Shown here: piece after piece, positions 1 through 64,000 of the stretch
Position numbering within the stretch: position 1 is the stretch's first letter
Layout of the letters: every line of letters starts with the position of its first letter
Source: Halorussus salinus
GTDB lineage: Archaea; Halobacteriota; Halobacteria; Halobacteriales; Haladaptataceae
Reading direction: 5' to 3'
Assembly (NCBI RefSeq): GCF_004765815.2
Contig: NZ_SBIS02000011.1
Coordinates: forward strand, 248,001 to 312,000
Length of the DNA stretch: 64,000 nucleotides
The notes under the pieces: generated by a model
The model's database searches: none
What the model saw: the letters and a program-made list of their open reading frames with translations, nothing else
Told to the model about the DNA's origin: nothing
Made by a program: the position numbers and the translations under genes

Positions 1-490
1 GACACTCGTCGTGGAGGCGGTGGCGCTGGCCACAGCGGACGCGGACCTCGTTGAGCATCTGACTGGTCGAGCCTTGGTGCAGGTCCAAAATCAGGTCGGC
101 CCGCGAGGCGGCCTCGAAGGTGGCGGCCGCGATGCGCTCGCTGGAGGTCCCCGACTCGTCGCCGGGGTAGGTGCGGTTCATCTTCGTGTCGTCGATGGGG
201 TTGCGGTGTTCGGCGACCTGAAACGCGTGGTAGTTGACGATGCCGACCACGAGAATCGTCCCCGAGAGGTCTCCGGGCGGAATTTGGGGAATCGCCCGCT
301 GGAGGACGCCGAGACCGTTCAGTTCGTCGCCGTCGCTGACCGCCTGTGCGTACAGCGTCGGGCCGTCGGTCGCGCCGTTGAGTACCGCGACCGGGAGGCC
401 GAAGTCGCCGCCGTCGCGCGTTTCGCCGACCTGCAACCGCCCGGTGTCCATCTCGCCGGGGGCCGCACTCGCCGTGCCGAGCGTCTTCAT
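1..490 (-). CDS. Succinylglutamate desuccinylase/aspartoacylase family protein (partial, C-terminus off left edge)
   Basis: The reading frame starts at ATG 490 and runs off the left edge, leaving 163 residues. The N-terminal part shows a layout typical of zinc M14-like deacylases. There is a beta-rich start, then VLNGATDGPTLYAQAV where the family has its first metal-binding loop, then VGIVNYHAFQ. The conserved stretch MNRTYPGDESGTSSERIA follows, and then LILDLHQG, whose His is a likely metal ligand. Family members remove acyl groups from N-acyl amino acids or related amides. The substrate cannot be told here. The canonical first-ligand motif HGxE is replaced by NGATDG, so the enzyme may be atypical. 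Confidence 0.8.
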   Translation of the reverse strand, partial: MKTLGTASAAPGEMDTGRLQVGETRDGGDFGLPVAVLNGATDGPTLYAQAVSDGDELNGLGVLQRAIPQIPPGDLSGTILVVGIVNYHAFQVAEHRNPIDDTKMNRTYPGDESGTSSERIAAATFEAASRADLILDLHQGSTSQMLNEVRVRCGQRHRLHDEC

Positions 491-573
491 TATACCATAA
501 CGGACGCCTACACGCCCTTTAGCGGTTCGGTATCGGCTATATAAAAATGAGTGTATGAATACCGTTACTGGAG

Positions 574-1356
574 TTACTTTACTGCGGTGTGGGCGGTGTC
601 TACATACGCGTCCCATTTTCGAGCACTACCAGTAATGCCGACGTTGAACTCGTTAGCTCCGGGGAGTCCCCAGCTCACACTCCAATTAGACGGTGCGCAG
701 AAGGGGTCCCAAGTGTGAATGAATTGACCGTAAATGGTAGTATCGGCCCCGTGTTCATCATCTCGCGCGTCCACTTCACATTCAATGAAGCCATTTTCCG
801 GCGTATACGAAGCGACTTGGGTTCCTGTCCTGAGTTTGGCATAGTAACCGTGTACAGTCGGCTTCTTGTCGGCAATAAGCCCCTTAGAACCGCTCCGGGC
901 ACCATCAACATTTCGATAAATATCCTCCGAGAATGAGATCGCAGCACCGTCGTAAGGCCCATGACAATCAAGGCCGGTCGCAGATGCGAGATCCCAGTTG
1001 AAAACGAAATGTTGACGACCATCATTATTGTCGTTACCGACGGAGTATGCTCCGAGACTGATAGTTGAGTCAGGATCGTTGTCGGGGTCGGCGAATCGCT
1101 TCTGAGTCGATACGTCGCCGTCAGACATTTTATTGATCGTCTTGGATTTACGGGAGAATTGTGTCGTGTTATAATTGTAGTTGATTCCGTGTTGGTCACA
1201 GAGCTTGTTTGCTTGCTCGGTCTTTCCGTTTTGGAGAAGCCGTTTCAGGACATCATACACGCCCTTTTCGGACGAGGCTGAAACAGTTGACGTGCTAAGA
1301 GCGCTGATTGTGAGTCCGGTACCGCCAATCGATTTTATGAATCTTCTACGATTCAT
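574..1356 (-). CDS. Tat-exported hypothetical protein, AT-rich
   Basis: A 260-residue protein that I do not recognise. It starts MNRRRFIKSIGGTGL, a twin-arginine signal with RRRF followed by a short hydrophobic stretch ending near SASS, so export in folded form is likely. No lipobox is visible. The mature part is polar, with about four cysteines (CDQHG, LDCHG, ECEVD, FCAPSN) that could form disulfides outside the cell, and ends AYVDTAHTAVK. A TATA-like stretch around 1380-1390 lies about 27 nt before ATG 1356, supporting a leaderless start. Codon use is clearly more AT-rich than the surrounding chromosome, suggesting recent acquisition. It is divergent from the lipoprotein gene at 1471. Confidence 0.8.
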   Translation of the reverse strand: MNRRRFIKSIGGTGLTISALSTSTVSASSEKGVYDVLKRLLQNGKTEQANKLCDQHGINYNYNTTQFSRKSKTINKMSDGDVSTQKRFADPDNDPDSTISLGAYSVGNDNNDGRQHFVFNWDLASATGLDCHGPYDGAAISFSEDIYRNVDGARSGSKGLIADKKPTVHGYYAKLRTGTQVASYTPENGFIECEVDARDDEHGADTTIYGQFIHTWDPFCAPSNWSVSWGLPGANEFNVGITGSARKWDAYVDTAHTAVK

Positions 1357-1440
1357 ATTACACCAATAACATATTATATGCTTATAACTTTATGAATTTC
1401 AAGTATATAACTATCTTTTCTATTGGAATATTAACAAATC

Positions 1441-1448
1441 TTTTTATG
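1441..1448 (+). promoter_or_regulatory. TATA box of the 1471 lipoprotein gene
   Basis: The sequence tttttatg is centred about 27 nt before ATG 1471, the spacing of a haloarchaeal leaderless promoter. It fixes the start of the downstream gene. Confidence 0.5.
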
Positions 1449-1470
1449 TTGGTAATTCGTAGAAATTTCT

Positions 1471-1908
1471 ATGGATCGAAGAACAGTCGTTCGTCTATCA
1501 GGAGTCGGAACTATGACGTGTCTCACGGGTTGTAGTTCATTCTTCAAAGATAATAGAGCAGAACCTAAATTAGAGTCAACGTTTACTTGGAGCGGCGCAC
1601 AGTGCGGCGGGAGTGAGCCGAATACACAGGCAGACTGGAGTGGATCCGGCGTGAAGATTACCGGCACTGCCGCACTCCCGAAAGGATGCTATGAGACAGC
1701 CATTGAATCGCACGGACCTAGTGACGAATCTACTGCAACTATAGAGGCCAAATTCGAGCAGAACTCAGAGGGAAAACACTGCGTTGACTGTGACTCAGCA
1801 GTTTCTTATCAAATAGTAATAGATTTTATTAACTCATCTATTTCTTCTATAAATATTATCCATAAGACACCTCTTAAAGAGGAGGTAGTCGCGACCCATT
1901 CGAGATAG
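1471..1908 (+). CDS. Small lipoprotein, hypothetical
   Basis: A 145-residue protein. The N-terminus MDRRTVVRLSGVGTM carries twin arginines, and a lipobox LTGC places the lipid-modified Cys at residue 21, so it is probably a Tat-exported lipoprotein on the cell surface. The mature region has paired cysteines (QCGG, GCYET, HCVDCDS) and a C-terminal beta-like segment rich in Ile and Ser. No family is recognised. Like its divergent neighbour at 574-1356 it is AT-rich, and the two may have arrived together. The leaderless TATA box at 1441-1448 supports the start. Confidence 0.75.
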   Translation: MDRRTVVRLSGVGTMTCLTGCSSFFKDNRAEPKLESTFTWSGAQCGGSEPNTQADWSGSGVKITGTAALPKGCYETAIESHGPSDESTATIEAKFEQNSEGKHCVDCDSAVSYQIVIDFINSSISSINIIHKTPLKEEVVATHSR

Positions 1909-2083
1909 CTGTAGTTTTGGTTTAATATTACTGAAATAGCTGAGATTTCGCTGCTTCTTATCAATAGTACAGACATAGTGACCGAGAGGGAACAACTGGA
2001 CTCTTTTCCGGTTTCCCGGCAATTTCTCAGACCGGAGTAAGCGACGAGGACGAGCGACGAAAGTGAGCGACGAGGAGTGCCGA

Positions 2084-2833
2084 CTACAGTCCGACCCAGA
2101 CGGTCCGCACGTCGTCGTCGGGGAAGTGCCAGCGTTGCTCGGGACGGCCGTGTTTCTCGCGGAGTTCGATTCGGGCGTCGAACAGCGAGGAGAGCCGCCG
2201 GACCGGCTTGGAGTCGTCGGCGACCGGCAGGTGGTAGTGGGCCATCCCATCGACGCCGCGGACGTGGTCGCCGACCGCGCCGACGAACCGCTCGACCGCC
2301 GCGGTGTCGTGGCGGTTCAGGAGATACGAGAGGGTGAACACCGAGATGCGGAGTTCGGCGGGTTCGAACCCTGACCGGCCGATTTTCGCGGTCGTGATGG
2401 CGTCGCAGAGCGCGCCCCGGAACTCGCCGAGGTCGCGCGCGGCCGCCGACGAGTCGGTTTCGACCGCCGAATCGGAGTCGGACGCCGAATCGGTCTCGAA
2501 CGCCGCGGCGTCGGTCGCCGAGGAGTCGGCCTCGGCGGGCGTCGCGGCGCTCGCGGTCCGCGCCCCGATATCGTATTCGGCGAAGTGGACTCGGTGGTCG
2601 GTCGCGCGAACGTCGCCGGGCAGGAGGTCGGGCGCGTCCTCGCGGCCGTGGTCGGTCAGCCCGAGGAGTCGCGTCCGGGACTCCTCGGGTGACCCGAGGA
2701 GCTTCCGGGTCGCGCGCTGGGAGACCTCCTCGCGGACGTTGCCGGTCACGAGCAGGTTACAGCCGTTTCGTTTCATCCGTCTGAGTTTTCGGCGGATGTG
2801 CGCTATCGGCACGTCGCTCGAATCGTCGCTCAT
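2084..2833 (-). CDS. Haloarchaeal hypothetical protein, DUF7504/RecA-like type (tentative)
   Basis: A 249-residue protein. The N-terminal half (IAHIRRKLRRMKRNGCNLLVTGNV) resembles haloarchaeal proteins with a degenerate RecA/KaiC-like core in which the Walker A loop has been lost. A low-complexity Ser/Asp/Ala linker occupies roughly residues 95-135. The C-terminal half (ELRISVFTLSYLLNRHD ... VDGMAHYHLPV) is the better-conserved-looking part and ends RTVWVGL. Proteins of this type often sit near signalling genes, but no function is established. AT-rich sequence near 2855-2870 lies about 27 nt before ATG 2833. The family assignment is from memory and is uncertain. Confidence 0.7.
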   Translation of the reverse strand: MSDDSSDVPIAHIRRKLRRMKRNGCNLLVTGNVREEVSQRATRKLLGSPEESRTRLLGLTDHGREDAPDLLPGDVRATDHRVHFAEYDIGARTASAATPAEADSSATDAAAFETDSASDSDSAVETDSSAAARDLGEFRGALCDAITTAKIGRSGFEPAELRISVFTLSYLLNRHDTAAVERFVGAVGDHVRGVDGMAHYHLPVADDSKPVRRLSSLFDARIELREKHGRPEQRWHFPDDDVRTVWVGL

Positions 2834-3024
2834 ATTGGCTATAGACGACTATGTATGATTTAAAATTTGTTACTCTACCTGTAGGTATAATAGCACTAAC
2901 ACGGCGTTTCGAGCGCCGACCGCGACGAGAAGTCGCGTGAACGAGAAACAGCTAACAACTTGTATTTAGTTCTAGGTATCAAATTTAAGGAAAGTATTTT
3001 TTACTTGGTTGTCCGAGTACGGGT

Positions 3025-3159
3025 ATGCTCAGAGGCAAAATCGAGAGGTGGCTAAAGCGGCATCCGTGGGCGATTGGGGCGATATTTTCTGCGGGAACAT
3101 ATCTGACAGACCCTATCGCGCCACTGAGTTGTGGTATTTGTACTACTCCCGGACCTTAA
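3025..3159 (+). CDS. 44-residue hydrophobic peptide facing the CHAT protease gene
   Basis: The frame reads MLRGKIERWLKRHPWAIG and continues through a short hydrophobic helix (AIFSAGTYLTD) to a tail with two cysteines (SCGIC) and a C-terminal Gly-Pro. The layout is a basic amphipathic N-terminus, HPWAIGAIF, then one membrane-sized segment. It resembles the very short haloarchaeal peptides grouped as DUF7503-like, but that is my recollection and needs checking. The AT-rich sequence at about 2985-3003 could hold its promoter. Its stop codon overlaps that of the convergent CHAT gene by 4 nt (3156-3159). Both the peptide gene and the 3' part of the protease gene lie in one AT-rich block, suggesting a functional pair. 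Confidence 0.6.
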   Translation: MLRGKIERWLKRHPWAIGAIFSAGTYLTDPIAPLSCGICTTPGP

Positions 3160-5207
3160 ATATCCTCCCCGGTGATTTCGTCAGTCCAACAGATTTCACC
3201 GTCGATTTGGACGGGGCTTGTCTGATCGTCAAAGTACTCATTAAGAGCCTCAATATTGACCGTTTCTTGGACAAATGAGGAATTAAGAGAAGAGACTGCC
3301 TCCCTTCCGAGTTTTATATTAGTAAGTGAACCTAAAGGAAGACTCAACGAAGGATACGGGTCAAGTTCCAACGAAATCTGTCCTTTCTCGCTGGAATCAG
3401 CTGTAATAAGGCTAGGCGTACCACACTTCGGCTGGACTAAATCAGTACTACCATCGCCGACAACAACATACTGACGGTCAAACGTACTTACATCAGTCAC
3501 CACCGACAAGGCACTCTGCATCGAGAACCCGTGGTTCAGCAAGCGCGCCAACTCCTTGCCCACGTCCGTCGCGGGGTCGTTGCCCACCTTGGTCAGCGTG
3601 ACGACGCCGACCTGACTGCCCTTCTCGACCAGCGTCTCGCCCTGCTCGTAGGACCGACAGCCGTTGAGGATGAAGCCGCGGACGCCGGACGTTTCGAGGT
3701 CCGCTACGTCGAGCATCCCGTCGGCACACTCGATGCCCTCGTCGGTGACGTGGCCGATGTAGTGCAGGAAGTCCGTGCCGGATTCCAGCAGGTCCCGTAG
3801 CTCCTCGGTCGTCAGGTCGTTGTGGAGCGACACGTCGAAGTCGTAGAGGTCCCGCGTGCCGTAGATGTCGCCGACCACGTCCTCCTCGCGCATGCGCTCG
3901 TCGTTGCACACCACGTCCACCGAGATGTGGTGTTTCGGCGTCGCGTCGAGGCGACGCTTCAGCGCCTCGGGCGTCGCCTTGCTCGCGCCGATGGGCATCT
4001 CGTCGCCGACCCAGACGTGTTCGATGGTGTCGGCCGGGTCGGGCTGAATCACGTCGCTCACGGGAGCCTCGCCGTCGTCGGCCGAGCGGTAGAACGCCTC
4101 CAACTCGCTCGGCTCCGGCTCGACCACCGACGGGTCGGGCTGGTCGGGACACCTGACGAACGCGAGTTCGTCCGCGGCGAACGGGAGGACCGCGACGTTC
4201 TCGTGGGTCGGCGACACGTCCATCGTGACCTTCCACTGCGGGAGGTGGGGTTCGACCACCTCGAAGGGAACGTCGAGATACCGGCGGAGTTGTTCGGCCA
4301 GCGGCTCGTCGTACAGCGACTCGAAGTCGAGGTCAACGTCGGGTTCGAGTCGCTTTCGCTCCCGCAGGTCCACCTCGTAGTAGCCCTCGGTCCGCGTCAC
4401 GCAGTCGAGGAAGAACACCTGCTGGAGGACGCGCCGGACTCCCGCTTCGAGTCCGCCGGGCGCGTCGAGCGAGTGGCTGAACTCGTCGGTGAGCAGGCGC
4501 GGGTCGTCGCCCGGCACCACGCTCGCGCCGAGGTAGAACGCCAGCGGCGCGACCGCGTAGATTGCCTCGCGCTCGTCGGGAACCTCGATTTTGACCCCCG
4601 TTTCGGGCCGCTCGATGTCCCCCTCGACGCGGAACTCCTCGCCGGGTTCGAGCAACGGCGGGTGGCCGCGCAACGTGGGGAACGACCGCTCGCAGGTCGT
4701 CGTCTTGAGCGCCGACCCGAGGAGGGACACGGCGTCCATCAGCGCCCCGGTGTCGTCGGGAACCGTAATCGTCCCCGCCGGAGTCTGGTGGAGCGAGCGC
4801 GCGCCGACCTCGACGGTGGTCTCGTCGCCGAACGAGAGTTCGACCGCTTCGGTGCTTCCCGAGATGGCGACCTCGCTCTCGACCGCGAGGTACACCTTCA
4901 TCTGCGTGTTGGCGAGTTCGAGGTTGTACGCGTCGGCCGGGAGGTCGAGTTCGGACCCGCCGCTGGACTGCCCGACCATCTCGCCCGCGTCGTCTCTGAC
5001 GTACACGTCGAGACCCTTCGTGGTCCGGAGCGAGTCCGTCCGGACGGACACCGCGGTATCGACCGGGAAGTAGAACGCGTCCGTGTCCGCCACCTCCGGC
5101 GAGACGGCCGAGGAGGCGTGCAGGTCGAACTGCGTGCGCTCGATGGGGTCCGTGGCGCGGACGCCGTCGGGTTCGACGAGAGCAGTAAACTCGGGATTCA
5201 TTGACAC
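3156..5207 (-). CDS. CHAT-domain (caspase-like) protease
   Basis: A 683-residue protein from GTG 5207, or 681 from ATG 5201; a TATA-like element at 5227-5235 fits either. The first ~400 residues are beta-rich with no recognised domain. The C-terminal part is a CHAT peptidase domain: FLHYIGH supplies the catalytic His (about residue 484 counted from ATG 5201) and ILNGCRSYEQG supplies the catalytic Cys (about residue 515). CHAT proteases, relatives of caspases and separase, act in bacterial gasdermin and type III CRISPR-linked cell death. The role of haloarchaeal members is unknown. The last ~120 residues lie in visibly AT-rich DNA (3156 to about 3520), while the rest is GC-rich, so the tail may be a replaced module. 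Confidence 0.85.
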   Translation of the reverse strand: MSMNPEFTALVEPDGVRATDPIERTQFDLHASSAVSPEVADTDAFYFPVDTAVSVRTDSLRTTKGLDVYVRDDAGEMVGQSSGGSELDLPADAYNLELANTQMKVYLAVESEVAISGSTEAVELSFGDETTVEVGARSLHQTPAGTITVPDDTGALMDAVSLLGSALKTTTCERSFPTLRGHPPLLEPGEEFRVEGDIERPETGVKIEVPDEREAIYAVAPLAFYLGASVVPGDDPRLLTDEFSHSLDAPGGLEAGVRRVLQQVFFLDCVTRTEGYYEVDLRERKRLEPDVDLDFESLYDEPLAEQLRRYLDVPFEVVEPHLPQWKVTMDVSPTHENVAVLPFAADELAFVRCPDQPDPSVVEPEPSELEAFYRSADDGEAPVSDVIQPDPADTIEHVWVGDEMPIGASKATPEALKRRLDATPKHHISVDVVCNDERMREEDVVGDIYGTRDLYDFDVSLHNDLTTEELRDLLESGTDFLHYIGHVTDEGIECADGMLDVADLETSGVRGFILNGCRSYEQGETLVEKGSQVGVVTLTKVGNDPATDVGKELARLLNHGFSMQSALSVVTDVSTFDRQYVVVGDGSTDLVQPKCGTPSLITADSSEKGQISLELDPYPSLSLPLGSLTNIKLGREAVSSLNSSFVQETVNIEALNEYFDDQTSPVQIDGEICWTDEITGEDI

Positions 5208-5226
5208 ACATGTCGTATCTGAACCT

Positions 5227-5235
5227 ACTTATACG
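5227..5235 (-). promoter_or_regulatory. TATA box of the CHAT protease gene
   Basis: On the minus strand the sequence reads gtataagta, about 27 nt before the GTG 5207/ATG 5201 starts. This suggests a leaderless mRNA. Confidence 0.4.
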
Positions 5236-5405
5236 TCACCTAATTCTAACGTCGCCGAGGACTCATCGTACTCGGGCACCCTCCGCGAGCGTCGGTCTCC
5301 GAACCCGCCGAGACGCGGACGGAATCGGCGGGGCAGTATGCGGTACGATGACAAACGTAGTTTCTGTTCCCCCGGAGTTTTGACGACCGACTCCAATCTT
5401 CGCAC

Positions 5406-6734
5406 ATGGCGACCGACAGGGAGCGAGCCGACCCCTTCGCGGCGTTCCGGCAGTTTCTCGCGCTGGAACGGGACGTGCTGGTCCTCTCGCTGGCGATGTT
5501 CGCGTTCAGCCTCGGCTTCCAGATGACCGGCCGGTACATGGGTCGCTATCTGGAAGTGCTGGGCGCGGGGAGCCTCGTCATCGGTCTCTACGGGAGTCTT
5601 GGCAACCTCATCGGCGCGGTCTACCCCTACCCCGGCGGAGCCATTTCCGACCGAATCGGCTCGCGGACCGCGCTGACCGCGTTCGGTCTCGCCTCGACGC
5701 TGGGCTTTCTGCTGTGGTTTCTCGCGCCGACCGTCTCCTTCCTGCCGGTTCCGGGCTGGGCGTGGATTTTCGTCGGCTTGCTACTGGCCCAAGCGTGGAA
5801 GTCGTTCGGACTGGGCGCGACGTTCGCCATCGTCAAGCAGAGCGTCCCGCCCGAGGAGCTAGCCACCGGCTTCGCCAGCACCGAGACGTTCCGTCGGACC
5901 GCGTTCCTGCTGGGTCCCCTAATCGCGGCGGGTCTCCTCGCGGTTTACGAGTTCGCGGTCGGCTTCCGCTACGTGCTGGCGGTCGCGGCCGGGTTCGGTC
6001 TCGTGGCCACGGCGGTCCAGCACCTCCTCTACGACGCCAGCGAGGATAGCTTCGGCAAGTCCTTCGAGGGCGTCGCGCAAGTCGTAGACGACCTCCGGGA
6101 GATGCCCGCGACCCTGCGGCCCCTGCTGGTCGGCGACACGCTCGTCCGCTTCGCCAACGGGATGGTCTACGTCTTCGTCGTCCTCGTGGTGACGAACGTG
6201 TTGGAGGTGAGCGCGCGTCTGCCGGTCGTCGGGCTCCTCGGGCCGGACGCGTTCTTCGGGGTTCTCCTCGCAGTCGAGATGGCGGTCGCGCTGGTCGTGA
6301 TGATTCCGGTCTCGAAGGCGGCCCAGCGGTTCGGTCTCAAGCCGGTCGTCGCGCTCGGGTTCGTCGTCTACGCCGTCTTCCCGGTCCTGCTGGTCAACGC
6401 GCCCGAGGGCGGCCTGACCGTCTCCGGAATCGCCCTCTCGGAGACCGCGCTCGTCACGCTCCTGTTCGCCGTCTCCGGACTGCGATTCGCCGGACTCCCG
6501 GCACACAAGGCGCTCATCGTCGGCCCCGCAGAGGAGAACGCCGGTGGTCGAGTCGTCGGGTCGTACTACCTCGCGCGCAACGCGGTGGTAATCCCGAGCG
6601 CGGCCATCGGCGGGTGGCTCTACGGCCTCTCGCCGGGCGGCCCGGAGGTGGCGTTCGGCGCGGCGACCGTCATCGGACTGGTCGGGACGGGCTACTTCCT
6701 GCTGTTCGGGAAGGAGTTGCCCGCGTATCGGTGA
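5406..6734 (+). CDS. MFS transporter
   Basis: A 442-residue integral membrane protein with about 12 hydrophobic helices. After a charged N-terminus (DRERADPFAAFRQFL), helix 1 is LVLSLAMFAFSLGFQMT. The loop between helices 2 and 3 carries GGAISDRIGSRTAL, the Major Facilitator motif A (GxxxDRxGxR). A central charged loop (residues about 205-230, SEDSFGKSFEGVAQVVDDL) separates the two six-helix halves. The GRVVGSYYLARN stretch in the second half resembles drug-efflux MFS proteins. The substrate is unknown. It is divergent from the CHAT gene across a 198 bp gap. Confidence 0.9.
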   Translation: MATDRERADPFAAFRQFLALERDVLVLSLAMFAFSLGFQMTGRYMGRYLEVLGAGSLVIGLYGSLGNLIGAVYPYPGGAISDRIGSRTALTAFGLASTLGFLLWFLAPTVSFLPVPGWAWIFVGLLLAQAWKSFGLGATFAIVKQSVPPEELATGFASTETFRRTAFLLGPLIAAGLLAVYEFAVGFRYVLAVAAGFGLVATAVQHLLYDASEDSFGKSFEGVAQVVDDLREMPATLRPLLVGDTLVRFANGMVYVFVVLVVTNVLEVSARLPVVGLLGPDAFFGVLLAVEMAVALVVMIPVSKAAQRFGLKPVVALGFVVYAVFPVLLVNAPEGGLTVSGIALSETALVTLLFAVSGLRFAGLPAHKALIVGPAEENAGGRVVGSYYLARNAVVIPSAAIGGWLYGLSPGGPEVAFGAATVIGLVGTGYFLLFGKELPAYR

Positions 6735-6828
6735 GGACGGGACTCGGAGGCGTCCGGAAGTATCCCATTCCAAGTTCGAGATGGATATAAAATTACTACT
6801 ATCGAGACTATAACGACTAATACGACTG

Positions 6829-7530
6829 ATGTCGAGTCGGGACCCCGACGAGTTGCGAGACGAGTTGCAGTCGATAGATTTCGGTGGCGATGCGGAGTTG
6901 CTTTCCGAACTACGCACTGAAGCACGGGAGACGGTCACGGGGCAGAAAGAGACCCTCGCCGATATAGATTCGAAGGCCAGCAAGATACTTCGACTCAACG
7001 TCTTGCTCGTCGGTGTTATCGTTTCGGCACTCTCTATCGTAGCGAAAACCGGGGGTACTGCTACCGCGGAGAACACCCGTATTGAGGGGAGTCGCGTTCT
7101 GCTTCACGGTCTTCTCAACCCGTACACCGGACTTGGTGTCGGGTCGTTACTCATCTCGACTGCACTCGCCGCGATGACCTACACGGTCTCGGAACTCGAC
7201 GTGGGTACTAGCTCGGACAATCTTACGAATCTTCTCAGAGCAGACCTATCGACCCAACAGGCTCGGGAGCTTCTCGTGAAAAACTACATCGTACGTATCA
7301 ACTTCAATCGGAGTACGAATATCCGAAACACTCCACTGATAACCGCGACTATCGTCTTCCTCGTCGCCGGTATTCTGTTCTTTGCCGTGGGTGCATACGA
7401 GGCGACCGTCGGAGCCGTTCCGGGGTGGCTAGCGGTGTCAGCAGTCGGAATCCTCTTCGGAGTCGTCTGGATATCGGGATTAGCGGCCCAAACGAGACGG
7501 GCGATTCGAGATATCCGCGAGTGGCGGTGA
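6829..7530 (+). CDS. Four-helix membrane protein resembling Pycsar/SLATT effectors (orphan)
   Basis: A 233-residue protein. A charged N-terminal coil is followed by QKETLADIDSKASKILRLN, then helix 1 (VLLVGVIVSALSIVA), helix 2 (VGSLLISTALAAMTYTV), a cytoplasmic helical segment, helix 3 (ATIVFLVAGILFFAVGAY) and helix 4 (WLAVSAVGILFGVVWISGLA). The D-KA-x-L-x-x-N motif just before helix 1, with two helix pairs around a cytoplasmic stretch, resembles membrane effectors of the SLATT and Pycsar defence families. No cyclase, SMODS or SLOG gene is adjacent, so this is resemblance only. An AT-rich promoter region (gatataaaatt, about 6783) precedes it. Confidence 0.75.
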   Translation: MSSRDPDELRDELQSIDFGGDAELLSELRTEARETVTGQKETLADIDSKASKILRLNVLLVGVIVSALSIVAKTGGTATAENTRIEGSRVLLHGLLNPYTGLGVGSLLISTALAAMTYTVSELDVGTSSDNLTNLLRADLSTQQARELLVKNYIVRINFNRSTNIRNTPLITATIVFLVAGILFFAVGAYEATVGAVPGWLAVSAVGILFGVVWISGLAAQTRRAIRDIREWR

Positions 7531-7587
7531 GTGCCAAAAGACTGTGAGTGCCAAAAGACTATCAGTGTGAGTCTACTACGTGTCAGT

Positions 7588-7704
7588 ATGACCGAAAGCG
7601 AGGCCGAAGACCAAACCGACCGAGAGCGAGCGGAAGAGAGCCTCCTCAGCGGCGGTGAGCGAGTCTCGAAAGGTCGGCGGCGTTCCGACGACAGCGAGGA
7701 ATAA
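7588..7704 (+). CDS. Possible 38-residue charged peptide
   Basis: The frame starts MTESEAEDQTDRERAEE and ends in a basic patch (KGRRRSDDSEE). It is highly charged and probably unstructured, with the acidic composition of haloarchaeal proteins. No clear TATA box or Shine-Dalgarno is seen; it could be a small gene or chance. Confidence 0.3.
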   Translation: MTESEAEDQTDRERAEESLLSGGERVSKGRRRSDDSEE

Positions 7705-8083
7705 AACGCCGATTCGTCTCTCTGTCCACCGTCGCTTTTCTTCTGTCGTCCAGATTACTATCTACCACAGATTTCCGAATTTCGTTCTTCCAACCGGAAT
7801 CGAGACAGGTGTTCGGCTACCGATAACGACCCCGCGATTCCTGCGAGACGCGCGTTCCCCGACTACCAGCACAGAGTAGCGACCAGACCAGAAACAGCGT
7901 GCCGAGCCAACCGACGGCGACGACGAGGAGGCCCGCCGGGAGTGAGACGACCATACTCGAAATCACCGCGTCGAGGAGCTTTCCTATGCGCCGGGTAAGA
8001 CCGAGTTAGCCGTCTCGTACGTCGGGTCGGCGGCCGTTCCGCTTCCCGAATCCCTTTCACGCGACCGCGAATACCACCGATAG
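7705..8083. other. Intergenic gap
   Basis: Apart from the possible membrane peptide at 7817-7966, nothing coding is evident. The 3' part must hold the promoter of the MFS gene at 8084, but no convincing TATA box stands out. Confidence 0.4.
7817..7966 (-). CDS. Possible small one-helix membrane protein (49 residues)
   Basis: The frame starts at GTG 7966 or ATG 7954 and contains a good membrane segment (LPAGLLVVAVGWLGTLFLVW) followed by a basic tail ending GRYR. It fills the otherwise empty 7705-8083 gap. Start and promoter are unclear, so confidence is low. Confidence 0.35.
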   Translation of the reverse strand: MISSMVVSLPAGLLVVAVGWLGTLFLVWSLLCAGSRGTRVSQESRGRYR

Positions 8084-9394
8084 ATGTCGGTTCGCTCGTC
8101 GCTGTCCGACCTCCGCGGGTTCGACCGCGCGGTCTTCGTCGTGGCCGCGGCCCGGTTCGTCAACGTCCTCGGGTCGGGCATCGTCTACCCCTTCGCGACG
8201 CTCTACTTCTACGGCGAGGTCGGCATCCCGTTCACGCTCGTCGGGACCGGCCTGTTCGCCAACAGCGTGGCGACCGCGGGCGGGACGCTCGTCGGGGGCT
8301 ACCTCGCCGACCGGTACGGCCGCAAGCCCGTGATGGTCGCGAGCATGGCGCTCTCGGCACCGACGCTGGCGGCCTACGCGCTCGTGACGACTGCGCCCGC
8401 GTTCGTCGTCGCCGCCACCGCGGCGGGACTGGCGACCGGGCTGTTCGCCCCCGCGAGTCAGGCGATGATAGCTGACCTGACTCCCGACGCGGACCGCGAC
8501 CAAGCCTACGCTCTGCTGAAGGTCGCCAGCAACGCCGGGTTCGGTTCGGGGTTCGTGGTCGGCGGACTCCTCTACGGGGTGGCTCACACCGCCGTCTTCG
8601 TCGCCGACGGCGCGACCAGCGGCGTCGTCGCGCTTCTGCTGGCGGTCGCGCTCCCGCGGGTCGCGTCGGATGGGGACACCGCGGCCGACGGCGACACCGC
8701 GACTGACGACGCCGCCGCGACCGACCCCGAGGAGAACCCGTCGCTCGCCGCGACCCTCCGAACGTGGAGTCGCGCGGTCACGCAACCCACGATTCTGGCG
8801 CTCGCGGTGCTGAACGTCGGGTTCGCGGTCGCCTACGCCCAGATGCAGAGTACGGTGCCGGTGTTCGCCGAACAGACCTTCGGGCTGACCAGCGAGCAGT
8901 TGGGCACCCTCTACGTCCTGAACCCGGTGGTCATCGTCCTCTTTCAGTTGCCGGTCGTCTCGTGGGTCCGGTCGTGGCGACGCACGCGCGGACTGGCGCT
9001 CTCGGCGCTGTTCTGGGCCGCGAGCTTCGTCGCCATCGTCTTGGCACAGGGTGCGCCCGTCCTCCTCGGGGTCGGTCTCGTCGGGGCGTTCCTCGTCCTT
9101 CGGACAGTCGGCGAGATTCTGCACGCGCCGCTCGTCACGGCGCTGGCGAGCGACGTGGGCACCACGGCCGAGCGCGGGTCACAGCTCTCGGTGTTGGAAA
9201 TCGCCAAGCGACTCGGGTTCGGCATCGGCCCGGTCGTCGGCGGCGCGTTCTTCGATTACGGCGTCGAGGGACTGCTGTGGCCCGCGCTGGTCGGGATGAG
9301 CCTGCTTCTGGGCGTCGGCGTGCTGTCGCTGGAGCGGCGAGTCCCGCCCGCGGCGAACGGGCAGGGTCACGCCGAGAGCGAGCGTCCGCAGTAG
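8084..9394 (+). CDS. MFS transporter, drug-efflux type
   Basis: A 436-residue protein with about 12 membrane helices. The helix 2-3 loop has GGYLADRYGRKPVM, a textbook MFS motif A. The start MSVRSSLSDLRGFDRAVF precedes helix 1 (VVAAARFVNVLGSGIVYPFA), which contains the R-x-x-N-x-x-G pattern of the DHA1 drug:proton antiporter group. A hydrophilic central loop of Asp/Thr repeats (DGDTAADGDTATDDAAATD, residues about 202-220) separates the two halves, a haloarchaeal-style acidic insert. The most likely role is export of a small toxic molecule; the substrate is not predictable. No adjacent regulator is seen. Confidence 0.9.
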   Translation: MSVRSSLSDLRGFDRAVFVVAAARFVNVLGSGIVYPFATLYFYGEVGIPFTLVGTGLFANSVATAGGTLVGGYLADRYGRKPVMVASMALSAPTLAAYALVTTAPAFVVAATAAGLATGLFAPASQAMIADLTPDADRDQAYALLKVASNAGFGSGFVVGGLLYGVAHTAVFVADGATSGVVALLLAVALPRVASDGDTAADGDTATDDAAATDPEENPSLAATLRTWSRAVTQPTILALAVLNVGFAVAYAQMQSTVPVFAEQTFGLTSEQLGTLYVLNPVVIVLFQLPVVSWVRSWRRTRGLALSALFWAASFVAIVLAQGAPVLLGVGLVGAFLVLRTVGEILHAPLVTALASDVGTTAERGSQLSVLEIAKRLGFGIGPVVGGAFFDYGVEGLLWPALVGMSLLLGVGVLSLERRVPPAANGQGHAESERPQ

Positions 9395-9462
9395 TCTCAC
9401 GTTTTCCCGTTCGCGGCCGCGCGGGGGGTAGTTGCAGGTCGGAACGTCTCGAACCGACGCGC

Positions 9463-9470
9463 CTTTTATC
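9463..9470 (+). promoter_or_regulatory. TATA box fixing the GTG 9492 start
   Basis: cttttatc is centred about 26 nt before GTG 9492. This favours that leaderless start over the longer upstream frame. Confidence 0.5.
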
Positions 9471-9491
9471 GGTGCGTGCCAACTCCCGGAC

Positions 9492-9758
9492 GTGTCCGAG
9501 AGCGTCCCCGAGCGGCCGCGAGCGAACTTCGTGGCCGCGCTGAACGTCCGGCGCAACGCCATCCGCGGGTTCGCCTTCAGCCTGCTGTTCACTGGGGCGG
9601 TGCTGGCGGTGTTCGTCCTGCTACCGGGGACGCGACAGCCGACGCCGTACTACCTCGGGTTGGGGTTCGTCCTCTCGACGGCGCTCGGCGCGCTGGCGAC
9701 GACCGTCCTGACGCTGGTCTCGGCGTATCGGCTGGCGAAAGCGACCGATTTGGAGTGA
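9492..9758 (+). CDS. Two-helix membrane protein, haloarchaeal hypothetical
   Basis: An 88-residue protein from GTG 9492 (MSESVPERPRANFVAALNVR). Two hydrophobic helices follow: AFSLLFTGAVLAVFVLL and LGLGFVLSTALGALATTVLTLVSAY. The linker contains RQPTPYYLG, and the C-terminus is short and charged (RLAKATDLE). The layout matches small conserved haloarchaeal two-helix proteins of unknown function. The TATA box at 9463-9470 supports the start. A GAAGACGC/GCGTCTTC inverted repeat lies downstream at 9872-9892. Confidence 0.7.
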   Translation: MSESVPERPRANFVAALNVRRNAIRGFAFSLLFTGAVLAVFVLLPGTRQPTPYYLGLGFVLSTALGALATTVLTLVSAYRLAKATDLE

Positions 9759-9871
9759 CGTGGAAAACTTCTAAGGGGCGAGAGGACGATACTTCGACCG
9801 GAGCGCCGAGGGTACCGGCGTTCGAAGCCCGTCGCACCGCTCCTGCCGTCCCGGTGAGACGCGGTCCGAAC

Positions 9872-9892
9872 GAAGACGCAAACGGCGTCTTC
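9872..9892. terminator. Hairpin between convergent genes
   Basis: GAAGACGC (9872-9879) and GCGTCTTC (9885-9892) form an 8 bp stem with a 5 nt loop. It lies between the stop at 9758 and the convergent gene ending at 9945, a position suited to transcription termination. Confidence 0.4.
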
Positions 9893-9944
9893 GGACAGGT
9901 CCCGCGTGGAAACGGGGGTGGAGACGGGAATCCGTACCTTCTCA

Positions 9945-10772
9945 CTACTGCTCGCTAAGCCACGTAGCTACGGCCTCGCAGTCTACCGCTTCGAGTCGCC
10001 CGACGACGGGGGCGATGCCGTCGCTCGTCGGAGGCAACGAGTCTCGGTTCCCGAACTGACCGCGAAACCAACACGAAACCCGCTCACGAAGCGAATCCGC
10101 GTATCGCTGTTCGAAGGCAGGCCGAGGAGTTTCGCCTTCGCTACGCGCGGCGGCAGCGTAGCCACGGTCCCATCGTCCCGCGTGAGAGCTACCGGTCGTA
10201 TCCTTCACGGACACCACCGATCCGCCGGGCGAGACGCCGGATACGACCGTCGAGTCCGAACGAATCTGGCCTGCTACCGCGCCAGCGACGAAGTCGGCCA
10301 ACAGGAGATGGGGATAGTAGAGTTCCGCTCGCGCACAGTTCACCACGGGAGGAGGCACGACCTCGATTCCCGACGCGGCGTGATAGAGTAAGTCCGCTCG
10401 ACTCTCGTCACCGTCCATGATAACTACCGCGTCGGTCGTGGGGACGCCGAGTTCGTCGAGGAGGATGGCGGAGTGAGTCGCTTCCGCGTACGAAAGCGTG
10501 ACGTAGTCGCGATGGACGCAGATGCCGACTTTGCCAGCACATCGGAGCAAGACGCCGCGGAGTTTCCGAGGCGGAAGCGATAGGTCTCGACTCTTCGTAC
10601 GGAACGGACGGTATCCGTCGTCCGAGAGGGCTACGTAGAGACGCTCCAGAAGCCTCGCTTCCTGAGTCCGATTCACCAGAACGCCGACGGTGACGAGTAC
10701 GCCGTCGCGCTTCGTAGCGTCGAAACCGATGGACCACGCCCGCGACTCGCCGTCGACTACGAAGTCCTGCAT
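9945..10772 (-). CDS. RNase H-fold-like protein, distantly DUF3800-like
   Basis: A 275-residue protein from ATG 10772, a start supported by the AT-rich element cataatt at 10804-10810. It opens MQDFVVDGESRAWSIGFD with a D-G-E-S motif, then LVTVGVLVN. Later it has VVIMDGDESRADLLYHAA, and then YYPHLLLADFVAGAVAG. Early acidic motif, mid acidic motif and a late L-L-x-A-D-F-x-A-G-A together match the order of acidic sites in DUF3800 and similar RNase H-fold proteins. The last ~80 residues are poorly conserved-looking and end ATWLSEQ. Function unknown; the fold is an inference. The gene stands alone, divergent from nothing close. Confidence 0.65.
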   Translation of the reverse strand: MQDFVVDGESRAWSIGFDATKRDGVLVTVGVLVNRTQEARLLERLYVALSDDGYRPFRTKSRDLSLPPRKLRGVLLRCAGKVGICVHRDYVTLSYAEATHSAILLDELGVPTTDAVVIMDGDESRADLLYHAASGIEVVPPPVVNCARAELYYPHLLLADFVAGAVAGQIRSDSTVVSGVSPGGSVVSVKDTTGSSHAGRWDRGYAAAARSEGETPRPAFEQRYADSLRERVSCWFRGQFGNRDSLPPTSDGIAPVVGRLEAVDCEAVATWLSEQ

Positions 10773-10888
10773 TCCTGTCGGTCGGTATCTGGAGACGCCG
10801 CACAATTATGTCCGGCGACTTCGACTCGAACGACGATAGTAGTAATATAGTTGGTTACTGGCGGGGGTGTCGAAGGCCGCGAAAACGC

Positions 10889-12106
10889 TCACTCCGAGGA
10901 GTACTCCGACCCGGTCAGGGCCGCCAACCGCTCGGCACCCGAGCGGGTCCCCTTGGCGATGAACACGTCGCCAGCGAGGAGTTCGGTCTCGGGACCGGGC
11001 TGAATCACCCAGTCGCGCTCGTCGTCCCGAGAGCGCCGGACAGCGATGACTCGCATCCCGGTCTCGGTCTTGACCTCCCGAGCGCCCAAGGTCACGCCGT
11101 CGAACTCGCTGTCGGGCGCGACCGTCATGCGGACGATGACCTCGTCGCTCTCCTTGACCGCCTGCTCGACGACGGGGTGGGTCCCGAGTCCGCGGAGGAC
11201 GCCCTCGCTAATCTCGACCGCGGCGTCGCTGATGACCTCCGTCGCGTTGGCCAGATGGACGAGTCCCCGGAGCGAGACCGGGTCGTCCACGCGCGCGGCC
11301 GCCCGGAGCGTCCACGCCTCGAAGCGCGACTGGAGGGCGTCCACCTCGGCTTCGAGTTCGACCACCTCCTCGGCGACCTCCTCGCTGTCGAAGAGGACGC
11401 TCCCGTAAGCGAGGTCCACCGCGAGTTCGCTGATGTTCTTCATCAGGACGATGGAGTCCACCGCGCGCTCCAAGTCCTCGATGCCGGGTTCGGGCGGCTC
11501 GGGCGGTTCGTACTCGACGCCGGTCGCGCGCCGGTACACGTCGGCGACGCCTTCGTCCGGCCCGCGGAGGAGAACGGTGTCGCCCCCTTCGAGCGGGGTA
11601 TCGCGGTCCGGGTTCGTAATCCAGTCGTCGCGGCGGCGGATGGCGATGACTCGCACGCCGGTCTCGGTTTCGACGTTCAGGTCGCCGAGCGTCCGACCCG
11701 CGAGGTCGGCGTCGGCGGCGACCTCCGCGCGAACCAGCGTCTCGACCGCCTCGGGGAGCGCGGCCCGCATCGCGTCGGGCAGGCCGATGTCCTCCAAGAC
11801 GACCTTGGCCACGTCGCCCGCGGCGTCGCTTATCTTCTCGGCCGCACCGACAACCCCGAGGACGGGAGCCAACTGCTCGGCGTCGTCGGTCGTTCTGGCG
11901 GCCATCAGAAGGCTCATGCGAGCGCGCATCTGGAGGAGGTCCATCCGGGCTTCGAGGTCAAGCACCTCGGCGGCGATGTCGTCGCTCCCGTTGAGGACGG
12001 CCGAGAACGAGAGGTCGATGAGGAGTTCCGCGGTGTCTTTCATCTCCGCCAGCACCTGCTTGACGCCGACGGGTTCGTACTCTACGTCGCCGCCCGAGGA
12101 GTCCAT
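10889..12106 (-). CDS. Tandem PhoU-like/TrkA-C protein (potassium transport regulator)
   Basis: A 405-residue soluble protein built from two repeats. Each has a PhoU-like helical segment (MKDTAELLIDLSFSAVL near residue 22 and MKNISELAVDLAYGSVL near 224) followed by an RCK-C/TrkA-C domain (ETGVRVIAIRRRDDW near 148 and ETGMRVIAVRRSRDD near 350; GGDTVLLRGP and AGDVFIAKGT). TrkA-C domains bind small ligands such as nucleotides and regulate potassium channels or anion transporters. Here no membrane domain is fused, so it probably works as a subunit or regulator of a transporter encoded elsewhere. It is divergent from citrate synthase. Confidence 0.85.
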   Translation of the reverse strand: MDSSGGDVEYEPVGVKQVLAEMKDTAELLIDLSFSAVLNGSDDIAAEVLDLEARMDLLQMRARMSLLMAARTTDDAEQLAPVLGVVGAAEKISDAAGDVAKVVLEDIGLPDAMRAALPEAVETLVRAEVAADADLAGRTLGDLNVETETGVRVIAIRRRDDWITNPDRDTPLEGGDTVLLRGPDEGVADVYRRATGVEYEPPEPPEPGIEDLERAVDSIVLMKNISELAVDLAYGSVLFDSEEVAEEVVELEAEVDALQSRFEAWTLRAAARVDDPVSLRGLVHLANATEVISDAAVEISEGVLRGLGTHPVVEQAVKESDEVIVRMTVAPDSEFDGVTLGAREVKTETGMRVIAVRRSRDDERDWVIQPGPETELLAGDVFIAKGTRSGAERLAALTGSEYSSE

Positions 12107-12262
12107 GTCGCTCTGTTGTGGGGCGCTCGATAAAAACGTTCGTCGGGAACCCGAGTCACCGGGGACGCTGGGCGTCGAGACGGCCTCGAAGGGTTGGATG
12201 GGGAGCGTCCGGAACGGAAACGAAAGATAATCCTTTTCCGGTCATGCCGAGAAGTTCAACGC

Positions 12263-13402
12263 ATGTCAGAAGAGGTCAAGAAAGGGCTGGAGGGCGTCGT
12301 CGTCGCAGAATCGGAACTCAGCTTCATCGATGGCGACGAAGGTCGTCTCATCTACCGCGGCTACGAGATCGAGGACCTCGCGCAGAAAGCGAGTTACGAG
12401 GAGGTCCTCTACCTGCTCTGGCACGGCGAACTCCCCACACGGGACGAACTCGACGAGTTCTCCGCGGCGATGGCCGCCGAGCGCGAACTCGACGCGGACG
12501 TACTCGACACGGTGCGAAAGCTCGCCGAAGCCGACGAGGAGCCGATGGCCGCGGTCCGGACCGCGGTGTCGATGCTCTCGGCCTACGACGCCGACGACTC
12601 GGACGCCGACCCGACCGACCGCGAGGCCAACCTCCGGAAGGGCCAGCGCATCACCGCCAAGCTTCCGACCGTCGTCGCGGCGTTCAAGCGCATCCGAAAC
12701 GGCAACGACCCCGTGGAACCCCGCGAGGACCTCGGGCACGCCGAGAACTTCCTCTACATGCTCAACGCCGAGGAACCCGACGAGGTGCTGGCCGAGACGT
12801 TCGACATGGCGCTGGTTCTCCACGCCGACCACGGCCTGAACGCCTCGACCTTCTCGTCGATGGTGACCTCCTCGACGCTCTCGGACCTCCACAGCGCGGT
12901 CACGAGCGCGGTCGGCACCCTCGCCGGACCGCTCCACGGCGGCGCGAACGCCAACGTGATGAAGATGCTGAAGGAACTGGACGAGAGCGGCAAGGACGCC
13001 AAGACGTGGGTGGACGACGCCTTGGACCGCGGCGAGCGCATCATGGGCTTCGGCCACCGCGTCTACAACGTCAAGGACCCCCGCGCGAAAATTCTCGGCG
13101 AGAAGAGCGAGGAGTTGGGCGAGGCCGCGGGCGACACCAAGTGGTACGAGATGTCGGTCGCTATCGAGGAGTACATGGGCAACGAGAAGGGTCTCGCGCC
13201 GAACGTGGACTTCTACTCGGCCTCGACGTACTACCAGATGGGCATCCCCATCGACCTCTACACTCCCATCTTCGCCATGTCGCGGGTCGGCGGCTGGATC
13301 GGTCACGTCTTGGAGCAGTACGAGGACAACCGCCTGATTCGCCCCCGTGCGAAGTACACCGGGTCGAAACAGGAAGATTGGGTTCCCATTGACGAGCGGT
13401 AG
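12263..13402 (+). CDS. citZ: Citrate synthase
   Basis: A 379-residue enzyme from ATG 12263 (MSEEVKKGLEGVVVAESELS), the usual length for archaeal type II citrate synthases. It condenses acetyl-CoA and oxaloacetate into citrate at the head of the TCA cycle. Active-site regions are present: LHGGANANVMKML (His), MGFGHRVYNVKDPRA (His), and VDFYSASTYYQMGIP, which contains the catalytic Asp. The C-terminus is KQEDWVPIDER. The codons for the last ~25 residues plus downstream sequence are repeated twice more after the gene. Upstream AT-rich gataatcctttt (about 12226-12237) may be the promoter. Confidence 0.95.
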   Translation: MSEEVKKGLEGVVVAESELSFIDGDEGRLIYRGYEIEDLAQKASYEEVLYLLWHGELPTRDELDEFSAAMAAERELDADVLDTVRKLAEADEEPMAAVRTAVSMLSAYDADDSDADPTDREANLRKGQRITAKLPTVVAAFKRIRNGNDPVEPREDLGHAENFLYMLNAEEPDEVLAETFDMALVLHADHGLNASTFSSMVTSSTLSDLHSAVTSAVGTLAGPLHGGANANVMKMLKELDESGKDAKTWVDDALDRGERIMGFGHRVYNVKDPRAKILGEKSEELGEAAGDTKWYEMSVAIEEYMGNEKGLAPNVDFYSASTYYQMGIPIDLYTPIFAMSRVGGWIGHVLEQYEDNRLIRPRAKYTGSKQEDWVPIDER

Positions 13403-13543
13403 AATTCGAGCAATCGCACTGCGAGCGAGCGCAGTGAGCGAGCAGGTCGAGGGAGGACCACCGGGACGACCGACGGCTTTTGATCAACCTTTTGCCAGCG
13501 ACGGAGCGAGCGAAGCGAGTGACGAGCGCAGCAAAAGGTTGCG
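13325..13543. repeat. Tandem repeat copy 1: citZ 3' end plus intergenic sequence (219 bp unit)
   Basis: The sequence cgcctgattcgcccccgtgc at 13331 recurs 219 nt downstream with almost no change over roughly 150 nt, covering the last citrate synthase codons, the stop and the downstream region. Within the unit are CACTGCG/CGCAGTG (about 13419-13438) and CAACCTTTTGC (13485-13495) with GCAAAAGGTTG (13531-13541), both perfect inverted repeats. Confidence 0.85.
13485..13541. terminator. Long inverted repeat downstream of citZ
   Basis: CAACCTTTTGC at 13485-13495 pairs perfectly with GCAAAAGGTTG at 13531-13541 over a 35 nt GAGCGA-rich loop. Position after the gene suggests a terminator or a dispersed haloarchaeal palindromic repeat. 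Confidence 0.5.
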
Positions 13544-13753
13544 GACGACCGCCTGATTCGCCCCCGTGCGAAGTACACCGGGTCGAAACAGGAAGATTGG
13601 GTTCCCATCGACGAGCGGTAGAATTCGAGCAATCGCACTGCGAGCGAGCGCAGTGAGCGAGCAGGTCGAGGGAGGACCACCGGGACGACCGACGACTTTT
13701 GCTCCACCTTTTACCAGCGACTGAGCGAGTAACGATTACAACAAAGGATTGAG
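13544..13753. repeat. Tandem repeat copy 2 (near-identical), followed by a decayed third copy
   Basis: Copy 2 matches copy 1 through ccgacgacttttg (about 13700), including a pseudo-C-terminus that translates as in citZ up to its stop at 13619-13621. After that the copy degenerates. From about 13757 a third, heavily mutated copy can be aligned (gtctgatttgaccgcgtgaa at 13761). The gradient of decay suggests successive tandem duplications of different age. Confidence 0.75.
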
Positions 13754-13795
13754 AAAGTCCGTCTGATTTGACCGCGTGAAATATACTCCGAGAAG

Positions 13796-13885
13796 TTAGT
13801 CGGAATCGTCTTCTCTGGGTTTACTGTTCTCTACAAAGTGAATCTCGTATCCTTCTTCGGAGTCTTCTTCGTCGTCGTCGCTCAT
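13796..13885 (-). CDS. 29-residue acidic peptide in operon with the four-helix protein
   Basis: The frame starts MSDDDEEDSEEGYEIHFVEN and ends with Asp at residue 29. Its start at 13885 lies only 4 nt after the stop of the upstream membrane-protein gene (13890). The acidic N-terminus and hydrophobic-aromatic middle are typical of real haloarchaeal microproteins. It may be a partner or regulator of the membrane protein. Confidence 0.5.
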   Translation of the reverse strand: MSDDDEEDSEEGYEIHFVENSKPREDDSD

Positions 13886-13889
13886 GGTA

Positions 13890-14471
13890 TTAATCTAGTC
13901 GTCCACCATACAAGAATCTTCCGTAGAGTACAGGAACAACGACTAACGAAATAAGGAGATAATCACCACAATTGGGGAAGTTCTCTAACAACGATCGCGG
14001 TACCAGAGCTGAAAAGAGGAGAATCGCCGCTGACGAAGACCACAACGCGTTCCGGAAGTATTTCACCTCTTGTTCGTACGATGACTCCGAGTAATCGAGC
14101 ATCTTTCGAAAAGCCAGCATGAGATTTCGATAGTGTTCGGTTCGTCCCCCGTTCTGCTCCACGACTTGTTCGATTTGTTCCGTCGCTCCCGTTCCGATTC
14201 CATTCGTGAACCACCGTGGACGATACACTTGTAGACAGTACCCGAACGAGAGGAGGAGTGCTACCGTCCCAGCGAGGATTATCGGAATACCGTTGATTTT
14301 GTCAGAGATACTCGTTCCCGAAACTACGATACTGATAGCGAGAATATCGATCTTTGCGAGATCAATCGCTCGTTGGTTGAGTTCGTGGTGTTCCGTGAGT
14401 TGGTTCTCTACCGTATTCTGAAGCTCCTCGTATCCGGAGCGATAGATTTCGGCTTTCTCGTTATTATCCAT
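13890..14471 (-). CDS. Four-helix membrane protein, orphan SLATT/Pycsar-like
   Basis: A 193-residue protein. A charged N-terminal coil (EKAEIYRSGYEELQNTVENQ) leads to LNQRAIDLAKIDILAISIV, helix 1. Helix 2 is GIPIILAGTVALLLSFGYCL, then a long cytoplasmic helical region (EQIEQVVEQNGGRTEHYRNL), helix 3 (ALWSSSAAILLFSALV) and helix 4 (YLLISLVVVPVLYGRFLYG). The coil, helix pair, cytoplasmic stretch and second helix pair match the gene at 6829-7530. AT-rich, unlike its flanks. No cyclase or nucleotide-sensor gene adjoins it; a 29-residue acidic peptide follows 4 nt after the stop. Confidence 0.75.
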   Translation of the reverse strand: MDNNEKAEIYRSGYEELQNTVENQLTEHHELNQRAIDLAKIDILAISIVVSGTSISDKINGIPIILAGTVALLLSFGYCLQVYRPRWFTNGIGTGATEQIEQVVEQNGGRTEHYRNLMLAFRKMLDYSESSYEQEVKYFRNALWSSSAAILLFSALVPRSLLENFPNCGDYLLISLVVVPVLYGRFLYGGRLD

Positions 14472-14560
14472 ATTATCGCGTTATTTGACTACGATTAAAA
14501 TATGCACGATACGAAATGGTTCGATTGGTGCAACAGGAGTATCGGAACTGGAACGAGAGG

Positions 14561-16012
14561 TCACGCTTCGCCGACGCTCCCCCGCTCCTCCATCATCGCG
14601 GCCGCTTTCGCGGCCCACCCGCCCCACCGGAACCCGGCCGCGACCACGAGGAGTGCCCACACGAAGTACAGGAAGATGCCCGCGTAGACGCCTTCGACGC
14701 CCCAGCCGAGGCGGACGCCGACGAGCCACGAGAAGCCGACCATGAAGCCGAACATGCCCGTGGTCCGGGCGACGAACGGGGTCCGGGTGTCGCTCCCGCC
14801 CTGCAAGGCCCCCGAGAGGACGACGTAGAGGACGAGGAACGGCGAGACCAGTCCGTAGACGCGGGCGAAGTCCGCGGCGTAGTCGATGGTCGCGGGGTCG
14901 TCGGTGAACAGGCGGACGAACGACTCCGCGCCGACGAACAGCAGGAGACCGATTGCGCCGACCGTCACGAGACCGAGCGCGGCGCTCGCCCACCCCTCGA
15001 ATCTGGCGCGGGCGGGGTCGCCCTCGCCGAGGGCCTGCCCGACGACGACGCTCGACGCGACGTTGTAGCCCCGCGAGAGCGGACTCGTGACCTGCTGGTG
15101 CATCCGGCGACCGATCTGGTAGGCGGCGTTGACCTCGGTGCCGAACGACAGCAGGATGGCGTTGAAGGGGAACTCCGCGACGGTCGCCGCCAACCCCTCC
15201 GCGATTTTCGGCGCGCTGACCGAGAGCAGTTGCTTGGCGATGGTGGCATCGGTCGGCCGAGCGAACGAGGCGGCGGCCCACGGGCCGTAGATGGCCGCCA
15301 GTAGCGCAACCGCGGTGAACAGATTGCCGAAGGCCGTGGCGATGCCGACGCCGACGATTTCGAGGCGCGGGACCGGACCCAAGCCGAGGCCGAGCGCGAC
15401 GGTACCGACGATGTTGAGGAGATTCGAGACGACGTTGACGTACATCGGCGTGCGGGTGTCGCCGGTCCCCTGCAACGAGCGCGCGGCGATGAGCGCGACG
15501 TGGCGGGCGGGCGCGGTGGCGAAGATGACCGCGAGGTAGGTGCCGCCCATCTCGGCGACGTTCGGCGGTGCCCCGAGCGCCGCGATGGCGCGCTCGCCAG
15601 CGAGGAGGCCGAACAGGATGAAGGGGATTCCGGCGAGAATCCCGACGACGAGGGCCTGCGTGATGGCCTCGTCGCGGTTCGCGGCGGCGGCATCTCCCCC
15701 GGCGTCGTCGGTGTTATCTTCCCCGGCGTCGTCGGTGGTCGTCTCGTCGCCGGGCGCTCGCGACGCGCCGGTGTCCTGACTCGACAGCGCGATGGCACCG
15801 CTCCCGAGGCCGAGTCCGATGCGGAGGGGAAGTCTGGCGAACAGGTCGGCAAGACCGATGGCCGCGACCGCGGCGGGCGAGAACAGCCCCGTCACCACCA
15901 CGTCGGTCGTCCGCATCAGGGTCCGAAGCGTCTGCTCGGCCATGATGGGCCACGACAGCGAGAGGACCCGCCGCCACACGGCGAGGAGACGCGAACGGAC
16001 GGACTCGACCAT
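14561..16012 (-). CDS. MATE family efflux transporter
   Basis: A 483-residue protein from ATG 16012 (MVESVRSRLLAVWRRVLSLS); a longer upstream frame would overlap the divergent gene at 16089 and is less likely. About 12 helices form two homologous halves, with the family-type motifs WPIMAEQTLRTLMRTTDVVV and SLQGTGDTRTPMYVNVVSNL in the first half and GALQGGSDTRTPFVARTTG in the second. A haloarchaeal acidic insertion (DETTTDDAGEDNTDDAGGD, residues about 88-105) sits in a loop. MATE proteins export cationic drugs or metabolites with Na+ or H+. A second MATE gene is at 47326-48723. Confidence 0.9.
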   Translation of the reverse strand: MVESVRSRLLAVWRRVLSLSWPIMAEQTLRTLMRTTDVVVTGLFSPAAVAAIGLADLFARLPLRIGLGLGSGAIALSSQDTGASRAPGDETTTDDAGEDNTDDAGGDAAAANRDEAITQALVVGILAGIPFILFGLLAGERAIAALGAPPNVAEMGGTYLAVIFATAPARHVALIAARSLQGTGDTRTPMYVNVVSNLLNIVGTVALGLGLGPVPRLEIVGVGIATAFGNLFTAVALLAAIYGPWAAASFARPTDATIAKQLLSVSAPKIAEGLAATVAEFPFNAILLSFGTEVNAAYQIGRRMHQQVTSPLSRGYNVASSVVVGQALGEGDPARARFEGWASAALGLVTVGAIGLLLFVGAESFVRLFTDDPATIDYAADFARVYGLVSPFLVLYVVLSGALQGGSDTRTPFVARTTGMFGFMVGFSWLVGVRLGWGVEGVYAGIFLYFVWALLVVAAGFRWGGWAAKAAAMMEERGSVGEA

Positions 16013-16088
16013 GCGTGGTTCGGGCCTGCGCCGGGAGCGAAATGAGTGTACCGGAACGAGCAAGCCGCTCGCGGCCTCACCAAGTCGC

Positions 16089-16517
16089 ATGCAAGTCTTC
16101 GTCTACGGGACGCTGACCGACCCCGAGCAGGTCGCACGGGTCTGCTCGACGTTCGAGTTCCGCGGCGCGGCCACTCTCGACGGACTCCGCCGCGTCGAAG
16201 GCGAGTATCCGACGCTCGCACCCGGTGGGGCCGCGACCGGGAGGCTCCTCGAAACGCCCGAAATCGAGGAGCTAGACGCCTACGAGGGCGTCGAGCGCGG
16301 GTTGTACGTTCGGGTATCGGTGCCACTCGCCGACGGGAGCGGAGGGAGCGCGGACCGCGAGCGCGACGAGCGTGACGAACGCGTCGAACTCTACGTCGGC
16401 GACCCGGCGGCGCTCGGTGCCGACGCGGAGTGGCCCGGAAGCGGGTCGTTCGCCGAGCGCGTGCGTCGATTCTGTCGGGAGAACGAGGTCGCGGTTCGCC
16501 GGTCGGGGCGAGGCTAA
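16089..16517 (+). CDS. Gamma-glutamylcyclotransferase (GGCT/AIG2)-like protein
   Basis: A 142-residue protein. It begins MQVFVYGTLTDPEQ with the family's substrate-binding YGTL loop. The segment ETPEIEELDAYEGVERGLYVRVSV matches the region with the catalytic Glu and the DxYEG..xY motif of the GGCT/AIG2 fold. A charged low-complexity insertion (ADRERDERDERVE, residues about 90-105) precedes the last strand and helix. Family members release 5-oxoproline from gamma-glutamyl amines or dipeptides; since many haloarchaea use gamma-glutamylcysteine as thiol, turnover of such compounds is possible. Divergent from the MATE gene by 76 nt. Confidence 0.8.
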   Translation: MQVFVYGTLTDPEQVARVCSTFEFRGAATLDGLRRVEGEYPTLAPGGAATGRLLETPEIEELDAYEGVERGLYVRVSVPLADGSGGSADRERDERDERVELYVGDPAALGADAEWPGSGSFAERVRRFCRENEVAVRRSGRG

Positions 16518-16814
16518 CGGCCGTCAGCTTTACGTCTGACACAGACGTGTGCCGTCCGTCAGACACGGCGGTTACCCCGACGCCGTCTTGCACTTTCACT
16601 TTCAGTCCGTCCACCGGGGCTTTAAGTTCCTGCCGTCCCACTCATCGAGTGCGCGTCACACGCTTCGCGCCCACTTTCCCCCTTTCCCCCTGTTCCACTT
16701 CGGTAGTCGCGACGCTCGACAGCGATGAGATACGCCGAGTCGCTGGGCCGACACCGAACCGACGAGCGGACACGGGTGAAAAAGCGTAAAGAGACGCCGC
16801 GAGTACCATCGGCT
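16518..16814. other. Intergenic gap upstream of ilvA
   Basis: About 300 nt without a supported gene. It contains a palindrome ACGTCTG-ACA-CAGACGT at 16532-16548, near the preceding stop codon, which could be a terminator or operator. The purine-rich aaaaagcgtaaagagac region (about 16778-16795) precedes the ilvA start. Confidence 0.4.
16532..16548. promoter_or_regulatory. Palindrome, possible operator or terminator
   Basis: ACGTCTG and CAGACGT form perfect 7 bp arms around ACA, 15 nt after the stop of the GGCT gene. A short spaced dyad of this kind is compatible with a dimeric regulator site or a weak terminator. Confidence 0.3.
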
Positions 16815-18026
16815 ATGATAGACCTCTCGGACGTTCTCGACGCGCGAGTCCGTGTCGAGGAGACCGCCCGGCGGACGCCGCTGGACTACAGTCACACCTT
16901 CTCGGACATGACCGGTGCGGAGGTACACCTGAAACTGGAGACGTTCCAGCGCACCGGGTCGTTCAAGATTCGCGGTGCGACCAATCGCATCGAGACGCTC
17001 TCGGACGACGAGAAATCCGCGGGCGTCGTCACCGCGAGCGCGGGCAACCACGCTCAAGGCGTCGCGCTGGCGGCGACCAAGAGCGGCGTGGACTCGAAGA
17101 TAGTGATGCCCGAGAACGCGCCCATCTCGAAGATACAGGCGACCCGCGACTACGGCGCGACGGTCGTCTTGTGGGGCGACGACTACAACGAGGCCCAAGC
17201 GAAGGCCCACGAAATCGAGGAGGACGAAGGCCGGACCTACGTCCACGCCTTCGACGACGAGAAGGTGATGGCGGGACAGGGGACCATCGGTCTCGAAATC
17301 ATGGAGGACCTGCCGGACCTCGACACCGTGGTCGTGCCCATCGGCGGCGGCGGTCTCATCGCCGGAATCTCGACCGCGGTCAAAGAGCAGAACCCGGACG
17401 CGCGGGTAATCGGCGTGCAGGCCGAGGGCGCGTCGAGCGCGGCCCAGTCGCTCCAGAAGGGCGAGATTCACACCCTCGACTCGGTGGACACCATCGCGGA
17501 CGGCATCGCCACGCGGAACGTCGGCGAGAAGCCCTTCGAGGTCATCGAGGAGCGGGTGGACGAGGTGGTCACCGTCTCGGACTCGGAAATCGCGGTCGCG
17601 GTGACGATGTTGCTCGAACGCGCCAAGACGCTCGTGGAGGGCGCTGGCGCGGTTGCGCTGGCGGCGCTCCTCTCGGGCGCGTTCGACTACGAGGAGGACG
17701 AACTCATCGTCCCGGCGCTCTGCGGCGGCAACATCGACATGAACACGCTCACGACGGTCATCATGCGCGGACTGGTCGAGACCGGCCGGTACGTCAAGAT
17801 TCGAACCGTCCTCAAGGACCGCCCCGGCGCGTTAGACGACCTGCTGGACGTGATTTCGGGACAGCGCGCGAACATCTACGGCATCCAGCACGACCGGACC
17901 TCGCGGGACATCGCGATGAACGCCGCGGAGGTCGAGTTGGACCTCGAAACCCGCGGGACCGACCACGTGGAGGAACTGCTCGCCGCGCTCCGCGAGGAGG
18001 GCTTCGACGTGGAAGTCATCGCCTGA
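16815..18026 (+). CDS. ilvA: Threonine ammonia-lyase (threonine deaminase) with ACT domain
   Basis: A 403-residue PLP enzyme from ATG 16815 (MIDLSDVLDARVRVEETARR). Lys51 in RTGSFKIRGA is the PLP Schiff-base lysine; SAGNHAQGVA is the substrate loop; PIGGGGLIAG is the phosphate-binding glycine loop. A C-terminal ACT domain (YVKIRTVLKDRPGALDDLLD to the end) points to allosteric control by amino acids. It converts threonine to 2-oxobutyrate and ammonia, the first step to isoleucine. Its neighbour 78 nt downstream encodes RidA, which hydrolyses the reactive enamine intermediate of this reaction. A second ilvA-like gene is at 36760-37977. Confidence 0.92.
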   Translation: MIDLSDVLDARVRVEETARRTPLDYSHTFSDMTGAEVHLKLETFQRTGSFKIRGATNRIETLSDDEKSAGVVTASAGNHAQGVALAATKSGVDSKIVMPENAPISKIQATRDYGATVVLWGDDYNEAQAKAHEIEEDEGRTYVHAFDDEKVMAGQGTIGLEIMEDLPDLDTVVVPIGGGGLIAGISTAVKEQNPDARVIGVQAEGASSAAQSLQKGEIHTLDSVDTIADGIATRNVGEKPFEVIEERVDEVVTVSDSEIAVAVTMLLERAKTLVEGAGAVALAALLSGAFDYEEDELIVPALCGGNIDMNTLTTVIMRGLVETGRYVKIRTVLKDRPGALDDLLDVISGQRANIYGIQHDRTSRDIAMNAAEVELDLETRGTDHVEELLAALREEGFDVEVIA

Positions 18027-18104
18027 GTTCCGCCTCCGGACCTCCGCGGAGTTCTCGGGTCGGTCACGCCTACGTTTAAGTGCTGTAGCGAGAATGGGAT
18101 GAGT

Positions 18105-18485
18105 ATGAAGCGCATCATCAGCACGCAGGACGCGCCCGAGGCGGTCGGCGCGTACAGTCAGGCGACGACCAACGGCGACATGCTGTTCACCGCGGGCCAG
18201 ATTCCGATGACGCCCGACGGCGACCTGCTGGACGACGAGGAGATAGCGGTCCAGACGCGCCAGAGCCTCGAAAACGTCAAGGCCATCCTCGAAGAGGAGG
18301 GCCTGACGATGCAGGACGTGCTGAAAGTCACCGTCTTCCTCGACGACATCGAGGACTTCGACGAGATGAACGACGCCTACAAGGAGTACTTCCAAGACAA
18401 CCCGCCAGCGCGGAGCGCCGTCGAGGCGGGCAACCTCCCGAAGGGCGTCGGCGTCGAAATCGAGGCCATCGCGTCCAGCGAGTAG
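18105..18485 (+). CDS. ridA: RidA/YjgF family enamine/imine deaminase
   Basis: A 126-residue protein from ATG 18105 (an ATG at 18099 is possible). The TATA-like cgtttaag at about 18073-18080 sits about 27 nt before it. Diagnostic features are GAYSQATTNGDMLFTAGQIP near the start and the substrate-binding Arg in PPARSAVEAGNLPKGVGVEIEA-IA near the end. RidA releases ammonia from 2-aminoacrylate and 2-aminocrotonate made by PLP dehydratases. Placing it directly after ilvA fits a detoxifying partner. It forms a trimer in other organisms. Confidence 0.92.
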   Translation: MKRIISTQDAPEAVGAYSQATTNGDMLFTAGQIPMTPDGDLLDDEEIAVQTRQSLENVKAILEEEGLTMQDVLKVTVFLDDIEDFDEMNDAYKEYFQDNPPARSAVEAGNLPKGVGVEIEAIASSE

Positions 18486-18486
18486 C

Positions 18487-18699
18487 GTGGCGCTGGAGAT
18501 AGGTCCGGTTCGCCCGCGCGTGAAGGCCAGTCTCCTCTGGGGCGTCGTCGGCCTGCTGGCGTTTCTGGTCGCCGTGCAGGGGTACGAACTCCTCACGGGG
18601 TATCGCTACTCGCTGGCGGTCAAGGCGGGCATCGCGCTGGCCGTCGGATTGGGCGCGACGGCGCTATCGTATCTGGCCGAGGGGCGACTGTTCGAGTGA
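18487..18699 (+). CDS. Small two-helix membrane protein
   Basis: A 70-residue protein from GTG 18487, 1 nt after the ridA stop, so co-transcribed. Two membrane helices (LLWGVVGLLAFLVAVQGYEL and AVKAGIALAVGLGATALSYL) flank TGYRYS. Function unknown; similar small proteins are common in haloarchaea. Confidence 0.65.
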   Translation: MALEIGPVRPRVKASLLWGVVGLLAFLVAVQGYELLTGYRYSLAVKAGIALAVGLGATALSYLAEGRLFE

Positions 18700-18859
18700 G
18701 CAATCAGTAGCGGTTTTAGAGCAATATTTCTACATGTTTCGGACCGGTAGAGGAGCCTTCGGCGACGGCGAGGCTCCTCGGGTCGAGCGAACTCCTCGGC
18801 GTCCACCAATCGACGCAAAGGGAAGGCTTTAAACGCAGGACGGAACTATCATCGTACGG

Positions 18860-18941
18860 GCCGGGATGGCCGAATGGCAAAGCGCACGCCTGGAAAGCGT
18901 GTCCCCTTACGGGGTTCTGGGTTCAAATCCCAGTCCCGGCG
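18860..18941 (+). tRNA. tRNA-Ser (GGA)
   Basis: The acceptor GCCGGGA (18860-18866) pairs with TCCCGGC (18934-18940), with discriminator G at 18941. The anticodon stem CACGC/GCGTG encloses loop CTGGAAA with GGA at positions 34-36, reading UCC/UCU serine codons. The variable arm is long (GTCCCCTTACGGGG region), as expected for a class II tRNA, and GGTTCAAATCC is the T arm. CCA is not encoded. No intron is visible. Confidence 0.95.
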
Positions 18942-18958
18942 TTTTCGAGCGAGTTACC

Positions 18959-18982
18959 GACGCACAGTCTCGTCTGTGCGTC
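18959..18982 (+). terminator. Perfect hairpin downstream of tRNA-Ser
   Basis: GACGCACAG (18959-18967) pairs with CTGTGCGTC (18974-18982) around a 6 nt loop, just after the tRNA. It may end the tRNA transcript or be part of a decayed mobile element. Confidence 0.45.
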
Positions 18983-19080
18983 GCTACGACGAGCGAGAAA
19001 ACCTAACAAACTGGATTTGAACTCCTGCCAGTCACGGCCCGGAAGCGCAACGTAGTGAGCATCCCGGAATGTCTGGCTCC

Positions 19081-19103
19081 GGGTTCAAATCCCAGTCCCG
19101 GCG
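19081..19103 (+). repeat. Duplicated tRNA-Ser 3' end (att-like site)
   Basis: Twenty-three bases identical to the tRNA 3' end (18919-18941), including ttcaaatcccagtcccgg, recur here with no matching 5' half. Such short 3' tRNA copies mark the far boundary of elements that integrated into a tRNA gene. Only about 140 bp separate the two copies, so any element has been lost. Confidence 0.7.
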
Positions 19104-19282
19104 TATTCTCCTGCGAACTACACGGCGAGCGCCTCGTGCGCTCGCAACAGAAACGTTACCAGTGTTGCTATACAACGACTACACGGTACCAACCGATGCG
19201 GGTGGTGTAATTCGTTCACCCGTTTCCGATAGAAAACGTAGAGACATCTCTCACCGCACAACGGCGATAGAAGAACGGGACG

Positions 19283-20305
19283 CTACTCCGCCCGAAGGCC
19301 CATCTTGAGCGCGCGTTCGGCGATACTGCCTCCGTGGTCGGCCGTCCGGTCGAGGGCGTCCAACAGGAGCGCGACGTAGTAGGAATCCATCTCGTCGGCC
19401 TCGACCGCGGGCGGGTCCAGCAGGTCGAGGTCGCTCCGTAGCTCCTCGCACTGGTCGAGGGCTTCGTAGGCCGTTTCGGGCGACCGGCCGTTGATGGTCG
19501 CCTCGACCGCGCGCTCGACCACGCGCCGCGAACGTCGGGCGTAGTCGGCCAGTTCCGACTCCAGCGAGTCGGCGGGCGGCGCGTCGAGTTCGCTGGCGAC
19601 GGTGGCGATGCGCTCGGCGCACGAGGAGATACCGTCGAGTTCGCGCGCGATGGCGTAGTAGTCGAGCGCGGTCCGGCGGTCCAAATCCGGACGATTCGGC
19701 CCGCGCGGGAGACTGACCCGGCGCTCGACGCACCGACTCACCAGCGCGAACTGGCGGTCCACGTCCTCGGGTTGGCGCAGGACCTCCTCGGCGCGGTCCG
19801 AGTCGGCGTCGAGGAGCGCGCTGGTGGCGCTCCGGTGCATCGAGAGCGCGACGTACCGGAGGTTCAGCACGGTCTGGCCGATGGAGAGTCGCTGGGAGCG
19901 ACGCATGCTCCGGAAGGTGACGGCGTCGGTCGATTCGTCGGCGACTTCCAGCCCCACGAGGTCGTTGCCCGCGGTGGTTATCGTCCGGCGCTCGGCGGAG
20001 GAGAACCGGTCGTCGGTCCGGAGCGTGAAGCGGTCCTCGCCAGCGACGTAGAGGGCGTAGACCACCCACGGGAACTTCTCGCTCGACAGGTCGCCGACCG
20101 AGACTTCCGGGACGGCGTCGCTCGCGCCGCGCTCGCAGGTCCGGAGGATGAGCGTGCCGTCCTCGTGGGGGTAGAGGTACACCTCGTTTCCGGCTTCGAG
20201 GCCGTGGTCGGTCGCCCAACCCTTCGGGAGCGAGACGGTGAACGACGACCCGCCGACCGACTGGACCTTGCGGGATATCTCGGTGTCGCTTGTCGAACTG
20301 CTCAT
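19283..20305 (-). CDS. phoU: AbrB-PhoU fusion, phosphate signalling regulator
   Basis: A 340-residue protein from ATG 20305 (MSSSTSDTEISRKVQSVGGS). The first ~50 residues are a SpoVT/AbrB swapped-hairpin DNA-binding domain (SFTVSLPKGWATDHGLEAGN). The rest is a PhoU helical region in two repeats (SIGQTVLNLRYVALSMHRSA; EELRSDLDLLDPPAVE). The gene starts 2 nt after the pstB stop, completing the pst operon. PhoU proteins restrain phosphate uptake through PstSCAB. The added DNA-binding domain suggests that this one also controls transcription directly, replacing the bacterial PhoR/PhoB role, which haloarchaea generally lack. Confidence 0.9.
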   Translation of the reverse strand: MSSSTSDTEISRKVQSVGGSSFTVSLPKGWATDHGLEAGNEVYLYPHEDGTLILRTCERGASDAVPEVSVGDLSSEKFPWVVYALYVAGEDRFTLRTDDRFSSAERRTITTAGNDLVGLEVADESTDAVTFRSMRRSQRLSIGQTVLNLRYVALSMHRSATSALLDADSDRAEEVLRQPEDVDRQFALVSRCVERRVSLPRGPNRPDLDRRTALDYYAIARELDGISSCAERIATVASELDAPPADSLESELADYARRSRRVVERAVEATINGRSPETAYEALDQCEELRSDLDLLDPPAVEADEMDSYYVALLLDALDRTADHGGSIAERALKMGLRAE

Positions 20306-20307
20306 CG

Positions 20308-21273
20308 TTATCCGAACTTCCCGGTGATGTAGTCCTCGACGCGCTGGCTGTTGGGATTCTCGAATATCTGGTCGGTGTCGCCGTACTCGACCAACTCCCC
20401 GCCGGTGAGGAAGACCGCGGTCTGGTCGGAGATTCGGGCGGCCTGTTGCATGTTGTGGGTGACGATGACGACCGTGTACTGTTCGGAGAGGTCGTCGATG
20501 AGGTCCTCGATTTTGGCGGTGGCGATGGGGTCGAGCGCCGAGGCCGGTTCGTCCATCAGGATAACCTCGGGGTCCACCGCGAGACACCGACCGATGCACA
20601 GTCGCTGTTGTTGGCCGCCCGACAGGCCGAGCGCGTTGTCGTCCAGCCGGTCGCTGACCTCCTCCCAGAGCGCGGCCTGCTTCAGGGCGCGCTCCACGAG
20701 TTGGTCTTCTTTCTCCTCGTCGGCGCGTCCCAGCAGTTTGTCCAGCAGGCCGTCGTTGATGTCGCCGTGCTTGCGCGGGCCGTAGGAGATGTTGTCCCGG
20801 ATGGACTTCGGGAAGGGGTTCGGAGCCTGAAAGACCATCCCGACGCGCTTGCGCAGTTCCACGAGGTTCACGCCGTCCTGATAGATTTCGTCGCCGTCGA
20901 GTTCGACCGAGCCGTCCACGGTCGCGGCGTTGATGCGGTCGTTCATCCGGTTGAGACACCGGAGGAACGTGGACTTCCCGCAACCGGAGGGACCGACGAG
21001 TGCGGTGACGCTCTTCTCGGGCACGTCCATCGAGACGCCCTTGAGCGCGTGGTCGTCGCCGTAGTACACGTCCAAGTCGTCGACGGAGAGCTTCGGCGCG
21101 CCGTCGAACTCGTAGTCGGTCCACTCGTCTTGGACGGGTTCTTCGGACTCGCCCGTCGTGGTCGCCGACGAGACGCCGGGCGACTCGGTTCCGGCGGACT
21201 CCTCGGCGGTTTCGGGGGTCGGGTCGGTGCGACTGTCTGTCGGTGACGTGGAATCGAGGGTACTCTCTGTCAT
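20308..21273 (-). CDS. pstB: Phosphate ABC transporter ATP-binding protein PstB
   Basis: A 321-residue ATPase from ATG 21273. An unusually long, Ser/Thr/Glu-rich N-terminal extension of ~65 residues precedes the ATPase core. Walker A is GPSGCGKST, the Q-loop lies in [12 protein letters not shown], the signature is LSGGQQQR, Walker B is [13 protein letters not shown], and the switch His is in [13 protein letters not shown]. It energises phosphate import by PstA/PstC. Its start overlaps the pstA stop by 4 nt (21270-21273), and phoU starts 2 nt after its stop. The extension is disordered in appearance and its role is unknown. Confidence 0.95.
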
Positions 21274-22925
21274 TGGTGGAGTTTCTTCCGGAAGTAGTGT
21301 CTCGTCGCGATGCCGATGGCGTAGAACGTCAAGACGATAGCGAGGAGGACCAGCGTGAGTCCCCACGCGAAGTTCTCGGGATTGCCGAGCGGGCCGCCGA
21401 CTCCGGCCGTGACGAGCGCGTACACCTGATAAGGGAGCGCGCTGGTCGCTTGCAGGAGTTCGGGGTTCGTCACGAACGGCGGTGCCGAGGTGAACTCGAA
21501 GCCGCCGAGTACGTCCACGGTCTGGCTCCCCGGCAGGAACGTCCCGCCAGCCATCGTGAGTAAGATGGGCGCGGTCTCGCCAGCGATGCGACCGACGCCC
21601 AAGATGATGCCGGTGACGACGCCGGGCATCGCGGCCGGGAGGACGACGCTCCGGACGGTCTCCCACTTCGAGACGCCGAGCGCCGCGCTCGCGTCGCGGT
21701 ACTCGTCGGGGACCGAGAGCATGGCCTCGCGGCCGGTGATGACCACCAGCGGGAGGAGCATGAACCCGAGCGTGAGCATGCCCGAGAGCAGCGACTTCTG
21801 GTCGCCGAACCGCGGGATGAGGAACGCGTAGCCGAACAGCCCGTAGACGATGCTCGGCGTACTCCACAGCCCGTTGGTCGCTATCTCGACGAGTTCGGTG
21901 AACCGACCTTCGTCGGCGTACTCGCTCAGGAAGATGGCCGCGCCGACGCCGAGCGGAACCGCGAACAGCACCGCGCCGACGACGAGCCAGACCGTCCCCG
22001 CGATGGCCGGGAGGACGCCGTCGACCTCGGCCAGCAGGGAGACGCCGTTCATCAGGAACGGCCACGAGACCGGCCAGACGATGGTGTAACTGAAGCCGAA
22101 GAGCGCGATGGTCGTCTCCGGTCCGGTACCGGCCCCGAGAGTGAATCCTTGGAAGAGACCGGGGAAGCCCTTGGCGACGACGAACGCGACGAGACCGAAC
22201 AGGACCGCGATGATAGCGAGCGCGTTGAGGTAGATGAGGACGTGCGCGCCGACGTGGCGGCCGCGCGCCCCGAACCCGCCGTAGGCTTTCGCGGCCGACC
22301 AACCGAGGAGCAGCGCACAGAACATGACGACGGTCGGGACGACGAACCGGGGGAAGAAAGTCGCGCGGAGTCCGCCGGGTGCCCACGACCAGTCCGGGCC
22401 GATGGTTCCCGTGACGAAGACGAGACCGGCGAACAGCGCGAGCGCCCCCGCTGGCACCGTCGAGCCGATGTCCTCGCGGGGCACGACCGTCGCGGCGAAC
22501 GCGAGTCCGGCCGCGACGAGTCCGGCGAGGAGCCAGCCGACGAGGCCGAGACCGAACGTCTGGGAGCCGACGAGTCCGCCGACGACGAACCAGATGGCCG
22601 AGAACGCCGTCGCCGCGACGAGACCGGCGTCGGCCTGCGGTTCGGTCGGGAGGTAGTCGAGGCGCGAGGCGACGCCGAAGCCGACGATAATCGCGCCCAG
22701 AAGCCCGAGGAGCGCGCCGAGCGCGGTCACCATCGGGACGCCAGCGACCGAATCGGTCATGGCGAACAGTTCGAAGTGGGCGGCGAGCGCCAGCGCGAAC
22801 AGCAGGGCCGAGAGGCCAACCGTCGCGGCCGCTATCAGCTCCGGGACCGAGGTGCCCTCGCGGACGAGCGTGTCGCGGTCGTCGGCGACGCTCTCCCCGT
22901 CGTCGCCGGTGAGACCGCTCATCAC
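21270..22925 (-). CDS. pstA: Phosphate ABC transporter permease PstA
   Basis: A 551-residue permease from GTG 22925 (or ATG 22922), overlapping the pstC stop. The conserved permease core is in the C-terminal half, with FILGVG-type motifs such as [20 protein letters not shown] (the EAA loop that contacts PstB) and [14 protein letters not shown]. It is nearly twice the length of bacterial PstA (~290 residues). The extra N-terminal half adds about five helices ([40 protein letters not shown], and others), a haloarchaeal feature. Together with PstC it forms the channel for phosphate. Confidence 0.93.
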
Positions 22926-24052
22926 GGGTCACCCCCGAGTTTCTCCTCCATGCGTCGCTCGATGAGCTGAGACCCCACGCTGAGGAACAGGACCGTCACG
23001 AACAGGACGACCCCGGCCGCGAACAGCGCGTTGAACTGGAGTCCGTGGGAACTCCCGTAGCGCGCCGCGATGAGCGACGTGAGCGTCTCGAACCCGTAGA
23101 AGACGTTGAACAGCGGGTCGGGGAGCGCAGGGCTGTTGCGGAGCATCACCGTCGCGGCCATCGTCTCGCCGATGGCGCGACCGACGCCCAGCAGGACCGC
23201 CGCCGAGACGCCCGAGAACGCCGCTGGCAGGGTGATGGTGGACATCGTCTGCCAGTCGGTCGTGCCGAGCGCGAGCGACCCGTTCTTCATCGACTCGGGG
23301 ACGCTGTTCAGGGCGTCCTCCGCGACCGACACCACCGTCGGGAGCGACATCAGGCCGACGACGATGCCGACGAAGAGGTACGTGCCCTGTCCCACGAGGT
23401 CGAACTGCTCGCTCGCCCACGGACTGAGGATGGTGAAGCCGATGAAGCCGTAGACGATGGAGGGGATACCAGCCAGAATTTCGACCGCGGGCTTGACGAA
23501 CTCCCGAACCACGGGCGGCGCGATTTCGCTGATGAACAGCGCGGCCGCGACGCCGAGCGGCCCGGCGACGATCGTAGCGATGATGGTCACGAGGACAGTG
23601 CCGTGAATCATCGGCACGAGCGAGAACCGCTCGGCGGTTACTGGGTCCCACTGCGTCTCGGTGAACAGCCTGAGACCGGGGATTTCGATGCCGTACAGGG
23701 TTACGCTCGCGTACTCGAACGCGGGCCACGCTTCGAGGAAGATGAACACCGTGATGAGTCCCAAAATCAGGAGAGTCGAGACCGTCATCACCAGTGCCAG
23801 TGCGTGTACAGTCACCGCTTGGTGTCGGAACCAGCCGTACGCCACAGTCGCCAGAAAGCCGACGAGCGCGACGATGGTCAGCGGCGACATCACGAGGAAG
23901 CCGACGAACGTCCCCAGAAGCGCCAGCAAGCCCACTGCACCAGCCACGAGCGCAGTGTTCTCTGCGTCTTCGACCTGCTCGCGGGCGTCGGCCAGCTTGC
24001 GCTGGACGGTTCCGCGTCGGTCGGTCGAGTCAGCGTCAGTCACAGATGCCAT
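22922..24052 (-). CDS. pstC: Phosphate ABC transporter permease PstC
   Basis: A 376-residue permease from ATG 24052 ([20 protein letters not shown]). Two extra N-terminal helices are followed by the family core, including [18 protein letters not shown], the periplasmic-side loop typical of PstC, and [20 protein letters not shown], the EAA loop. [18 protein letters not shown] matches the PstC end region. It pairs with PstA. Between it and pstS (end 24117) are 64 nt. A start at 24100 is possible but would add residues unlike the family. Confidence 0.94.
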
Positions 24053-24116
24053 TTGTTGTACTAGTAGTTGCGTATTCGAAAACGGAACGACGAAGGCCAC
24101 ACCGGGGGTCGCTACC

Positions 24117-25319
24117 TTACGCTTGGTCGGGCAGCTTGGCCTTCTCCTTCTCGATGTCCTTGTCCGGGAGCGGGATGTAGTTGTTCGCCTCGACGAACAC
24201 CTTCTGACCGAACTCGGTCAGGAACATGTTGAGGAACGCGGCCTCGCGCAGGTCGGTCCCGTCCGGGGTGTCGTCGGTCTTCGTCGTGTACATGTGCAGG
24301 TCCCGGTTGAGAGGGTACGAGCTGTCGAAGATGGTGTTCTCCGCGCTCTTGTCGGGCTTGTAGGTCGTGCCGTCGAAGTCGATGGCGATGGGTCGGACCT
24401 GCTCGCCCGTGAACGCCAGCGCCATGTACGCGATGGCACCCTCGTTCTGCTGGACGACCGTCTTGACCTGCTGGTTCTGACCCTTACGGGTGTCGACGCC
24501 CTCCATCGAGGCCTCGGCGTCGCCGAGCATGTTGAGGCGGAAGGAAGTGTCCGTCCCCGAACCCTCGGCACGGCCGACGCAGTAGATTTCCTTGTCCGGA
24601 CCGCCGACTTCGCTCCAGTTGGTGATCTCGTTCTGGTAGATCTTCTTGATCTGCTCGCCGGTGAGTTGCTGGACGCCAGCGTCCCAGATGTCCTTGCTCA
24701 CGACGACGGGCTGGCCGTCGCGGCCGACGACGTGGTCGACGTAGTTCTCGTCGCGCTTCTCCTCGCTGATGCCGAGTTCGGCCGTGATGGGACCCGAGGA
24801 GTTCCCGATGTCCACGAGGCCGTCGCGGACGGACTTACAGCCGGTGCCGGAGTGGCTCAGGGCGACGCTGGTCGCGTACGGCGGCGTCGCCTGCTGGCCC
24901 GTCGGCTCGAAGCCGTAGAGGCTCGCGAAGTAGTCGGCGAGGCGCTCGTCGGTCTCGATCTGGTCCCAGCCGGGGACGGAGGCATCGCCGTTCGACCCCC
25001 AGTACTCGCCGTCGCTGGCGGGCGCGTTGGAGTTCCAGTACGAACTCCCCTTGTTCGAGATGGGGTAGACCGTCGAGGAGCCCTCGGCGGTGAGCATCGA
25101 GGTGTCCATCCCCGAGGACTGTTCTTGGGTCGTCGCCTCCTCGTCCATGGACTCCTCGGTGGCCTCGGAGTTGCCGGAGTCGCCGCTCGACTCGGTGGTG
25201 GCGTTGTCGTTCGAGCTACCGGAACAACCGGCGAGTGCGGTCGTGACACCGGCACCAGACGCGAGCAGGAACATGCGGCGCGATACGTCGTCCGACTGCC
25301 GTCCTTTATCAGACGTCAT
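24117..25319 (-). CDS. pstS: Phosphate-binding lipoprotein PstS
   Basis: A 400-residue solute-binding protein. The Tat motif SRRMFLLASGAG and lipobox ALAGC (Cys32) anchor it outside the membrane. A Ser/Thr/Glu-rich linker of ~50 residues, usual in haloarchaeal surface lipoproteins, precedes the binding domain, which starts AEGSSTVYPISN (phosphate-binding TVYPI/S loop) and includes GRAEGSGTDTSF, whose Arg and Ser contact phosphate in PstS proteins. It is the first gene of the pstSCAB-phoU operon, induced by phosphate starvation in relatives. An AT-rich promoter (aaattataagg around 25350-25360 on the minus strand) lies upstream. Confidence 0.95.
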   Translation of the reverse strand: MTSDKGRQSDDVSRRMFLLASGAGVTTALAGCSGSSNDNATTESSGDSGNSEATEESMDEEATTQEQSSGMDTSMLTAEGSSTVYPISNKGSSYWNSNAPASDGEYWGSNGDASVPGWDQIETDERLADYFASLYGFEPTGQQATPPYATSVALSHSGTGCKSVRDGLVDIGNSSGPITAELGISEEKRDENYVDHVVGRDGQPVVVSKDIWDAGVQQLTGEQIKKIYQNEITNWSEVGGPDKEIYCVGRAEGSGTDTSFRLNMLGDAEASMEGVDTRKGQNQQVKTVVQQNEGAIAYMALAFTGEQVRPIAIDFDGTTYKPDKSAENTIFDSSYPLNRDLHMYTTKTDDTPDGTDLREAAFLNMFLTEFGQKVFVEANNYIPLPDKDIEKEKAKLPDQA

Positions 25320-25788
25320 CAGGTAATGAGAACCCGAGCTACAGTAAGTACCCTTATAATTTCTCGATATATACGATTGAGGCGCTAATATCCGTCATTT
25401 ACGGCGGAATGAGAAACACCCGCATAGATACTCTACATAGCCGAGGAGCGACCGTCGGCACGCGCCGGTAAAATGAACGACGAACCGATAAAGTATAAAA
25501 TTACTTGCCGTATGTTCGATTTATCCGTGATTTGATATTCTCACGCGAACGTCCGCGAGCGGGAGTCCGACTTCTCGGAACCGCTACGAATTCGATGTAG
25601 TATATAAATCCCCGTGTCCCGGTCGCTACGCTCGGCGGTCGTTCCGTGAGAACAATTCTCAGATTATTCCACGGCATCGGAGTTCTAATCGGTGATCTGG
25701 TCGGGTCGAGTACGTCGTTTCACTACGTTACCGTATGGCAAGGAAGAAAAGGTTTATATAGAATCGCAATTATATCATCGAGTGTACT
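25320..25788. other. Divergent promoter region between pstS and thermosome
   Basis: About 470 nt of AT-rich sequence without a supported gene. It holds the leftward pstS promoter near 25350-25376 (tataagg and tatatatcg on the minus strand) and the rightward thermosome promoter at 25753-25760. The middle, 25440-25690, shows no coding frame or clear repeat. Confidence 0.6.
25753..25760 (+). promoter_or_regulatory. TATA box of the thermosome gene
   Basis: A strong tttatata box about 33 nt before ATG 25789, giving a leader of only a few nt. Strong TATA boxes of this type drive heat-inducible chaperonin genes in haloarchaea. Confidence 0.6.
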
Positions 25789-27441
<1,653 letters not shown>

Positions 27442-27501
27442 GCTCGGCCCGACCGACTCTCGCTTTCGCAGTGGCTACCGTTCGTCCGAACCAACGACGA
27501 C

Positions 27502-27507
27502 TTTTTT
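27502..27507 (+). terminator. T-run downstream of the thermosome gene
   Basis: A run of six T residues 61 nt after the stop, in otherwise GC-rich sequence. Archaeal RNA polymerase terminates at such runs. Confidence 0.45.
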
Positions 27508-27593
27508 GACCGAGACGCGACCGGCGCTAGCAGTCGTTCGAGTGGAGACTCGAACTGCACCGTCTGTGGCGACGATGGATTAACGTGGGGCCT

Positions 27594-27681
27594 CCTCGCT
27601 GTAAACGACGGGGCGTCCTGCGCATGGGGGCATCAGTTGATAGTTTCGCGGGTGACATTCGCCCCGCGCTAAAGAACGAGG
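27594..27681 (-). ncRNA. Structured element resembling an IS200/IS605 (tnpB) 3' end
   Basis: On the minus strand it reads GGAACCCTCGTTCTTTAGCG then CGGGGCGAATGTCA. CCTCG (27594-27598) pairs with CGAGG (27677-27681) and GGGGCG (27610-27615) with CGCCCC (27660-27665). I recall closely similar sequence at the 3' ends of haloarchaeal tnpB genes, where a guide-like (omega/reRNA) RNA is made. No tnpB reading frame is present here, so this may be a solo end or an RNA remnant. The match is from memory and needs a search. Confidence 0.4.
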
Positions 27682-27759
27682 GTTCCGCAAGGTGAATTGT
27701 GATTACTGGAGAAGTTTCGACATACAGTCAAAAAATGAAGCGGGTAGTTGTAGACCTGT

Positions 27760-27831
27760 TCAGGGACAGTAGTACGGCGGGAAGGCGTCGCACGGACAGT
27801 AGCCAGCCGTACAGAGTGCTTCAACAATCAT
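27760..27831 (-). CDS. 23-residue cysteine-rich microprotein with Shine-Dalgarno
   Basis: The frame starts at ATG 27831 and encodes MIVEALCTAGYCPCD followed by eight residues ending YYCP. The four cysteines are at residues 7, 12, 14 and 22, with two prolines in the second half. Upstream, GGAGGTGA (27835-27842, minus strand) is a near-perfect Shine-Dalgarno at proper spacing, rare in haloarchaea where most mRNAs are leaderless. A TATA-like tttaaac near 27868-27875 lies farther up. The cysteines could bind a metal or form disulfides. No family is known to me. The element at 27594-27681 follows on the same strand. Confidence 0.6.
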   Translation of the reverse strand: MIVEALCTAGYCPCDAFPPYYCP

Positions 27832-27834
27832 TCC

Positions 27835-27842
27835 ATTCACCT
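27835..27842 (-). promoter_or_regulatory. Shine-Dalgarno of the microprotein gene
   Basis: On the minus strand GGAGGTGA precedes ATG 27831 by three nt (ggaggtga, then atggaatg with the second ATG as start). Complementary to the anti-SD end of 16S rRNA (CCUCC). Start selection: an ATG at 27836 is followed at once by a stop, so 27831 is used. Confidence 0.6.
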
Positions 27843-28006
27843 CCAAAATCAATTTAGTGTAGTTGAGTTTAAAATGTTTCTTTTTATCTAACTAATATAA
27901 TTAATTGTTGATAATTTGACACTCGCAGAACGCTACCTGCGGCGAAGGTTGCACGATTCGTCGGGTTTAGGTAATTTATAGTAGCCGCGGGGTCCATCGG
28001 CAAGTC

Positions 28007-29002
28007 ATGGACACGCTGTTGCTGAATCAGGAAGCCGTAGACGAGAACACCCAGATGCCGGACGTAATTCGAGCGGTCGAGGACGCGTTCGCGGCGTACG
28101 CCCGAGGAGACGCCCAGATGCCCGCCAAGTCCTACATCGACCTGCCCCAGTACAACGGGGACTTCCGGTCGATGCCCGCCTACCTCGAAGCCGACGACTG
28201 GGACGCCGCCGGAATCAAGTGGGTCAACGTCCACCCCGACAACCCCGAGAACTTCGACCTGCCGACCGTGATGGGCACGATGGTCTACTCGAACCCCGAG
28301 ACCGCCTTCCCGCTGGCCATCATGGACGGGACCGAACTGACGATGAAGCGGACCGGCGCGGCCGCCGCGGTCGCCACCGACTACCTCGCGGTCGAGGACG
28401 CGACGACGATGGGCGTCGTCGGCGCTGGCGTTCAGTCCTACACCCAACTCGAAGCCATCTCGGAGGTCCGCCCCATCGAGGAGGTCGTCGTCAGCGACTT
28501 GGACGACGAGCGCGTCGCCGACTTCATCGCGTACTTCGAGGACGACTTCGAGGTTCGCGCGGGGTCCATCGAGGAGGCCGCCCAGTGTGACGTACTCTCG
28601 ACGGTCACGCCGGTCGAGGACCCCATCGTCACGCGCGAGGACATCGGCGAACACACCCACGTCAACGCGATGGGTGCCGACGCCGAGGGCAAGCACGAAC
28701 TCGCCGACGAGATTCTGCTGGACGCCAAACTGGTCATCGACGACCACGCCCAGACGACTCACTCCGGCGAGATCAACGTCCCGTACCACGAGGGCGTCCT
28801 GACCGACGACGACATCTACGGCGAGGTCGGCGACATCGTGGTCGGCGACTTGGCGGGCCGGACCGGCGAGGACGGCATCACGGTCTTCGACAGCACCGGA
28901 CTCGCCATCCAAGACGTGGCCGCGGCCCACGTCGTCTACGAACACGCCGACGAGAACGACAACGGCTACCCCTTCGACCTCATCGGCACCGGCACGCAGT
29001 AA
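28007..29002 (+). CDS. Ornithine cyclodeaminase/alanine dehydrogenase (mu-crystallin family)
   Basis: A 331-residue NAD(P)-dependent enzyme of the OCD/mu-crystallin family. GGGAWxA-type substrate residues are covered by GDFRSMPAYLEADDWDAAG-type N-terminal sequence and ALAIMDGT-like FPLAIMDGTELTMKRTGAAAA, a diagnostic family stretch with the catalytic Arg/Thr. The Rossmann nucleotide loop is MGVVGAGVQSYTQLEAI. The product could be archaeal alanine dehydrogenase (AF1665 type) or an ornithine cyclodeaminase; the motifs alone do not decide. TATA-like aatttatag (about 27972-27980) precedes the start. Confidence 0.85.
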   Translation: MDTLLLNQEAVDENTQMPDVIRAVEDAFAAYARGDAQMPAKSYIDLPQYNGDFRSMPAYLEADDWDAAGIKWVNVHPDNPENFDLPTVMGTMVYSNPETAFPLAIMDGTELTMKRTGAAAAVATDYLAVEDATTMGVVGAGVQSYTQLEAISEVRPIEEVVVSDLDDERVADFIAYFEDDFEVRAGSIEEAAQCDVLSTVTPVEDPIVTREDIGEHTHVNAMGADAEGKHELADEILLDAKLVIDDHAQTTHSGEINVPYHEGVLTDDDIYGEVGDIVVGDLAGRTGEDGITVFDSTGLAIQDVAAAHVVYEHADENDNGYPFDLIGTGTQ

Positions 29003-29037
29003 CGGGAGTTGCGACGACGCCCACAACCGCTCGTCGG

Positions 29038-29310
29038 TCAGCGAACCCTGTCGGTCGGCGCTTTTCGAGCGAAGTACCCCGTAATCTTCGAGACGACCCA
29101 GACGATGACGATGAACGGCAGGAGCGGAATCAGGACGACGACCAATCCCAGAGCGTAGGCGATTCCGATGGTCGTCATCTCGGCGTCCGGTCGCCCTCGG
29201 TAGGACGGCGTAACCGTCCGCACGATTTCTTTTACCGGCTCCGGCACGGCTTCCGTAATCGGTTCCGGCACCACGCTCTCGTCGCCCCCTTCGGACTCCC
29301 CTGAACTCAT
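29038..29310 (-). CDS. Small membrane protein, DUF7535-like (tentative)
   Basis: A 90-residue protein from ATG 29310 (MSSGESEGGDESVVPEPITE). A Pro/Glu-rich N-terminus leads to IVRTVTPSYRGRPDAEMTTI, then one long hydrophobic segment (YALGLVVVLIPLLPFIVIVW) and a basic tail (YFARKAPTDRVR). The 'RTVTP..RPDA' lead followed by a Leu/Pro-rich helix is a layout I recall from a conserved haloarchaeal family. Function unknown. Convergent with the preceding dehydrogenase gene. Confidence 0.65.
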   Translation of the reverse strand: MSSGESEGGDESVVPEPITEAVPEPVKEIVRTVTPSYRGRPDAEMTTIGIAYALGLVVVLIPLLPFIVIVWVVSKITGYFARKAPTDRVR

Positions 29311-29369
29311 GACGAGAGCTATCGACGGCCGGAGAAAAAAGCGTTTGTGGCGATGCCACTGCGAACCGG

Positions 29370-29975
29370 TCACATCGACGGCGCGTCTTTTAGTCGCACT
29401 TCGGGCGATAGTTCGTGGGAGCGCGTCATCAGATTGAACACCGGCGAGCGCGCCACGCCCGCCCGGAGCGTCTCACGGTCCTCGTCGGAGAGGTCGGTCC
29501 CGGCGACTTCGATTTCGACGGCGAAGTCGTCGTACACGTCGCCAGCCTCGTCGGCGTCCCGGATGCCGAAGAACGCCCGCGGGTCGAGGGTGACGCTCAC
29601 GTCGGTTTCGAGCGCGTCGAGTTCGATCTCGTTCTCCAGCGCGACCACGTCGAGGGTGGCGTTGATGCACCCCGTGAGCGCCGCCAGCGCGACCTCCACG
29701 GGTTCCGGACGGTCGTCGGGGTCCACGAACCCCGCGTCCCGCTCGACTTCCTTGAACGCGCCGAACTGGAAGGTGTACTGGCGCGTCGGACGGCGTATCT
29801 CCTCGTCGCCGTAGCGGTAGCCGTCTATCTTCGCCAGCGTGTGCATCGGTCGGCCCTCGTCGATGCCCGTCGCGCCGAGGCCGAGCATCACGTCGTCGGG
29901 GTTCTCGGTCCCGCGTTCGATGAACGCGGCGTACTGTTCGAGGTCGATACCGTGCTTGATGGTCTCTGCGGCCAT
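29370..29975 (-). CDS. OsmC family protein
   Basis: A 201-residue protein. The OsmC/Ohr fold shows as a beta-rich N-terminal half (YTFQFGAFKEV) followed by PEPVEVALAALTGCINATLDV, in which the Cys of GC is the catalytic peroxidatic residue in most families, then an alpha/beta C-terminal half (DVSVTLDPRAFFGIRD ... SPVFNLMTRS). OsmC proteins reduce organic hydroperoxides. Here only the first conserved Cys is evident, so it may belong to the non-peroxidase subgroup. AT-rich sequence (ataattatt, about 30001) upstream is the likely promoter. Confidence 0.85.
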   Translation of the reverse strand: MAAETIKHGIDLEQYAAFIERGTENPDDVMLGLGATGIDEGRPMHTLAKIDGYRYGDEEIRRPTRQYTFQFGAFKEVERDAGFVDPDDRPEPVEVALAALTGCINATLDVVALENEIELDALETDVSVTLDPRAFFGIRDADEAGDVYDDFAVEIEVAGTDLSDEDRETLRAGVARSPVFNLMTRSHELSPEVRLKDAPSM

Positions 29976-30163
29976 GCGAGGAGCTACGCCGAACTAGTCT
30001 ATAATTATTTTTCGTTATGTTCTAGGAGGTCCGCGGGTAACACTCTCGCGCCCGCGCTGCGAACGATGACAGGACTGCGGGCAACCGCTCACTGGCGGTG
30101 CGTCTCCGAACGACAGGTCCGCGACCTGTCCGAGAAAATCCTGTCCGAAACTCTCGTTCGCCT

Positions 30164-30718
30164 TCACTCCCAAAACTCCGGCCGCTCGGAGCGGTGCGGT
30201 CCGAGGAAGAACCGCAAACCGAGTCCGTACACCAGTCCGTACGAGAGCGCGAGCGTCAGCGCGTAGGCCACGCCGAAGCCAGCGAGCGGCAGACCCAACT
30301 CGATTCCCGCGAAGTCCAGCGCGGGCGGGACGCCGAACGGGAGGAGAAACCCGAGAACGAGCAACGTCACGACGACCTCGATTCGCCGGTCGTGCGCGGC
30401 GGGCGCAGGGTCGCGCGACCGAACCCAGAGGTACCCCGCGAGGAACGCGATGACGGCGAAGGCGGCGAACGCCCGCGAGAGGTCGAACGAGACCGGAGTT
30501 CGGGTCGCGCGGAGATACCAGCCGGTCGCCAGAACGCCGAGGAGAAAGAGGTACGCGCCGGTTATCGCCCACTGGAACCCGCCGACCAACTTGGCGGCGA
30601 GGGTCGGCCGGTGGCCCGTCACTGGTCGAACTTCGGGGTCGCTCGGGCCGGGGGACGCCGAGGAGTCCGGTGACTTCGAGGGTTCCGACGACTCCGAGGA
30701 GTCCGACGACTCGTCCAT
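30164..30718 (-). CDS. Membrane protein, four to five helices, hypothetical
   Basis: A 184-residue protein. An N-terminal low-complexity stretch (DESSDSSESSEPSKSPDSSA) is followed by hydrophobic helices at about 45-65 (WAITGAYLFLLGVLATGWYL), 80-98 (AFAAFAVIAFLAGYLWV), 112-130 (VVVTLLVLGFLLPFGV) and 145-165 (AGFGVAYALTLALSYGLVYG). The C-terminus is GPHRSERPEFWE. Not recognised. It lies upstream of the peroxiredoxin gene on the same strand, 70 nt apart. Confidence 0.7.
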   Translation of the reverse strand: MDESSDSSESSEPSKSPDSSASPGPSDPEVRPVTGHRPTLAAKLVGGFQWAITGAYLFLLGVLATGWYLRATRTPVSFDLSRAFAAFAVIAFLAGYLWVRSRDPAPAAHDRRIEVVVTLLVLGFLLPFGVPPALDFAGIELGLPLAGFGVAYALTLALSYGLVYGLGLRFFLGPHRSERPEFWE

Positions 30719-30788
30719 ACCGACCGGTCGGCGGCCGGGAGAAAAACGGTGTCGGCGAAGAGCGTCCCGAACACCCGAGTCGGCGACG

Positions 30789-31241
30789 CTACTCCAAGGT
30801 CACGAGGTCCGCGTCGAGCATGTCGTTCAGCACCTCGCGGGCGTGGCCGTCGGGGTCCACGCCCTCGTAGACCGCCTTCACTTCGCCGTCGGCGAGGACG
30901 AAGGTCGTGCGCGGGGCCGCGCCGCGGGAGGTGTCCACGTCGAAGGCGTCGGCGAGTTCGCCCTCCGGGTCGGCCAGCAGGTCGAATCGGAGTTCGTACT
31001 TCTCGGCGAACTCCTCGTGACTCGCCACGTCGTCGGTCGAGACGCCGACCACCGAGACGCCCGCGTCGCGGTAGCCCTCCAACTCGGCGTCGAACTGCTC
31101 GGCCTCGGTGGTACACCCCGGCGTGTCGTCGCGGGGGTAGAAGTACAGCACGGTCGGTTCCGAGAAGTCGAGTTCGATGGTCTCGCCGCGCTGGTTCGTG
31201 GCTTCGACAGTCGGCGCGTCCGCGCCCGTTTCGAGCGTCAT
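30789..31241 (-). CDS. bcp: Peroxiredoxin, BCP/PrxQ type, single-Cys
   Basis: A 150-residue thioredoxin-fold peroxidase. The active site is YPRDDTPGCTTEAEQF with peroxidatic Cys43. The usual resolving Cys five residues later is absent (EAEQ in place of EACG), so it works as a 1-Cys enzyme or needs an external thiol such as gamma-glutamylcysteine. The rest is conserved (VVGVSTDDVASHEEFAEKY, RTTFVLADGEVKAVYEGVDP). It reduces H2O2 and organic peroxides in the cytoplasm. Neighbour genes (Hsp20, OsmC) suggest a stress-response neighbourhood. Confidence 0.92.
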   Translation of the reverse strand: MTLETGADAPTVEATNQRGETIELDFSEPTVLYFYPRDDTPGCTTEAEQFDAELEGYRDAGVSVVGVSTDDVASHEEFAEKYELRFDLLADPEGELADAFDVDTSRGAAPRTTFVLADGEVKAVYEGVDPDGHAREVLNDMLDADLVTLE

Positions 31242-31321
31242 GGGCCACGATTACGCGCGGGACGGCAAGGCGTTTGTGCTTGGCGAGCGCGCTCGCGTCG
31301 CGTTCGGGAGCGACCGCGCTC

Positions 31322-31762
31322 TCACTCGATGTCGATGCTGTGCGAATCCTCGCCGCCAGCGGCCAGTTTCCCGACCGTCACCGTCAGCACGCCGTTTCGG
31401 TACTCGGCGGCGACGTTCCCGTCGTCTACCTCCTCGGGGAAGGTCACGGTACGGTTGACCGACTGGTGGCGGCGCTCCTTCCGGATGTATCGGCCCTCCT
31501 CGTCGCCTTCTTCTTCGGTCTCCTGTTCGGTCTCGGCGCGAATCTGGAGGTGGTCGCCCCGGAGCGTCACGTCGATGTCCTCCTTCCGGAAACCGGGGAG
31601 GTCGGCGGTGACGACGAACTCGTCGCCCCGGTCGGCCACGTCGACGGACGCGCCGCCGCCGAGTTGACCAGCTATCTCGCCGCCCATCGACTCCTCGAAC
31701 TGGCGGCTCATGCGCTCTATCATCTGTTCCAAGTCTTCGAACGGATTCTTTCGTCCTGCCAT
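31322..31762 (-). CDS. Hsp20/alpha-crystallin small heat-shock protein
   Basis: A 146-residue protein. The alpha-crystallin domain runs from about residue 40 (VDVADRGDEFVVTADLPGFR) with the diagnostic ADLPGFRKEDIDVTLRGDHLQIRA and ends with YRNGVLTVTVGK, the G-x-L motif. An acidic loop (EQETEEEGDEEGRY) is a haloarchaeal trait. It binds unfolding proteins without ATP. The N-terminal arm (MAGRKNPFEDLEQMIERMSR) is short. The C-terminal IxI motif is missing or altered (HSIDIE), so oligomer assembly may differ. Confidence 0.92.
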   Translation of the reverse strand: MAGRKNPFEDLEQMIERMSRQFEESMGGEIAGQLGGGASVDVADRGDEFVVTADLPGFRKEDIDVTLRGDHLQIRAETEQETEEEGDEEGRYIRKERRHQSVNRTVTFPEEVDDGNVAAEYRNGVLTVTVGKLAAGGEDSHSIDIE

Positions 31763-31863
31763 AGGTCCCCACTGGGCGTCTCGCCCGTCGGGAGTTCGCC
31801 GCGTTCCGCCTTAAAAATTCAGCCCGACGGGAGACCCGGAGCCGTCGAGCGCCAGTCGGGCGG

Positions 31864-32676
31864 TCAGTACAGCACGTGTTCGGTGTCGTAGGACCCGAGT
31901 CGCCGGACCCACCCGTTCTCGGCGATGTCCTCCACGTCGGCGATGGCCGCTCGGGCGCGCTCCTCGTAGAGGCCCGCCTCGAAATCGACGTGGAACACGT
32001 AGTCGCCCAACCGCTCGCCGCTCGGGCGGGACTCAACGCGCGTCAGGTTGACATCACGCTCGGCGAACGGTTCCAGCAGTTCGAGCAGGAGACCGGGGTA
32101 GTTGGCGTTCGGGTAGACCACCAGCGAGGACTTGCCGCCCGCCTCGGACTGCTCGCTCGCGGGCGCGATGACGAAGAAGCGCGTCGCGTTCGAGTTCCGG
32201 TCCTGAATCCCCTCGGCGACGACCGAGAGGTCCGGGTCGCCGCTGGCGTTGTCCGGGTGGCCGATGGCGGCCACGTCGGGGTTCTCGCGGGCGTGTTCGA
32301 CGCCGCGGGCGGTGCTGGCGACCGCTTCGAGGTCCGCGTCGGGGTACTCGGCTTCGAGGTAGCTTCGACACTGGGCCAACGCTTGGGAGTGGCTGGCGAC
32401 GACGGAGAACTCGTCGCGCTGGGCGAGCAGGGCGTGGCGAATCGGCGTGACGATTTCCTGCACGGCGGCGATTTCGCGCTCGCTCAGCGCGTCCAGCGTC
32501 TCGGTGACGCTCCCCTCGATGCTGTTCTCGATTGGGACCACGCCGCGGTCGTACTCCTCGTCGGCGACGGCCTCCACGATGGCGGTGACGGACTCGCGGA
32601 ACTCGACCTCGTCGGCGACGGCGCTAGCGGCGCGGTGCGAGTAGGTCCCCTCGGGACCGAGCGTGACTGCTTGCAT
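31864..32676 (-). CDS. pheA: Prephenate dehydratase
   Basis: A 270-residue enzyme from ATG 32676 (MQAVTLGPEGTYSHRAASAV). The PDT domain has the family's GPEGTYSH start, VPIENSIEGSV, and NATRFFVIA (TRF motif). A C-terminal ACT domain includes RVESRPSGERLGDYVFHVDF (the ESRP phenylalanine-binding motif), so feedback inhibition by Phe is expected. It makes phenylpyruvate for phenylalanine synthesis. Length and layout are standard for a monofunctional enzyme. Its upstream region (32677-33174) contains no gene. Confidence 0.95.
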   Translation of the reverse strand: MQAVTLGPEGTYSHRAASAVADEVEFRESVTAIVEAVADEEYDRGVVPIENSIEGSVTETLDALSEREIAAVQEIVTPIRHALLAQRDEFSVVASHSQALAQCRSYLEAEYPDADLEAVASTARGVEHARENPDVAAIGHPDNASGDPDLSVVAEGIQDRNSNATRFFVIAPASEQSEAGGKSSLVVYPNANYPGLLLELLEPFAERDVNLTRVESRPSGERLGDYVFHVDFEAGLYEERARAAIADVEDIAENGWVRRLGSYDTEHVLY

Positions 32677-33174
32677 GGGCCAGCGTTTCGCGGCGGCGGT
32701 CAAAAGGGCGTCGGGTATGACAGATTTTCTCGACAGAAGGAGCGGGAGCGACGAGATATTGGTTTTGGTTTCTTAAGGAATTGTTTAGGGTGTGAGAACA
32801 AATAATTTTGATTTTTGACTGCCAGCGGCCACGTTCCACGGTGGTCGGCGCGTGCGGGCGCGGCGCGAACGCGTCGCGCCAACCGCGCGAGGGATGAGGA
32901 CCGCAACGACGTGAGGACCGCAATCGGGTGGGGAGGCGTGTGGCTGTCGCGGCGCGGTGCTGTGCGGGAGACTCCGTTTTGTCGGCAGTAACTCGCTTCT
33001 CTCCGCAGAAATTGCCCGCTTCCCGGCCACGGTCACCAACGGCTAGCTTCTCTCCGCAGAAATCGCTTCGCGGCGACAGTCACCAACAGCCAACTCTTCT
33101 CCGCAGAACTCGCCATCTCCGCCGATAGAATTAGTGGCAACGAGGGAACCGACGAGAACACCGATTCACGTCCG
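32677..33174. other. Intergenic gap with degenerate tandem repeats
   Basis: About 500 nt. The pheA side is AT-rich around 32750-32820 (ggtttcttaaggaattg), probably promoter. The rest is GC-rich and holds three spaced copies of CTTCTCTCCGCAGAA with flanks (32996-33110). No coding frame is convincing. Confidence 0.5.
32996..33110. repeat. Three degenerate ~50 bp direct repeats
   Basis: CCGCAGAA occurs at 33003, 33054 and 33101 with similar flanks (CTTCTCTCCGCAGAAAT in the first two, then CTTCTCCGCAGAACT). GTCACCAAC lies between units. Unit lengths are 51 and 47 nt. The variable spacing and short identity argue against CRISPR. Confidence 0.55.
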
Positions 33175-33396
33175 CTACTCCTCGTCCGACCCTAGAGCCG
33201 TCTCACCGAGCGGGACGGCGGTCAGTCCGCCCTTCTGTGCGCCCGTGAAGTAGTACAGCACCACCTCGGCCTCCGTGTCCACCCATCGGTAGATGGTGTT
33301 CTTCGCGGTGTGTTCCGGTTCGTCCACCGAGACGTTCTCGACGACCTCCCACCCGTGTTCGTTCTCGGGCGGCGCTTCGGAGCCAGCGGGTCCCAT
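33175..33396 (-). CDS. 73-residue haloarchaeal hypothetical protein
   Basis: From ATG 33396 (MGPAGSEAPPENEHGWEVVE). The core WEVVENVSVDEPEHTAKNTI then YRWVDTEAEVVLYYFTGA looks like a small beta-rich domain with a C-terminal acidic tail. Not recognised. It is one of several small acidic proteins here and lies directly downstream of the zinc-finger gene on the same strand. Confidence 0.65.
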   Translation of the reverse strand: MGPAGSEAPPENEHGWEVVENVSVDEPEHTAKNTIYRWVDTEAEVVLYYFTGAQKGGLTAVPLGETALGSDEE

Positions 33397-33475
33397 ATCT
33401 CCGAGAGTCCGTTCCCGTCGGATAAATCTATCCAGTCGCGCCCCGAAATCGAAGCCGAGTCGCGCGACGCTCCGC

Positions 33476-33685
33476 TCACTCCTCGCCGAGGAGGAACGTC
33501 CGACGCCGGACGTAGCCGCAACTGGGACAGAGGTGGCGGTACTGGATGCGGTCGCCACCGGTCGCCGCGAGCCACTTCCCGTCGGCGTCGTCGTAGCCGC
33601 ACTTCGGACAGACGAGGTCGCGCTCCTCGTAGCGCGAGCGCAGTCGCTCGAACGGGGAGTGGCCGCCGGGTCTGCTGTGGGCCAT
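33476..33685 (-). CDS. HVO_0649-type CPxCG zinc-finger microprotein
   Basis: A 69-residue protein from ATG 33685 (MAHSRPGGHSPFERLRSRYE); the TATA-like ataataat at 33711-33718 supports this start. Two knuckles, VCPKCGYDDADG and LCPSCGYVRRRTF, separated by about 25 residues, form one zinc-binding site. CPxCG microproteins are numerous in haloarchaea and thought to be regulators or protein-binding adaptors. The assignment to the HVO_0649 group rests on the spacing and the YRHLCPSCGYVRRRTF segment, from memory. Confidence 0.75.
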   Translation of the reverse strand: MAHSRPGGHSPFERLRSRYEERDLVCPKCGYDDADGKWLAATGGDRIQYRHLCPSCGYVRRRTFLLGEE

Positions 33686-33710
33686 ATCGTGATGTACGTT
33701 ATCAAAGGAC

Positions 33711-33718
33711 ATAATAAT
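33711..33718 (-). promoter_or_regulatory. TATA box of the zinc-finger gene
   Basis: On the minus strand attattat is about 29 nt before ATG 33685. It supports the leaderless start there. Confidence 0.45.
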
Positions 33719-33786
33719 TCGCTAGGAATCGGCATCGAAGTGACTACTGAACGCGAAGCAGAATTCGACAGTATCGTCCGGAGGAG

Positions 33787-34176
33787 TTACAAGAATTCGT
33801 CTGGAGACTTCGCACCGTTCTCCAGTAGTTCGGCGTCAAACGTCACAAGGGGTGCATCCTCGCCGTCTGCCATAGCGAGCGTTAGACAGTCCATCGGATA
33901 GAGGAGCAAATCTGCTTGGAGTTCGTACGCGTCAATGATCTCTCCAATATCGGGGACAAAAATATCGACCGATTTGGAAATGTCTTCAAGACGGGCTTCT
34001 ACTCGCCCCTGTTCGACCTGTTTTTTCTTCGCCAGTACAGTCCGGAACTCCATCACGTTGAATACCGTCGTGCAGTAGTCGTAGTCTTGATTCAAAAACT
34101 CGGTAGCGAGATCACCACGACCCGGTTCGTCCACGGACGCGGCGATGAAGATGTTCGTATCGACGAAGACCTTCAT
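33787..34176 (-). CDS. PIN-domain toxin (VapC-like)
   Basis: A 129-residue protein. The PIN fold has its acidic residues: MKVFVDTNIFIAASVDE (first Asp), FNVMEFRTVLAKKK (Glu), and PMDCLTLAMADGEDAPLVTFD (the last Asp pair). This metal site cuts RNA in VapC toxins. It overlaps the upstream antitoxin by 4 nt (34173-34176). The C-terminus is ENGAKSPDEFL. The target is unknown. Located just downstream of lpdA on the same strand. Confidence 0.85.
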   Translation of the reverse strand: MKVFVDTNIFIAASVDEPGRGDLATEFLNQDYDYCTTVFNVMEFRTVLAKKKQVEQGRVEARLEDISKSVDIFVPDIGEIIDAYELQADLLLYPMDCLTLAMADGEDAPLVTFDAELLENGAKSPDEFL

Positions 34177-34361
34177 TCCCGTCGTCGTACTTCCCGAACT
34201 GCCTTAACTGAATCGACAGAAACGTCTTCGAGTGTGGCCTGAAGGCGGTCGCCGAGCCGAGAGGTCTCTTCGGATTCCGACGAAGGGAGCAGTTCGTCGT
34301 CGGGAGATTCGTCCTCCGGCGGTCGAACGAAATCGGCGACTCTACGGATGGAGGTTCCCAT
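34173..34361 (-). CDS. Antitoxin partner of the PIN toxin
   Basis: A 62-residue protein from ATG 34361 (MGTSIRRVADFVRPPEDESP), start supported by the TATA box 34387-34394. Acidic, with a low-complexity centre (LLPSSESEETSRLGDRLQAT) and a basic C-terminus (VKAVREVRRRE). No standard DNA-binding fold is evident, so it may be a new antitoxin type; the 4 nt overlap with a PIN gene is the main evidence. Confidence 0.6.
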   Translation of the reverse strand: MGTSIRRVADFVRPPEDESPDDELLPSSESEETSRLGDRLQATLEDVSVDSVKAVREVRRRE

Positions 34362-34386
34362 ACGACCATAAGGTTTTAGGCCTAAG

Positions 34387-34394
34387 TTTATAAT
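34387..34394 (-). promoter_or_regulatory. TATA box of the TA module
   Basis: On the minus strand attataaa, about 29 nt before ATG 34361. Leaderless start. Confidence 0.5.
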
Positions 34395-34451
34395 GTTTGC
34401 CCCGATACTGGCACGTAGTCGCATTCGAATCGACTCGCTACGCGAGTCGGC

Positions 34452-35876
34452 TCACCGATTCAGGGTGTGAATCGCGTGCCCCAGCGCGTTCTCGGCGGCC
34501 TCCATCACGGCCTCGCTCAAGGTCGGGTGGGTGTGAATCGTCGCGGCCACGTCTTCGAGCGTCGCGCCCATCTCGATGGCCAGCCCCATCTCCGCGACGA
34601 GTTCGGAGGCCTCCGGCCCGACGATTTGGGCACCGAGCAGGAACCCGCTCGGCTCGTCGGCGACGATGCGGACGAAGCCGTCGGCGTGGCCCGTCGTGAG
34701 CGCGCGTCCCGAGGCGTTGAACGGGAACTTGCCGACGACCGGCTCGAAGCCCTCCTCGTCGGCTTCCTCCTCGGTCATGCCGACCGTGCCGATTTCGGGG
34801 TCGGTGAACACGGCCGCGGGGACCGCCTGATAGTCGAGCGCGGCGGGTTCACCGGCGATGACCTCCGCGGCGACCTGCCCTTCCTTGCTGGCGACGTGCG
34901 CGAGCATCGGTTCGCCCGCCACGTCGCCGATAGCGTGGATGTGGTCCACGTTCGTCCGCGTGCGGTCGTCGGTCGGCACGAAGCCGTTCTCGTCGGTCTC
35001 GACGCCCGCGTTGTCGAGTTCGAGCGTGTCGGTGACGGGTTCGCGACCGACCGCGACCAGCACCTTCTCGGCACCGAACTCCGAGACGGTTCCCTCCTCG
35101 TCCTCGGTCATCACGGTGATGCCGTCGCCGGACTCCTCCCACTCGCTGGCGGCCTCGCCGAAGTGGAAGTCGATGTCCAACTCCTCGGCTTTCTGCTTGA
35201 CGGGGCGGGCGAGGTCCTCCTCGTAGCCCGGCAGCACCGAGTCGAGCATCTCGACGACGGTCACGTCGGTCCCCAACTTGGCGAACACGCCCGCCAGTTC
35301 CATGCCGATGTAGCCCGCGCCGACGATGACGAGGCTCTCCGGAACTTCGTCCAGCGCGAGCGCCTGCCGGGAGTCGAGTACCGGGTCGTCGCCGAAGTCG
35401 AAGCCCGGCACCTCGATGGGGCGACTTCCAGTCGAAACGATGGCGTGTTCGAACTCGACGGTCTCGGACCCCTGTCCCTCGCCGCCGTGGACGACTCGGG
35501 CCTTGTTCTCGTCGGCGAACTCCGCGCGGCCCTCCATCAGTTCGACGCCGTTGGCCTTGGCGAGCTTTTCCACGCCGCCGGTCAACTGGTCCACGACGCC
35601 GTCCTTCCAGCCGACCATCTCGTCCATCTCGACCTCGGGGTCGGCGTAGATGCCCATCTCCTCGGCGTGGCCCGCCTCGTGAGCGAGGTCCGAGGCGGTA
35701 ATCATCGCCTTCGAGGGGATACACCCGTAGTTCAGACACGTTCCGCCGTAGGCGTCTTTCTCCACGAGCGTCACGTCCAAGTCCAACTGCCCCGCGCGAA
35801 TCGCGGCGACGTAGCCGCCCGGTCCCGCGCCGATAACCAGTACGTCCGTTCCCGTCGAGATGTCTCCGACGACCAT
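34452..35876 (-). CDS. lpdA: Dihydrolipoyl dehydrogenase (E3)
   Basis: A 474-residue flavoenzyme from ATG 35876 (MVVGDISTGTDVLVIGAGPG). The FAD loop is VIGAGPGGYVAA, the redox-active disulfide is Cys47/Cys52 in GGTCLNYGCIPSK, the NAD loop is VIVGAGYIGMEL, and the catalytic His-Glu dyad lies in HTHPTLSEAVMEA near the end. It reoxidises the lipoyl group of the E2 subunit encoded at 38083-39669. In this cluster it is separated from E2 by a threonine deaminase and a toxin-antitoxin module. Confidence 0.96.
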   Translation of the reverse strand: MVVGDISTGTDVLVIGAGPGGYVAAIRAGQLDLDVTLVEKDAYGGTCLNYGCIPSKAMITASDLAHEAGHAEEMGIYADPEVEMDEMVGWKDGVVDQLTGGVEKLAKANGVELMEGRAEFADENKARVVHGGEGQGSETVEFEHAIVSTGSRPIEVPGFDFGDDPVLDSRQALALDEVPESLVIVGAGYIGMELAGVFAKLGTDVTVVEMLDSVLPGYEEDLARPVKQKAEELDIDFHFGEAASEWEESGDGITVMTEDEEGTVSEFGAEKVLVAVGREPVTDTLELDNAGVETDENGFVPTDDRTRTNVDHIHAIGDVAGEPMLAHVASKEGQVAAEVIAGEPAALDYQAVPAAVFTDPEIGTVGMTEEEADEEGFEPVVGKFPFNASGRALTTGHADGFVRIVADEPSGFLLGAQIVGPEASELVAEMGLAIEMGATLEDVAATIHTHPTLSEAVMEAAENALGHAIHTLNR

Positions 35877-35946
35877 ATGTTCGAGGAGTCGCGCTTGTAG
35901 GTGAAAAATGAGGTGGATTTTGCGGCGAGACTGGAATGCTAGCGTT

Positions 35947-36480
35947 TCACTCGGAGTCGTCCGGAAGAGCCTCGGCGACAGATTCGACTGGAGCGTAGTA
36001 GTCACGCTCTCGACGCCACCTGTCGAGCCACGTATCAGCAGTCTCGACCGAAATCTCGTCGTTGACGATACCGTTTACCAACAGGCCGATAGAGCCAGTC
36101 TTCGCCACGTCGTAGTCGTCCGCGAGTCGGCGTGCCGCCAAGTCGTCTGTGACGAGTGTTTCGTCGGTCTGTTCGGCTACGACGAAGGCTTCTGCCTCGC
36201 CGGGGTCGAGGCGTTCGTAAGCGTACGAGTATTCCACCTCGGTCACGAGTTCGTCCGCCGGGTCGAACGTCGGAATTCGGTCGTCGTCGATGGCTCGAAC
36301 TACCGACCGGAGAAATTCGTGTCCGTTTTCGACGCCTCGTCGGAGTTCGCGTCGGACGGCAGGGACCGTTTCGGGCGCGGCGAAAGCCAATATCAACCAC
36401 GGAATCGAGTCGGAACTCGAAAAGTTGCTCAGTACGGTCGCATCGAGAATTAGTACTGATGGCTGTTCGCTCCGACTCAT
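35947..36480 (-). CDS. PIN-like toxin, DUF3368 type
   Basis: A 177-residue protein. It starts MSRSEQPSVLILDATVLSNF with the conserved D-A-T-V-L-S of DUF3368/PIN-like toxins and has LDPGEAEAFVVAEQTDETLV and TDDLAARRLADDYDVAKTG, the segments with the remaining acidic residues, then GSIGLLVNGI. It overlaps the UPF0175 antitoxin stop at 36477-36480, the usual arrangement. Not yet known to be active; family members are toxic RNases by inference. The module sits between ilvA and lpdA. Confidence 0.8.
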   Translation of the reverse strand: MSRSEQPSVLILDATVLSNFSSSDSIPWLILAFAAPETVPAVRRELRRGVENGHEFLRSVVRAIDDDRIPTFDPADELVTEVEYSYAYERLDPGEAEAFVVAEQTDETLVTDDLAARRLADDYDVAKTGSIGLLVNGIVNDEISVETADTWLDRWRRERDYYAPVESVAEALPDDSE

Positions 36481-36707
36481 TCGAGGTCCAGCGCGACATC
36501 GACTTCACTCTCCAACTCCTCTTCGCTCTGCGGGCCGAGTCGTAGTTCTACACCCGCCTCTCGGAGGATGTCCCTCATCTCCCAGCGAGTGACACCGGTC
36601 CGCTCGGCGGCTTTTCCGAGGCTGATTTCGCCGAGCGCGTACAGGCCGATAGTCTCGGCGAGGTCACTCGAATCTCCGCCGCGGGCGTTCTTCCGTTCCG
36701 AGGCCAT
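36477..36707 (-). CDS. UPF0175 antitoxin
   Basis: A 76-residue protein from ATG 36707 (MASERKNARGGDSSDLAETI), the start supported by TATA-like acttatga at 36733-36740. The core IGLYALGEISLGKAAERTGV then TRWEMRDILREAGVEL is the UPF0175 helix-turn-helix. UPF0175 proteins are DNA-binding antitoxins that pair with DUF3368 toxins, as here. Confidence 0.8.
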   Translation of the reverse strand: MASERKNARGGDSSDLAETIGLYALGEISLGKAAERTGVTRWEMRDILREAGVELRLGPQSEEELESEVDVALDLE

Positions 36708-36732
36708 CTCTACACGAAACTGGGGCGTCTTC

Positions 36733-36740
36733 ACTTATGA
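36733..36740 (-). promoter_or_regulatory. TATA-like element of the UPF0175 module
   Basis: On the minus strand tcataagt, about 29 nt before ATG 36707, within the gap after the upstream ilvA-like gene. Confidence 0.4.
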
Positions 36741-36759
36741 AGTTGTGGACGACCCCAGG

Positions 36760-37977
36760 CTACGCCACTCGTTCGACCTCGTACCCCGCGTCCCGAACCT
36801 TCGCCATGATGTTCTCGGCGTGGCCGGTCCCGCTCGTGACGACCTGAAAGACGAGGTACGCCTCGCCGACGCGCAGGTCGTCCACCGCGCGGTCGTGGCG
36901 GACCGTCCGGATGTTCGCGCCCGTGTCGGCGATGATGCCCGAGAGGGTCGTCATCTCGCCGGGTTCGTCCTCGATGCGAACCCGGAGCCGGAGGAGTTGA
37001 CTGCGCTCGGTCAGCGCCTGCGTGAGGACTGTCTGGAGCATCGAGATGTCGATGTTGCCCCCCGAGAGGACGGGGACGACCGTCTCGCCGGACACGTCCA
37101 AATCCTCGGCAAGGAGCGCCGCCACCGACGAGGCCCCGGCCGCCTCGACCAACTGCTTGGCGCGCTCCAGCAACAACAGTTCCGCGCGGGCGATTTCGTC
37201 GTCGGTCACCGTGACCACCTCGTCCACGTACTCCTCGATGAGACCGAGCGTCAACTCCGAGATGCTCCCGGTGGCGATGCCGTCGGCGATGGTCTTCGGC
37301 GAGTCGATGGACGCCGGAATCCCCTTGTCGAGGCTCTCGGGGACCGTCGCGGCCTCCTCGGCCTGCACGCCGACGACGCGAACGTCGGGGTCGAGTTCGG
37401 CCAGTGCGGCGCTAGCACCGCCAATCAATCCGCCGCCGCCGATGGGCACGACCACGGTGTCCACCTCGGGCAACTGCTCGTGGATTTCGAGGCCGATGGT
37501 GCCCTGCCCCGCGACGATGGCCGGGTCGTCGTAGGCGTGGACGAACTCGGTGTCGTCGGCCTCGGTCAGCGACTGGGCGTACGCCATCGCGGCCCGGAAG
37601 TCCTCGCCACGCAACTCCACGTCCGCGCCGTACCCTCTGGTGGCCTCGACTTTCGCCTGCGGCGCGTTCTCGGGCATGACGATGGTCGAGTCGATGCCGG
37701 TCTTGGTCGCGGCCAGTGCGACGCCTTGGGCGTGGTTGCCCGCGCTCGCGGCCACGACGCGCGAGACGCCGCCGCGGTCGGCGACCTGCTGGAGTTTGTT
37801 GTACGCTCCTCGGGTCTTGAACGACCCCGTGCGCTGGAGGTGTTCCATCTTGAGGTGGACCGCCGCGCCGGTCAACTCGCTCAGCGACCGACTGCGCTCG
37901 ATTTCGGTCCGCTGGACGACCGACTCGTCGAATCGCTCGCGTGCCGCCTCCACGTCGCGCAGGCTCACTTCGGTCAT
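36760..37977 (-). CDS. ilvA: Threonine ammonia-lyase, second copy
   Basis: A 405-residue PLP enzyme, paralogue of the one at 16815. Lys54 in RTGSFKTRGAYNKLQQ binds PLP; SAGNHAQGVA and PIGGGGLIGG are the substrate and phosphate loops. A C-terminal ACT-like domain (LLRLRVRIEDEPGEMTTLSG) may bind a regulator. Its position between the E2 and E3 genes of the oxoacid dehydrogenase suggests catabolic threonine use: the product, 2-oxobutyrate, can feed the complex. It could also be a serine/threonine racemase-type member of the family; the ACT domain argues for deaminase. Confidence 0.9.
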   Translation of the reverse strand: MTEVSLRDVEAARERFDESVVQRTEIERSRSLSELTGAAVHLKMEHLQRTGSFKTRGAYNKLQQVADRGGVSRVVAASAGNHAQGVALAATKTGIDSTIVMPENAPQAKVEATRGYGADVELRGEDFRAAMAYAQSLTEADDTEFVHAYDDPAIVAGQGTIGLEIHEQLPEVDTVVVPIGGGGLIGGASAALAELDPDVRVVGVQAEEAATVPESLDKGIPASIDSPKTIADGIATGSISELTLGLIEEYVDEVVTVTDDEIARAELLLLERAKQLVEAAGASSVAALLAEDLDVSGETVVPVLSGGNIDISMLQTVLTQALTERSQLLRLRVRIEDEPGEMTTLSGIIADTGANIRTVRHDRAVDDLRVGEAYLVFQVVTSGTGHAENIMAKVRDAGYEVERVA

Positions 37978-38082
37978 ATTTGCCAGTACGGGAGACGCTA
38001 TATATCAGTTTTCAGTGCGAGCGACCGCACGAGTCCGAAACCGAAGTAGAAAGGGGAAAACGCCGAAAGAGCGTCGAGAGCC

Positions 38083-39669
38083 TTACTCCAACAGGAGGAG
38101 TTCGGGGTTCTCGACGTACTCGATGAACGTGTTGGCGAACGCCGCGGCGTCTGCGCCGTCCACGATGCGGTGGTCGATGGACAGCGAGATGGGCAGGGTG
38201 TGTTTCGCGACGACCTCGCCGTCTTCGACGACGGGGCGCTGTTTCAGTTCGCCGATGCCGAGGATGGCCGCCTCGGGGTAGTTGAGGATTGGCGTCGCGT
38301 ACTCGCCGCCGATGGCACCGAAGTTCGTGACGCTGAACGTCGAACCCTGCAACTCGTCGCGCGAGATGGAGCGGTCGCGGGCCTTCTGGACGACCTCGTT
38401 GACCTCACTGGAGATTTGCAGGAGACCTTTCTGGTCGATGTCGTCCACGACCGGGACCATCAGTCCGGCGTCGGTCGCGGTCGCCACGCCGACGTTGTAG
38501 TAGTTCTTCCGGAGGATTTCACCGGCCTCCTCGTCCAACTCGGCGTTCAGCTTGGGGTGCTGTTTGAGCGCGGCGACGACCGCCTTCATGACGAACGGCA
38601 TGTAGGTCAGCCGAATGCCCTGCTCCTCGGCCTTCGGCTTGAGCCGTTCACGGGTGTCCACGAGTTGCTCCACGACCGCGGTGTCGTGGTGCGTGACGTG
38701 GGGCGAGGTGTACTTCGACCGGGACATCGCGTCGCCGATGGTCTTGCGGACGCCCTTGTACTGGATGCGCTCGACGCGCTCGCCCTCGGGCGTCGCGGCC
38801 GCGGTCTCGGCTTGGGACTGCTGGGCCTGTCGCTGGGCCTCGGCGTACTGCATCACGGCCTCGCTGGTGACGAACGCCTCGCCGTCGCGCTGTTCGCTGG
38901 CGGGGACCGCGTTCAGGTCCACGCCCTGTTCCTCGGCGACGCGCCGGGTCGCGGGCGCGGCCAGCGTCCGCTCGCGGTCGGCCGACTCGACCGACCCCGG
39001 TGCCGGGCCGCTCGTCGCACCGCCGGACTTGCCGGACATGTCGTCGTCCGCGGGGCCGGGGCCGCTCGTCGCGCCGCCGGATTGGGCGGATGGGTCTCCG
39101 CCGGATTGGGCGGATGGGTCTCCGCCGGATTGGGCCGACGGTTCGTCCGTCCCGTCGTCGGTGCCCGACGACTCGGCGGCTTGGCGCACGTCCCGTTCGG
39201 TCACGCGACCGCTCGGGCCGGACCCATCGACGGACGCGATGTCCACGCCGAGTTCGCGAGCGAGGCGGCGCGCGCTCGGCGCAGCGAACACGCGGCCCTC
39301 GCCGGTCGAAACCTCGCCGGAGTCGTCGGCGGAGACTTCGGGTTCCTCGGCGGTCTCGGTCTGGGATTCGGTCGGCTCGTCGGACTGGGCGCTCTCGGTC
39401 GCGGTCTCGTCGGCGGGTTCGGCCTCCTCGCCCTCCACGTCGAAGGTGATGATGACCGACCCGACTTCCACGACTTCGCCCTCTTCGGGGATTATCTCGC
39501 GGACCGTGCCGTTGACCGGCGACGGGACCTCCACGATTGCCTTGTCGGTCTCGACCTCGGCGACCGCTTGGTCCTCCGTGACCGGGTCGCCCTCCTCGAC
39601 CAGCCAACTGACGATTTCGCCCTCGGCGACGCCCTCGCCCACGTCGGGCAGTTTGAATTCTCGTACCAT
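38083..39669 (-). CDS. pdhC: Dihydrolipoamide acyltransferase E2, oxoacid dehydrogenase complex
   Basis: A 528-residue acyltransferase. The lipoyl domain (1-80) has the lipoylated Lys in VETDKAIVEVPSP. Two peripheral-subunit binding domains follow: FAAPSARRLARELGVDIASV and LAAPATRRVAEEQGVDLNAV; the second is degenerate. Between them a flexible linker holds tandem PSAQSGGD repeats. The catalytic domain (from about 300) ends with SLSIDHRIVDGADAAAF, the HRxxDG active site. The complex oxidatively decarboxylates a 2-oxoacid to acyl-CoA. Haloarchaea oxidise pyruvate mostly by ferredoxin enzymes, so the substrate is probably a branched or longer oxoacid. Starts 1 nt after pdhB. Confidence 0.95.
   Translation of the reverse strand: MVREFKLPDVGEGVAEGEIVSWLVEEGDPVTEDQAVAEVETDKAIVEVPSPVNGTVREIIPEEGEVVEVGSVIITFDVEGEEAEPADETATESAQSDEPTESQTETAEEPEVSADDSGEVSTGEGRVFAAPSARRLARELGVDIASVDGSGPSGRVTERDVRQAAESSGTDDGTDEPSAQSGGDPSAQSGGDPSAQSGGATSGPGPADDDMSGKSGGATSGPAPGSVESADRERTLAAPATRRVAEEQGVDLNAVPASEQRDGEAFVTSEAVMQYAEAQRQAQQSQAETAAATPEGERVERIQYKGVRKTIGDAMSRSKYTSPHVTHHDTAVVEQLVDTRERLKPKAEEQGIRLTYMPFVMKAVVAALKQHPKLNAELDEEAGEILRKNYYNVGVATATDAGLMVPVVDDIDQKGLLQISSEVNEVVQKARDRSISRDELQGSTFSVTNFGAIGGEYATPILNYPEAAILGIGELKQRPVVEDGEVVAKHTLPISLSIDHRIVDGADAAAFANTFIEYVENPELLLLE
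39076..39141 (-). repeat. 24 bp tandem repeats in the E2 linker
   Basis: Two full copies and one partial copy of a 24 bp unit (gccggattgggcggatgggt plus 4 nt on the plus strand, starting at 39076, 39100 and 39124) encode the PSAQSGGD linker repeats. Likely variable in number between strains. Confidence 0.85.
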
Positions 39670-39670
39670 G

Positions 39671-40672
39671 TTAGAAGCCTACAGCGTCCCGGATGCCTTC
39701 CTTGATGCGGGCCGGTTCCGGCAGGTAGTAGTCTTCGAGCGCGTACAGCGGGAACGGCGTGTCGAAGCCGGTGATGCGCTCGACCGGTGCCTCCTGATAC
39801 AGCAGGGCCTCCTCCTGAATTATCGAGGAGATCTCCGCGCCGAGGCCGCCGGTCTTCGGGGCCTCGTGGACGACCGCCGCGCGGCCGGTCTTCTTGAACG
39901 ACTCGACGATGGTCTCCTCGTCGAGCGGGGAGACGGTCCGGAGGTCCACGACCTCCACGTCGATTTCGCCCTCCAACTGCTCGGCGGCCTCGACGGTCGG
40001 TCGGGTCATCGCACCCCACGTGAACACCGAGATGTCCGAGCCTTCCTTTCGGACGGCGGCCTCGCCGATGGGCACCTCGTAGGACTCGGTCGGCACGTCG
40101 CCGCGGAACGCCCGGTAGATGAGCTTCGGTTCGAGGAACATCACGGGGTCGGGGTCGCGGATGGCCGAGGTCAGCAGGCCCTTGGTGTCGTAGGGCGTGC
40201 TGGGGATGACTACCTTGAGTCCGGGCTGGTGGGCGAAGAACGCCTCCGTGGACTCGGAGTGGTGTTCGGGCGCGCGGATGCCGCCGCCGTACGGCGCGCG
40301 GATGACCATCGGACAGGTGAACCGGCCGCGGCTACGGGTCCGGAGTCGCGCGGCGTGGCTCACGATTTGGTCGAAACCGGGGTAGATGAACCCCATGAAC
40401 TGGATTTCCGGAATCGGCTTCAGGCCGTAGGCCGCCATGCCGATGGCGGTGCCGATGATGCCGGACTCGGCCAGCGGCGTGTCGATGACGCGGTCCTCGC
40501 CGAACTCGTCGTAGAGGCCCTCGGTCGCGCGGAAGACGCCGCCGTTCTTCCCAACGTCCTCGCCCATGACGAGTACGTCGTCGTCCTGCTGCATCTCGGT
40601 GTACAGTCCGTCTCGAACCGCCTGAACCAGCGTGAGGTTCTCGGTCTCTTGCTGTTGTGCTTGTTGACTCAT
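39671..40672 (-). CDS. pdhB: Oxoacid dehydrogenase E1 beta subunit
   Basis: A 333-residue protein (MSQQAQQQETENLTLVQAVR). It has the TPP-binding Glu region (DTPLAESGIIGTAIGMAAYG) and the FxGFIYPG-type segment IQFMGFIYPGFDQIVSHAAR of the family, PMVIRAPYGGG, and the transketolase C-terminal domain (SVFTWGAMTRPTVEAAEQLE). With E1 alpha it forms the alpha2beta2 decarboxylase. Ends 1 nt before pdhC and starts 3 nt after pdhA; one transcript. Confidence 0.96.
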   Translation of the reverse strand: MSQQAQQQETENLTLVQAVRDGLYTEMQQDDDVLVMGEDVGKNGGVFRATEGLYDEFGEDRVIDTPLAESGIIGTAIGMAAYGLKPIPEIQFMGFIYPGFDQIVSHAARLRTRSRGRFTCPMVIRAPYGGGIRAPEHHSESTEAFFAHQPGLKVVIPSTPYDTKGLLTSAIRDPDPVMFLEPKLIYRAFRGDVPTESYEVPIGEAAVRKEGSDISVFTWGAMTRPTVEAAEQLEGEIDVEVVDLRTVSPLDEETIVESFKKTGRAAVVHEAPKTGGLGAEISSIIQEEALLYQEAPVERITGFDTPFPLYALEDYYLPEPARIKEGIRDAVGF

Positions 40673-40675
40673 TGA

Positions 40676-41797
40676 TTAGTCCTCCAGTAGCGCGTCGTCG
40701 CCGTACTGCTCGCGGATGCCTTGGAACTGCTCGAACTGCTCGCGGAGGTGCTTGGGCATGTCGGCGTAGACGTGTGCGAATATCTCCTCGGGGTCGGGAC
40801 GCTCGACTTCCTCGGCGGCGTCGATGGCATCCGCGACCTCGTCTTTGACCTCCTGTTCGATGGTTTCGACCTTCTCGTCGTCTAAGACGCCGCGGTCCCG
40901 GAGGAACGCCTCCAGTCGCGGAATCGGGTCCTTCTGCTTCCAACGCTCGACCTCCTCGTCCTCGCGGTAGACCGAGGGGTCGTCGGCCGTCGTGTGGGCA
41001 CCGTAGCGGTACTGGACCGCCTCGATGAGCGTCGGCCGGAGGTCGTCCTCGCCGGGGTCCTTGGCCTTCTCGATGGCGTCTTTCGTTACCTTGTAGACGG
41101 CGAGGGGGTCCATCCCGTCCACCTGCACGCCCTCGAAGCCGTAGGCTTGGGCCTTCTGGGCGATGGTCGCGGAGGCGGTCTGACGCTCGCGGGGCACCGA
41201 GATGGCCCACTGGTTGTTGTTGCAGAAGAACACCGTCGGGGTGTCGAACACGCCCGCGAAGTTGAGTCCCTCGTGGAAGTCACCCTCCGAGGTCGCTCCG
41301 TCGCCGAAGTAACAGACGAAGGCTTTCTCCTCGCCCTTGAGCTTCGAGGCCCACGACGCGCCGGTCGCGTGGGGAATCTGCGTGGCGATAGGGACCGCGA
41401 CGGTGAAGATGTTGGTGTCGTCGGGGATGGCGTTGCCCTGCTCGTGGCCCATCCAGTACAGCAGGGTCTGTTTCAGCGAGAGGCCACGGACCATCCCGGC
41501 ACCGTGTTCCCGATAGCTCGGGAACAGCCAGTCGTCGTCGGCCAGCGCGTGGGCGCTCCCGATCTGGGCACCCTCCTGCCCGGAGAGGGGCGGATAGGTC
41601 CCCATCCGACCCTGCCGGTTGAGCGAGACCGCTCGCTCGTCGAAGTGGCGGGTGAGTTTCATCTCGCGGTACATGGCCACCATCTCGTCGTCGGAGATGT
41701 CGGGCACGTCCGCGCCTTCTACCACGTTACCGTCCTCGTCGAGGACCTGTACTCGGTCCTGCGGGTCTTGGTGTACGATGCTCACGGTCGAACCCAT
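40676..41797 (-). CDS. pdhA: Oxoacid dehydrogenase E1 alpha subunit
   Basis: A 373-residue protein from ATG 41797. The TPP-binding motif is [18 protein letters not shown] ending in CNNNQWA. The phosphorylation-loop-like region [19 protein letters not shown] is present, as in archaeal E1 alpha. It decarboxylates the 2-oxoacid and transfers the acyl group to E2. First gene of the pdhABC operon; lipA lies 327 nt upstream on the same strand. An ATG-like in-frame GTG at 41785 ([12 protein letters not shown]) is a possible alternative start. Confidence 0.96.
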
Positions 41798-42124
41798 CCT
41801 GACATATCGAAACGGTCTCCCGCTGGCGTAATAGGGTTTTCGTAACTAACTTTCCGGAGGTACGATTCTTCCCCGGCTTCCTCGCGCGAATCGACATTTT
41901 CTCCCGTAGAAATCGGCTTTTTCTGAACTTTTCTCCAGAAAAATAGACGATCGTCTGTCGTAGGGTTGCTCATATGGGGCTCTGGTGAACGAACGGCAAT
42001 TATTGCGGGAACATTCGGTAGAATCGCACCGACCGGCGAGTTCGCGAAGCCAACCGACCGGACTCTCGGAGTTTTCGGTCAGACCGAGGCCCGCCGGGCC
42101 TCGCGGGTCGTACCTCCTCGCTCG
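41798..42124. other. Gap between lipA and pdhA
   Basis: About 330 nt. No gene is convincing; an open frame of 63 codons on the minus strand covers most of it but overlaps the pdhA start and has no recognisable protein features. The pdhA promoter should lie at about 41825-41870, where AT-rich patches occur. Confidence 0.45.
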
Positions 42125-43072
42125 TCAGTCCGAGGCGGCCACGCCGCCTCGCGCCTCGCGTCTGGCCTGCTCGACGGTCTTGCCGTCGCGCAGCACGGCG
42201 TCCACGAACAGTTCGCCCGCCTTGTACGACGACCGGACCATCGGGCCGCTGGCGCAGTAGAGGAAGTCCAACTCGTCTTCGGCGACGCGACGCCACGTCT
42301 CGAACTTCGCGGGGTGGACGTACGTCTCCACGTCGAGGTGAGTACGAGAGGGCTGGAGGTACTGGCCGAGTGTCACCACGTCCACGTCGGCCTCCCGCAA
42401 ATCCGAGAGTGTCTGGTAGACCTCGTGGTCGTACTCGCCGACGCCGAGCATGATGGAGGTCTTGGTGTAGATGTCGGACTCGCGTTCGACCTGTTCGAGG
42501 ACCGAGAGGCTCTGTTCGTACCCCGCCCGCGGGTCGCGGACCGGTTGCTGAAGCCGCTCGACGGTCTCGACGTTGTGCGCGATAACGTCCGGCTCGGCGT
42601 CGATTATCTTCTGGATGAGGCTCTCCTCGCCCCGGAAGTCGGGGATGAGAACCTCCACGAGAATCGAGGAGTCCCGCTTCTTTATCTCCCGAATCGTCTG
42701 CGCGAAGTGGGCCGCGCCCTGCCCCTCCAAGTCGTCGCGGTCCACCGAGGTCAGGACCACGTAGTCGAGGCCGATTTCCGCGACGGCGCTCGCCACGTTC
42801 GCGGGTTCGTCGGGGTCTAACGGCTGGCCGCCGCCGGTGTCAACGTCGCAGAACCCGCAGTTGCGGGTACACTGGTCGCCCATCAGCATGAACGTCGCGG
42901 TGCCGCCCGAGTCGGAGTTTTTCCCACTCCAGCACTCGCCGAGGTTCGGACAGTTGGCCTCCTCGCAGACGGTGTTGAGGTCGTGGTCCCGCAGGGTCTG
43001 CTTGATGCCCGTGAACTCTCGGCCGGACGGCGGTTGCATCTTCAGCCAGTCGGGTTTCCGGCGGCGACTCAT
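42125..43072 (-). CDS. lipA: Lipoyl synthase
   Basis: A 315-residue radical SAM enzyme from ATG 43072 (MSRRRKPDWLKMQPPSGREF). The auxiliary iron-sulfur cluster cysteines are Cys36, Cys41 and Cys47 (CEEANCPNLGEC). The radical-SAM cluster cysteines are Cys68, Cys72 and Cys75 (CTRNCGFC). The conserved C-terminal RSSY serine, the fourth auxiliary ligand, is present. It inserts two sulfurs into octanoyl-E2 to make lipoyl-E2, serving the complex encoded just downstream. Linkage to pdhABC supports that role. Confidence 0.96.
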   Translation of the reverse strand: MSRRRKPDWLKMQPPSGREFTGIKQTLRDHDLNTVCEEANCPNLGECWSGKNSDSGGTATFMLMGDQCTRNCGFCDVDTGGGQPLDPDEPANVASAVAEIGLDYVVLTSVDRDDLEGQGAAHFAQTIREIKKRDSSILVEVLIPDFRGEESLIQKIIDAEPDVIAHNVETVERLQQPVRDPRAGYEQSLSVLEQVERESDIYTKTSIMLGVGEYDHEVYQTLSDLREADVDVVTLGQYLQPSRTHLDVETYVHPAKFETWRRVAEDELDFLYCASGPMVRSSYKAGELFVDAVLRDGKTVEQARREARGGVAASD

Positions 43073-43184
43073 TGGCTCTGTGTTGGGTTGGGGTAGTGAA
43101 AAGGGTAGGGTATTCGCGGGCGAGGGTGGGCGTTCGGTCGGTTTTGACTTCTCTTGCTTGCAGAAGGCGGACGGAGGAATCTCG

Positions 43185-43448
43185 TCAGGCGTCGTCAAGG
43201 AAGCCGATGTTGCGGTCGATTCCGCGCTCACGAAGCAACTCTTTGAGCTCCTCGGGACTGTGACCCGCAATTTCGGCGGCACGATTGAGGCTCACGTCGC
43301 CCGTCTTGTACTGCTCGACGGCGAGTTCGGTCCGGAGTTCCGGACGTTTGTCCAGCAGTGCCCGGAACGCCTCTTCGAGGAACTCCTCTTCCGAGGCGAA
43401 GCGGCCGGTTCTTCGCAGGAGTTCGATATTTTCCTTAACGTTGCTCAT
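43185..43448 (-). CDS. UPF0175-like protein, antitoxin without a partner
   Basis: An 87-residue protein (MSNVKENIELLRRTGRFASE). The N-terminal ~40 residues form an acidic/basic helical region, and the C-terminal half, LAVEQYKTGDVSLNRAAEIAG then EELKELLRERGI, matches the UPF0175 helix-turn-helix. Unlike 36477-36707 there is no toxin gene beside it. It could be a solitary regulator or the remnant of a TA module. The gene upstream is the pentapeptide channel on the opposite strand. Confidence 0.7.
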   Translation of the reverse strand: MSNVKENIELLRRTGRFASEEEFLEEAFRALLDKRPELRTELAVEQYKTGDVSLNRAAEIAGHSPEELKELLRERGIDRNIGFLDDA

Positions 43449-43526
43449 GGACTAATCTCCTTGTTTTGAATTTGGGTTCTCGGACTAATAAACGGTGAGG
43501 CGAGTCTCATTACGCAGAAAGGTGGA

Positions 43527-43534
43527 TTTTTTAC
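43527..43534 (+). promoter_or_regulatory. TATA box of the pentapeptide/channel gene
   Basis: ttttttac is centred about 27 nt before ATG 43557, fixing the start of the protein. Confidence 0.5.
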
Positions 43535-43556
43535 GAGGGTATTTGTGGTGGTTGGT

Positions 43557-44900
43557 ATGAGTGAGCGCGTTCCGGAGGATAGGTGTGGATATGTGAGTGC
43601 TGAAGATTTGCCGGAGGATTTAGGTGGAGTTTGTTGTTGGCGATCTATTTGGAAGAACAATAATAAATGTTTTTGGCATACTGAGAAAGAGTCCAAGTCT
43701 TGTACTGAATTACAAAATGCACAGCTAAACAAGGGTGAGCGGTTGGATGGCGCGATTCTTAAAAAGAGCGCGATACCGCCAATTTCGTTTGCTGACGCTA
43801 TCTTGTGGGATGCAGACTTTAAAAGCAGTACTCTATCTAATGTTAACTTCTCCAACGCAAATATTTGTAATTCCAGCTTTTTGGGAGCAGATTTAAGAGA
43901 AGCAGATTTAAGCAATACGTCGGCCGTCAACGCGGACTTTTGGCACTGTAGTCTTCGAGGAGCAGATTTAATAGGAGCAGATATGTCTAATTCGAGATTA
44001 GCGAATGTAGATTTGAGAGACACAGATACAATTGGATTGACCATTGAAAAAGCCAACCTCAACGAGGCAAATCTTAAAGGACTGATGTTAAGTAACGCCC
44101 TAATGACGAAATCAACATTTGCGGGGGCGAATCTTTCAGATACACAAATGTCTCAGTTATATCTGAAGGGCGCGGATTTCGAGGGAGCAACTCTCAAAAA
44201 CGCAAAAGCCTCGAATACAAACTTCTCGCAGGTGAATTTTGAGGATGCTTCTCTTGTTCAGGCAGATATCCGAGATTCTAATTTTAAAAATACGCGCTTC
44301 TACCAGACTCTCTTTTCAGATACCCGCATCAACAGTAATACCGATTTCGGCGACACAACTGCCTACGAAGACCCCGACATCGACCTCGGCGAGAACTACG
44401 AAGACACCTCTCGATTCGAAGCCGCGGCGTGGGTCTACCGCCGCCTCCAAGACCTCCACGAGGAGAACGCCATGTCCGAACAGGCCCGCGAGTACCACGT
44501 CCGGAAGGAGGAGGCCCACCGCTCGAACTACTGGTCGAAGGGCCAGTACTTCCAGTGGTTCGTCTACACGCTGAATCGCTACCTGACGCGCCACGGCGAG
44601 AGCCTGAAACACGTCGTCACGTGGTCCGTCGGCACCATCCTCACCTGCGCGCTCGCGTACCCGTTCGCGGGCGGGATTTCCACTGGAAACGAGGTGTTCC
44701 GGGTCGGCTCCGGCGCGGCGCTCGGCGGCCTATTCCTCCGAAGTCTCTACTTCAGCACGGTCACGTTCACGACGCTCGGGTACGGCGACTACCACCCGGT
44801 CGGTCCCGCGGCGAAGGCGCTCGCCGGAGCCGAATCGCTCGCGGGCGCGCTCCTCGTGGCGCTGTTCGTGTTCGTTCTCGGCCGCCGCGTCGCGCGCTGA
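43557..44900 (+). CDS. Pentapeptide-repeat sensor fused to a potassium-type ion channel
   Basis: A 447-residue fusion protein. Residues ~20-45 hold a cysteine/histidine cluster (CCWRSIWKNNNKCFWHTE) that could bind a metal. About 60-265 is a right-handed pentapeptide-repeat helix (ADLREADLSN, GADLIGADMSN, ANLNEANLKG). A cytoplasmic helical stretch follows. The C-terminus is a two-helix pore: helix WSVGTILTCALAYPFAGG, the selectivity filter TLGYGDYHP, and helix SLAGALLVALFVFVLG. The first ~780 nt are AT-rich, the rest GC-rich, so the two halves probably have different origins. It may open or close a K+ path in response to what the repeat domain senses. Confidence 0.8.
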   Translation: MSERVPEDRCGYVSAEDLPEDLGGVCCWRSIWKNNNKCFWHTEKESKSCTELQNAQLNKGERLDGAILKKSAIPPISFADAILWDADFKSSTLSNVNFSNANICNSSFLGADLREADLSNTSAVNADFWHCSLRGADLIGADMSNSRLANVDLRDTDTIGLTIEKANLNEANLKGLMLSNALMTKSTFAGANLSDTQMSQLYLKGADFEGATLKNAKASNTNFSQVNFEDASLVQADIRDSNFKNTRFYQTLFSDTRINSNTDFGDTTAYEDPDIDLGENYEDTSRFEAAAWVYRRLQDLHEENAMSEQAREYHVRKEEAHRSNYWSKGQYFQWFVYTLNRYLTRHGESLKHVVTWSVGTILTCALAYPFAGGISTGNEVFRVGSGAALGGLFLRSLYFSTVTFTTLGYGDYHPVGPAAKALAGAESLAGALLVALFVFVLGRRVAR

Positions 44901-44918
44901 GTGATTTCGACCCGGAGT

Positions 44919-45308
44919 CTACTCCTCGCCTTCGGGTGCGACGTTCCGCTGGTCCTGCGTCGCGGCCGCGCCTTCCGCGTTCAGGGCGCTCTGGAGTTCG
45001 AACAGTGCCCGCGTGACTTTCCCCTCGTCGTTGAGCCTGTAGCGGCGGGGATTCGTGTCCGGGACCTCCTCGACGACGTTGAATTTCAGGAGGGTATCGA
45101 CGTACGTCCGGACGGACTCGCGGCTGACGCCAGCGTGGTCGCCGAGTTCTTTCTTGTTGAACTCGCGTCCGGGTGGTGAATCGAGGAGCGCGTCGATGAC
45201 CAACGGAAGCGTCTGGTTGTCGGTCAGCTCCAGCCATGCACTCGGGTTTTGGCGACGCAACTGCTTCATATCTGCCGAGTCAGGCGACGAATCGTTCGTG
45301 GGCGACAT
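44919..45308 (-). CDS. Winged-helix transcription regulator
   Basis: A 129-residue protein from ATG 45308 (MSPTNDSSPDSADMKQLRRQ), with a longer start possible at ATG 45338. The winged helix is in the centre: LPLVIDALLDSPPGREFNKK, HAGVSRESVRTYVDTLLKF, then the wing VVEEVPDTNPRRYRLNDEG. The C-terminus (LFELQSALNAEGAAATQDQR) looks like a dimer helix. It is of the haloarchaeal MarR/PadR-like type and probably controls its neighbours. TATA-like tatatg sits at about 45341-45346. Convergent with the channel gene and divergent from the gene at 45431. Confidence 0.75.
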   Translation of the reverse strand: MSPTNDSSPDSADMKQLRRQNPSAWLELTDNQTLPLVIDALLDSPPGREFNKKELGDHAGVSRESVRTYVDTLLKFNVVEEVPDTNPRRYRLNDEGKVTRALFELQSALNAEGAAATQDQRNVAPEGEE

Positions 45309-45430
45309 CGGTCGTTCCTTCGAACGGTATCGAGTCATATAGATTTTGCGTGTGTGCCAAATCTTTTTGGCGTACTTTCGATTCCAGTCTTTTAATATAT
45401 CCCTTGAGTCAAAATAGGTGAGAGACACAC

Positions 45431-45742
45431 ATGGCGTCGCAGGAGGCAAGATGTGCAGTCGTACAGGTGCTGATCGCCGACCACAAGTACGGAACGCCGT
45501 TACCGAAAGAGGAGGTAGTGAGTCGGGCAGCGGTGAAAGACGACGGCGAAGCGAAGACGGCGTTCGAGGAGTTGAAGCAACAACCGTTCGTCCGCTACGG
45601 TCGTCAGCGAGGGATGCTGTTAGACAGCAGTCGATTCGGAGACTTGGCAGACTACCTCTATCATCGGTGTGGGTGGAAACCGTTCGTCATCGAGTCTCGA
45701 CTGAAGCACTACGAGGGATGGTCCCGACACGAGTGGGTGTAG
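45431..45742 (+). CDS. 103-residue hypothetical protein, winged-helix-like
   Basis: From MASQEARCAVVQVLIADHKY. The pattern PLPKEEVVSRAAVKDDGEAK then TAFEELKQQPFVRYGRQRGM suggests a winged helix with a wing of RYGRQRGMLLD, and the end DYLYHRCGWKPFVIESRLKH is unlike known families. It is AT-poor relative to nearby gene 44919. Divergent from the regulator (45308); shared promoter region contains tatatcccttgagtcaaaat. Confidence 0.6.
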   Translation: MASQEARCAVVQVLIADHKYGTPLPKEEVVSRAAVKDDGEAKTAFEELKQQPFVRYGRQRGMLLDSSRFGDLADYLYHRCGWKPFVIESRLKHYEGWSRHEWV

Positions 45743-45893
45743 GTCGGGCGTACGCGCTGGACCATCGCTCCCGTTCGTATCACGACGACTGTTCGGCCAC
45801 GGCCGAACTAATCGAATCGGAACCGAAGTACGACGCCCTACCGAGACGGATAAGGCCGCAATAACAAAACGTCTCAAACTCCTACCCCAATTT

Positions 45894-46235
45894 ATGAACA
45901 CCAACGCCTTCGACTGGCTCGCCATCCTCCTCGTCGCCGTCGGTGCGATAACGTGGGGAATCCTCGGCGTCACGGGGTTGACCGGCGAACCGCTCAACGT
46001 GGTCGACCTCCTGCTAGAGCCTATCTTCCGGCCCGGTCCGGCCCAAACCGTCGAGAACCTCATCTACACCCTCGTCGGCGTGGCGGGCGTCTACCTGCTG
46101 TACACCGCGTACAAGATGGGCCGCGCGAGTCGGCGAGCCACCCGCGAGCGCCGCAAGCGCGACGCGACGACTCGGACCGAGACGACGACCGACTACGGCG
46201 AGACCGACACCGACAACACGAATACCGAGTCCTAA
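45894..46235 (+). CDS. DUF378-like membrane protein
   Basis: A 113-residue protein. Helices WLAILLVAVGAITWGILGVT and LIYTLVGVAGVYLLYTAYKM, with a loop PLNVVDLLLEPIFRPGPAQT, follow the DUF378 pattern. The C-terminus is a charged, low-complexity tail (RATRERRKRDATTRTETTTD). Function unknown. Confidence 0.75.
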   Translation: MNTNAFDWLAILLVAVGAITWGILGVTGLTGEPLNVVDLLLEPIFRPGPAQTVENLIYTLVGVAGVYLLYTAYKMGRASRRATRERRKRDATTRTETTTDYGETDTDNTNTES

Positions 46236-46528
46236 GCGTTTCGAGGGAGCGGTTTTCAGCAAGTATCGACTTCTTGCTCGACGCAACTCCTCGAACAGCA
46301 ACCGCTCCGACAGTCATCGTGAGTTCATCTTAGAAAGCCCCCGCCCGGTCGCGGTCGCTGAGCGACATATCCGACGGACGTAGTTGCGTCGGATAGGGGC
46401 CGCTCAGCCGACCACGGCCTTCGGCCGCGACCGGGCGGCCCCTTTATCCACCCAACGGTGGTCGTTTCGGCGGGCGTTTGCTCGTGGAAAGTTCCACCGA
46501 GCGCGGGCCTCAGGCCGCCCCGACCGCC
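46236..46528. other. Gap between DUF378 and class II aldolase genes
   Basis: About 290 nt with no supported gene. It is mostly occupied by the hairpin-rich element at 46332-46448. Confidence 0.5.
46332..46448. repeat. Hairpin-rich non-coding element (MITE or structured RNA)
   Basis: Nested perfect stems: GCCCGGTCGCGG (46343-46354) with CCGCGACCGGGC (46425-46436); GCTGAGCG (46357-46364) with CGCTCAGC (46401-46408); TATCCGACG (46368-46376) with CGTCGGATA (46387-46395). The flanks gaaagcccc and cctttatc add imperfect pairs. The architecture suggests a mobile palindromic element or a folded RNA. No tnpA/tnpB gene is nearby. Confidence 0.55.
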
Positions 46529-47164
46529 TCACTCCTCGTCCTGCCCGTACCCCTCGAACTTCTCGGCGACGGCGGCCATCTCCTCACGGCTCAGTTCCAC
46601 CGGGTCGCCGAACGCTTTCGCCTGACAGTAGATTCGAGCGGTGTACTCGACATTGACCGCGGTTTCGAGTGCGGAATCGGCGTCCTCGCCCGTGACGAGG
46701 AGACCGTGGTTGGCCAACAGGCACGCTTCGGCGTCGGCCTCCTCCATCGCCTCGACGGCGTTCGCGGCGAGTTCGGCCGTGCCGTAGGTCGCGTAGTCGG
46801 CGACCGGGACGGTCGTCCCGGCGAGCGCGAGCATGTAGTGGACGGGCGGAATCGGTTCGTGGAGAATCGCCAGCGTCGAGGCCCACGGCGAGTGGGTGTG
46901 GACGATAGCGCCCGCGTCGAACTCGCGGTAGACCGCGCTGTGCATCGGCGTCTCACTGGAGGGAGCGGTGTCGCCAGCGACCTGCTCGCCCTCCACCGAG
47001 ACCACGGGCACGTCGGCGGCGTCGATACGGTCGTAGGCGACGCCGGTCGGCGTGACCGCGAATCGGTCGTCCCGGCGGACGCTCAGGTTACCCGTCCGGC
47101 CGGGCGTGAGACCTGCGAGGTCGGGCGCGCGGGTCGCAACCGCGCGGCGTTCGGCTCCGAGCAT
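46529..47164 (-). CDS. Class II aldolase/adducin family protein
   Basis: A 211-residue metal aldolase. The phosphate-binding GRTGNLSVRR, the catalytic Glu in PSSETPMHSAVYR, the zinc-binding HTHSPW, and a third His in HYMLALAGTTVPV (or LLANHGLLVTG) are in the usual order. Family members cleave sugar phosphates such as fuculose 1-phosphate. The substrate is not decided by the sequence. A TATA box ctatatat (47191-47198) is 30 nt before the start. Confidence 0.88.
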   Translation of the reverse strand: MLGAERRAVATRAPDLAGLTPGRTGNLSVRRDDRFAVTPTGVAYDRIDAADVPVVSVEGEQVAGDTAPSSETPMHSAVYREFDAGAIVHTHSPWASTLAILHEPIPPVHYMLALAGTTVPVADYATYGTAELAANAVEAMEEADAEACLLANHGLLVTGEDADSALETAVNVEYTARIYCQAKAFGDPVELSREEMAAVAEKFEGYGQDEE

Positions 47165-47325
47165 GTTTCGTTCGCACCGAGGAGGGGTAGCTATATATTC
47201 CCATGGGATGAAATTGCGAGAAACCCGCGAGGAGTTTCGATGGTCGCCCGACTCGTAACCCGTATATACATCGGAAAATTTATCAGTGGAAGCGATATTT
47301 TATTACTGTTAACTGAAGGAAAACG

Positions 47326-48723
47326 ATGGTGAACGTATCGCGGGAAGAAATCACTGGTGGGTCGCTCGTTCGCTCTCTACTACTTCTGGCGGCACCATTA
47401 GTGATGCAGAACCTCGTGCAGGTCGCCCAACAGGTCGTCGACACGTTCTGGGTCGGGCGACTCGGCGAGAACGCAGTCGCGGCGGTCGGCGTCAACTTCC
47501 CCGTCATCGCGTTCATCTACAGCGTGACGATGGTCGTCAACACCGGGACGCAGGTCGTCGTCTCCCAGCGCGCGGGCGGCGACGACGACGCGGGCGGTCG
47601 GAAGATGGCGTTTCACGGGGCAACGCTCGCGCTCTTCTTCGGTATCACGTGCGCTCTCGTCGTCGCCGTCGGTGCGGAGACTATCATCGAACTCGTGTTG
47701 AGCGGCGAGGGGGTGACGACGCTGGCGACCACCTACCTCGCGACGTACATGTTCGGCTTCCCGTTCGCGATGACCAGCGACGCGATAGAGAGCGCGTTCG
47801 TCGGGTGGGGCGACTCGCGGGCCGCCCTTTACATCAACGTCACCGCGGTTCTGGTCAACATCGGTCTCGACCCCTTCCTCATCCTCGGGTGGGGACCGTT
47901 CGCCGAGATGGGCGTCCGGGGCGCGGCACTGGCGACCGCAATCGGCTATGCCGCCGGTCTCCTGCTCGGACTCGGGATGATTCTCCGCGGTCGTGACGGA
48001 CTCACCTTCACCGACCGCGCCGTCGGCTTCGACGTGTCGGAGTACCGCGAAATCCTCGAAGTCGGCGTCCCCTCGGGCGCACAGCACGCGGTGAGCCAAC
48101 TCGTCAGAATCGTCATCATCGCGCTGGTCTCGGCTGTCGGCGGCGCGGCGGCGCTTGCGGCCTACACCATCGGCGCGCGAGTCGCCAGCGTGGCGTTCAT
48201 CCCGGCGCAGGGACTCGCGGGCGCGGCCCAGAGCATCGTCGGCCAGAACCTCGGTGCGGACAACCCCAGTCGCGCCCGGCAGACGACGTGGGTGGGCGCG
48301 GCCGTCGCGGCGGTCGGACTCACGCTCGCGGGCGTCGTCCAGTGGGTCGCACCCGAGTTCCTCGTCACCCTGTTCGTCGCCGACGTGAGTCCGAAGGCCT
48401 TGGAGATGACCGTCGATTACCTCGAAATTCTCGTCCTCGGCTACTGGGCTATCGGCGCGTGGTACCTGTTCAACGCCGGGTTCAACGGCGCGCGCCGGAC
48501 CAAGGTCAGCATGGTCGCGGGACTGCTGAAGTACTGGGCGATTCGCCTCCCCATCGCGGCGGTCGGGGTCTTCTGGCTGGGCTACGGCGTCTATGCGGTG
48601 TTCTGGGCGGTGACGCTCTCGAACGTCGTCAGCACCGTCGGTGTCGGCCTCTACTACTACTACACGACCAACGACGGAATGTTGCAACGCGCCGCGGAGA
48701 AAGCAACCTCGGCCGCCGATTGA
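47326..48723 (+). CDS. MATE family efflux transporter, second copy
   Basis: A 465-residue protein with about 12 helices in two halves. It begins SLVRSLLLLAAPLVMQNLVQ; family motifs are VDTFWVGRLGENAVAAVGVN in the first half and YWAIGAWYLFNAGFNGARRT in the second. Unlike the MATE at 14561 it has no acidic insert in the first loop. Exports cationic compounds with Na+ or H+; substrate unknown. TATA-like atattttatt (47295-47304) is 27 nt before the start. Confidence 0.9.
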   Translation: MVNVSREEITGGSLVRSLLLLAAPLVMQNLVQVAQQVVDTFWVGRLGENAVAAVGVNFPVIAFIYSVTMVVNTGTQVVVSQRAGGDDDAGGRKMAFHGATLALFFGITCALVVAVGAETIIELVLSGEGVTTLATTYLATYMFGFPFAMTSDAIESAFVGWGDSRAALYINVTAVLVNIGLDPFLILGWGPFAEMGVRGAALATAIGYAAGLLLGLGMILRGRDGLTFTDRAVGFDVSEYREILEVGVPSGAQHAVSQLVRIVIIALVSAVGGAAALAAYTIGARVASVAFIPAQGLAGAAQSIVGQNLGADNPSRARQTTWVGAAVAAVGLTLAGVVQWVAPEFLVTLFVADVSPKALEMTVDYLEILVLGYWAIGAWYLFNAGFNGARRTKVSMVAGLLKYWAIRLPIAAVGVFWLGYGVYAVFWAVTLSNVVSTVGVGLYYYYTTNDGMLQRAAEKATSAAD

Positions 48724-48740
48724 GTGGTGGCCGACGACTG

Positions 48741-51107
48741 CTATTCGACCTGCACGGTCCGCGAGTCCGTCACGGGAAGCAGTGGTAACTCGGGGAACGA
48801 GACTTCCACGACGTACTCCATCGTCTCGGTTCCGTCCATCGGACCGAACACCCCGACGGGGATGGTCGTCTCCCCGTCGAGGTAGGTCGTCGTCTCGGTC
48901 ATCTCGACGCCGTTGACCGTCACGCGAATCCCGACTTGGGTTCCCTCGCCCGCGTTCCGGACCGTCACCTCGCGCATGTCGTTCTCGCCCGTCGGAATCG
49001 AGTCGGGGAACGACCCCCACGCGACCGAGAGTCGAGGGAGGTCGGCGGCGCTCTCGCGGACCGCCTCGGCGACGCCCGCGGAGAGACCCGCGTCCACGAG
49101 ACCCTCCTCGCCCTCCTCGCGAACGTCCGCGGGCGTGGCGATTCCCTCTTTCGCCAGTTTGCTCGCGCGGCCCGACCCCACGCCGTCGATGGCGGTCAAT
49201 CCCACCGCGTCGGAACTGACGCCGTGTTCGATGCGGGCCTCGACGCGGCGCGCGAGGTTGGCGGCGCGCGGGCGGTCGAAGCGTTCGAGGAACGCGCGGA
49301 GGGCCGCGAGCAAGCGGAGGGCGTTCTGGGTGATGACCCACGCGTCGCTCCGGAGTTCGCCGGGCGTCGTCCCCGTCGTCGTGGAGCGCAGGATGGCCAA
49401 CACCTTGCGCGCGCCGGGTTCCAACTCGCCAGCGTCCTGTCCCACAAGGACCGAATCGACCGCCTCGCGCTCGGACTGGCGGGCGCTCACGCTGTCGAAC
49501 TCCGCGGCGTCCGCGACGGTCCGGAGGACGGCCCCGGTGTCGATCTCCTCGCGCTGGGCGAGGTCGTGGAACTCGCCCGCGGTGCCGAGTCGGAGGTAGA
49601 ACTTCGAGGCCAAGCGTCCGAGGGGCGTCGCCGAGACGCCCAAGTCGTCGCCGATATCCACGAAGCCCCGACTGTCGAGTCGTTCGAGCGCCTCGCGGAC
49701 CCGCGTCCGGAGGTCGGCTTGCAGGTCGTCCAGCCCGTAGGCATCGGGGTTGGACTTCGCACGGACGTAGTAGAACGTCGTTTCGAGCCAGTCCATCACG
49801 TCGCCGAGGTCCCGGATGGTCCCCATCGCTATCTCGGCGTTGAGGTGGGCGTCTACGTCCTCCGCCAGTCGGGACTCGATTTCCTTCCCTTCCCGGAGGA
49901 GCCTGCGGTACTTGTCGGCCTCCGAGTGGTCGCAGACGACCCAGCCGTAGCCCACGTCGTCGTACTCCGGACGCCCGGCGCGCCCGAGCATCTGGAGGAT
50001 GTCGAGAGGGCTCATGTCCACCTCGCCTTCGAGGGGGTCGTGGAGCTTCGTGTCCCGCAAGACGACGCATCTGGCGGGGAGGTTGACGCCCCACGCGAGC
50101 GTGGAGGTCGAAAAGAGGAGCTGAATCTTGCCCTGCTTGAACCACTCCTCTACCTTGTCCTTGTCGCCCTTCGAGAGTCCCGCGTGGTGGAAGGCCACGC
50201 CGTCCAGCACCGACTGCCGGAGCGTGTCGTTCTGGAGGTCTTGGGCCTCGTTGTGGAAGTCGTAGTCTCCTCGTGCGCCCATCGGAACGTCGCGCTCGCC
50301 GATTTCGTCGCGGGCCTTCTTGGCGGCCTGTACGGTGTCTTGGCGCGAGGAGACGAACACCAACGCCTGCCCGCCGTCGCGGATGTGCGGCTCCGCGAGG
50401 TCCAGCGCGCGGTAGAGTCGCCGGTACTTGTCCGCGAATGAGTTGTCGCCGTGAGTGTAAGTCTTGACGCCCGAGTTGAGGTCTACCGGCCGGTACTCGT
50501 CGCCGAACTCGAAGGTGGTCTCGGGCGGCGCGTCGAGCCAGTCGGCAACGTCTTCGACGTTGGGCATCGTCGCCGAGAGCGCGACGATTCGGGGGTCGGT
50601 GAGTCGCCGCAATCGCGAGACGGTGACTTCGAGGACGCTCCCGCGCTTCTCCGAATCCAGCAGGTGAACTTCGTCGATGACCACGCAGTCCACGTCCCGG
50701 ATGAAGGCGTATCGCCGGGAGTCGTGCTTTCTGGTCGCCGAGTCGGTCTTCTCGGGAGTCATCACGAGGATATCGGCGCGCTCGGCGCGCCGGGGGTTGA
50801 GGTCGCGCTCGCCCGTGACGACGTAGACCGAGTACCCCAACTCCTCGAATCGCTCCCACTCGCTCTCCTTCTCGTTGGTCAGCGCGCGCATCGGCGCGAC
50901 GAAGAGCGCGGTCCCGCCAGCTTCCAAGGTCCGACAGATGGCCAGCTCCGCCAGCGCGGTCTTCCCGCTCGCGGTCGGCGCGCTCGCCACCACGTTCTCG
51001 TCGGTTTCGAGGAGGGCGTCCACGACTTCGCGTTGCATGTCGTTGAACTCCTCGAACGGGAACACCTCGGCGAACTCGGGGTCGGGGACTGCCTCGGCGA
51101 CTTCCAT
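48741..51107 (-). CDS. Ski2-type superfamily 2 helicase with HhH and extra C-terminal beta domain
   Basis: A 788-residue helicase from ATG 51107 (a start at GTG 51119 is possible). The motifs are ASAPTASGKTALAELA (Walker A), VVIDEVHLLDSEKRGSVLEV (DEVH box), IVALSATMPNVEDVADWL (motif III), STSTLAWGVNLPARCVVL and QMLGRAGRPEYDDVGYGWVV (motif VI). The C-terminal half has a Sec63-like helical region with a helix-hairpin-helix (LTAIDGVGSGRASKLAKEGI). After it is an extra ~95-residue beta region (MREVTVRNAGEGTQVGIRVT). It resembles the Brr2/Mer3 side of the Ski2 group and is probably a paralogue of Hel308, acting on DNA forks or RNA. Confidence 0.9.
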   Translation of the reverse strand: MEVAEAVPDPEFAEVFPFEEFNDMQREVVDALLETDENVVASAPTASGKTALAELAICRTLEAGGTALFVAPMRALTNEKESEWERFEELGYSVYVVTGERDLNPRRAERADILVMTPEKTDSATRKHDSRRYAFIRDVDCVVIDEVHLLDSEKRGSVLEVTVSRLRRLTDPRIVALSATMPNVEDVADWLDAPPETTFEFGDEYRPVDLNSGVKTYTHGDNSFADKYRRLYRALDLAEPHIRDGGQALVFVSSRQDTVQAAKKARDEIGERDVPMGARGDYDFHNEAQDLQNDTLRQSVLDGVAFHHAGLSKGDKDKVEEWFKQGKIQLLFSTSTLAWGVNLPARCVVLRDTKLHDPLEGEVDMSPLDILQMLGRAGRPEYDDVGYGWVVCDHSEADKYRRLLREGKEIESRLAEDVDAHLNAEIAMGTIRDLGDVMDWLETTFYYVRAKSNPDAYGLDDLQADLRTRVREALERLDSRGFVDIGDDLGVSATPLGRLASKFYLRLGTAGEFHDLAQREEIDTGAVLRTVADAAEFDSVSARQSEREAVDSVLVGQDAGELEPGARKVLAILRSTTTGTTPGELRSDAWVITQNALRLLAALRAFLERFDRPRAANLARRVEARIEHGVSSDAVGLTAIDGVGSGRASKLAKEGIATPADVREEGEEGLVDAGLSAGVAEAVRESAADLPRLSVAWGSFPDSIPTGENDMREVTVRNAGEGTQVGIRVTVNGVEMTETTTYLDGETTIPVGVFGPMDGTETMEYVVEVSFPELPLLPVTDSRTVQVE

Positions 51108-51231
51108 CGTACGAGTCACAGGGGCCGGGTGGCAAAGGCGTTTCTCTCTCGGAGCGGAGGTGGTGAGAATCCGAGTTCGGAACTCTATTGAAGCGCTTTT
51201 ATTCTTCAGACAAACAATATTCTGGCAATCG

Positions 51232-51885
51232 ATGGAACTCTACGGTGACGAATCGGGGCATCTCCGCTCTCTATTGGAAGGTGACGAAGACCTATTCGTG
51301 CTAGCGGTCGTCGCCGGAGAGGCAGAGCGCTGTATCCGATGTCCAAAGCGGACTGTTCGGAACGTCACTAATATCGAGGAAGCAAAGTGGAGTGAACTGA
51401 CGGACACGCAACGACGGCGGATGGTTGAGTGCTTGATCGAGTGTGAACAAGATTTGTCGTTTGGGTACGTGACGATTGACCAAAGTGCCTTACTTCAGTT
51501 GCAAGCCCATTACCGTCTCTACGAAGACGACCTGAGGTACGCTTGGGACCTGTGTGTAATTGCCGACTGTTACGCTAGTATCATTGGAGAGCTTCTGCAA
51601 GACAGAAGCGGCCACATATTCACTTTCGACCGGCTTTTCTCAAAGAAAATGTCTGGGAGAATCATCGAGACGATGACCGAGACGACGCCAGAACTCAAAG
51701 TCCGTCACGAGGATTCACGGAAAGTAACTGGTATACAGACAGCAGATTGTTTCGCGGGCGCAGTCCGGGCCGACCGGTTGCAGGGGCAGAATTGGTTAGA
51801 CCAATTTGAGGAGGTAAGCGATGTGACCGAGTCCGCACTTGTAACTGTCGAGGAACGGTTGCTCGGCGCAAAAACCGGCCCGTGA
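51232..51885 (+). CDS. DUF3800 family protein
   Basis: A 217-residue protein from ATG 51232 (MELYGDESGHLRSLLEGDED). The conserved start GDESGH and the end region GIQTADCFAGAVRADRL match DUF3800, a family thought to have an RNase H-like fold with catalytic Asp residues. VITFDRL-like IFTFDRLFSKKMSGRIIETM is the middle segment. Codons are more AT-rich than neighbours, suggesting transfer; the family is common on mobile elements and in defence islands. A TATA-like tttattc (51199-51205) is about 30 nt before the start. Confidence 0.8.
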   Translation: MELYGDESGHLRSLLEGDEDLFVLAVVAGEAERCIRCPKRTVRNVTNIEEAKWSELTDTQRRRMVECLIECEQDLSFGYVTIDQSALLQLQAHYRLYEDDLRYAWDLCVIADCYASIIGELLQDRSGHIFTFDRLFSKKMSGRIIETMTETTPELKVRHEDSRKVTGIQTADCFAGAVRADRLQGQNWLDQFEEVSDVTESALVTVEERLLGAKTGP

Positions 51886-52113
51886 TTGGCCTCCCACCCG
51901 CTTGCCCACATCGGCTCAACTGGATTTTTTGGCGTGATGTCGATTCTTGACATCGACTCACGATACTGAAGCCGATGAGGACGAGGTGCTTTTCACACCT
52001 CTGCGAGGTCATCGACCTCTCACGGCGTTATCGGTATACTCTAGTAGCTCACCACCATACTTAAGGTTTAACCTCGTTGGTAACGGCGTTACAACATTCC
52101 CTAAAGAATCGGT
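51886..52113. other. Gap between DUF3800 and HAD genes
   Basis: Non-coding, 228 nt. Contains a T-run (about 51923-51929) and a GATGTC/GACATC stem (51940-51955 region), suitable for termination of the DUF3800 transcript. Confidence 0.4.
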
Positions 52114-52761
52114 TTACTCCGAGAGCAGTATCTCGCGCAACTCGTCGGCCGACCCCGCCACCGCGTCGGCCTCCGAGAGGTCCAACTCCTCGTCGGACTG
52201 ATTGCGGTACCCGACGACCTGCATCCCGGCGCGCTTCGCCGACCGGACGCCGTTCTCCGAGTCCTCGACCGCGATGCAGTCGTCGGGCGCGACGCCGAGT
52301 TCTTTCGCGGCGTACTCGTACACGTCGGGTTCGGGCTTGCTCTTGCCGTCGATTTCTTCGGCGCTAATCGTCCGGTCGAAGCCGTCGCGCAGGTCGAATC
52401 GGTCGAGGACGCGGTCTATCCAGTCGTGGGGCGACGACGAGACCAGCGCGACGGTCCGGCCCTCGCCGCGGAGGTCCCCGAGGAGACCCTCGAACCCGTC
52501 CATCAACTCGACCTCCTCGCCGTAGATGTCGCGGGCGGCCTCCTCGTAGCGGGCGACGAACTCGGCTTTCGTCTCGGTCATCTCGTGGCGCGCGTCGAGG
52601 TAGTCGTAGATCTCCCGGAAGTTCATCCCGGTCGTCTCGCTGGTGTCGGGCGACCCGTCCACCGCCGCGGGGAGGATGTCGGTCTCCTCGGTCTCGACCC
52701 AGTAGCGTTCGGAATTCACGATGACGCCGTCCATGTCGAACAGCACAGCCGTCGATTGCAC
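52114..52761 (-). CDS. HAD-family phosphatase/phosphomutase
   Basis: A 215-residue enzyme from GTG 52761 (MQSTAVLFDMDGVIVNSERY). Motif I is FDMDGV with nucleophile Asp9; motif II is VALVSSSPHDW; motif III is the Lys in KSKPEPDVYEYAAKELGVAP; motif IV is CIAVEDSENGVRSA. This is the HAD-IA pattern, including beta-phosphoglucomutase-like and phosphoglycolate phosphatase-like proteins. Substrate unknown. Confidence 0.9.
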   Translation of the reverse strand: MQSTAVLFDMDGVIVNSERYWVETEETDILPAAVDGSPDTSETTGMNFREIYDYLDARHEMTETKAEFVARYEEAARDIYGEEVELMDGFEGLLGDLRGEGRTVALVSSSPHDWIDRVLDRFDLRDGFDRTISAEEIDGKSKPEPDVYEYAAKELGVAPDDCIAVEDSENGVRSAKRAGMQVVGYRNQSDEELDLSEADAVAGSADELREILLSE

Positions 52762-52930
52762 GACTGGACCGAGGAGTCCCGGCGAAATAGTTGCTCCGGC
52801 GGATAGCGCGCCGGACGCCGCCCGCACGGCGCGGTCAATCGGTCGTTTCCCGGTACGATTCGTCCGTTTCCGGCGGTAATCTGCGTTGCCGAATCGAACG
52901 GGAGAGTTGTCGGCGTGAACGGATGTCGCG

Positions 52931-52938
52931 GTTTATTC
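52931..52938 (+). promoter_or_regulatory. TATA-like box of the spondin-domain gene
   Basis: gtttattc, about 31 nt before ATG 52966, favours that start over longer frames. Confidence 0.4.
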
Positions 52939-52965
52939 GGTCGGTCGCCGACGTTCGGCCGAGAC

Positions 52966-53919
52966 ATGACCGACGACTCCACAGAGCCGACTCGCAGGAC
53001 AGCCGCGACGCGCACGACGACTTCGACTCGCAGAACCGTCCTCACCGGCGTCGCGGGGGTGCTGGCCACGGCGGGCCTCGCTGGCGCGCAGGAGACGACC
53101 ACGGAGGGCGGCGAAACGACGGAAGGCGGTGAAACGACGGCGGGCGGCCAGACGACGACCGAAAGCGGCGAGAGCGACGAGACCACCACCGAGCGCGGCG
53201 AGACCCTGCGATTTCAGGTCCGCATCGTGAACGTCTCGGAACCGAACGCGCTGAACCCCGAGGAGGGAGAACCGGGACCGGTAATCCTCTCGCCGGGCGC
53301 GTACGCGGTCCACTCGCCCAACGTGGAACTGTTCGCGCCCGGCGAGTCCGCCAGCGCGGGACTGGAGTCGCTCGCGGAGGACGGCGACCCCTCGGGACTC
53401 GGCGGGGAACTGGAGGGCGTCGAGGGCGTCCTCGCCAGCGGCGCGTTCGCCGAACCGGTCGCTGGCGGGGAGGCCGGACCCATCGGACCCGGCGCGGCGT
53501 ACGGCTTCGAGGTCGAGGCCGCGCCGGGCGACCGCCTCTCGTTCGCCACGATGTTCGTGCCGTCGAACGACCTCTTCTTCGCGCCCGGCCCGTCGGGCAT
53601 CGAACTGTTCCGAGACGGCGACCCCGTCGCGGGCGACGTGACCCGGCGAGTCGGCCTCTGGGACGCCGGGACCGAGCAGAACGAGGAGCCCGGTGCCGGA
53701 GAAAATCAGGCTCCTCGGCAGTCCGGCCCGGACACCGGTCCCGCCGAGGACGCGCCGGTCCGGCGCATCGAGGAGGTCGAGGACGGCTACGAGTACCCGA
53801 GCGTCTCCGAGTCGATTCAGGTCCTCGTCGTGCCCCAAGGCGGGTTCGGCGGCGGAGAGACGGAGGGCGAAACGACAGCGAGTGAGGGGACTACCGCGGA
53901 AGACGAAACGACGAACTGA
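52966..53919 (+). CDS. Tat-exported spondin-domain protein
   Basis: A 317-residue protein from ATG 52966. The Tat signal is STRRTVLTGVAGVLATAGLA. A Gly/Thr/Glu-rich region (TTEGGETTEGGETTAGGQTT) forms a linker. The Spondin_N domain (about 85-215) shows FQVRIVNVSEPNAL at the start, SPGAYAVHSPNVELFAPGES, and RLSFATMFVPSNDLFFAPGP. The C-terminal part is another Pro/Glu/Thr-rich stretch. Spondin domains are extracellular adhesion-type domains in animals; haloarchaeal copies are secreted and their partners are unknown. Confidence 0.75.
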   Translation: MTDDSTEPTRRTAATRTTTSTRRTVLTGVAGVLATAGLAGAQETTTEGGETTEGGETTAGGQTTTESGESDETTTERGETLRFQVRIVNVSEPNALNPEEGEPGPVILSPGAYAVHSPNVELFAPGESASAGLESLAEDGDPSGLGGELEGVEGVLASGAFAEPVAGGEAGPIGPGAAYGFEVEAAPGDRLSFATMFVPSNDLFFAPGPSGIELFRDGDPVAGDVTRRVGLWDAGTEQNEEPGAGENQAPRQSGPDTGPAEDAPVRRIEEVEDGYEYPSVSESIQVLVVPQGGFGGGETEGETTASEGTTAEDETTN

Positions 53920-53943
53920 GTCGGGGGAACAGCGTCCCGTCCC

Positions 53944-54375
53944 CTACTCGTCCCAGAGTGTCTGCACGCGGTCTTCGATTTCGCCGAGGACGAGCGTGAG
54001 AACCTCGCGGTAGTCAGTCGGCCACGAGGCGTCTTCGCCGGGTGTCGATGCGTCCGGCGGTGGGTGATAGTGGTCGCGTTCGTTGTGCGGATTTCGATGC
54101 CGGTCCCACCGACACTCCCAGTCGTCGCTCGTCCGGGCCTCCCGGTAGTGAATCTTGAAAGCGTCGTTTTCGTACCAGCGGACCGCGAGACTCGCCGTCT
54201 GTACGCGCCGGGGATAGTACTCGTCCGAGAGTCGAACGTCGAGTTCGAGGTGGCCGTCGCCCGTGATAGCCGTCGTTTCGACTTGCCGCGTCGTCTCCAA
54301 CCGGTCCCGGAGCAGTTCCAGAACCGGACGGTCGATTGGGGCAGGAGTCGCTCCGTCCCCTGTTGGCGGCGTCAT
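53944..54375 (-). CDS. TumE-like toxin (DUF6516-type)
   Basis: A 143-residue protein from ATG 54375 (MTPPTGDGATPAPIDRPVLE). The layout, LELDVRLSDEYYPRRVQTAS with SLAVRWYENDAFKIHYREAR and WECRWDRHRNPHNERDHYHP, matches the TumE/DUF6516 family: a small beta-rich protein with a basic, His-rich motif. It starts 2 nt after the stop of its partner. In other archaea such proteins are putative toxins. Toxicity is not shown here. Confidence 0.75.
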   Translation of the reverse strand: MTPPTGDGATPAPIDRPVLELLRDRLETTRQVETTAITGDGHLELDVRLSDEYYPRRVQTASLAVRWYENDAFKIHYREARTSDDWECRWDRHRNPHNERDHYHPPPDASTPGEDASWPTDYREVLTLVLGEIEDRVQTLWDE

Positions 54376-54377
54376 CG

Positions 54378-54908
54378 CTATCTCGAAACCTGCTCGGTAG
54401 ACCCGGCGCGCTGCTGGCGTGCGCGCTCGTACTGCCGACGCTCCCGGCGTGCGGTCGCCCACTCCCCGAGGTCGGCGTACACGTCGTCGATACTCGCGTC
54501 CGCAGTCTCGTCGGCGGCTCGGAGCGCATCGACCTCGTCGGGAGTGGACGCTTCGTACTCGGACTCGTACGCGTCTATCTCCTCGGAGAGTTCCCGGACG
54601 CGCCGCTGAAGCTCCTCGACCGAGTGTTTGGCCGCGAGGTCGTTGATTCGACGCCACTCGAAGTACGAGTCGTTGCGCTCGTAGGTGGCCGGGTGGCCCT
54701 CGTGTCGCGTGACGATTCCGAGTTCCGCGAACCATCCGAGGTACTTCCGAGCCGTTTTCGGGTCACAGCCGACCGTCTCGGCAACCGAACTCGCGGCAGT
54801 CGGCTCACGAGTCTGAAGAATCGTCGCGTAAATCTGTTGCTCGGCATCGTCGCTACTGAACGCGCTCTCGAACGGCGGCGGTCCGTCGGAGGAGTCGGAC
54901 CGGGTCAT
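54378..54908 (-). CDS. DUF7342-type winged-helix antitoxin
   Basis: A 176-residue protein from ATG 54908 (MTRSDSSDGPPPFESAFSSD); an in-frame ATG at 54917 is possible. AT-rich actatatcc (about 54933-54941) lies 27 nt upstream. Winged helix: QQIYATILQTREPTAASSVA with CDPKTARKYLGWFAELGIVT, then HEGHPATYERNDSYFEWRRI, a diagnostic segment of DUF7342. The C-terminal part is a long coiled-coil helix (ELQRRVRELSEEIDAYESEY). It probably represses the module. Confidence 0.75.
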   Translation of the reverse strand: MTRSDSSDGPPPFESAFSSDDAEQQIYATILQTREPTAASSVAETVGCDPKTARKYLGWFAELGIVTRHEGHPATYERNDSYFEWRRINDLAAKHSVEELQRRVRELSEEIDAYESEYEASTPDEVDALRAADETADASIDDVYADLGEWATARRERRQYERARQQRAGSTEQVSR

Positions 54909-54985
54909 ACTCGACATACGAACTCGAATGGATATAGTTCTTTCTAGCAGGAAATATTTCCGTTGTCGTCCGCACTCTCACTAAC

Positions 54986-54993
54986 GTTTAAAT
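54986..54993 (+). promoter_or_regulatory. TATA box of the NucS-N gene
   Basis: gtttaaat, about 28 nt before GTG 55018. A leaderless start. Confidence 0.5.
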
Positions 54994-55017
54994 ACGGAAA
55001 CGGGACGACCCCTGCCC

Positions 55018-55812
55018 GTGACTCGAATCCACGTCTACGCGGGCGACTGCACGACGACCTACCACGGCGGCGACGGCCCGCGCCGAGAGCGCGGCCGCGT
55101 CGTGGTGGTCCACAAACCCGACGGGACGCTCCTCGTCCACGACGCGGAGGGGTACCAACCGGTCGCGTGGCTGACCCGCGCGAACGCGGTCCACCGCGAG
55201 ACCGACGGCGAGGGCGGGTTCGGCCTCGTCGCGGTCAAGGACGGCGAACGCCTCCGAGTCGAGAGCCGCGCCGACGCCGACCACGCGAGCTACGGCGCGA
55301 CCGCGGCGGGCACCGAGGTCGGCGACTGTCCGGACTGTGCGGGTCTCCTCGTCCGCGCTCGCGGGGCGGTCTCGTGCCTCGACTGTTCGGGCGAGTACGG
55401 GCTTCCACGCGACGCCGCGACGCTCGATTCGACCTGCGACTGCGGGCTTCCGCGGATGGCGGTCGAACGCGGCGCGCGCTTCGAACTCTGCGTGGACCGC
55501 GACTGCGAGCGACTGGACGCCGCGGTCCGCGAGCGGTTCGACCGCGAGTGGTCGTGTCCCGACTGCGACGGGGACCTGCGAGTCCTGCGCGAGCGGACCC
55601 TCTTTCTGGGCTGTGAGAACCATCCCGACTGCGAGACCACGTTCGCGCTTCCCGACCGAGAAGTGGTCGGCATCTGCGAGTGCGGACTCCCGCGCGTCCG
55701 GAGCGACGACTCGACGGACGCAGACGAGTCGGCGAGCGGGGCCGAGCCAGCGTACCCGGCCGACGCACGCTGTCTCGACCCCGACTGCACCGAGACACCG
55801 GAAACAGTTTGA
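55018..55812 (+). CDS. NucS N-terminal domain protein with topoisomerase-type zinc ribbons
   Basis: A 264-residue protein from GTG 55018. The first ~95 residues (HVYAGDCTTTYHGGDGPRRE ... VVVVHKPDGTLLVHDAEGYQ) match the N-terminal DNA-binding, DUF91-type domain of EndoMS/NucS. The nuclease domain is absent. In its place are about four cysteine clusters of zinc-ribbon type (GDCPDCAGLL, SCLDCSGEYG, SCPDCDGDLR, LGCENHPDCETTF), resembling C-terminal ribbons of topoisomerase IA. It may be a DNA-binding or mismatch-recognising adaptor without cutting activity. Downstream is endA. Confidence 0.8.
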   Translation: MTRIHVYAGDCTTTYHGGDGPRRERGRVVVVHKPDGTLLVHDAEGYQPVAWLTRANAVHRETDGEGGFGLVAVKDGERLRVESRADADHASYGATAAGTEVGDCPDCAGLLVRARGAVSCLDCSGEYGLPRDAATLDSTCDCGLPRMAVERGARFELCVDRDCERLDAAVRERFDREWSCPDCDGDLRVLRERTLFLGCENHPDCETTFALPDREVVGICECGLPRVRSDDSTDADESASGAEPAYPADARCLDPDCTETPETV

Positions 55813-55835
55813 CGCCGGGAACCGGAACGACGAGC

Positions 55836-56891
55836 ATGGACGGACGCCTGCGAGACGACGAGGTGGTGGTCGATGGCGACGCCCGCCAGCGATACTACGA
55901 CTCCAGCGGGTACGGCCGCCCCTTGGAGGCCAACAGCGTCGCGCTCTCGCGCGTCGAAGCGGCCTACCTGCTGTTCAAAGGCGACTTGGACGGTGTGGAC
56001 GGGATGGGCTTCCGGGAGTTTCTCGCCGACGCGGGCGACGAGATAGCCACGCGATTCCTCGTCTACGCCGACCTGCGAGACCGAGGGTTCTACCTCTCGC
56101 CCGCCCGCGAAGAGTGGGTCGGTTCTCCTCGGTCGAACACCGACTTCGTGGTCTACCCCCGCGGCAAGGGACCGTGGGACGAGTCGGTCCTCTACCGCGT
56201 CCGCGTCGTCGGCGAGCGCGCGGACGTGCCCGCCGACCGGTTGGGCGACGTGGTGCTGGCGGTCGTGGACGAGGAGAGCGAGATAACCTACCTCGAAACC
56301 GACCGAGCGGACCTCCGCGGGAGTTCCGCGACCGACCTCCCTGCGGACGTGCCCGCCGACCTGCTGGACGACCGCGTGCTGGTCTGGGACCCGCCAGAGG
56401 AGTTGCACCACCGCGGGTTCTACGGGCAACCGCTGGACGACCGCGACGAGAACCGCGAGCGTGCCCTCCAGTTGTCGCTGGTCGAAGCGGCGTACCTCGC
56501 CGACGAGGGACTCCTCTCGCTGGGCGGCCGAACCGACCGTCCGGAGACCGGGGCGGAGACCGTCCGCGAGCGCGGCCGGGAGGTCGAGGGCGAGCGGTTC
56601 GACCGCCGACTCCGAGTCTACCGGGCGCTCCGCGAGCGCGGGGTCGTCCCCAAGACCGGGTTCAAGTTCGGGTCGGACTTCCGGACGTACGCCGACGTGG
56701 AGTCGGTCGAGGAGTTGGGCCACTCGGAGTGTCTGGTCCGAGTCCTCCCGACGGACCACGTCTTCTCGCCGCGGGACCTCGCGCTGGACGTGCGCCTCGC
56801 TCACGGGGTCCGAAAGCGGATGATTTTTGCGCTCGTGGGACCGAACGAGGAGATAACCGACTGGATTTCCGTGGGTCGATTGACCCCCTGA
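55836..56891 (+). CDS. endA: tRNA-intron endonuclease
   Basis: A 351-residue enzyme of the duplicated (alpha2) type: two halves, each a fused structural and catalytic-fold domain. The N-terminal repeat begins VALSRVEAAYLLFKGDLDGV and the C-terminal repeat LQLSLVEAAYLADEGLLSLG. The catalytic triad is in the second half: Tyr in RTYADVESVEELGHSECLV, His in TDHVFSPRDL and Lys in HGVRKRMIFALVG. It cuts bulge-helix-bulge introns from pre-tRNAs. Its location upstream of trpS fits the intron-bearing tRNA-Trp of haloarchaea. Confidence 0.94.
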   Translation: MDGRLRDDEVVVDGDARQRYYDSSGYGRPLEANSVALSRVEAAYLLFKGDLDGVDGMGFREFLADAGDEIATRFLVYADLRDRGFYLSPAREEWVGSPRSNTDFVVYPRGKGPWDESVLYRVRVVGERADVPADRLGDVVLAVVDEESEITYLETDRADLRGSSATDLPADVPADLLDDRVLVWDPPEELHHRGFYGQPLDDRDENRERALQLSLVEAAYLADEGLLSLGGRTDRPETGAETVRERGREVEGERFDRRLRVYRALRERGVVPKTGFKFGSDFRTYADVESVEELGHSECLVRVLPTDHVFSPRDLALDVRLAHGVRKRMIFALVGPNEEITDWISVGRLTP

Positions 56892-56904
56892 GAGCGAGAC
56901 CACT

Positions 56905-58494
56905 ATGACACGAGATACGGACCGCGGCCGAGCGGACGAACGAGCGAGTACAGCGCCGGAAATGCGACCTGACGGTGGCACTGCCGCGAGCGGCGACGAC
57001 GAGACGACCCTCGACCCGTGGGGGTCCGCGACCGTCTCGGACTACCGGAAGCTGTTCGAGGAGTTCGGCATCGAGGAGTTCGAGGAAGTGCTTCCGGAGG
57101 TGCCCGACCCCCACTACCTGATGCGTAGGGGTGTCATCTTCGGCCATCGGGACTACCGACGGGTCGCCGACGCGATGGTCAACGACGAACCGTTCGCGGC
57201 GCTCTCGGGGTTCATGCCGACGGGCGACCCCCACATCGGGCACAAGCTCGTCTTCGACGAAATTATCTGGCACCAACAGCAGGGCGGGGACGCATACGCC
57301 CTCATCGCCGACCTCGAAGCTCACAGCGCCCGCGGGCTGACGTGGGACGAGATAGACGAACACGCCCGCGACTACCTGCTGAGTCTGCTGGCGCTCGGGT
57401 TCGACCCCGAGGAGGGCACCCTCTACCGCCAGTCGGGCGACCGCGAGGTGCAGGATTTGGCCTTCGAGTTGGGGTCGGAAGCCAACTTCTCGGAGTTGGA
57501 GAACATCTACGGCTTCTCGGGCGAGACCAGCGTCTCGCACATGCAGAGCGTCGTGACCCAGATGGCCGACATCCTCTACCCCCAACTGGACGAACCCAAG
57601 CCGACAGTCATCCCGGTCGGTCCCGACCAAGACCCCCACGTCAGGTTGGCGCGGGACCTCGCGGCCCGGATGGGCTACTTCGGCGTCACGAAGGCGTACG
57701 CGAGTTTCGAGGCCGACGAAGCGGAGCGCGAACTCCTCGCGGCGGCGTACGCCGCGCTCTCGGAGGAGCTTGACGAAAACCAGACGGTCCGCTGTGAAGA
57801 CGCCGCCGACTGGATAGCCGACGAGATGGCTCCCGACGACGCCCGCGAGAGCGCAATGTCGAAGCTCCGGGAAGCTGGCAAGGAACCGCTCCGACCGCGG
57901 GTCCGGTTCCTCGACCGGAACGCGACCGAGGAGGCGTTCGAGTCGCTCATCGACGCCGTGGAGGGCGAGAAGCGCGTGTTCGACGAACACATCGACGCCT
58001 TCGACCTCTCGCGCGAGGCGGCCGAACAGTTGGCCCGCGAGGTCGAACTCGACCACGGCGGCTACGGCTTCGTCGCGCCCTCGTCGCTCTACCACCGGTT
58101 CATGACCGGGCTGACCGGCGGGAAGATGTCCTCGTCGGTCCCGGCGAGTCACATCAGCCTGCTGGACGACCCCGAGGAGGGCTACGACAAGGTGAAAGCC
58201 GCGACCACGGGCGGCCGAGAGACCGCCGAGAAACAGCGCGAACTCGGCGGGGAGGCCGACGAGTGTCCGGTGTACGAACTGTACGCCTACCTGCTGGCGG
58301 GCGACGACGACGAGTTCGCCAAGGAAGTCTACGACGAGTGTGTCGGCGGCGAACGCCTCTGTGGCGACTGCAAGGAGCAGGCCGCCCAGTTGATGGAGGA
58401 GTTCCTCGCGGACCACCAAGAGAAGCGCGAGGAGGTCGAAGACCTGCTGGAGGAGGCCGACATCGAGTTGGACAGTCCGCGAAAGCAAAAATAA
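56905..58494 (+). CDS. trpS: Tryptophanyl-tRNA synthetase
   Basis: A 529-residue class I aminoacyl-tRNA synthetase with a ~35-residue charged N-terminal extension, as usual in haloarchaea. HIGH is at TGDPHIGHKLVFDEI and KMSKS appears as GGKMSSSVPASH. The C-terminal part has cysteines (CPVYELYAYLL, CVGGERLCGDC). It charges tRNA-Trp. It begins 13 nt after endA and is probably co-transcribed. The family-length match (about 510-530) is good. Confidence 0.96.
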   Translation: MTRDTDRGRADERASTAPEMRPDGGTAASGDDETTLDPWGSATVSDYRKLFEEFGIEEFEEVLPEVPDPHYLMRRGVIFGHRDYRRVADAMVNDEPFAALSGFMPTGDPHIGHKLVFDEIIWHQQQGGDAYALIADLEAHSARGLTWDEIDEHARDYLLSLLALGFDPEEGTLYRQSGDREVQDLAFELGSEANFSELENIYGFSGETSVSHMQSVVTQMADILYPQLDEPKPTVIPVGPDQDPHVRLARDLAARMGYFGVTKAYASFEADEAERELLAAAYAALSEELDENQTVRCEDAADWIADEMAPDDARESAMSKLREAGKEPLRPRVRFLDRNATEEAFESLIDAVEGEKRVFDEHIDAFDLSREAAEQLAREVELDHGGYGFVAPSSLYHRFMTGLTGGKMSSSVPASHISLLDDPEEGYDKVKAATTGGRETAEKQRELGGEADECPVYELYAYLLAGDDDEFAKEVYDECVGGERLCGDCKEQAAQLMEEFLADHQEKREEVEDLLEEADIELDSPRKQK

Positions 58495-58502
58495 ACCATC
58501 AA

Positions 58503-59348
58503 TTACGTTGCTGGACAAACCGGTGTTTCCAAGCGGTCGCTACTACGCCCCTTTAGTGTCATACCTTTCAAATCTTGTTCAAATTCTGACTCCGGAATAT
58601 AGAAACACCCGAATGGTATTTCTGGTTTTTTGTCTACTGCACCAATATAAACATAGCTGCTCATATTTTGCTTCGTCCGACGATTCAGACGTTGATACGC
58701 TTCTGTAACAGCGGTTGCTCTCTCTACTCGCTTCTCTCTAACTATCCCTCCATGAGCAGTCCAAAAATAGCGTACCGGATACTTCGGTGTAGCTGCTAGG
58801 TCTACATAAGTCGTATTCTCAGATAGTACTTTTTCATCAACTAAAATGGTCACTGATACGGTTTCCGTTGGAGAAAGATTTTCTATCTGGATCTTTTTGC
58901 TACAAAAAGTAGCATTAGTAAACGCCTTCTTTCCACCGCCAGTAACTTCGGGCGAAGCTATGTTACCAACTTGAACAGAATCAACCTTCGGAATGAACAC
59001 TTCTTCGGAACATCCCGGAAGATGTAAGCGTAATTTTACCTGTTTTGCAGATGCGCTTCCAGTATTAGAAACGCTAACTGTAAATAGTCCAAATCCATTT
59101 TCCCAAACAGTTTTTCCCCACTTATCGACGGTTTGGTTTTCTTTGTACTCTGGCACTCTATAATTCACATCAGTCTTGACTTCAGGGTGGTTTGTAATAC
59201 CTGCTTCAGCAGTCCAATCAATAATTACAGAATATACCACCGGTTGAATTAGAAAAGTGATAAGCAAAGGTACAAAAAGAATTCCAATGATTTTCTTCGC
59301 ATATTTTTGTTGTTTTTCTGATAGTATTTTTGCCATTTCCTCTTTCAT
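58503..59348 (-). CDS. AT-rich membrane-anchored hypothetical protein
   Basis: A 281-residue protein from ATG 59348 (MKEEMAKILSEKQQKYAKKI); the TATA-like ctttattc (59374-59381, minus strand) supports this start over two upstream ATGs. One membrane helix, IIGILFVPLLITFLIQPVVY, near the N-terminus is followed by a beta-rich region (FGLFTVSVSNTGSASAKQVK, NTGSA motif of CARDB/DUF11-like domains) and a C-terminal region not recognised. It lies in an AT-rich patch (58500-59390) between GC-rich genes. Probably acquired; function unknown. Confidence 0.75.
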   Translation of the reverse strand: MKEEMAKILSEKQQKYAKKIIGILFVPLLITFLIQPVVYSVIIDWTAEAGITNHPEVKTDVNYRVPEYKENQTVDKWGKTVWENGFGLFTVSVSNTGSASAKQVKLRLHLPGCSEEVFIPKVDSVQVGNIASPEVTGGGKKAFTNATFCSKKIQIENLSPTETVSVTILVDEKVLSENTTYVDLAATPKYPVRYFWTAHGGIVREKRVERATAVTEAYQRLNRRTKQNMSSYVYIGAVDKKPEIPFGCFYIPESEFEQDLKGMTLKGRSSDRLETPVCPAT

Positions 59349-59373
59349 TGGTACTAGAGCAGAATAGTCTATG

Positions 59374-59381
59374 GAATAAAG
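59374..59381 (-). promoter_or_regulatory. TATA box of the AT-rich membrane gene
   Basis: ctttattc on the minus strand, centred about 29 nt before ATG 59348. Confidence 0.45.
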
Positions 59382-59458
59382 CATACGGAAAGTGTGATTC
59401 AAGAAGATAGCGGATCGTTTCAACAACAGTTAACCCGACGCGTCCGGACAGACCACGT

Positions 59459-59659
59459 ATGGCTACAGCGAACGCGGACAGACTCGAACCGCTCGGAATC
59501 GGTTTCGGCGTCCTCCTCGTCCTCGTCGGTATCATGACCATCGTCGGCACGCCGTGGGCCTACAAGTCCGGCGGCGCGCTCCTGATGGTCGGACAGGGGT
59601 TCGGCGCAGTCGCCGCCATCGCCGTCGGCGCGTTGCTGGCGTGGCTCGCACGGAAGTAA
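59459..59659 (+). CDS. Small two-helix membrane protein
   Basis: A 66-residue protein (MATANADRLEPLGIGFGVLL) with helices GIGFGVLLVLVGIMTIVG and MVGQGFGAVAAIAVGALLAWLA separated by TPWAYKSGGA. Haloarchaeal hypothetical of unknown role. Divergent from the 58503 gene by 110 nt. Confidence 0.65.
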   Translation: MATANADRLEPLGIGFGVLLVLVGIMTIVGTPWAYKSGGALLMVGQGFGAVAAIAVGALLAWLARK

Positions 59660-59720
59660 CGGCTCCGTTTCGACTGCGCGACGGCGAAAAATCGACCCGA
59701 ATATCGGGGCGCTTCTGACG

Positions 59721-60530
59721 CTACTTGTTCGGCAGGAACGCGAGACCGACCAGCATGACGACCGTGATGATGCTGAGGATGACGATGCCCCAGAGACCCG
59801 CCATGCGCTCGTTGAACGTGTCGATTTCGCCGACCTGCGACTGGTACTCGCCGGGGGTCGGCGAGAGTTGGAGGGTATCGTTCTCGGGGAAGTGCGCGAC
59901 GAACTGCTGGCCGCCGTCTTCGGGACCGAGCGTGACGTTGTCGCCCTGCGCGAACGAGGTCGATACCGTCTGCGGGGCGGTCCACGTCAGGAGCGCCCGC
60001 TCGGCGGTGACGTTCGAGACGGTGGTCTGGTTACCGGCGAGTTGGAGGGTCTGACCCTCGTTGAACTGACGCGTCTCGGGTTCGCCGAACTGCTGGCGCT
60101 TGTACTCCTCGACCGGGACGAGCGAGCGGTTCCCGTCGCTCCGGTTGACTACGACGTACTCGGTGCCACCCTGCGTGACCGTCGAGACGTTCTCGCTCAG
60201 GTTGAACTCCTCGCGGAGCGTGAACTGACCGGGGTCGGTCTCGTTGGGGATGAGGACCCTGTACGTGGTGTCGTCTAGCTGTGTGGTCGAGTTGTTCGCC
60301 CACGTCGCGGTGTACCGCCCCGACTCGTTGACCCGTTCCAGCGCTCCCTCTCCGTCGCTGATCGACGCGACCGTGTACTCCAGTCCGCCGACGGTCAGCG
60401 TGTCGTTCTCGGTGTAGGTCTCCCCTTGCAGGTCGATGCCCGGCTCTTGGGCGACGCCGATGAGCGAGTATGCCCCAGCGGCGATGACGAGAAAGAGGAC
60501 GCCGTACACCGTCGCGGCTCGTCGTTGCAT
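59721..60530 (-). CDS. Membrane protein with large extracytoplasmic domain
   Basis: A 269-residue protein from ATG 60530 (MQRRAATVYGVLFLVIAAGA), TATA box attaaaa (60554-60560) 27 nt upstream. It has an N-terminal helix (YGVLFLVIAAGAYSLIGVA), a beta-rich soluble stretch with many Asn/Thr (NLSENVSTVTQGG, VLIPNETDPGQFTLREE), and a C-terminal helix (WGIVILSIITVVMLVGLAFL). NxS/T sites suggest surface glycosylation. Function unknown; conserved-looking haloarchaeal type. Confidence 0.75.
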   Translation of the reverse strand: MQRRAATVYGVLFLVIAAGAYSLIGVAQEPGIDLQGETYTENDTLTVGGLEYTVASISDGEGALERVNESGRYTATWANNSTTQLDDTTYRVLIPNETDPGQFTLREEFNLSENVSTVTQGGTEYVVVNRSDGNRSLVPVEEYKRQQFGEPETRQFNEGQTLQLAGNQTTVSNVTAERALLTWTAPQTVSTSFAQGDNVTLGPEDGGQQFVAHFPENDTLQLSPTPGEYQSQVGEIDTFNERMAGLWGIVILSIITVVMLVGLAFLPNK

Positions 60531-60553
60531 ATCCCGATATTTTGGCGCTTGCG

Positions 60554-60560
60554 TTTTAAT
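60554..60560 (-). promoter_or_regulatory. TATA box of the 60530 gene
   Basis: ttttaat on the plus strand (attaaaa on the minus strand), 27 nt before ATG 60530. Confidence 0.5.
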
Positions 60561-60694
60561 CATTGGCTTTCGTTACTTTCGAGTTCGTTTAGCTCCGATA
60601 TTTTAGACGTAGAACGAGCCAGCGGACCGTCTCGACCGCCGGGAGAGTCGGACGGCGACCCAACGATTTTGTCCGTCCGCCGATAACTGCGGAC

Positions 60695-62218
60695 GTGAAC
60701 GTTTCGCGCGAAGAGACCGCGACGGCCGCGAGCGCCGGCGTCTGTGGAGTCGCCGGGTCGTTCGCCCTCGCGGGGCGGACCCCCGAGTTCGTCGCCGCCC
60801 CGGTCTCCGCGCTCGTCGTGGACCTCACGCCGGGCGTCGTGACCACGGCCGCGATTCGGGGCCTCGGCGACTGGGGCCACCGCCTCGCGTTCGGCCTCGC
60901 GCTCGCGCTCACCGCGGGACTGCTCGCGGCGGTCGCGCTCGGCGCGGTCCGACTCGGCGGTCGCTCGGAAGTTCCCTACACCTCGGTCGCCGCTGGCGGC
61001 GGAGCGGGGTGGCTCCTCGCACTTGCGGCGACCGGCACACCGACGGCGTCGCTCGCCGTCGCGGGACCGATGGCCGCGGTCCTCGCGGTCGGCGAGCGCG
61101 GGTGGGCGGTCGGCCGCGACGCCGGACCGTCCCGCGTCTCGACCTCGCGGCGAAAGGCCATCGCCGCACTCGGCGCGGTCGCCGGGTTCGCGGGCTTCTC
61201 GGCGTACCGCGGCGCTGACATCACCGGCGTCGAACCCGGACCAATCGCCGACGTGACCGACGAGGAGACCCAACGTGAAGCCGACGATCTCCTCGGGCGG
61301 GCCGACGAGCAGTCGCTCGGCGTCTCGGGGTTGTCGGGTCTCGTCACCCCCACCGACGAGTTCTACGAGGTGGACGTGAACAACGTGAACCCGAACCCGA
61401 GCGACGGCAAGTGGGACCTCTCGGTGACGGGCGAAGTCGAGCGGGAGGTGACGTTCGATTTCGAGGAGCTAACCCAACTGAACGTCGAGAACCGATTCGT
61501 CACCCTGCGGTGCGTCGGCGAGTCGCTCAACGGCGAGAAGATGGACACCGCGGTCTGGACCGGCGTGTCCGTGAGCGACCTGCTGGACGAGGCGAGTCCC
61601 GACGGCTCGGGGACCTGCTGTGTGCTGGTCCGGGCGGTGGACGGCTACTATCAGGAGTTCCCCCTCGGCGCGCTCGAAGACGCCTTCCTCGCCGTCGGCA
61701 TGAACGGGCGGCGACTTCCGCGCGGGCACGGCTACCCCGCGAGGCTCCTCGTGCCGGGCCACTGGGGTGAAATCAACGTCAAGTGGGTCTCGGAAATCGA
61801 GATTCTCGGCGAGGAGCAACAGGGCTACTGGGAGAAGCGCGGGTGGCACGGCACCGGCCCCGTCAACACCGTCGCCAAACTCCACGCCGTGAATCGACTG
61901 GGCGAGACGACCGACGGGTCGTCCGGCGGAGCGACGAGGATGCAGGTCGCGGGCCACGCCTACGCGGGCACGCGAGGTATCCGGAAAGTGGAGGTCTCGA
62001 CCGACGGCGGCGAGACGTGGACCGAGGCCGACCTCTCGGAGCCGCTTCCCGGCGAGGACGTGTGGCGACAGTGGCGCTACGAGTGGGTCGCCGAACCGGG
62101 CGACCACGAGGTCGTCGTGCGCGCGACCGACGGTGAGGGGACCCTGCAACCCGAGGAGTTCGCCCAACCGTTCCCGAGCGGCGCGACTGGGTGGGTCTCC
62201 CGGACGGTCGGGGTGTAG
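60695..62218 (+). CDS. Molybdopterin-dependent oxidoreductase, sulfite oxidase family, with membrane domain
   Basis: A 507-residue protein from GTG 60695. The first ~130 residues hold about four to five hydrophobic helices (AGVCGVAGSFALAGRTP, FGLALALTAGLLAAVALGAV, GAGWLLALAATGTPTASLAV). A Tat-like RRKAIAALGAVAGFAGFSAY follows, and then the catalytic region. VTLRCVGESLNGEKM contains Cys273, the molybdenum ligand. GHWGEINVKWVSEIEI and GIRKVEVSTDGGETWTEADL are the MoCo and C-terminal Ig-like parts of the family. Probably exported, acting on sulfite or a similar oxyanion; the real substrate is unknown. Unusual for joining a membrane domain to this enzyme. Confidence 0.88.
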   Translation: MNVSREETATAASAGVCGVAGSFALAGRTPEFVAAPVSALVVDLTPGVVTTAAIRGLGDWGHRLAFGLALALTAGLLAAVALGAVRLGGRSEVPYTSVAAGGGAGWLLALAATGTPTASLAVAGPMAAVLAVGERGWAVGRDAGPSRVSTSRRKAIAALGAVAGFAGFSAYRGADITGVEPGPIADVTDEETQREADDLLGRADEQSLGVSGLSGLVTPTDEFYEVDVNNVNPNPSDGKWDLSVTGEVEREVTFDFEELTQLNVENRFVTLRCVGESLNGEKMDTAVWTGVSVSDLLDEASPDGSGTCCVLVRAVDGYYQEFPLGALEDAFLAVGMNGRRLPRGHGYPARLLVPGHWGEINVKWVSEIEILGEEQQGYWEKRGWHGTGPVNTVAKLHAVNRLGETTDGSSGGATRMQVAGHAYAGTRGIRKVEVSTDGGETWTEADLSEPLPGEDVWRQWRYEWVAEPGDHEVVVRATDGEGTLQPEEFAQPFPSGATGWVSRTVGV

Positions 62219-62249
62219 TTTTTTCCGCCGGGCGGCCGACGCCTCGGGC

Positions 62250-63230
62250 ATGAACTTCGGCGTCCTCAGCACCGCCAACATCGGGAGGGCGGCGGTCGTC
62301 CCGGCGATTCGAGAGACCGACCACGACCTCCTCGCGGTCGCGTCCCGCGACGAGGAGGCGGCCGACGCGTTCGCGGACGAGTTCGGGATTCCGCGGGCCT
62401 ACGGTTCCTACGAGGAACTGCTCGCAGACGACGAGTTGGACGCGGTGTACAACCCGCTCCCGAACGCGCTCCACGCCGAGTGGACGAAGAAGGCCGCCGA
62501 CGCTGGTCTGCACGTCCTCTGCGAGAAGCCGCTCGCAGTCGATGCGGCCGAGGCCCGCGAGGTGGGCGAGTACTGCGACGAGCGCGGCGTCACCCTGATG
62601 GAGGCGTTCATGTACCGCTACCACCCGCGGACCGAGCGCGTGGTCGAACTCGTCCGCGACGAGTTGGGCGCGGTTCGGTCGGTGAAATCGACGTTCCAGT
62701 TCCCGATGGACGACCCCCAGAACGTCCGGCTCGACCCGGACCTCGCGGGTGGGAGCCTGATGGACGTGGGGTGTTACGCGGTCAGCGCGGCCCGGCTTCT
62801 CCTCGGGGAACCCGACCGCGCGTACGCGACGACCCACGACGCGGGCGACTACGGCGTGGACACGAAGTTGGCCGGGGTGTTGGAGTACCAGAACGGCCTC
62901 ACTGCGGAGGTGTCCTGCGGCTTCGAGACCGACGACGCCCAGTGGTACCGCGTCGAGGCCGAGGACGGATGGCTCGAAGCCCGCGAGGCGTTCGTCCCGC
63001 GGGACGACGAGGGCGTCGAAATCGAGTACGAAGTAGACGGTCGCCACGTCGTCGAGACGTTCGAGCCGACCGACCAGTACCGACTAGAGGTCGAACAGTT
63101 CGCGGCGTGCGTCGGGTCGGGCGAGTCGCCCCGGACCGACGCCGACGAAGCGGTCCGGAACATGGCCACCATCGACGCGCTGTACGAGAGCGCCGAGCGC
63201 GGCGCGTCGGTCGCGGTGGAACGGCCCTGA
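62250..63230 (+). CDS. Gfo/Idh/MocA family oxidoreductase
   Basis: A 326-residue enzyme. The Rossmann start is MNFGVLSTANIGRAAVVPAI; VLCEKPLAVDAAEAREVGEY contains the catalytic Lys motif EKP; MEAFMYRYHPRTERVVELV is the family's substrate-binding loop. NAD(P)-dependent oxidation of a sugar is likely, for example xylose, for which haloarchaeal enzymes of this family are known, but no sugar-specific gene surrounds it. Confidence 0.9.
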   Translation: MNFGVLSTANIGRAAVVPAIRETDHDLLAVASRDEEAADAFADEFGIPRAYGSYEELLADDELDAVYNPLPNALHAEWTKKAADAGLHVLCEKPLAVDAAEAREVGEYCDERGVTLMEAFMYRYHPRTERVVELVRDELGAVRSVKSTFQFPMDDPQNVRLDPDLAGGSLMDVGCYAVSAARLLLGEPDRAYATTHDAGDYGVDTKLAGVLEYQNGLTAEVSCGFETDDAQWYRVEAEDGWLEAREAFVPRDDEGVEIEYEVDGRHVVETFEPTDQYRLEVEQFAACVGSGESPRTDADEAVRNMATIDALYESAERGASVAVERP

Positions 63231-63350
63231 TTCCGCGCGGGACCGGGGTCCGGGCACCCACGTATATCCTCCTCGCGTTCGTAGCACACGACGAATAGTG
63301 CGGGAAGTCGGCCGAGAGTCGGTCGGCCGACTCCGGGCACGAGGAGAACT

Positions 63351-64000
63351 ATGGACACGGACACAGTCACCGAGTCGAGGGACGCGAGAGACGCGATAGC
63401 CGCGAGCGACGTTTCGCTGACGTACAGCGACGGCACCGAGGCCGTGAAGTCGGTGGACCTCACGGTTCCCGAAGGCGAGTTCTTCGGGTTCCTCGGACCG
63501 AACGGCGCGGGGAAGACGACGACCATCAAGATGCTGGCGACGCTGTTGAAACCGACCGGCGGCGAGGTTCGGGTCAACGGGTTCGACGTGCGCGAACAGG
63601 CCCAGTCGGTCCGGGAGTCCATCGGATACATGGCCCAAGAGACCAGCATCGACCCGGAACTCACCGCGCGCGAGAACGTCCGGTTCGCCTGCGAGGCCTA
63701 CGGCGTCCCGCGAAGCGAGCGCGCCGAGCGCATCGAGGAACTGCTCGAACTCGCCGACCTCGCGGACGTGGCCGACAAGCGCGCCGACGACTTCTCCGGC
63801 GGGATGAAAAAGCGCCTCGACGCCGCGACCGCGCTGGTCCACCGGCCGCCGCTGGTGTTCTTGGACGAACCGACGACGGGACTCGACCCGAAGGCCAGAA
63901 ATCGCCTGTGGGAGTACTTCCGACGCATCAACGAGCAGGGCACGACCATCTTTCTCACGACCCAGTATTTGGAGGAGGCCGACCAGCTCTGCGACCGCAT
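63351..64000 (+). CDS. ABC transporter ATP-binding protein (partial at right edge)
   Basis: From ATG 63351; 216 residues are visible. Walker A is LGPNGAGKTTTIKMLATLLK, the Q-loop is GYMAQETSIDP, the signature is FSGGMKKRLDAATALV, and Walker B is LVFLDEPTTGLDPKARNRLW. The H-loop follows in FLTTQYLEEAD. This is the DrrA/CcmA-like exporter type, which pairs with a membrane protein likely encoded downstream of the edge. Substrate unknown. Confidence 0.92.
   Translation, partial: MDTDTVTESRDARDAIAASDVSLTYSDGTEAVKSVDLTVPEGEFFGFLGPNGAGKTTTIKMLATLLKPTGGEVRVNGFDVREQAQSVRESIGYMAQETSIDPELTARENVRFACEAYGVPRSERAERIEELLELADLADVADKRADDFSGGMKKRLDAATALVHRPPLVFLDEPTTGLDPKARNRLWEYFRRINEQGTTIFLTTQYLEEADQLCDR

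Follow-up and report, generated by a model that had tools for sequence, protein, structure and literature searches.

In the window (the whole stretch of 64,000 nucleotides that was analysed), the gene of a CHAT-domain protease (5201 to 3156) and that of a 44-residue peptide (3025 to 3159) lie tail-to-tail, and the same pairing was found across the Halobacteria. The best-supported claim is a minimal one, namely that the two products form a cognate pair, with both variable C-termini encoded in a single exchangeable cassette. Beyond this, we tentatively propose, as a reading that falls a little short of even likelihood, that this widespread haloarchaeal two-gene module of protease and cognate peptide may be a ligand–receptor pair, with the cassette specifying a polymorphic signal. 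The locus contains the following features:

3156..5201, minus strand: gene of the CHAT-domain (caspase-fold) protease, 681 aa; ATG at 5201, stop codon at 3156-3158 (AlphaFold2 model and Foldseek)
3750..3752, minus strand: codon of the catalytic His484 (HYIGH motif), invariant in 81 of 81 relatives
3657..3659, minus strand: codon of the catalytic Cys515 (NGCRSY motif), invariant in 81 of 81 relatives
3159..3431, minus strand: hypervariable, AT-rich CHAT tail, residues 591-681, a predicted small beta domain (model, GC content, orthologue identity)
3025..3159, plus strand: gene of the 44-aa peptide, a divergent DUF7503 relative ending in -TTPGP and convergent with CHAT (ORF, Pfam, conservation)
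3061..3114, plus strand: peptide region with the HP motif and a short hydrophobic stretch, in a signal-peptide-like position (motif alignment)
3133..3156, plus strand: last 8 peptide codons, a variable C-tail with a conserved Gly-Pro end (alignment, codon divergence)
3156..3159, no strand: TTAA, in which both stop codons overlap; the first 170 pairs included 56 with the same offset
3133..3431, no strand: putative exchangeable specificity cassette of ~300 bp, comprising the peptide C-tail and the CHAT tail; its extent is based on that in Halorubrum and two further genera
2860..3024, plus strand: AT-rich region 5' of the peptide, a probable promoter (sequence)
2084..2833, minus strand: DUF7504 gene, a frequent neighbour of the CHAT/peptide pair (Pfam PF24336, 1.8e-47)

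The pairing was assessed on 208 CHAT genes of haloarchaea, all distinct and complete at the 3' end, 191 of which were faced by a convergent peptide gene of the DUF7503-like or the repeat type, with 176 of these 191 peptides ending in Gly-Pro. At all 33 loci retrieved by way of DUF7503 or the window peptide, a CHAT gene adjoined and ran towards the peptide. Of 292 genomes at class level, 252 had DUF7503 and 271 had CHAT; none of the CHAT-negative genomes listed had a DUF7503 match over the cut-off (one had a match at 0.009), and in these 292 genomes there was essentially no peptide in the absence of CHAT. In six of six relatives of the Halorussus clade, the peptide frame was conserved next to the CHAT orthologue, every time with the -GP end and the same stop overlap. 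The initial annotation had suggested that the peptide may be a toxic partner, inhibitor or substrate of the protease, and had named a frame not conserved beside CHAT in relatives, or a tail kept without the peptide, as observations that would speak against it; both were tested, neither was the case, and that the peptide serves the protease as a dedicated partner is supported. The module occurs in most Halobacteria, including Haloferax volcanii, where DUF7503 matched over the cut-off, which makes direct testing possible.

The initial peptide search covered convergent ORFs only, while a later profile scan covered both strands of all loci and detected no same-strand partner close to any peptide-less CHAT gene. 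Such genes were found in tandem or singly (L043, L082, L084, L194 and L199), and included tandem copies of Haladaptatus (L082, L084 and L199). Behind several of them lay a gene that begins MQNVSAAGLGIGP..PPRIMGVLNVSEESPYDPS and seemingly encodes a dihydropteroate-synthase-like protein. At three further loci (L014, L019 and L025), CHAT genes near DUF7503 were apparently frameshifted or weakly matching.

The AlphaFold2 model of the protease (pLDDT 89.8, pTM 0.91) displayed the caspase-like fold of CHAT and clan CD proteases, and Foldseek matched it to gingipain R (RgpB, 4.0e-7), separase (1.1e-6) and SAVED-CHAT (2.1e-6), as well as to TPR-CHAT. The positions of His484 and Cys515 had been counted correctly before from the ATG at 5201, and the two residues form the catalytic dyad of this class, invariant among the 81 diverse relatives. 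Since the score against the Pfam CHAT profile (11.2 bits) fell below the curated cut-off of 24, the window protein is placed as a remote CHAT member by fold and dyad only. A PDB sequence search yielded no useful relative among solved chains, while 15 matches to the protein were found within the same genome. Outside the Halobacteria there were only weak relatives (family f25; genomes G354, G363, G372 and G381), which aligned without most of the tail. The AT-rich end of the gene, also noted in the initial annotation, was borne out, with a GC content of 0.668 in the body compared to 0.444 in the last 270 bp and 0.458 in the last 360 bp. One 60-aa block of the tail was 23-37% identical to orthologues, compared to mostly 65-98% for blocks of the body.

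Judged by its locus position and motif, both shared with DUF7503 (PF24335, a Pfam family with its function undescribed), the window peptide (MLRGKIERWLKRHPWAIGAIFSAGTYLTDPIAPLSCGICTTPGP) is a divergent relative of that family: it faces a CHAT gene, carries the HP..G..F motif and ends in Gly-Pro. Its score of 16.4 bits is, however, below the cut-off of 27, and by Pfam's rule it is no member. Among 182 aligned peptides, the Pro of the motif was constant, Phe stood at +8 in 176 and Gly at +5 in 165, and most ended in Gly-Pro, with 32 residues from the HP motif to the peptide end in 140. The uncharged run after HP[RK] comprised 13 residues in 157 peptides, and a motif [AVSTLI]x[AGS] was found at HP+20/+22 in 162, where a leader cleavage site would be expected, the hydrophobic segment thus leading into a signal-peptidase-like [AV]xA motif; the clade of the window itself has no AxA motif, but CxxC and acidic residues instead. 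The arrangement found in most peptides is read here as a putative export leader, which would leave a short C-terminal product. In Halorubrum, divergence at codon positions 1, 2 and 3 was 0.05, 0.01 and 0.18 in the peptide N-part, and 0, 0 and 0.71 in the final Gly-Pro codons; because divergence is concentrated at third positions, the peptide is under selection as a protein, and conservation together with this codon pattern ruled out a chance ORF. A PDB search with the peptide profile gave a weak best match (E 0.035) to residues 15-42 of an AA10A chain, perhaps its leader, and literature searches on DUF7503, and on 'CHAT domain' in haloarchaea, returned no papers.

Some loci deviated from the common peptide form. 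One CHAT gene (L154, in genome G062) was accompanied by two identical tandem 44-aa peptides, at 1352-1483 and ~140 bp away. The peptides of L211, L212, L215, L233 and L236, mainly from one family (f7), ended in TID instead of GP. Convergent ORFs at L224 and L078 had no usual motif and still ended in SGP or PGP, and may be further divergent partners.

The variable parts of the two genes are contiguous, because the genes converge. Within genera, CHAT bodies were 85-89% and peptide N-parts 86-95% identical, compared to 44-63% for the last ~90 CHAT residues, and the last 8 peptide residues varied. The CHAT tail was AT-richer than the body at 99% of 185 loci (mean GC 0.522 compared to 0.653). One genome per species was sampled, and the variation described is that between species. 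Among 36 Halorubrum loci, mean amino acid identity was 0.853 for the body, 0.440 for the tail, 0.954 for the peptide N-part and 0.558 for its last 8 residues. Nucleotide identity was ~0.9 in the body, dropped to 0.40-0.64 between about -270 and +30, counted from the stop of CHAT, and was 0.89-0.93 in the peptide N-part, giving one low-identity island along the locus in addition to a milder dip near -1000, in the linker. Tail distance hardly tracked body distance (r 0.134). The same island was present in genus g21, while genus g38 displayed a milder dip (tail identity 0.631), with a tail that follows the body (r 0.743).

Silent sites in the Halorubrum island were 2-3 times more diverged than in the flanks. 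Divergence at fourfold-degenerate sites was mostly 0.19-0.40 in the body, up to 0.45-0.52 at the edge and 0.68-0.73 in the tail, and third positions of the last 8 peptide codons diverged by 0.70 compared to 0.18 in the N-part. Relaxed constraint alone leaves silent divergence unraised and does not account for this. A possible explanation is that old alleles have been maintained and exchanged by recombination, which would raise silent divergence, though saturation and the lower GC content of the tail may contribute. The ~300-bp AT-rich island is allele-like, and we infer that it is an exchangeable cassette.

The initial annotation had further suggested that the tail and the peptide may be exchanged together between strains, and co-segregation of the two ends was observed in three genera (p=0.0004-0.02), which supports their acting as one block. 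With body and peptide N-part controlled, the partial correlation between tail and C-tail distances was 0.222 in Halorubrum (p=0.0004), 0.545 in g21 (p=0.0005) and 0.270 in g38 (p=0.022), as assessed by matrix permutation, by which shared ancestry is not fully removed. Halorubrum loci shared 75% of the C-tail with the partner nearest in tail, compared to 56% at random. In the family-wide set, the peptide co-varied with CHAT residues 526-606 and with the tail beyond the rest of the protein (tail partial correlation 0.227, p 0.002), the co-variation being strongest at 526-606, just after the catalytic Cys, as well as present in the tail. The two halves travel together, which physical linkage explains as well as contact does.

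A different peptide form was found in the Haloplanus-like genus g56, where 3 of 12 species carried the leader form and 9 a hydrophilic, leaderless form, in which a short N-part precedes a 13-aa unit (e.g. YTADGNGGGISGP) present in 2 to >10 copies, the last copy being the end of the protein, -SGP. This repeat form, also present in the named Haloplanus records L114 and L132, faced the same CHAT gene at L158, L160, L164, L168, L169, L171, L114, L132 and nine of L253-L264 (L254, which belongs to these nine, has part of its sequence masked with N). The leader was lost in Haloplanus, and CHAT and its tail were little changed; in g56, tail identity was 0.74 across forms, 0.695 within the leader form and 0.81 within the repeat form. 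It is thus the Gly-Pro-ended unit, and not the hydrophobic part, that has been kept and multiplied, and the Gly-Pro-terminated tail appears to be the conserved functional part of the peptide. Ribosome stalling at Gly-Pro-stop, as in 2A-like sequences, was disfavoured, as the Haloplanus arrays hold many internal SGP units.

In the proposed mechanism, the last ~8-13 residues of the peptide, ending in Gly-Pro, would be the ligand, and the hypervariable C-terminal domain of CHAT would bind it as the specificity-determining receptor. Export of the short peptide would, in most species, be the task of the leader HP[RK]..GVLF..LLLLSQAG..AA, and proteolysis by CHAT would be switched by the peptide of its own allele; the purpose may be kin recognition or density sensing, with cell death as a possible output. 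Because the genes lie tail-to-tail, both specificity segments fall in one ~300-bp cassette with conserved arms, so that matching pairs could be exchanged in a single recombination event, and a suggested reason for the convergent order is that co-adapted C-termini thereby stay within a single recombination unit. In its most specific form, the module would serve pheromone-like polymorphic self-recognition in archaea, with a caspase-like protease as receptor of a secreted Gly-Pro-ended peptide and the tail-to-tail order holding the ligand part and its matching receptor part together in one exchangeable cassette, which we consider possible but doubtful. Several observations argue against the proposed mechanism: conservation of the leader exceeds what a generic signal peptide requires, the AxA motif is absent from the clade of the window, and the dip in g38, where the tail follows the body, is mild. 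If true, this would be a previously unrecognised peptide-recognition (self or signal) system in archaea; our literature search found no peptide signalling system described for them. Density signalling does exist in haloarchaea, with the signal molecules behind their density-dependent behaviour largely unidentified (PMC12240190).

The closest working analogies are peptide pherotype loci. As at these loci, a hypervariable block spans the putative signal and receptor segments between conserved flanks, though the candidate receptor is a CHAT protease and not an HTH-type regulator or a histidine kinase. In the agr groups of Staphylococcus, polymorphism extends across the signal gene and the receptor and defines specificity alleles. 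It likewise covers signal and receptor in comQXP of Bacillus, again with specificity alleles (PMC4408185). Both differ from the present locus in their histidine kinase receptor, signal-modifying enzyme and co-directional genes, none of which occurs here. The Rgg/SHP pairs of streptococci resemble it in the small hydrophobic precursor gene beside the receptor gene, in the C-terminus of the precursor being the active part, in the multiple paralogous pairs that the genomes of some strains carry and, in group III, in the convergent gene order (PMC3679016). Rgg is, however, a transcriptional regulator, and the system is bacterial and has no Gly-Pro terminus. With its different receptor class, the CHAT/peptide module belongs to neither the Rgg/SHP nor the comQXP family.

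The Haloplanus repeats have no export leader, as would be expected of an intracellular ligand or substrate more than of a pheromone, and their multiplied C-terminal unit resembles a multi-site substrate. The C-tail could sit in, or be cut by, the CHAT active site as an intracellular substrate or pseudosubstrate that holds the protease off or serves as a titratable multi-site substrate, and the hypervariability could stem from an arms race against viruses or viral inhibitors. The co-variation near the catalytic Cys as well as in the tail, and the invariance of His and Cys in 81 sequences, also favour this reading, which we nevertheless judge unlikely: the signal-like leader of most peptides should carry the C-tail out of the cytoplasm, and neither IMG/VR nor PADLOC provided an independent link to virus conflict.

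In the cell-death model of the initial annotation, CHAT would release or activate a membrane peptide that is toxic. This model draws on the short hydrophobic segment of most peptides and on the established role of CHAT-fold proteases in bacterial immunity, as in type III-E Craspase (PMC9729208), and bacterial gasdermin–protease pairs likewise place a protease gene beside a possible target gene. As the annotation had already remarked, the partner is no gasdermin: it has 44 aa, and the Pfam scan gave no gasdermin match. Because the hydrophobic segment is dispensable, being absent in 9 of the 12 g56 species, gasdermin-like toxicity is less favoured, and a gasdermin or pore-former was rejected as the main reading. 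The uncharged run of ~13 residues is also short for a pore or anchor, the combination of a most constrained terminal Gly-Pro and a most variable tail is unlike a membrane toxin, and convergent genes are not co-transcribed, all of which makes the model improbable. Craspase TPR-CHAT/Csx29 and SAVED-CHAT (PDB 7zoq, 8tl0) share the CHAT catalytic fold with its His and Cys, whereas no CRISPR, TPR or SAVED parts were seen here and the partner is a short peptide. If the peptide were a secreted antimicrobial and CHAT the enzyme that confers immunity to it or matures it, this would explain the leader, the short variable product and the matched polymorphic partner, as in bacteriocin/immunity pairs. The product would, however, have 8-10 residues that are small and for the most part polar, conservation of the CHAT body with its invariant catalytic residues goes beyond the needs of immunity, and no transporter or modification gene was among the most recurrent neighbours of the loci; we regard such a pair as highly improbable.

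The 150 bp upstream of the peptide had a mean GC content of 0.413 (185 loci). Of 131 loci, 68 had a DUF7504 gene cluster nearby; its commonest place was immediately upstream of CHAT in the same orientation, or else on the far side of the peptide, where it lies in the window. A HalX response-regulator cluster was near 22. A virus origin was rejected, as IMG/VR contained no relative of CHAT, and so was a known defence system, as PADLOC gave no match. Two AT-richer ORFs without Pfam match were found in the window at 574-1356 (minus strand) and 1471-1908 (plus strand), one of the pair having a twin-arginine-like start (MNRRRFIKSIGG) and one a lipobox-like start (MDRRTVVRLSGVGTMTCLTGC).

What the first reader, a model, noticed from the sequence alone, without database searches (positions are those of the whole stretch)
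43557..44900. Pentapeptide-repeat sensor fused to a K+ channel, with a composition break in mid-gene
The N-terminal ~780 nt are AT-rich and encode a cysteine/histidine cluster and a pentapeptide helix. The C-terminal part is GC-rich and encodes a two-helix pore with TLGYGDY. The break near 44340 suggests that a foreign sensor was joined to a native channel. Such a fusion is rare and could link a protein or DNA ligand to potassium flow, as pentapeptide proteins often mimic DNA.
Basis: partly seen in the sequence, partly recalled or inferred. Interest (0 to 1): 0.65.

Follow-up and report, generated by a model that had tools for sequence, protein, structure and literature searches.

The report
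Haloarchaeal potassium channel with exchangeable sensor
The gene encodes a predicted potassium channel with a repeat-built sensor in front of it; the joined design is common and old in salt-loving archaea, but the sensor half seems to be replaced by recombination again and again while the channel half stays, as one would expect of a recognition receptor.

Summary
ORF 43557-44900 (447 aa) has a Cys/His head, a pentapeptide beta-helix, a helical linker and a two-helix pore with TLGYGDY. GC3 jumps from 0.41 to 0.89 at codon 271, at the end of the beta-helix. The fusion is neither rare nor new: I read 126 copies from haloarchaea and Thermococci, most of uniform composition. The sensor half does have its own history. 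At the same locus in Halorussus ruber the linker is 92% identical in DNA, but the sensor is 35% identical in protein and its synonymous sites are at chance. Nine of 126 genes (seven lineages) have a strong mid-gene break, always AT-rich sensor to GC-rich channel. Pairs with 80-87% identical channels can have sensors only 26-48% identical, whereas a vertically inherited short form of the family shows no such gap. The gene lies in an islet absent from 15 of 16 other Halorussus with the locus resolved. Best reading: a ligand-gated K+ channel whose sensor is replaced by recombination through conserved ends. Use as an antiviral receptor is plausible, not shown; HalA of the Hailong defence system is an analogue, not a family.

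The parts
43557..44900 (+). whole gene, 447 aa plus stop: Cys/His head, pentapeptide sensor, linker, two-helix K+ channel
43584..43679 (+). Cys/His head (residues 10-41; three Cys and one His, possible metal site)
   Evidence: sequence; 32-row head alignment A1 (rows were picked with a Cys/His pattern, so of its conserved columns mainly R22 is independent of the choice); head profile in 78 of 293 genomes of the order
43701..44360 (+). pentapeptide beta-helix sensor (about residues 49-268), AT-rich
   Evidence: Pfam; model pLDDT about 70-80 over most of residues 91-220, HetL Z 24.0
43420..44350 (.). AT-rich block, from the upstream intergenic stretch to the end of the sensor
44367..44570 (+). 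helical linker (about residues 271-338), 92% identical in DNA to H. ruber over 261-320; composition break at its start (44370)
44577..44642 (+). first membrane helix (about residues 341-362), divergent from H. ruber together with the loop up to residue 400
   Evidence: sequence; helix limits by eye, models weak
44772..44792 (+). selectivity-filter motif TLGYGDY (residues 406-412)
   Evidence: sequence; Pfam PF07885
44805..44894 (+). second membrane helix (about residues 417-446), protein ends right after it
   Evidence: sequence
44919..45449 (-). islet gene: winged-helix-like protein (only weak Pfam matches), 69% identical to the neighbour in H. ruber (stops inside there)
45431..45742 (+). islet gene: 103-aa protein, 86% identical in H. 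ruber
43185..43448 (-). UPF0175 protein, present in this islet but without a match in that of H. ruber
42125..43102 (-). lipA, left flank of the islet
45894..46235 (+). DUF378 gene, right flank of the islet

Best explanation
It is a predicted ligand-gated potassium channel. Four subunits form a two-helix K+ pore in the membrane; each carries on its cytoplasmic N-terminus a Cys/His head and a pentapeptide beta-helix that binds something, and the helical linker passes the binding event to the first membrane helix (domains shown by sequence; tetramer, ligand and gating inferred). The gene belongs to an accessory, horizontally scattered long-sensor branch of an old archaeal family. In this branch the sensor is replaced by sensors of other family members through recombination in the conserved ends (promoter and head on one side, linker and pore on the other). 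In this gene the last replacement brought an AT-rich sensor. The exchange history is shown indirectly, by identity, synonymous sites and composition; that the sensor recognises a variable enemy such as a virus is inference, at about 0.3-0.35. Parts: K+ pore 0.85; sensor replacement by recombination 0.7; gating by the sensor 0.55.
For: Domains and filter (KirBac-type match over profile positions 313-420). Composition break at the sensor/linker boundary. Same-locus H. ruber gene: DNA identity about 0.37-0.57 per window over codons 1-240, 0.92 over 261-320, 0.48-0.65 over 321-400, 0.85-0.90 over 401-440; start region conserved; fourfold sites 5/22 in the sensor against 18/22 linker and 23/34 filter+TM2, Fisher 8e-5. 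Other pairs: channel 0.80-0.87 with sensor 0.26-0.48, abrupt switches near the linker, sensor fourfold sites near chance in 6 of 6 long pairs (not independent) while channel sites exceed chance. Control: 14 short-form pairs, sensor 387/724 and channel 660/1250; short pairs with channel identity 0.7-0.9, 0 of 64 with a gap over 0.25, long pairs 9 of 19. Nine of 126 genes with a strong interior break, 9 of 9 AT to GC, in seven tree lineages. Empty site in 15 of 16 other Halorussus. Same head and sensor on another C-terminus in the active provirus Harhisp1.
Against: No donor of the sensor was found; the best sensor match is about 40%. Degenerate repeats may be misaligned, which also drives synonymous identity to chance. 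Long-form pairs share genes, so they are not independent; 117 of 126 genes show no strong interior break. Two of the nine (L172, L188) have uncertain starts. The first membrane helix and turret of the query also differ from H. ruber, so exchange is not confined to the sensor. 13 of 68 long forms have lost a canonical filter, so the branch is not uniformly a K+ channel. The fold models of the channel part are poor.
Confidence: 0.6

Rival explanations
1. Sensor hypervariability comes from diversifying selection or loose constraint on a repeat solenoid alone, without exchange of segments.
For: Pentapeptide repeats tolerate many residues; sensor identity is low in many long-form pairs.
Against: Sensor fourfold sites are at chance while channel sites in the same gene pair are not; composition differs between halves; short forms with the same repeat fold diverge evenly.
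Confidence: 0.2
2. One reading: a foreign sensor was recently fused to a native pore-only channel.
For: Break at the domain boundary.
Against: 126 complete copies including Thermococcus; the same fused order at the same locus in H. ruber; own-genome paralogues L015 and L016 have the same architecture with uniform composition.
Confidence: 0.04
3. An ordinary ion-homeostasis or osmosensing channel; the long forms are just faster-evolving paralogues with no role in conflict. (A rival on function; compatible with sensor exchange.)
For: The short forms look vertical and housekeeping-like (one clade of 49 rows, 100/97); no PADLOC match for the protein itself; neighbours of 20 long forms show only scattered defence genes; no channel half in 50,697 phage records.
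Against: Patchy islet and plasmid location, exchange pattern, lost filters, a viral relative with another effector.
Confidence: 0.45
4. The 3' half was overwritten instead: an AT-rich gene came in and its conserved channel end was converted by a GC-rich relative.
For: Uniformly AT-rich long forms exist (for example L015 in the same genome); recombination starts most easily in the conserved channel end.
Against: No near-identical channel donor: own paralogues match the query channel at 40-42%; H. ruber shows the same order of compositions. Does not by itself explain sensor divergence between the two same-locus genes.
Confidence: 0.25

Closest known systems
Ion_trans_2 two-helix K+ channels (KirBac, KcsA, MthK type; PF07885)
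   Same: two helices, pore loop, TLGYGD filter; profile matches KirBac over the pore
   Different: no C-terminal RCK or Kir domain: the protein ends after helix 2 and the sensor is N-terminal
Pentapeptide repeat proteins (HetL, Qnr, MfpA; PF00805)
   Same: right-handed beta-helix; HetL Z 24.0, 223 residues, rmsd 2.5
   Different: fused to a membrane channel; far below the Qnr and MfpA cut-offs (57.3 of 240, 49.2 of 360 bits)
HalA, effector of the Hailong anti-phage system (PDB 9nyi)
   Same: pentapeptide-like region on a membrane pore, gated by DNA oligomers according to the reference title and one passage seen in PMC13275509; weak model match E 3.3e-5, TM-scores 0.18/0.23
   Different: 35.9 bits against a cut-off of 250; no nucleotidyltransferase partner seen next to this gene; works-like at most, not a member
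Proteins annotated 'pentapeptide repeat-containing protein' or 'potassium channel family protein' in haloarchaeal plasmids
   Same: same family
   Different: no described function or exchange history in the papers my searches could reach

Membership tests
Ion_trans_2 K+ channel | PF07885 match above the gathering score | tested here: met
   49.2 bits against 22.5
Ion_trans_2 K+ channel | filter T-x-G-Y-G between two membrane helices | tested here: met
   TLGYGDY at 44772-44792; helices by sequence
Ion_trans_2 K+ channel | tetramer that conducts K+ | not testable with these tools
   no assay; monomer models only, poor in the channel part
Pentapeptide repeat protein | PF00805 match and beta-helix fold | tested here: met
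   121.1 bits against 20.2; HetL Z 24.0
Qnr/MfpA gyrase-protecting DNA mimics | score above the curated NCBIfam cut-off | tested here: not met
   57.3 of 240 and 49.2 of 360 bits
Hailong HalA | score above the curated NCBIfam cut-off | tested here: not met
   35.9 of 250 bits, best stretch residues 181-257 only
Hailong HalA | HalB nucleotidyltransferase next to it | tested here: not met
   neighbours are lipA, UPF0175, a winged-helix-like protein, a 103-aa protein without NCBIfam match and DUF378
Hailong HalA | channel gated by DNA oligomers | not testable with these tools
   needs a binding or flux assay
Known anti-phage defence system | match in PADLOC-DB | tested here: not met
   0 families at E 0.1

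The most novel reading that the evidence does not exclude
The long-sensor branch is an archaeal family of polymorphic immune receptors: a conserved metal-binding head and a conserved K+ channel effector flank a hypervariable pentapeptide solenoid that is exchanged between alleles by recombination, so that each allele recognises another viral or plasmid product and answers with K+ flux and growth arrest. Proviruses carry the same head and sensor on another effector.
Probability: 0.3. Interest if true: 0.88.

Novelty: new variant of a known kind. Interest (0 to 1): 0.55.

Why it matters
If the sensor is a recognition domain that is exchanged on a fixed channel, haloarchaea would have a receptor-channel family comparable in logic to plant NLRs or to exchangeable specificity subunits of restriction systems. 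It would give direct tests of what pentapeptide solenoids bind in archaea and of whether K+ flux is used as a defence response in cells that hold molar K+. Even without a defence role, it documents recurrent sensor exchange in a fused channel family and a clean control, the evenly evolving short form.

Tried and rejected
Rejected: a recent fusion of a foreign sensor and a native channel (see rivals). Rejected: a coding constraint on pentapeptide repeats as the cause of low GC3; sensors of many GC-rich homologues have GC3 0.8-0.97. Rejected: DNA mimicry from charge. Dropped before the break count: L147 and L138, whose change points lie near an uncertain start (11 genes had a gain of 12 or more, 9 kept); L172 and L188 were kept although their starts are uncertain. 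Dropped from the filter count: L073 and L079, cut by the locus end. Two pairs of members have identical last 120 residues, and 124 of 126 rows entered the tree.

Led nowhere: viral-contig scan, none of 4 pattern hits confirmed; channel half in 50,697 phage records, no match; PADLOC for the protein, none. Structure models: whole protein mean pLDDT 53.6, channel part 55.3; I draw nothing on the channel from them and did not fold-search the second model. In one search the list is filled by the beta-helix; no K+ channel row appears there, which is not evidence against the fold. PADLOC neighbours: 91 models matched among 145 proteins around 20 long forms, 25 among 145 around 20 short forms (145 of 168 and of 159 ORFs called by my own composition rule, the longest up to 700 aa taken); models overlap and the 40 loci were picked by hand across the tree, so this is a hint, not a test.

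Paper searches (all 10) found no paper on a pentapeptide-repeat K+ channel in archaea; the library lacks most subscription journals, and the Hailong paper itself is not held. Seen of papers: passages of PMC13275509, PMC7911831, PMC10853773, PMC12419801, PMC11237479; otherwise search listings. What I say of HalA beyond those passages and the titles is recalled.

Full report
What is there. The gene at 43557-44900 (+) encodes 447 residues: a Cys/His head (residues 10-41), pentapeptide repeats (about 49-268), a helical linker (about 271-338) and a two-helix pore with TLGYGDY, ending right after the second helix. GC3 is 0.41 up to codon 271 and 0.89 after it; the gain of 56.9 compares with at most 11.6 in 500 permutations. 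The AT-rich block begins upstream of the gene at 43420.

The fusion is common. With the whole protein, 127 of 293 genomes of the order match at 1e-10 and 16 of 18 of the genus (these counts include matches to the repeats alone). The channel half matches in 86 of 293 genomes at 1e-15 and the head profile in 78 of 293 at 1e-6. I read 126 gene copies that have the channel half plus at least 40 residues in front, three of them from Thermococci. They come from the loci given and from most, not all, of the remaining places. The query's own genome has two more: L015, uniformly AT-rich, and L016, uniformly GC-rich. Plasmid copies are mostly annotated 'pentapeptide repeat-containing protein'.

The locus. 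In Halorussus the order pdhB-pdhA-lipA-DUF378-aldolase is conserved. lipA was found in 17 of 18 genomes. Of the 16 besides the query genome, 15 have DUF378 next to lipA and none of the islet genes in the fetched stretch; one, G124 (its contig C18 has the length and gene of the H. ruber contig in L001), has the islet. There the gene is split between the end of contig C2 and the start of C18; both ends carry a 13-base inverted repeat and the short direct repeat CACCCATAAC, so I infer an insertion element inside the sensor. Gene order on the two contigs matches the window.

Two halves, two histories. Along the alignment with H. ruber, protein identity is 0.15-0.60 per 20-residue window over residues 1-240, 0.85-1.00 over 261-320, 0.25-0.50 over 321-400 and 0.95 over 401-440. 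Bases around the start codon are conserved. Fourfold sites: sensor 5/22, linker 18/22, first helix and turret 9/18, filter and second helix 23/34; chance is about 0.25-0.27 in the sensor, 0.60 in the linker, 0.39 and 0.38 in the rest. H. ruber has the same order of compositions, with its break about 50 codons earlier. Against the reading: the first helix and turret are divergent as well, so exchange or fast change is not limited to the sensor.

Is this general? Among the 126 genes, 11 have a GC3 change point with a gain of 12 or more; two near the start are set aside, leaving 9, all from AT-rich sensor to GC-rich channel, none reversed. All 24 interior change points with a gain of 6 or more also go this way, although a mild 5' effect seen in other genes of the window contributes. 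On a tree of 124 channel halves the nine fall in seven places. The same tree puts 49 short-sensor rows in one clade (100/97) that largely follows host groups, whereas long-sensor genes are scattered: L181, L194, L176 and L189 come from three families of hosts yet form one tight clade.

Control by the short form. Among pairs with channel identity 0.7-0.9, 0 of 64 short-form pairs but 9 of 19 long-form pairs have a sensor more than 0.25 below the channel. In 14 short-form pairs fourfold identity is 387/724 in the sensor and 660/1250 in the channel; in six long-form pairs it is near chance in the sensor and above chance in the channel. Profiles of L077/L104 and L194/L176 show a conserved head, a divergent solenoid and a switch near the linker. 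Pairs share genes and are not independent; misalignment of repeats can mimic saturation.

Other effectors and degenerate pores. Of 20 regions fetched for heads without a strong channel match, several have a pore with a changed filter (such as TTAPP), some have no pore, one carries a phosphoribosyltransferase-like end, and one is the provirus Harhisp1. Harhisp1, an active pleolipovirus of Haloarcula hispanica (passages of PMC7911831), carries head and sensor on a different C-terminus with a predicted membrane segment. A relative in G041, next to proteasome-like and FtsZ-like genes as is L023, stops before the first membrane helix. A canonical filter is present in 50 of 51 short and 55 of 68 long forms.

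Mechanism. Shown: the domains, the filter, the exchange pattern. Inferred: four subunits, sensor inside the cell, ligand binding passed through the linker to the first helix, K+ flux. Haloarchaea hold molar K+ (general knowledge), so an open pore would change the cell drastically. Replacement of the recognition part on a constant effector is what one expects of a receptor in conflict; pentapeptide repeats are reported in conflict gene sets (one passage of PMC10853773), and HalA is a defence channel blocked by DNA adducts (passage in PMC13275509). Neighbourhoods give only a hint. I therefore put the conflict reading at about 0.3.

Comparison. It is a member of the pentapeptide and of the two-helix channel families by Pfam cut-offs. 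It is not a HalA, Qnr or MfpA by curated cut-offs. I found no paper on such a channel in the searches listed. The novelty lies in the exchange pattern, not in the fusion.

Noticed in passing
window 3159-5207 (-): A 683-aa ORF with GC3 0.91 for 570 codons and 0.41 after that, a break as strong as in the given gene but in the other direction; no Pfam match at 0.01.
   Followed up: partly
L261, L262, L267, L268, L269, L274, L275: Family relatives in which the K+ filter is replaced by motifs such as TTAPP or VTAPP while the pore helix and second membrane helix are kept: possibly a pore of other selectivity.
   Followed up: no
L131, L133: Proteins of more than 1,300 residues with helical repeats, a Cys/His head, a long pentapeptide-like solenoid and the same channel end.
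   Followed up: no
L257: Head and pentapeptide repeats inside a 1443-aa open frame with a phosphoribosyltransferase-like C-terminus and a weak helix-hairpin-helix match.
   Followed up: no
window 43185-43448 (-) and L279 3359-3586: UPF0175 proteins lie next to two long-form genes, here and on Halalkalicoccus jeotgali plasmid 5; may be chance.
   Followed up: no
L135 (G041) and L225: Two genes in a similar setting (proteasome-like, sensor gene, FtsZ-like): one with the pore, one ending just before it.
   Followed up: partly
L226 4992-6123: A family gene on Halalkalicoccus plasmid 1 is annotated as three separate genes, near a transposase and a recombinase, apparently decaying.
   Followed up: no
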